Shown one piece after another: positions 1-11,867 of a stretch of DNA of 11,867 nucleotides (positions are counted from its first letter, which is position 1; each line of letters starts with the position of its first letter). Under the pieces are notes generated by a model. It had not been told where the DNA came from and ran no database searches. It saw nothing but the letters and a program-made list of their open reading frames with translations. A program made the translations under genes and the position numbers. The stretch comes from Nitrososphaerales archaeon TH526 (GTDB lineage: Archaea > Thermoproteota > Nitrososphaeria > Nitrososphaerales > Nitrososphaeraceae). The stretch lies in assembly GCA_014523665.1 (NCBI GenBank), contig JAATVR010000148.1, positions 1-11,867 on the forward strand, in the 5' to 3' direction.

Positions 1-1227
1 AATAGGATTAGCTTTGAGCAGGTTATCAACAGCTATTTGAAAGGGCGCAATCCTGGGATGCCATCGTTCTGTGATCGCAAGATTTGGATTATTGGGATCA
101 TCAAAGCCATGTAGCCAAGCAAGATCCAGATGTCCTATGAACCCTAAAGGACCTCTCGGATGAGCTAGAAGCCTTTTCGGTAACGCGGCAACAAAGTCCT
201 CTTTAGCATTTAACTTGGTTTCCCCTCCAAGCCGCCAGTGGGTAAAATCGCTTTCAGCAGGAGTACCATAACCAAAGCATGCAAATTGAAAAAAGATAGA
301 TCCGTCAAGAAAGGGTTCATCATACGAAATATCGTCAGCCTTTATCAGCTTTAGTGGTTGGTTTCTGTCAAATTGGCAGCATATAGCTCCATTTACGCGC
401 TTCTGTACTCCAAGATCTTCATCAGGTGCTGCTAATCCATGACTTGCAGTGTAAACTAGAGCTGTTTTGGATCCTCGGAGTAAATGCAAAAAGTTTTCCT
501 TTGTTGCATCATTGCCAATGATAACATCTGTTTTGAATCCGCATTGTTTATAGACATGATCAATAAGGGGCTTAACCATGTAATGGCAGCTGAAGTAGGT
601 AGGATCATTTGGCTTTGGACCTCTATCCGGAGCAAAGAACACTGTCTTACGCCCAATATCTGGCGATGGGACATTCTCTAGTCTAATAATCTTTTCAATG
701 TAAACTCTTAGATCTTCTAGAGTGTCAAAGTCTACTCTTCCCACATAGGCCGCACAGGTCAAGAGAGACTGAAATTTAAATGGAATTCGATCTGGACTGC
801 CCACAATAAGGATATAACGCGGAGGTTTCTTCATCTGTAGTGAAAGCGAGGTATAGTTGTCTTCTATCCACTCAGACCATTCTTCATCCGAGAATTCCTT
901 ATTGTTAAACATCATTGGGTATTTAGGATCCTTCATGCCACGACGTTTGGCAAGAGGCTCAAGTATTTCGATTATCTCTGACATACGAGGGTCATTCTCA
1001 TCTACAAGAAAAGTCCATCCAGCTTCTATAGGATCTCCCAGATCTAATCGTGGACGTTGAATCTCGCGAAAAGTAGTTGCAGTAGCGCCAGCTAATGCTA
1101 GCCTACGAATTTCTTCAGAATTGTGAAATAGTGAAAATTGGACCTTTTTCGCGAAAGATTGCTCATCTATTGGCTCAAATAGAAGGTCGCCGGTTGAATA
1201 ATTAATTCCATTAGCAAATATATTCAT
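1..1227 (-). CDS. Caspase/gingipain-like (clan CD, C25-like) cysteine peptidase, C-terminus cut off by the window edge
   Basis: The frame reads leftward from ATG at 1227 and stays open for 409 codons to base 1. A clan CD fold is suggested by a beta-strand segment ending in IVGSPDRIPF (about 139-150), then AYVGRVDF (160-167), a His motif YTASHGL with His263, and a Cys motif FFQFACFGYGTP with Cys317. His-Gly followed by a hydrophobic strand ending in Ala-Cys is the catalytic dyad pattern of gingipains, caspases and legumains. The later HPRGPLGFIGHLDLAW stretch (356-371) matches, from memory, a bacterial family of stand-alone caspase-like peptidases found in conflict systems. The first 130 or so residues show no recognised domain. 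No signal peptide or membrane segment is visible, so it is probably cytosolic. It diverges from the 98-aa gene and lies beside a CHAT-peptidase operon. A TATA-like box 27 bases upstream favours this start and a leaderless mRNA. Substrate unknown. Confidence 0.87.
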   Translation of the reverse strand, partial: MNIFANGINYSTGDLLFEPIDEQSFAKKVQFSLFHNSEEIRRLALAGATATTFREIQRPRLDLGDPIEAGWTFLVDENDPRMSEIIEILEPLAKRRGMKDPKYPMMFNNKEFSDEEWSEWIEDNYTSLSLQMKKPPRYILIVGSPDRIPFKFQSLLTCAAYVGRVDFDTLEDLRVYIEKIIRLENVPSPDIGRKTVFFAPDRGPKPNDPTYFSCHYMVKPLIDHVYKQCGFKTDVIIGNDATKENFLHLLRGSKTALVYTASHGLAAPDEDLGVQKRVNGAICCQFDRNQPLKLIKADDISYDEPFLDGSIFFQFACFGYGTPAESDFTHWRLGGETKLNAKEDFVAALPKRLLAHPRGPLGFIGHLDLAWLHGFDDPNNPNLAITERWHPRIAPFQIAVDNLLKANPI

Positions 1228-1573
1228 TAGCTTTGATAAATAAAGAATTACTTAAATATGCTCTCCTTATTTTATAATGTAGTCCTGCTCAGAAGGAGAA
1301 AGAAATACAATTAATAAATATACATATAAGTCTCAGTACTATCAGGGATTTTTATTCTGATGAGAATACTAGTGGAATATAATCCTGTGATTTATTAGGT
1401 TAACTAATTTTTCAATCATATTTTCATACGTACTTCATTCTTTCTGATAGCTGCACTGAGCAGATAATGAGAACGGCTAATTCCAACATGCAGTAGTGTA
1501 AACATATGGTCTAGCTCAAAACAATCAAGCAATAGTAGACCTATTATTCCCTGAAGGTATAAATCCTAACGGT
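1228..1573. other. Divergent intergenic spacer
   Basis: This AT-rich stretch separates the leftward peptidase gene from the rightward 98-aa gene. Apart from the minus-strand TATA-like box I see only a loose inverted repeat, TCTCCTT with AAGGAGA about 24 bases apart (near 1261-1300), and a small CTGC/GCAG hairpin near 1451-1463. A nine-codon frame begins at ATG 1467 and stops at TAG 1494. From 1502 the frame of the downstream gene is already open, which is treated with that gene. Confidence 0.5.
1251..1257 (-). promoter_or_regulatory. TATA-like box of the caspase-like peptidase gene
   Basis: Read on the minus strand the box is ATTTAAG. Its centre is about 27 bases before the A of the ATG at 1227, the spacing expected for an archaeal promoter whose transcript begins at or next to the start codon. 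No Shine-Dalgarno sequence lies close to that ATG. Confidence 0.5.
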
Positions 1574-1870
1574 ATGGCAGCTACTCTCAGTTACCTCGAC
1601 GTGTCTCAATCGTTTGGAGTTTTTGATAAATGGACCGAGGGGAATTGCCAAGATGGATCAAAAGCTCGTATATTGAAAGATCCTGCAGATGCGTTTGAAC
1701 TGTACGCTAAAGAATGGAGTACAAAATTTAATATCGTGGTGGATTTACTGAACCAGGTTAGAGTAGAAGGCGATAGTGAAGTAAATAGTAAAATTGTGAA
1801 GTTGTTTGATAAATTGAACTACGTTAACGCGGCGTTAAGAGAAATGTACAAGAGCGCTTACTTAGGCTAA
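1574..1870 (+). CDS. 98-aa protein of unknown family, predicted helical
   Basis: I do not recognise this protein. It is hydrophilic, has no signal peptide or membrane segment, and from about residue 37 onward reads as amphipathic helix (for example KIVKLFDKLNYVNAALREMY). The chosen start is the only ATG near the beginning, but it has neither a ribosome binding site nor a well-placed TATA box. The same frame is open and protein-like for 24 codons upstream (1502-1573, including AIVDLLFPEGINPNG) with no ATG, GTG or TTG, so the original start may have been lost. An ATG at 1506 lies in another frame and would join this one if a single base were restored. It sits between the caspase-like peptidase gene and the end of the CHAT operon and faces the latter, so it could be an adaptor or regulator of the system. 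That is an inference from position only. Confidence 0.55.
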   Translation: MAATLSYLDVSQSFGVFDKWTEGNCQDGSKARILKDPADAFELYAKEWSTKFNIVVDLLNQVRVEGDSEVNSKIVKLFDKLNYVNAALREMYKSAYLG

Positions 1871-2004
1871 TTGCTGCTATTAGCCTATCATTGATAAGTC
1901 TTAAAATAATTATTGAGAATAAAGGTACCAAAGATTTAGATGCTCTTGACAACGAGATAATAAAACTTATAGATAAAATAACTAGCATGATTATACTCCG
2001 TTAA
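1828..2004 (+). pseudogene. Open, coding-like frame downstream of the 98-aa gene, with no normal start
   Basis: This frame overlaps the end of the 98-aa gene in another register, runs past its stop and ends at TAA 2002-2004. It contains a hydrophobic segment (LIAAISLSLISLKIII) followed by a charged helix-like stretch (KDLDALDNEIIKLIDKI). The only standard start is TTG at 1891, which would remove most of the hydrophobic part. The simplest reading is that the 98-aa gene once continued into this frame and a single-base indel near 1855-1870 now ends it early. A separate small membrane peptide or chance openness remain possible. The 66 bases between 2005 and the end of the CHAT gene at 2071 hold nothing I can name. 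Confidence 0.3.
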
Positions 2005-2070
2005 TACTTGGAGAAAGTATCATAACCGCATTTCAAATTCAGATGAGATCCGTACAGAGACCTATTGTGA

Positions 2071-5000
2071 TTAATGAAGAGTACCTGTAACGTAAAAAGC
2101 TGCCCAGTACATTTCATCTTGAAATGGGCGAGTATCCGCGTCCTCTCGAGCAAGCCACCGCCCATGCTGTATCTCCAGTATTTCATTCGAATCTGTAGCT
2201 TCTTCAAGCCACATATCAAGCCTTTCAGTAATATATTTTACAGTAACCTCTTTACGCATCCATTGCTGAGCAGCTGCTAATGCTTCAGGAACTGATCGCG
2301 AACCTTTATTCCAAAGCCTGAAGAATTTTTCTAAAAGCAAACAGGTAGGCAAATCATCAACACGCCATAGCGTGGCAATGACAGCATTAGCACCAGCTAC
2401 AATGAATCCTCCTGGTAGACCCAAAAAGTCATTTAGCACATCATAAGCTTGTACTTGTCCAGTCTCACATGCTGATAGTATTATAAACTTACTTTTTATG
2501 GAACCAATACTGTTAAGAATGTTTCCTAAAGATAGGATTTCAGCCTTCTTGCTTTCTGATGAACAAATAATGCCGGAACGAAAGGGCTCCAGTGTATCAT
2601 AGAAACCATGTCCACTAAAATGAAATATATGACAATCCATTAGTAAATCACGCACATGCTTGACAGTAGATTTGTCTCCTGAAACTATATTGATAGAGCG
2701 ATCAAAGCTCTTAGCAATTTCATGAGCTTCAATAATAGTAAACGGCAAGTACATATCTGCAGTAGGATTTACTGCCTGTCCAAGATCTGCATAGTGGTAA
2801 TTCACTGAATTATGCTCTAAGACTTGTTGAAGCAATCCAATACTTGGAGCATAAGTTACATTGAACAGTTCATCTATTTGAGATCCATCTGATAGTCTTG
2901 CTGCATGCAGAGGCAAAACATTGAAGCCACTGGAGGGCATCAAAATAAGATTATTGATATCAGTAGGTATAAGGTTAATAATTGAGGGCCAAACCGACTT
3001 TCCTAGCGATGAGCATACACGTGTAATTGCCTGGTTCCATAGTGTGTTTGATCTTTCAACCATTGAACCAACAATCCATCCAATTTTTTCTGGATTGATT
3101 CTATCGAGCATTCCGTTCTTTAAGGCGAAGACTGTGGCGTCTCGGTCACCAAAAATCAAGCGATCTAAATCTGATCCTGTGAAAGTATTGTATATCTTTG
3201 CTGCATTCCACGACTTGCCCACTCTATCTCTACCAATACACACTATCCCCAATCCTTTCGAGTATACATCTATCAACACAGCAACATGGTTTAATGGGAT
3301 AGATTGAGCCAATTCATTCCACGACGGAAATTTGAACTCAGGCAGCTTATCAAACTCCTCATTGCTTACAGCTTGCAATTTGGCTAGGGCTTTAGTAAAT
3401 TCTGATTCAGCCTTATCTATTTCATGGTCAAAAATGGTATCTCCTAAAACAAGTCTAGACCGCCTCCGAGCCTGCAGCTCTGATCGTCGATCAGCAGCTC
3501 GCTCGTATTGCAACCACGTTTCTTCGTCGACAGTATCTGGTCTCTGGGTTCGTCTCTGGATTAATGTATACAAGAAGCGAGCTTTATTGCACTCTATTAA
3601 TTCCGTGGCAAATCCTCCATCCGAAGCAAGTATTGATGCTTCAGTTGCTAAATGATATGCATAGGCTTTATTAGCAGACCATTTTCTTTGCTCCATTGGA
3701 GTTTTGAGCAGATGACGTATGGACTCGAGATCTACAATGGCGTTACGAAAATTGCTCCTAGCTTGTTCCCAATTTCCTTGCAGAGCAGCAACTTGTCCTT
3801 CCAAAAAGGACATATTCCAATTTGGTCTTAGTCCATGCTCTCTAACTATAGTTTGCGCCTTATTGAGAGAAGATATAGATAGTTGCATCTCATTTAATGC
3901 TATGTAAGCTTGAGTAAGGTTCTGAATATCGACAAGTTGTTCATTCCACTGCTTTAGTTTTTCGTGTAGTACCGAGGCGCGTTCATGATATTCTATTGCA
4001 CGACCGGGTTTTCCAAGGAAAGTATACATGACACCTGCAGAATCTAAGCATGCCGCTTCAACCTCTTGCTTATTTACTGTCTGAGATATATCAGCACATT
4101 CTAAGTAAGTAGATAAGGCCTGTTCGAATCGCTTCTCTGTTTGAGTAATATTGCCAAGTGAAAATAATGCGTAAACTTCTGATTGAATATTGCCTCTGGT
4201 ACGACTTTGCTCTCTAACATATGATAGTGTTCTTTTGGCTCCTTCTAAATCACCCATCTCTTTTAGAACGTTACCAAAATTTGTCAATAGTGAAAGTTCT
4301 TCTTGCTGCAAACGAAGTTTTCGAGCTTGATCAACTCCATCCTCTAATACTTGTACTGCTTGATTTAGCTTGTTCCATTCTAATAAAGCAACCCCTAGGC
4401 GATCAGCAGCGGCTACTCTTACCTCATTTATTCCTAGGGTAGCTGCAATTGAATATGCTTCATGAAGTAATGAGATCTCTTCAGATCGACGTAATATCTT
4501 TTTCTTGGCATTAGCTAAACCCAAAAGGCACAGTACATGGTTCGGACTATCATTGTTTAACTTCGTCGAAGCAATAAGATTTTCATATAGTGTAATCGCC
4601 TCATCTATCCGTTCGACTTCTACAAGTACGTCTGCCAAAATGCGTTTCAATTCTATACGGTCTACAAGATGATTTGCTTCTTCGAGAAGCTTTACAGCAT
4701 CATCATATAGTCCAAAAGAATATTTAACTTGTCCCATGTATCCAAGCCCTATGGCTAATTTTTCTGGATCATCTAATTGTCGGGCTAATTTGAGAGCTCG
4801 TTCGGCGTAATACTCGCAGATTACTGGATCTCTCAATTTTTTTCCTGCCAGCCAACTGTAAGCATCATAGAGGTTATCTTTATCCTTCGTCTTTTCAAAT
4901 AATGAAGCTGCTAGATTCATTTGTTCTATTGCATCCTCTATGCGTCCTGCAGAGTATAAAGTTCGAGCAAAATTTGAACGAGACCAACCTTCATGGTCAT

Positions 5001-6585
5001 ACTGTTTTTTATCTGCGTCGAGGATCTTGAATGCATGTTCGAAAAGTTTTATTGAATTATCATATTGTCCTTGTGTGCCTAAGAATAATGCTCGATTGAA
5101 TAGAGTATCCATATCTGTAGAATTTTCATCAAATTTTACTTCATCATATCGTCCAAGCTTCATGTAGCACACGGATAGATTATAACGTGTTGTGTCTAGT
5201 TCTTTCAAGTCGCCCATTGACTTTTGTTTCTCTGCAAGCGGTTCAAAAATGGCAACAGCTTCGTCCCAATGCCCCATATTCATTAGAGCAAAGCCTACAT
5301 TGTTAGCAGCAATTGTAGCAAGTTTAATATCACCACCATTATCTGCCATTTCCTTAGCTAAACTAGCCATTTTCAAAGATTCATCATTTCGTCTAAGTGA
5401 TGCAAGAACAAGTGCTGCTTCATTGAGCAGACGAGCACGTTCAGTGTAATGAGTACTATCAGAAAGACATTTATCTCCTTCAAGAAGAAAGAGAAGTTTA
5501 GATTCTTCATTTCTCAAAGATAAGGCAAGTAAATAGTAAAACCTCGCTTTGAGTACAGGGTCCGTTGTACTTATTGTACATAGCTCCAATAGTATAGATA
5601 GAGTATCATTTGTGAGTACTTTGTCTTGAATCGCAAATAAACTCAAACATACAAGATCGTCATCATCGACCTGCAATACTTTCACAATTTGTTTGGCGGC
5701 TTCATGAGTGGTTTCTCCTACTGCTACCATTTTAGCCAACTTCAAAAACCCGCCGGGACCATTCTGAGAAGCATTACTTGACTCAAACACTGGAGTAATT
5801 TGTTCAAGCCTAGTCTGAACCTCAGTCCAACCTAGGTCTCCTGCAAATTTTTTCATGCCTTCTACAATTTCATTCTTTTGAGCATGTTTTACTTCTTTCT
5901 TCTGCATTTTAGTTGCTCGCCATGCAGTAAGAATGGGATCTAATTCAGCATAATTTATTTTGCGAAGAGATACTACATCAGGTATAATCTGTTTAGATTG
6001 ATGCGATTTCATAGCTTTTAATTTCTCTGCTTTCTCTGGATTATAGAGAGAAAATATATACATAGCTTCATCTACTAGCCCAAGGCTCAATGCACTGCTG
6101 GCGGCATTTGCTAGTTGTTGTTCTGTATTACTGATTAACATTCTTGCTTCATCTGAAGCACTACTGAAATATCCTTTCAAAAACTGTACTGCTGTACTGA
6201 GGTAGTCGATCGCCTTGTGTCTTTCATTAAATCCATTATACCAGACCTCTGCCAAATTGAATAAAGCAAGTATCCGTAAATCTTCCTTGCCACCATGTTC
6301 AGCAAGATCTACACAACGCCGAGCCATACTAAGTGCACGATCTATTTGGCCAATTTCAAGATAATATGGAGTAAAATTAAGGTAAAGCATTAACTCCCAT
6401 TTTCGTAGTTTCATTCGACGTATAAGCGCAAGTGCTTCTTCGAATGTTTCTTTGGTTTTTTCGTCATTCTTTAGCAGTAAAGCATAACTTAATTGCATTC
6501 TTCCTTTAGCTTCCTCCATTTTGTTACCATTCGTTATAGCTTTCTCAATATTCTTGTGGATCTGCTCTATATCTTCAATCTTCAA
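2071..6585 (-). CDS. TPR-CHAT protein: long TPR array with a C-terminal CHAT cysteine peptidase
   Basis: This 1504-residue protein is almost entirely helical repeat followed by a clan CD peptidase. TPR-type repeats fill about 25-185 and about 380-1030, as in NVGFALMNMGHWDEAVAIFE near 429. Between them, about 190-345 is less regular and may be a separate hinge or sensor. The CHAT domain spans about 1087-1500. It contains FHFSGHGFYD with catalytic His1326, IILSACETG with catalytic Cys1373, the family motif GLPGGFIVAGANAVIATLW, and a terminal YWAAFYVTG. Both catalytic residues are present, so the peptidase is probably active. Known relatives include separase-like CHAT proteins and the TPR-CHAT subunit of type III-E CRISPR effectors (Csx29), where the repeats hold the protease inactive until triggered. 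No Cas gene is visible here. The ATG overlaps the stop of the TPR gene before it by four bases, which implies translational coupling. Its trigger and substrate are unknown. Confidence 0.93.
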   Translation of the reverse strand: MKIEDIEQIHKNIEKAITNGNKMEEAKGRMQLSYALLLKNDEKTKETFEEALALIRRMKLRKWELMLYLNFTPYYLEIGQIDRALSMARRCVDLAEHGGKEDLRILALFNLAEVWYNGFNERHKAIDYLSTAVQFLKGYFSSASDEARMLISNTEQQLANAASSALSLGLVDEAMYIFSLYNPEKAEKLKAMKSHQSKQIIPDVVSLRKINYAELDPILTAWRATKMQKKEVKHAQKNEIVEGMKKFAGDLGWTEVQTRLEQITPVFESSNASQNGPGGFLKLAKMVAVGETTHEAAKQIVKVLQVDDDDLVCLSLFAIQDKVLTNDTLSILLELCTISTTDPVLKARFYYLLALSLRNEESKLLFLLEGDKCLSDSTHYTERARLLNEAALVLASLRRNDESLKMASLAKEMADNGGDIKLATIAANNVGFALMNMGHWDEAVAIFEPLAEKQKSMGDLKELDTTRYNLSVCYMKLGRYDEVKFDENSTDMDTLFNRALFLGTQGQYDNSIKLFEHAFKILDADKKQYDHEGWSRSNFARTLYSAGRIEDAIEQMNLAASLFEKTKDKDNLYDAYSWLAGKKLRDPVICEYYAERALKLARQLDDPEKLAIGLGYMGQVKYSFGLYDDAVKLLEEANHLVDRIELKRILADVLVEVERIDEAITLYENLIASTKLNNDSPNHVLCLLGLANAKKKILRRSEEISLLHEAYSIAATLGINEVRVAAADRLGVALLEWNKLNQAVQVLEDGVDQARKLRLQQEELSLLTNFGNVLKEMGDLEGAKRTLSYVREQSRTRGNIQSEVYALFSLGNITQTEKRFEQALSTYLECADISQTVNKQEVEAACLDSAGVMYTFLGKPGRAIEYHERASVLHEKLKQWNEQLVDIQNLTQAYIALNEMQLSISSLNKAQTIVREHGLRPNWNMSFLEGQVAALQGNWEQARSNFRNAIVDLESIRHLLKTPMEQRKWSANKAYAYHLATEASILASDGGFATELIECNKARFLYTLIQRRTQRPDTVDEETWLQYERAADRRSELQARRRSRLVLGDTIFDHEIDKAESEFTKALAKLQAVSNEEFDKLPEFKFPSWNELAQSIPLNHVAVLIDVYSKGLGIVCIGRDRVGKSWNAAKIYNTFTGSDLDRLIFGDRDATVFALKNGMLDRINPEKIGWIVGSMVERSNTLWNQAITRVCSSLGKSVWPSIINLIPTDINNLILMPSSGFNVLPLHAARLSDGSQIDELFNVTYAPSIGLLQQVLEHNSVNYHYADLGQAVNPTADMYLPFTIIEAHEIAKSFDRSINIVSGDKSTVKHVRDLLMDCHIFHFSGHGFYDTLEPFRSGIICSSESKKAEILSLGNILNSIGSIKSKFIILSACETGQVQAYDVLNDFLGLPGGFIVAGANAVIATLWRVDDLPTCLLLEKFFRLWNKGSRSVPEALAAAQQWMRKEVTVKYITERLDMWLEEATDSNEILEIQHGRWLAREDADTRPFQDEMYWAAFYVTGTLH

Positions 6586-8066
6586 TCCTCAACCTTTTCT
6601 CCTTTCTCGTATAGTCTGACTTGTGTCTGTTTCAACTTTGAACGCCGATTTTCTAAATTGGTCACTATTTCATAATTTCCCAAATCTCTGTATATTTGAA
6701 TAGCCTTTTCGAGTGATGTCAGGGAAGCATGCGAGTCATTTAGAATATCATTTAGCTCAGTAATTCTTAGATATAGGTCTGCAACTGAACCCTTATTCTC
6801 ATCATTGTCAAGATTAAGGTAATTTATAGCTGCAGTGTAAGCTTCTAGAGCTTCCTTGAGTTGTCCTTCGTCCCTTAATTGGGAACCCCACTTTGTATAG
6901 AACACTGACTTGTTTCTAGTCCAAGTATCACATAATATCTGATTATTTGGGCATGTTGATAGAGCTTGATCTAACAAATGGATGGCTTCTTGGTAACGTC
7001 CTTGTGTTGTCAGCAATAAGGCACAATTGGCTGTCGATACAGAAATTTGATCTGCTATTTTGGTCTGAATTGCAGCATTCATTCCTTCCTTGAAGCAAAT
7101 CTCTGCACTGGCATGTTCGTTTCTATCAAAAAAGATTTGACCTAAATTTGCATTCCAACGACTCAGATTCAGAAAGTCATTGTATTTTCTGCAAAGGATA
7201 ATGGCCTGCTGATAAGTTTCTATTGCACGATGAGTGTTTCCAAGACGCCTAAATGCTACTGCTTTATCCCCAAGTATACCACATAACTGTCTTTCATCTT
7301 CTTTTATAGTTAAAAGGTGTTCTGCTTCTATATACCACTCAAGCGCCTGTAATGTATATCCAGATTCTAGTAACTCAGAAGCTTTGTCCGCAACTAATAA
7401 TGAATTTTGATTGAACATTGGAGTATCTCCTAGCATATTGCGAAGTTCATCAAGAAGGCCTGTGTAATACATTTTAGAAAATTGTGTCAGAAGTATTCTG
7501 GCTAATGTAAAATCTCCTTCGATAGCAGTAAAGTAGATAAGGCTATTTGCTACACTTATTAGGCGCTTTGTATAGACGGTCTCATTCATTGCAAAAGATA
7601 CATAAATCTGTATTGCTACATTGATTAATTCTAATGCTTGAGCTATTTCTCCAGACTTATACAGCAGCTGAGACTGTATGGTGATAAAATACGCCCATAC
7701 ACCTTTGTGACCTATCTTTTCTCCTAACCTGATGCCAGACACAACATTCTGTTCAGAATAACTAGTGGGAGAACTAGCAATGCGGTCATGACAATGGAAA
7801 GCTTCCAGAGCATCCAATCGTTCAGGCTTATCTTTTATATAACGCCCTACTGCTTCATAAGAACTCTCAGATGCCATGCCTTGTCCAATATAGTCCTGAA
7901 GCAGATCATAAACTGCAGAGGCTTCCTCATATGAAGTATCCCCATAAGGGCGAGAGCCTCCAACTGACCAAACTATATCATTAAATGCTTCGTCATCACC
8001 TGAGGCAATATAGCGAAGCAGCCAATAAGGCCAAGCAAATAAAGTTTTATCAGTCTTTTGACTCAT
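6582..8066 (-). CDS. TPR-repeat protein, probable partner of the TPR-CHAT peptidase
   Basis: The 494-residue product has a non-repeat N-terminal part (1-115) rich in aromatic and acidic residues. TPR-type helical pairs follow at roughly 121-154, 223-254, 263-296, 303-336, 343-376, 389-420 and 430-463. Clear examples are AVAFRRLGNTHRAIETYQQA and ALLLTTQGRYQEAIHLLDQA. The C-terminus (470-494) is highly charged. No catalytic motif, signal peptide or membrane segment is seen, so it is probably a cytosolic scaffold or sensor. Its start overlaps the stop of the 94-aa gene by four bases (ATGA), and its stop overlaps the start of the TPR-CHAT gene in the same way, so the three proteins are probably made together. 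It may be the adaptor that joins the TPR-CHAT protein to its trigger or to the small membrane protein. The TPR assignment is firm and the role is inferred. Confidence 0.88.
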   Translation of the reverse strand: MSQKTDKTLFAWPYWLLRYIASGDDEAFNDIVWSVGGSRPYGDTSYEEASAVYDLLQDYIGQGMASESSYEAVGRYIKDKPERLDALEAFHCHDRIASSPTSYSEQNVVSGIRLGEKIGHKGVWAYFITIQSQLLYKSGEIAQALELINVAIQIYVSFAMNETVYTKRLISVANSLIYFTAIEGDFTLARILLTQFSKMYYTGLLDELRNMLGDTPMFNQNSLLVADKASELLESGYTLQALEWYIEAEHLLTIKEDERQLCGILGDKAVAFRRLGNTHRAIETYQQAIILCRKYNDFLNLSRWNANLGQIFFDRNEHASAEICFKEGMNAAIQTKIADQISVSTANCALLLTTQGRYQEAIHLLDQALSTCPNNQILCDTWTRNKSVFYTKWGSQLRDEGQLKEALEAYTAAINYLNLDNDENKGSVADLYLRITELNDILNDSHASLTSLEKAIQIYRDLGNYEIVTNLENRRSKLKQTQVRLYEKGEKVED

Positions 8067-8347
8067 ATACGAACACCTTGAAACTTGATTTGAAATATGT
8101 GACGATCGCTTATCTTTTTTTTAATCTTTGAATTGAATTGACACAATGCAGTATTCTTGAAAAGCTTTTCGATTATTCTGTTAACTACTATCTCGGTAAC
8201 TATAGCAAAAGAGATTACAGGAAATAAACCCGCTAGGGCAAATGTTGTCACTATCCTGCCTTTGATATCTTTTTTCTTATACTTTGCTGTATTGCTTTTA
8301 TTTCTATTTATTTGAGCGGCGAATATTCTGTTTAAGTATTCATTCAT
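8063..8347 (-). CDS. Small single-pass membrane protein, first gene of the TPR-CHAT operon
   Basis: This 94-residue protein has one strong hydrophobic segment at about 32-57 (IVTTFALAGLFPVISFAIV and onward). It is flanked by a very basic stretch KYKKKDIKGR before it and another basic cluster KIKKK at about 75-79. Basic residues on both sides leave the topology ambiguous. There is no cleavable signal peptide pattern, because the hydrophobic segment begins after 30 residues. I do not recognise a family. ATG at 8347 is the only plausible start, and a TATA-like box lies just upstream. Its stop overlaps the start of the 494-aa TPR gene by four bases. As leading gene of the operon it could anchor the TPR proteins at the membrane, be cleaved by CHAT, or act as the membrane-damaging effector. 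The sequence does not distinguish these. Confidence 0.72.
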   Translation of the reverse strand: MNEYLNRIFAAQINRNKSNTAKYKKKDIKGRIVTTFALAGLFPVISFAIVTEIVVNRIIEKLFKNTALCQFNSKIKKKISDRHIFQIKFQGVRI

Positions 8348-8364
8348 TTTGACTTGTTTTCTTA

Positions 8365-8372
8365 ATTTTATA
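8365..8372 (-). promoter_or_regulatory. TATA-like box of the three-gene TPR-CHAT operon
   Basis: On the minus strand the sequence is TATAAAAT preceded by purine-rich GGAAG, which could serve as the BRE. Its centre is only about 21 bases before the ATG at 8347, slightly closer than the usual 26-27. The transcript would start at or just around the start codon, and no ribosome binding site is present. A second AT-rich candidate, TATAATA, lies further upstream near 8394-8400 and would give a short leader. Confidence 0.45.
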
Positions 8373-8551
8373 CTTCCAGCTTATCTTGTTTGTTATTATA
8401 ACAGATGCTATGCACCCAATTTCGACAATATTCATTTAAAAAACGCCATCACATTTCTTTAACATAGTTTTTATATAATATGGATATATGTATATAATTA
8501 ATTAGTTTTGATAAAGTGAAATTCGTATTAAACATATTATTTTATGAGTAA

Positions 8552-8559
8552 TATATAAA
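8552..8559 (+). promoter_or_regulatory. TATA-like box before the broken 8593-9050 gene
   Basis: TATATAAA lies in a very AT-rich stretch (8440-8560) and would place transcription near 8580, just before the frame that opens at 8593. No good start codon follows at the right spacing, which fits a damaged gene. The spacer also holds the divergent promoter of the TPR-CHAT operon. Confidence 0.3.
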
Positions 8560-8592
8560 TTCTACGTTGCAATCAATAGCCGTCAGGATTAA

Positions 8593-8865
8593 ACAAGGAT
8601 TGAAGCTATAGACAAATCGATTGATAAGCTGTCTAAAAGGATTGAGAGAGTTGATCCTTCTGTTTCCTGCTACAATGGTAGTGGTACAAGGTATTGGAAA
8701 GGCAAAAAGATAATCCCATTGGAGAAGTGGGGGAAATTGCTTTTGCAAATGCAGATGCAGGTGGCTGTAGACTCATGCAAACTGAGGAAGCTCTCGAGTA
8801 TTTTCCTGATGACTATTCAGCAAGCGTTCAAATGCAATTCCAAAACAGGTTTGAAGAGAATGTAA
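8593..8865 (+). pseudogene. Coding-like 5' part of a probably frameshifted gene
   Basis: This frame opens after TAA at 8590 and reads a strongly helical, coiled-coil-like start (IEAIDKSIDKLSKRIERVD), then a less natural sequence to TAA at 8863. It has no ATG, GTG or TTG near its beginning. The second half overlaps the frame at 8682-9050, which looks more like protein from about 8690 onward. The best explanation is one ancestral protein whose N-terminal helix is here and whose remainder is in the other frame, split by an indel near 8670-8690. I do not recognise the family. Confidence 0.3.
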
Positions 8866-9050
8866 ACAAGTGGTACTCTGATTACATAGAGTTAATGGAA
8901 TATACAAAAAATCCTAATTATGGTAACCGAAAATGCTTTGATTGTTTGTTAAGTGGTGGTAGAGAGGACCCAATATTCATACGAATTGATAGATTGATTA
9001 CCAAAGGATTAGAAATACAACAGCAGGATATACCTAATAGTAACCCATAA
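8694..9050 (+). CDS. Hypothetical protein, probably the 3' part of a frameshifted gene
   Basis: The frame is open from 8682 and ends at TAA 9048-9050. The only start that covers all of it is TTG at 8694, giving 118 residues. The first ATG is at 8775 and gives 91 residues. The product is soluble and acidic in its middle, with helix-like EALEYFPDDYSASVQMQFQN and EENVNKWYSDYIELMEYTKN segments and a CFDC pair (Cys82 and Cys85 from the TTG) that could bind metal but has no partner pair. No family is recognised. The weak start and the helical open frame immediately upstream in another register suggest that this is the tail of a broken gene. A genuine short gene starting at 8775 cannot be excluded. 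Confidence 0.4.
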   Translation: MERQKDNPIGEVGEIAFANADAGGCRLMQTEEALEYFPDDYSASVQMQFQNRFEENVNKWYSDYIELMEYTKNPNYGNRKCFDCLLSGGREDPIFIRIDRLITKGLEIQQQDIPNSNP

Positions 9051-9065
9051 GAGTTTGAATAATTA

Positions 9066-9106
9066 TTTTTTGCTTTGTTATACCATTCTTTGTGTCTAAG
9101 GACACA
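9066..9106 (+). terminator. T-run and short hairpin, possible terminator
   Basis: A run of six T (9066-9071) in an AT-rich stretch follows the stop of the preceding frame by 15 bases, as archaeal T-rich terminators do. A perfect six-base-pair hairpin with a four-base loop (TGTGTC-TAAG-GACACA, 9091-9106) lies 20 bases further on. It is not followed by a strong T tract, so the T-run is the better candidate. Confidence 0.35.
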
Positions 9107-9165
9107 CTTTCGTCCATGTTTGATGACTGCAAATGTTCTGATGATACCCCATTACCAACCTCAAA

Positions 9166-9276
9166 ATGAACAATACTAAGATTCAGAACTTAACGAAAAA
9201 AATAGATGATGATACTAAAGAAATAACTGAGGCAGTCAATCTCTATAAGAAAAAATTAAGATCTACCATTGAATAG
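9166..9276 (+). CDS. Possible 36-aa charged helical peptide
   Basis: ATG at 9166 to TAG at 9274-9276 encodes 36 residues, almost all of them charged or polar with regularly spaced hydrophobics (KIQNLTKKIDDDTKEITEAV), as in a short coiled coil. Codon choice looks natural for the region. There is no convincing promoter or ribosome binding site and no recognised family. It may be a remnant, since the coiled-coil character resembles the opening of the broken gene at 8593, or a real small protein. Confidence 0.25.
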   Translation: MNNTKIQNLTKKIDDDTKEITEAVNLYKKKLRSTIE

Positions 9277-9569
9277 ACAGATGCCATAGAATCAAGGAGG
9301 ATACCGCGCGAACAGAAAATCGGAGGACACTCGGTGCAATGAACTGATCTCCCTCAGTTTCCATCAAAATATATCTTTGAAATTCAGGTTAATCAGTTAT
9401 TCATTGTGTAAGACGGCGTCGATTTAGTTTCTTACTGACTATTCATCAAACGGGTAAATGTTTATCAATTTATCAGGTAGTAATATGGTGTGATATTATC
9501 TCATAATATATTGTTCTAGAATATTAAGTGACAACATTAAATTCTTACTTTATTATATATTATCCGTAA
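9277..9569. other. Intergenic region before the 367-aa gene
   Basis: No supported gene is seen here. The first half is less AT-rich than its surroundings (around 9300-9345) and the second half is very AT-rich. ATTAAATT at 9537-9544 is centred about 29 bases before the ATG at 9570 and could be the TATA box of the next gene. A second AT block, TATTATATAT at 9551-9560, is too close to the start for a leaderless promoter. Confidence 0.35.
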
Positions 9570-10673
9570 ATGGAGAATTCCTTTTGTTCACCCGGGAATC
9601 AGGAACCCACTGATAGCCGTTTAGCCATACAGGGCGATAATCAACGCACTACCCCTCACGCGCAATACTTCCCCAAAAATGTTGGAATAGTATTTTTGGT
9701 GGATAAGGATCTAAAATATCACTTTGAAAAGATTTATTGTTCTCATCTACTACTTCAGATTAATAATTGTCAACAATTGTTTAATTTTAAAATCATGGAT
9801 CTTGAAAAAGGTAAATTAAAAGATGTAAAATTGCCCGAATCTCTGAAGGAATGGGATAAAAAACTCTATTTAAAATTTTATGATGTCGTAACCGGAATTC
9901 GAAATGCAAAAGATAGGAACGGTAATAATGCAACTGCAAATTGGAACATAGACTACTGGTTGGGATTAACTAACCTGACTATCAAAGACACCAGGAACAG
10001 AGAAAAGAGTGAGACCAGAGAAAAGAGTGAGAACAGAGAAAAGAGTGAGAACAGAAAGGATAAACTCTGGGAGCGTGCGTACTATCTGGTTTGGGGAGGG
10101 AGTGATTTGCCGGTGGAAGTATGGCAGAACGGCAGAAATGAGATTATGGGGGCAGTCACATCTAATTGGTGGGAAAAAAGGAATTCTCCCCCCTCTGTTT
10201 TTGAATATTTCGCCATCGCCAGTTTCATGTGTTGTCTTCATTTTCTTAGTCGCGAATATCAGGGTAATTTAGAAGGGCATTCAACAAGCGGATGCATTTT
10301 CGATCATACTCTGGATACAACGTTTTTGCGAATATCGATGTCAAATCCATTTGTTTGCAATCCATGCAAATCGAAATTGAAAAATCTACAACAGATTATT
10401 AATAATAGACATCCTGGTAATACGATCTCCTTGGAGAAAGATGTTGAAACAATCCTTTCTAAAAAGTGGATGGGTAGTCTTGAAGAAATAAACTCTCCCA
10501 TTTATAATCTGAAAAAAAATTATAGGTATGACATAGATAAGAAGAGTGGTTATAACAAGGGTTGGATCAAGTCATTTTTAGACAATGTCAAGGATAAAGC
10601 CGCCGAATGGACGCTCGGGAATGTGGTGGGTGGAATAATTGGAGGTTTAATAGTACTACTTTTGAAGCAGTAG
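9570..10673 (+). CDS. C-terminally anchored membrane protein with a His/Cys (zinc-like) motif, unknown family
   Basis: The 367-residue product is mainly soluble and ends in a glycine-rich hydrophobic segment (about 349-365, NVVGGIIGGLIVLLLKQ), so the bulk is probably cytoplasmic with a tail anchor. Residues 38-75 look like an alpha/beta core. Residues 142-162 contain three hexapeptide repeats (NREKSE type) from an 18-bp tandem repeat. Residues 206-270 carry the most distinctive part: PPSVFEYFAIASF, then HSTSGCIFDH and PFVCNPC, placing His237, Cys242, Cys263 and Cys266 in a pattern that could bind zinc. From memory, GC-[IL]-FD followed by IC-x-x-C occurs in uncharacterised proteins of defence-rich loci, but I cannot name the family. 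The ATG is chosen because the frame is continuous from it and a TATA-like box lies about 29 bases upstream. It faces away from the TPR-CHAT operon, and a link to that system is inferred from proximity. Confidence 0.8.
   Translation: MENSFCSPGNQEPTDSRLAIQGDNQRTTPHAQYFPKNVGIVFLVDKDLKYHFEKIYCSHLLLQINNCQQLFNFKIMDLEKGKLKDVKLPESLKEWDKKLYLKFYDVVTGIRNAKDRNGNNATANWNIDYWLGLTNLTIKDTRNREKSETREKSENREKSENRKDKLWERAYYLVWGGSDLPVEVWQNGRNEIMGAVTSNWWEKRNSPPSVFEYFAIASFMCCLHFLSREYQGNLEGHSTSGCIFDHTLDTTFLRISMSNPFVCNPCKSKLKNLQQIINNRHPGNTISLEKDVETILSKKWMGSLEEINSPIYNLKKNYRYDIDKKSGYNKGWIKSFLDNVKDKAAEWTLGNVVGGIIGGLIVLLLKQ
9996..10057 (+). repeat. 18-bp tandem repeat, three full copies and a partial fourth, inside the 367-aa gene
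   Basis: The unit AACAGAGAAAAGAGTGAG occurs at 9996-10013, with one change (ACCAGAG...) at 10014-10031, again exactly at 10032-10049, and partially at 10050-10057. Because 18 is a multiple of three, copy-number change keeps the frame and only adds or removes a charged hexapeptide (N/T-R-E-K-S-E). Confidence 0.95.
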
Positions 10674-10715
10674 AAAAACGGAAACATTTAGAGTTTTCAA
10701 TTACTTTAGGATAGG

Positions 10716-10823
10716 ATGGTCTTTTCTAGGATGATTTCTATGATAATTTATTTTATTTGGGTTGGAATTTTAGGTGGTCTTATGTGGAAAAAATCAATGT
10801 CAATATCAAAAAGTAACCAGTAA
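10716..10823 (+). CDS. Possible 35-aa single-pass membrane peptide
   Basis: ATG at 10716 to TAA at 10821-10823 encodes 35 residues with one hydrophobic segment (ISMIIYFIWVGILGGLMW, about 7-24) followed by a basic tail (KKSMSISKS). It starts 42 bases after the stop of the 367-aa membrane protein gene, so the two could share a transcript. No ribosome binding site is evident and no family is recognised. The pattern of hydrophobic core plus basic end is typical of small membrane peptides, including toxin-like ones, but chance in AT-rich DNA can produce it too. Confidence 0.3.
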   Translation: MVFSRMISMIIYFIWVGILGGLMWKKSMSISKSNQ

Positions 10824-11079
10824 GTTCGAGGAAGCATCTCCACTAATTATTATAGATCCTCGGAGGCTAGCACCCAACCCAGTCTCGTTGTTAGGCAATT
10901 CGTCACCAACACTTGTTTTTCCACTTGTCACTTTCCTACTCGACTCCTGTATCACTACCTGAGTTGCTTCCCTCATCAGAAAAACCAAATAGTTAATAAT
11001 ACTTCATGATTCATCCGAGCCAGATATGATAGGTCTCGAGGCGGCTAATTGCATCGCCCGAGAAGGCGAACACCTCACT
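10824..11079. other. Gene-free stretch with no recognised content
   Basis: Short open frames exist on both strands (minus strand 10806-10988, plus strand about 10994-11091), but none has a convincing start, a recognised motif or a plausible promoter. The stretch is less AT-rich than the intergenic DNA to its left. Given the gene fragments immediately to the right, it is probably decayed coding DNA. Confidence 0.35.
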
Positions 11080-11106
11080 GAACTTTGCTAGATTGATGCA
11101 AAGTTC
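11080..11106. repeat. Perfect 9-bp inverted repeat at the edge of a gene remnant
   Basis: GAACTTTGC (11080-11088) and GCAAAGTTC (11098-11106) are separated by nine bases. The right arm is the last recognisable part of the virginiamycin B lyase-like remnant. The left arm is its exact inverted copy outside the recognisable region, so the hairpin marks a breakpoint as much as a terminator. Confidence 0.6.
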
Positions 11107-11260
11107 CATTATGATCAAATGTTGCAGTATTTAAATTACCGTAACTAGATTCTATAGGGAGTGGATACACTCTAACCTCTTCAGTAAGAGGATCAACACG
11201 TACGATAGCATTCAAACCTCCATCTGTAATCCATGGAGCACCATCTGGTCCTCCAGCATG
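11098..11260 (-). pseudogene. Fragment of a virginiamycin B lyase-like (Vgb, streptogramin lyase) beta-propeller protein
   Basis: The minus-strand frame reads HAGGPDGAPWITDGGLNA, then IVRVDPLTEEVRVYPLP and GNLNTATFDHNGTL, before reaching unrelated sequence and a stop. GPDG-x-x-W-x-T-[DE] followed by I-x-R-[IV]-DP and a YPLP step is the repeating propeller blade of the Vgb family. Intact members are about 300 residues with several blades, while here only about 54 residues survive. There is no start, and both ends stop abruptly in mid-protein. Intact relatives in soil archaea are commonly annotated as streptogramin lyases, but without biochemical proof that they act on the antibiotic. The family call is confident, and so is the call that it is dead. 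Confidence 0.8.
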
Positions 11261-11444
11261 GAAACAATTACCAACGTGGTATCAAATTTCTCAGTCAGAT
11301 CATATGATACCTCCAGACATCCAGCATACATTCGCTGAGCAAATGAATGCTACCACTCTGTCGCTTAACGCTAGCCACGCATCGTATGTCTCGCATCCAA
11401 CTGAAATCGCCGACTTCATCCTTAATGCAACAAAAGGAAAGTAA
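11256..11444 (+). pseudogene. C-terminal fragment of an alpha/beta hydrolase
   Basis: The plus-strand frame reads PAWKQLPTWYQISQSDHMIP, continues through FAEQMNATTLSLNASHASYV and SHPTEIADFILNATKGK, and ends at TAA 11442-11444. The Asp of SQSDHMIP and the His of NASHASYVSHP correspond to the acid and base positions of the catalytic triad in the alpha/beta hydrolase fold. The nucleophile region and everything before it (about 200 residues) are missing, so the fragment cannot be an enzyme. Its left edge coincides, within about five bases, with the right edge of the Vgb-like remnant on the other strand, which marks a rearrangement junction. Intact relatives are frequent in Nitrosocosmicus-like archaea as I remember them. 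Genuine family assignment, non-functional copy. Confidence 0.8.
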
Positions 11445-11461
11445 ATGGCGAAGACTCTATA

Positions 11462-11489
11462 AGGTGAGAGTACTTTAGCATGCTCTCAC
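11462..11489. terminator. Perfect 8-bp hairpin after the hydrolase remnant
   Basis: GGTGAGAG (11462-11469) pairs with CTCTCACC (11482-11489) across a 12-base loop. It begins 18 bases after the hydrolase stop and its right arm includes the stop codon of the oxidoreductase remnant on the minus strand. It could be the old terminator of the hydrolase gene or a recombination scar. A clear T tract follows only after several bases (ATATTTT). Confidence 0.35.
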
Positions 11490-11599
11490 CAACCATATTT
11501 TAGAACATTTACTTTGACTAGCTGAAAGTCACTTTCAGTAGGTACTCCAACTGGACGTCGCTTCAGATTAACTTCATCGCTAACTAGTCTTTCTACCAT
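11486..11599 (-). pseudogene. N-terminal fragment of an NADP-dependent (MDR family, CurA-like) oxidoreductase
   Basis: Reading leftward from ATG 11599, the frame gives MVERLVSDEVNLKRRPVGVP and then TESDFQLVKVNV before drifting into a stop at 11486-11488. R-[RS]-RPVG-x-P-x-E-[SA]-DF-x-L-V is the well-known opening of the zinc-independent medium-chain oxidoreductases (CurA, prostaglandin reductase-like), which are about 330-340 residues long. Only about 37 residues remain and the NADPH-binding domain is absent. The frame is also open upstream to 11773, but that part looks unlike the family. It is a truncated remnant, not a functional gene. Confidence 0.6.
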
Positions 11600-11679
11600 A
11601 TGCCTTTCATCATATGATAATGTATATGAAATTATTGGCATGAGCCTACTGGCATTGACGGACTTGGAATGTGTCAAGT

Positions 11680-11766
11680 TTATTGTAAAAATTCTGCTTG
11701 GGTTAAATCTGTGTTTACACCTGCTGCTGCTCGGACTCCTTCGGCAGCATCCAAAAATATCTCCAC
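11680..11766 (-). pseudogene. Short coding-like stretch, unidentified
   Basis: From GTG at 11766 to TAA at 11680-11682 the minus strand reads EIFLDAAEGVRAAAGVNTDL and a few more residues. This has natural codon use and an amphipathic helix look. It is in another frame from the oxidoreductase remnant next to it. It may be one more gene fragment in this decayed zone, but I cannot name a family. Confidence 0.2.
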
Positions 11767-11823
11767 TATTCACTAAAAATATCGCTTTAATTCCTTTTTA
11801 GAAAGTTAGACGATGTATCTACA

Positions 11824-11867
11824 ATGACATACATGTCCAAAAATGAAACAATAAAATTTCTTATGCA
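11824..11867 (+). CDS. Possible start of a rightward gene, cut by the window end
   Basis: ATG at 11824 opens a frame (MTYMSKNETIKFLM) that is still open at the last base. A second ATG is three codons later. The upstream DNA is AT-rich but shows no clear TATA box or ribosome binding site. Fourteen codons are too few to judge function, and the openness may be chance. Confidence 0.2.
   Translation, partial: MTYMSKNETIKFLM

Follow-up and report, generated by a model that had tools for sequence, protein, structure and literature searches.

Among described systems, type III-E CASP/Craspase (Cas7-11 plus Csx29) has a TPR-fused CHAT peptidase like the one described below, and the SAVED-CHAT/type III-B cascade is a system in which a CHAT peptidase feeds a proteolytic cascade that provides immunity (PMC11229360). 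In the EACC1 system, a single-TM protein precedes a caspase-superfamily gene (PMC7159879), and CATRA is spelled out in a 2025 paper as "Caspase and TPR repeat-associated" (PMC12657218). For archaea, caspase-like activity has been reported in Haloferax volcanii (PMC3615174). Among the literature matches listed, no title or abstract opening describes a C25-CHAT pair, and none describes a system of two clan CD peptidases in ammonia-oxidising archaea.

Here, we analyse a locus that combines a C25-like and a CHAT peptidase on an 11,867-bp contig, C816. The whole contig, hereafter the window, is the stretch of DNA that was analysed, and it belongs to a 4.9-Mb genome in 833 contigs (96.6% complete, 5.26% contaminated). 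Our main reading, to which we assign a probability of about one half, is that the locus encodes a proteolytic signalling module that is gated, was acquired horizontally and lies in CRISPR-free surroundings in an ammonia-oxidising archaeon. If true, two clan CD peptidases would cooperate in such an archaeon, and CRISPR-free TPR-CHAT proteases would be linked to the sigma/anti-sigma logic of type III-E CRISPR. The role of a caspase-like relay in a cell without sigma factors, which to our knowledge archaea do not use, would then become testable.

Gene Content of the Window

The genes of interest lie on the minus strand, where their 5' to 3' order is a 94-aa single-pass membrane protein (8063..8347), a 494-aa TPR protein (6582..8066), a 1,504-aa TPR-CHAT peptidase (2071..6585), a gap of 843 bp from the TPR-CHAT stop to the start of the next gene (1228..2070), and a C25-like cysteine peptidase (1..1227). 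The first three genes overlap by 4 nt at both junctions, with the membrane protein gene in first position, as expected from the coupled operon put forward in the preliminary description. The length of the gap makes it less likely that the C25-like and TPR-CHAT genes are transcribed together. It contains, on the opposite strand (+), a 98-aa ORF of no known family with coding-like codon use (1574..1870). Two divergent ORFs of no known family follow upstream of the operon on the plus strand, one of 118 aa (8694..9050) and one of 367 aa (9570..10673); the latter has a hydrophobic stretch at its C-terminus and an 18-bp tandem repeat at 9995-10055.

The left end of the window cuts the C25-like gene short after 409 residues. 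A C25 profile search located the final 65 residues on contig C14 of the same genome (3061-3258, minus strand), where the C-terminus stops two bases before the contig end (3258 of 3260). Since the missing C-terminus sits at its end, contig C14 most likely lies directly beyond the left end of the window; an end overlap between C816 and C14 was looked for and not found.

Two Different Clan CD Peptidases

By itself, the truncated C25-like protein matches Pfam C25 (PF01364) weakly (15.1 bits, cut-off 23). A full-length relative that is 58% identical to it, P0001, scores above this cut-off, and in structural alignments the window protein has the gingipain fold, with 12-15% identity to the gingipains (MEROPS C25). 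For the C25 domain, this agrees with the clan CD fold on which the preliminary description had made its proposal depend. The Pfam match, the fold and the catalytic His and Cys place the protein in peptidase family C25 of clan CD. H263 and C317 are invariant in 20 of 20 alignment rows, and the dyad is kept in the distant relatives that cover the site, with the exception of a homologue in a genome of the same order (L023:9595-10998, genome G375), in which Arg and Ser replace His and Cys. That homologue adjoins a LodA-like gene and an FAD-dependent gene, which we label LodB-like; judging from its residues and neighbours, it is probably catalytically dead and has a different partnership. As a further point of difference from the gingipains, hydropathy scanning of the window protein shows no TM-like stretch.

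The C25-like gene is sporadic. Within the taxonomic family, one genome out of 70 has it (the genome studied here being counted); it further occurs in 2 of 398 genomes of the phylum sample (one of these two having both catalytic residues replaced), in 1 of 227 in the phylum of a Lokiarchaeote and in 12 of 396 in the phylum of Aminicenantes, which we take to be Acidobacteriota. Distant relatives are present on seven plasmid records, and none was confirmed in the viral contigs that were searched. This scattered occurrence suggests that the gene was horizontally acquired; as judged from its distribution, it is a rare acquisition and no archaeal family. CHAT is found in 9 of the 70 genomes of the taxonomic family, and the TPR protein in 1 of 61 relatives (own genome counted in both).

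As for the second peptidase, the 1,504-aa protein combines many TPRs with a CHAT domain (residues 1191-1501) that scores 122 bits against Pfam CHAT (PF12770; cut-off 24). Its His/Cys dyad, H1326 and C1373, is invariant in all seven TPR-CHAT rows, including the Lokiarchaeal one, which identifies it as a CHAT peptidase. The window therefore holds two different clan CD peptidases, each with the dyad that had been claimed for it.

The structural model of the TPR protein is a helical solenoid (pLDDT 91). When about 8,000 candidates were scored, the TPR protein had seven other relatives at E <= 1e-20 and the TPR-CHAT protein five others at E <= 1e-60. Two proteins join counterparts of both genes. 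P0132 (1,807 aa) starts with the counterpart of residues 192-478 of the TPR protein (51% identity over 287), without its first part, and continues as a TPR-CHAT protein, while P0126 (805 aa) is the whole TPR protein joined to approximately the first 300 TPR-CHAT residues (33% identity). Because their sequences are fused in these proteins, the products of the TPR and TPR-CHAT genes very likely function as a unit. Bacterial TPR-CHAT proteins are distant, at 21-34% identity over pieces of 116-298 residues, with no orthologues among them.

The 94-aa protein has one TM stretch by hydropathy. It has no match in Pfam, in a library not known to hold EACC1, and none by BLAST against the related loci. 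Its slot, upstream of the TPR/TPR-CHAT pair, is that of the single-pass protein in four bacterial clusters described below, and we consider it a candidate substrate or anchor.

The PDB sequence matches of the TPR-CHAT protein include Csx29 (residues 1326-1419, E ~4e-4). However, the locus is not a type III-E CRISPR Craspase, as neither Cas7-11, in a scan of the eight window ORFs, nor a CRISPR array, in a repeat search of the window, was found; it also differs in adding a second, C25-type peptidase, in its far longer TPR part and in its archaeal host. Nor is it a SAVED-CHAT system, the window proteins having no SAVED match in Pfam or PADLOC. Steens et al. 2024 reportedly describe a caspase-like second step in the SAVED-CHAT cascade, whereas the second peptidase in the window is C25-like. 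The single-TM protein gene 5' of a peptidase gene may correspond to the EACC1-caspase arrangement. Set beside EACC1-caspase and CATRA, the locus has CHAT and C25 as its peptidases, and its 94-aa protein lacks a Pfam match.

Association of C25 and CHAT Genes Across Genomes

The preliminary description had proposed to test whether homologues of all four genes co-occur within 10 kb more often than expected, and for C25 and CHAT this is what we find. In the Lokiarchaeote L004, whose C25 gene is 58% identical to that of the window, an 880-aa TPR-CHAT gene starts 12 bp after the C25 gene. More widely, CHAT lies within 10 kb of C25 at 12 of 18 genomic loci. The expectation is 0.96 when CHAT genes are taken as evenly spread over each genome, uncorrected for clustering; on that basis, 12 or more would arise with a probability of ~5e-13. 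These 18 loci are the 16 from the search of the Aminicenantes' phylum plus L004 and L023; the window is excluded, and two C25 ORFs on one contig (G846:C676) count as one locus. CHAT was found with a custom profile whose seeds include L004, L030 and L062. Pfam confirmed it in ten proteins, plus L004, L030 and further ones, while L056, among the 12 positives, has an 89-aa CHAT fragment recognised by the custom profile alone.

The six loci with no CHAT in reach are three G846 contigs (two of 3,976 and 5,265 bp, the third with its C25 pair at the contig end), L023, which is the homologue with both catalytic residues replaced, L058 and L005. On plasmids, all three loci examined, out of the seven records, have an annotated CHAT within ~6.4 kb; the two from Nostoc also carry nSTAND1 and WD40, and the one from Sinorhizobium an AAA match below cut-off. 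The arrangement is often tight: at 10 of the 21 loci (18 genomic and three plasmid), the CHAT ORF is at most 400 bp away on the same strand, or fused, and in L057 a single 1,626-aa open frame holds TPR, CHAT and C25. Moreover, the longest contig listed has the same length, 58,747 bp, for P0133, which is a TPR-CHAT relative, and for P0049, a relative of C25, so that the two may lie on one contig.

The pairing of C25 and CHAT is not by chance. The concern, also raised beforehand, that the two might be found mostly apart is answered by their association in the Lokiarchaeote and in bacteria, the L057 fusion included, although most of the evidence comes from distant C25 relatives, ~30% identical. 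Separately, in L048 and L050 a CHAT/SIR2-like fusion neighbours nSTAND1 proteins in the vicinity of C25-like genes, and L050 matches the PADLOC ThsA models.

Bacterial Clusters with an ECF Sigma Factor

The 16 bacterial loci include four, L053, L055, L059 and L060, representing three genomes, in which genes for an ECF sigma factor, a single-pass membrane protein, a TPR-CHAT and a C25-like protein follow one another in this order. They also have a family C14 caspase gene, which is downstream in L053, L055 and L059 but in L060 upstream of the sigma gene. Matches to zf-HC2, which we take to be a marker of anti-sigma factors, were obtained for two of the four membrane proteins, one over and one below the cut-off, and for neither of the other two. 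The ECF sigma factor and the partly anti-sigma-like protein are reminiscent of Csx30/CASP-sigma of type III-E systems (PMC10028731). A further locus, L061, has TPR-CHAT, C25 and C14 genes, and a sigma gene was sought there and not found. Three clan CD families (CHAT, C25 and C14) are thus clustered at all five loci, with the sigma factor and single-pass protein at four. Given the shared layout, with a single-pass protein in the same slot, the simplest common theme would be that a protease cuts its partner and thereby frees a regulator.

A Proposed Relay and Its Alternatives

In the relay that we propose for the window, the TPR and TPR-CHAT proteins would act as a single unit, whose TPR solenoids would sense a trigger and restrain the CHAT peptidase until the trigger frees it. 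The freed CHAT would then cut one or both of what we regard as its likeliest targets, namely the 94-aa membrane protein and the C25-like peptidase. The C25-like peptidase would be the second protease of the relay and would widen the response. For a CHAT peptidase that leads such a cascade, SAVED-CHAT offers a precedent (PMC11229360). We infer this direction, CHAT before C25. The output might be a stress response, immunity or cell death, the last two being plausible.

This relay may have a broader counterpart. We tentatively entertain, with clearly less confidence than our main reading, that pairs of C25 and CHAT form a protease relay which is widespread among prokaryotes and has so far gone undescribed. 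In bacteria it would operate in an ECF sigma/anti-sigma/caspase setting; from there it would have reached Lokiarchaeota and ammonia-oxidising archaea. As these have no sigma factor that could be released, the small membrane protein would have become the direct output, making this an archaeal cascade of caspase-like type.

A strict antiviral or cell-death system, responding to a viral trigger and killing or arresting the cell, either by cutting proteins broadly or by releasing the membrane protein, is in our view a rather unlikely alternative. CHAT, caspase, nSTAND1-WD40 and SIR2 genes, which are present around C25 relatives, commonly belong to conflict systems, the distribution is sporadic and includes plasmids (the seven records above), and SAVED-CHAT achieves immunity through a proteolytic cascade (PMC11229360). 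However, for the eight window ORFs PADLOC gave a match to TPR, a weak one to BovA and nothing else, the viral contigs yielded no confirmed relative, and the bacterial layout, with its ECF sigma and anti-sigma-like proteins, points to transcription control.

It is less likely still that the C25-like gene is unconnected with the TPR-CHAT operon and that the two happen to adjoin within a patch of acquired genes. Under this explanation, the 843-bp gap and the opposite ORF would leave room for a separate promoter. The Lokiarchaeal TPR-CHAT is only 22% identical to that of the window, so the pair did not travel as one inherited unit, and of the close named relatives L004 has a CHAT beside its C25 gene while L005, whose C25 is 50% identical, has none. 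Set against this are the association at genomic and plasmid loci (12/18 and 3/3), the adjacency and the one fusion.

Host of the Locus

The locus is assigned to an archaeon, in keeping with the preliminary description. The genome encodes an archaeal AmoA (16 of 21 genomes of that search were positive, own genome counted); by this marker, the host is an ammonia-oxidising archaeon. In addition, a PNPOx gene on contig C14 has relatives 69-74% identical in three of four same-genus genomes. That the window contig is bacterial and misbinned, so that the finding would not be archaeal, is very improbable: the 5.26% contamination, the identity of the two named C25 relatives (one Lokiarchaeote and one bacterium) and a second PNPOx copy in the genome, which makes strain mixing possible, would favour it, but it is the PNPOx-bearing contig C14 that ends with the C25 C-terminus. 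The window also has a GC of 38%, and its tetranucleotide usage correlates at 0.44-0.75 with that of nine readable contigs from this genome, composition alone being a weak argument because L004 and L023 also correlate at 0.58 and 0.57.

The two PNPOx copies (C14:1-315 and C99:2590-2901) are 96% identical, reflecting either a recent duplication or a bin of mixed strains. Contig C14 further encodes, approximately 1 kb past the end of the C25-like gene (L009:1236-2003, plus strand), a 255-aa protein with five hydrophobic stretches and no family match, which may act as a membrane effector or may have no connection with the locus. Also near the acquired locus is an 86-aa piece of a short-chain dehydrogenase (L009:647-907, minus strand), possibly a gene remnant.
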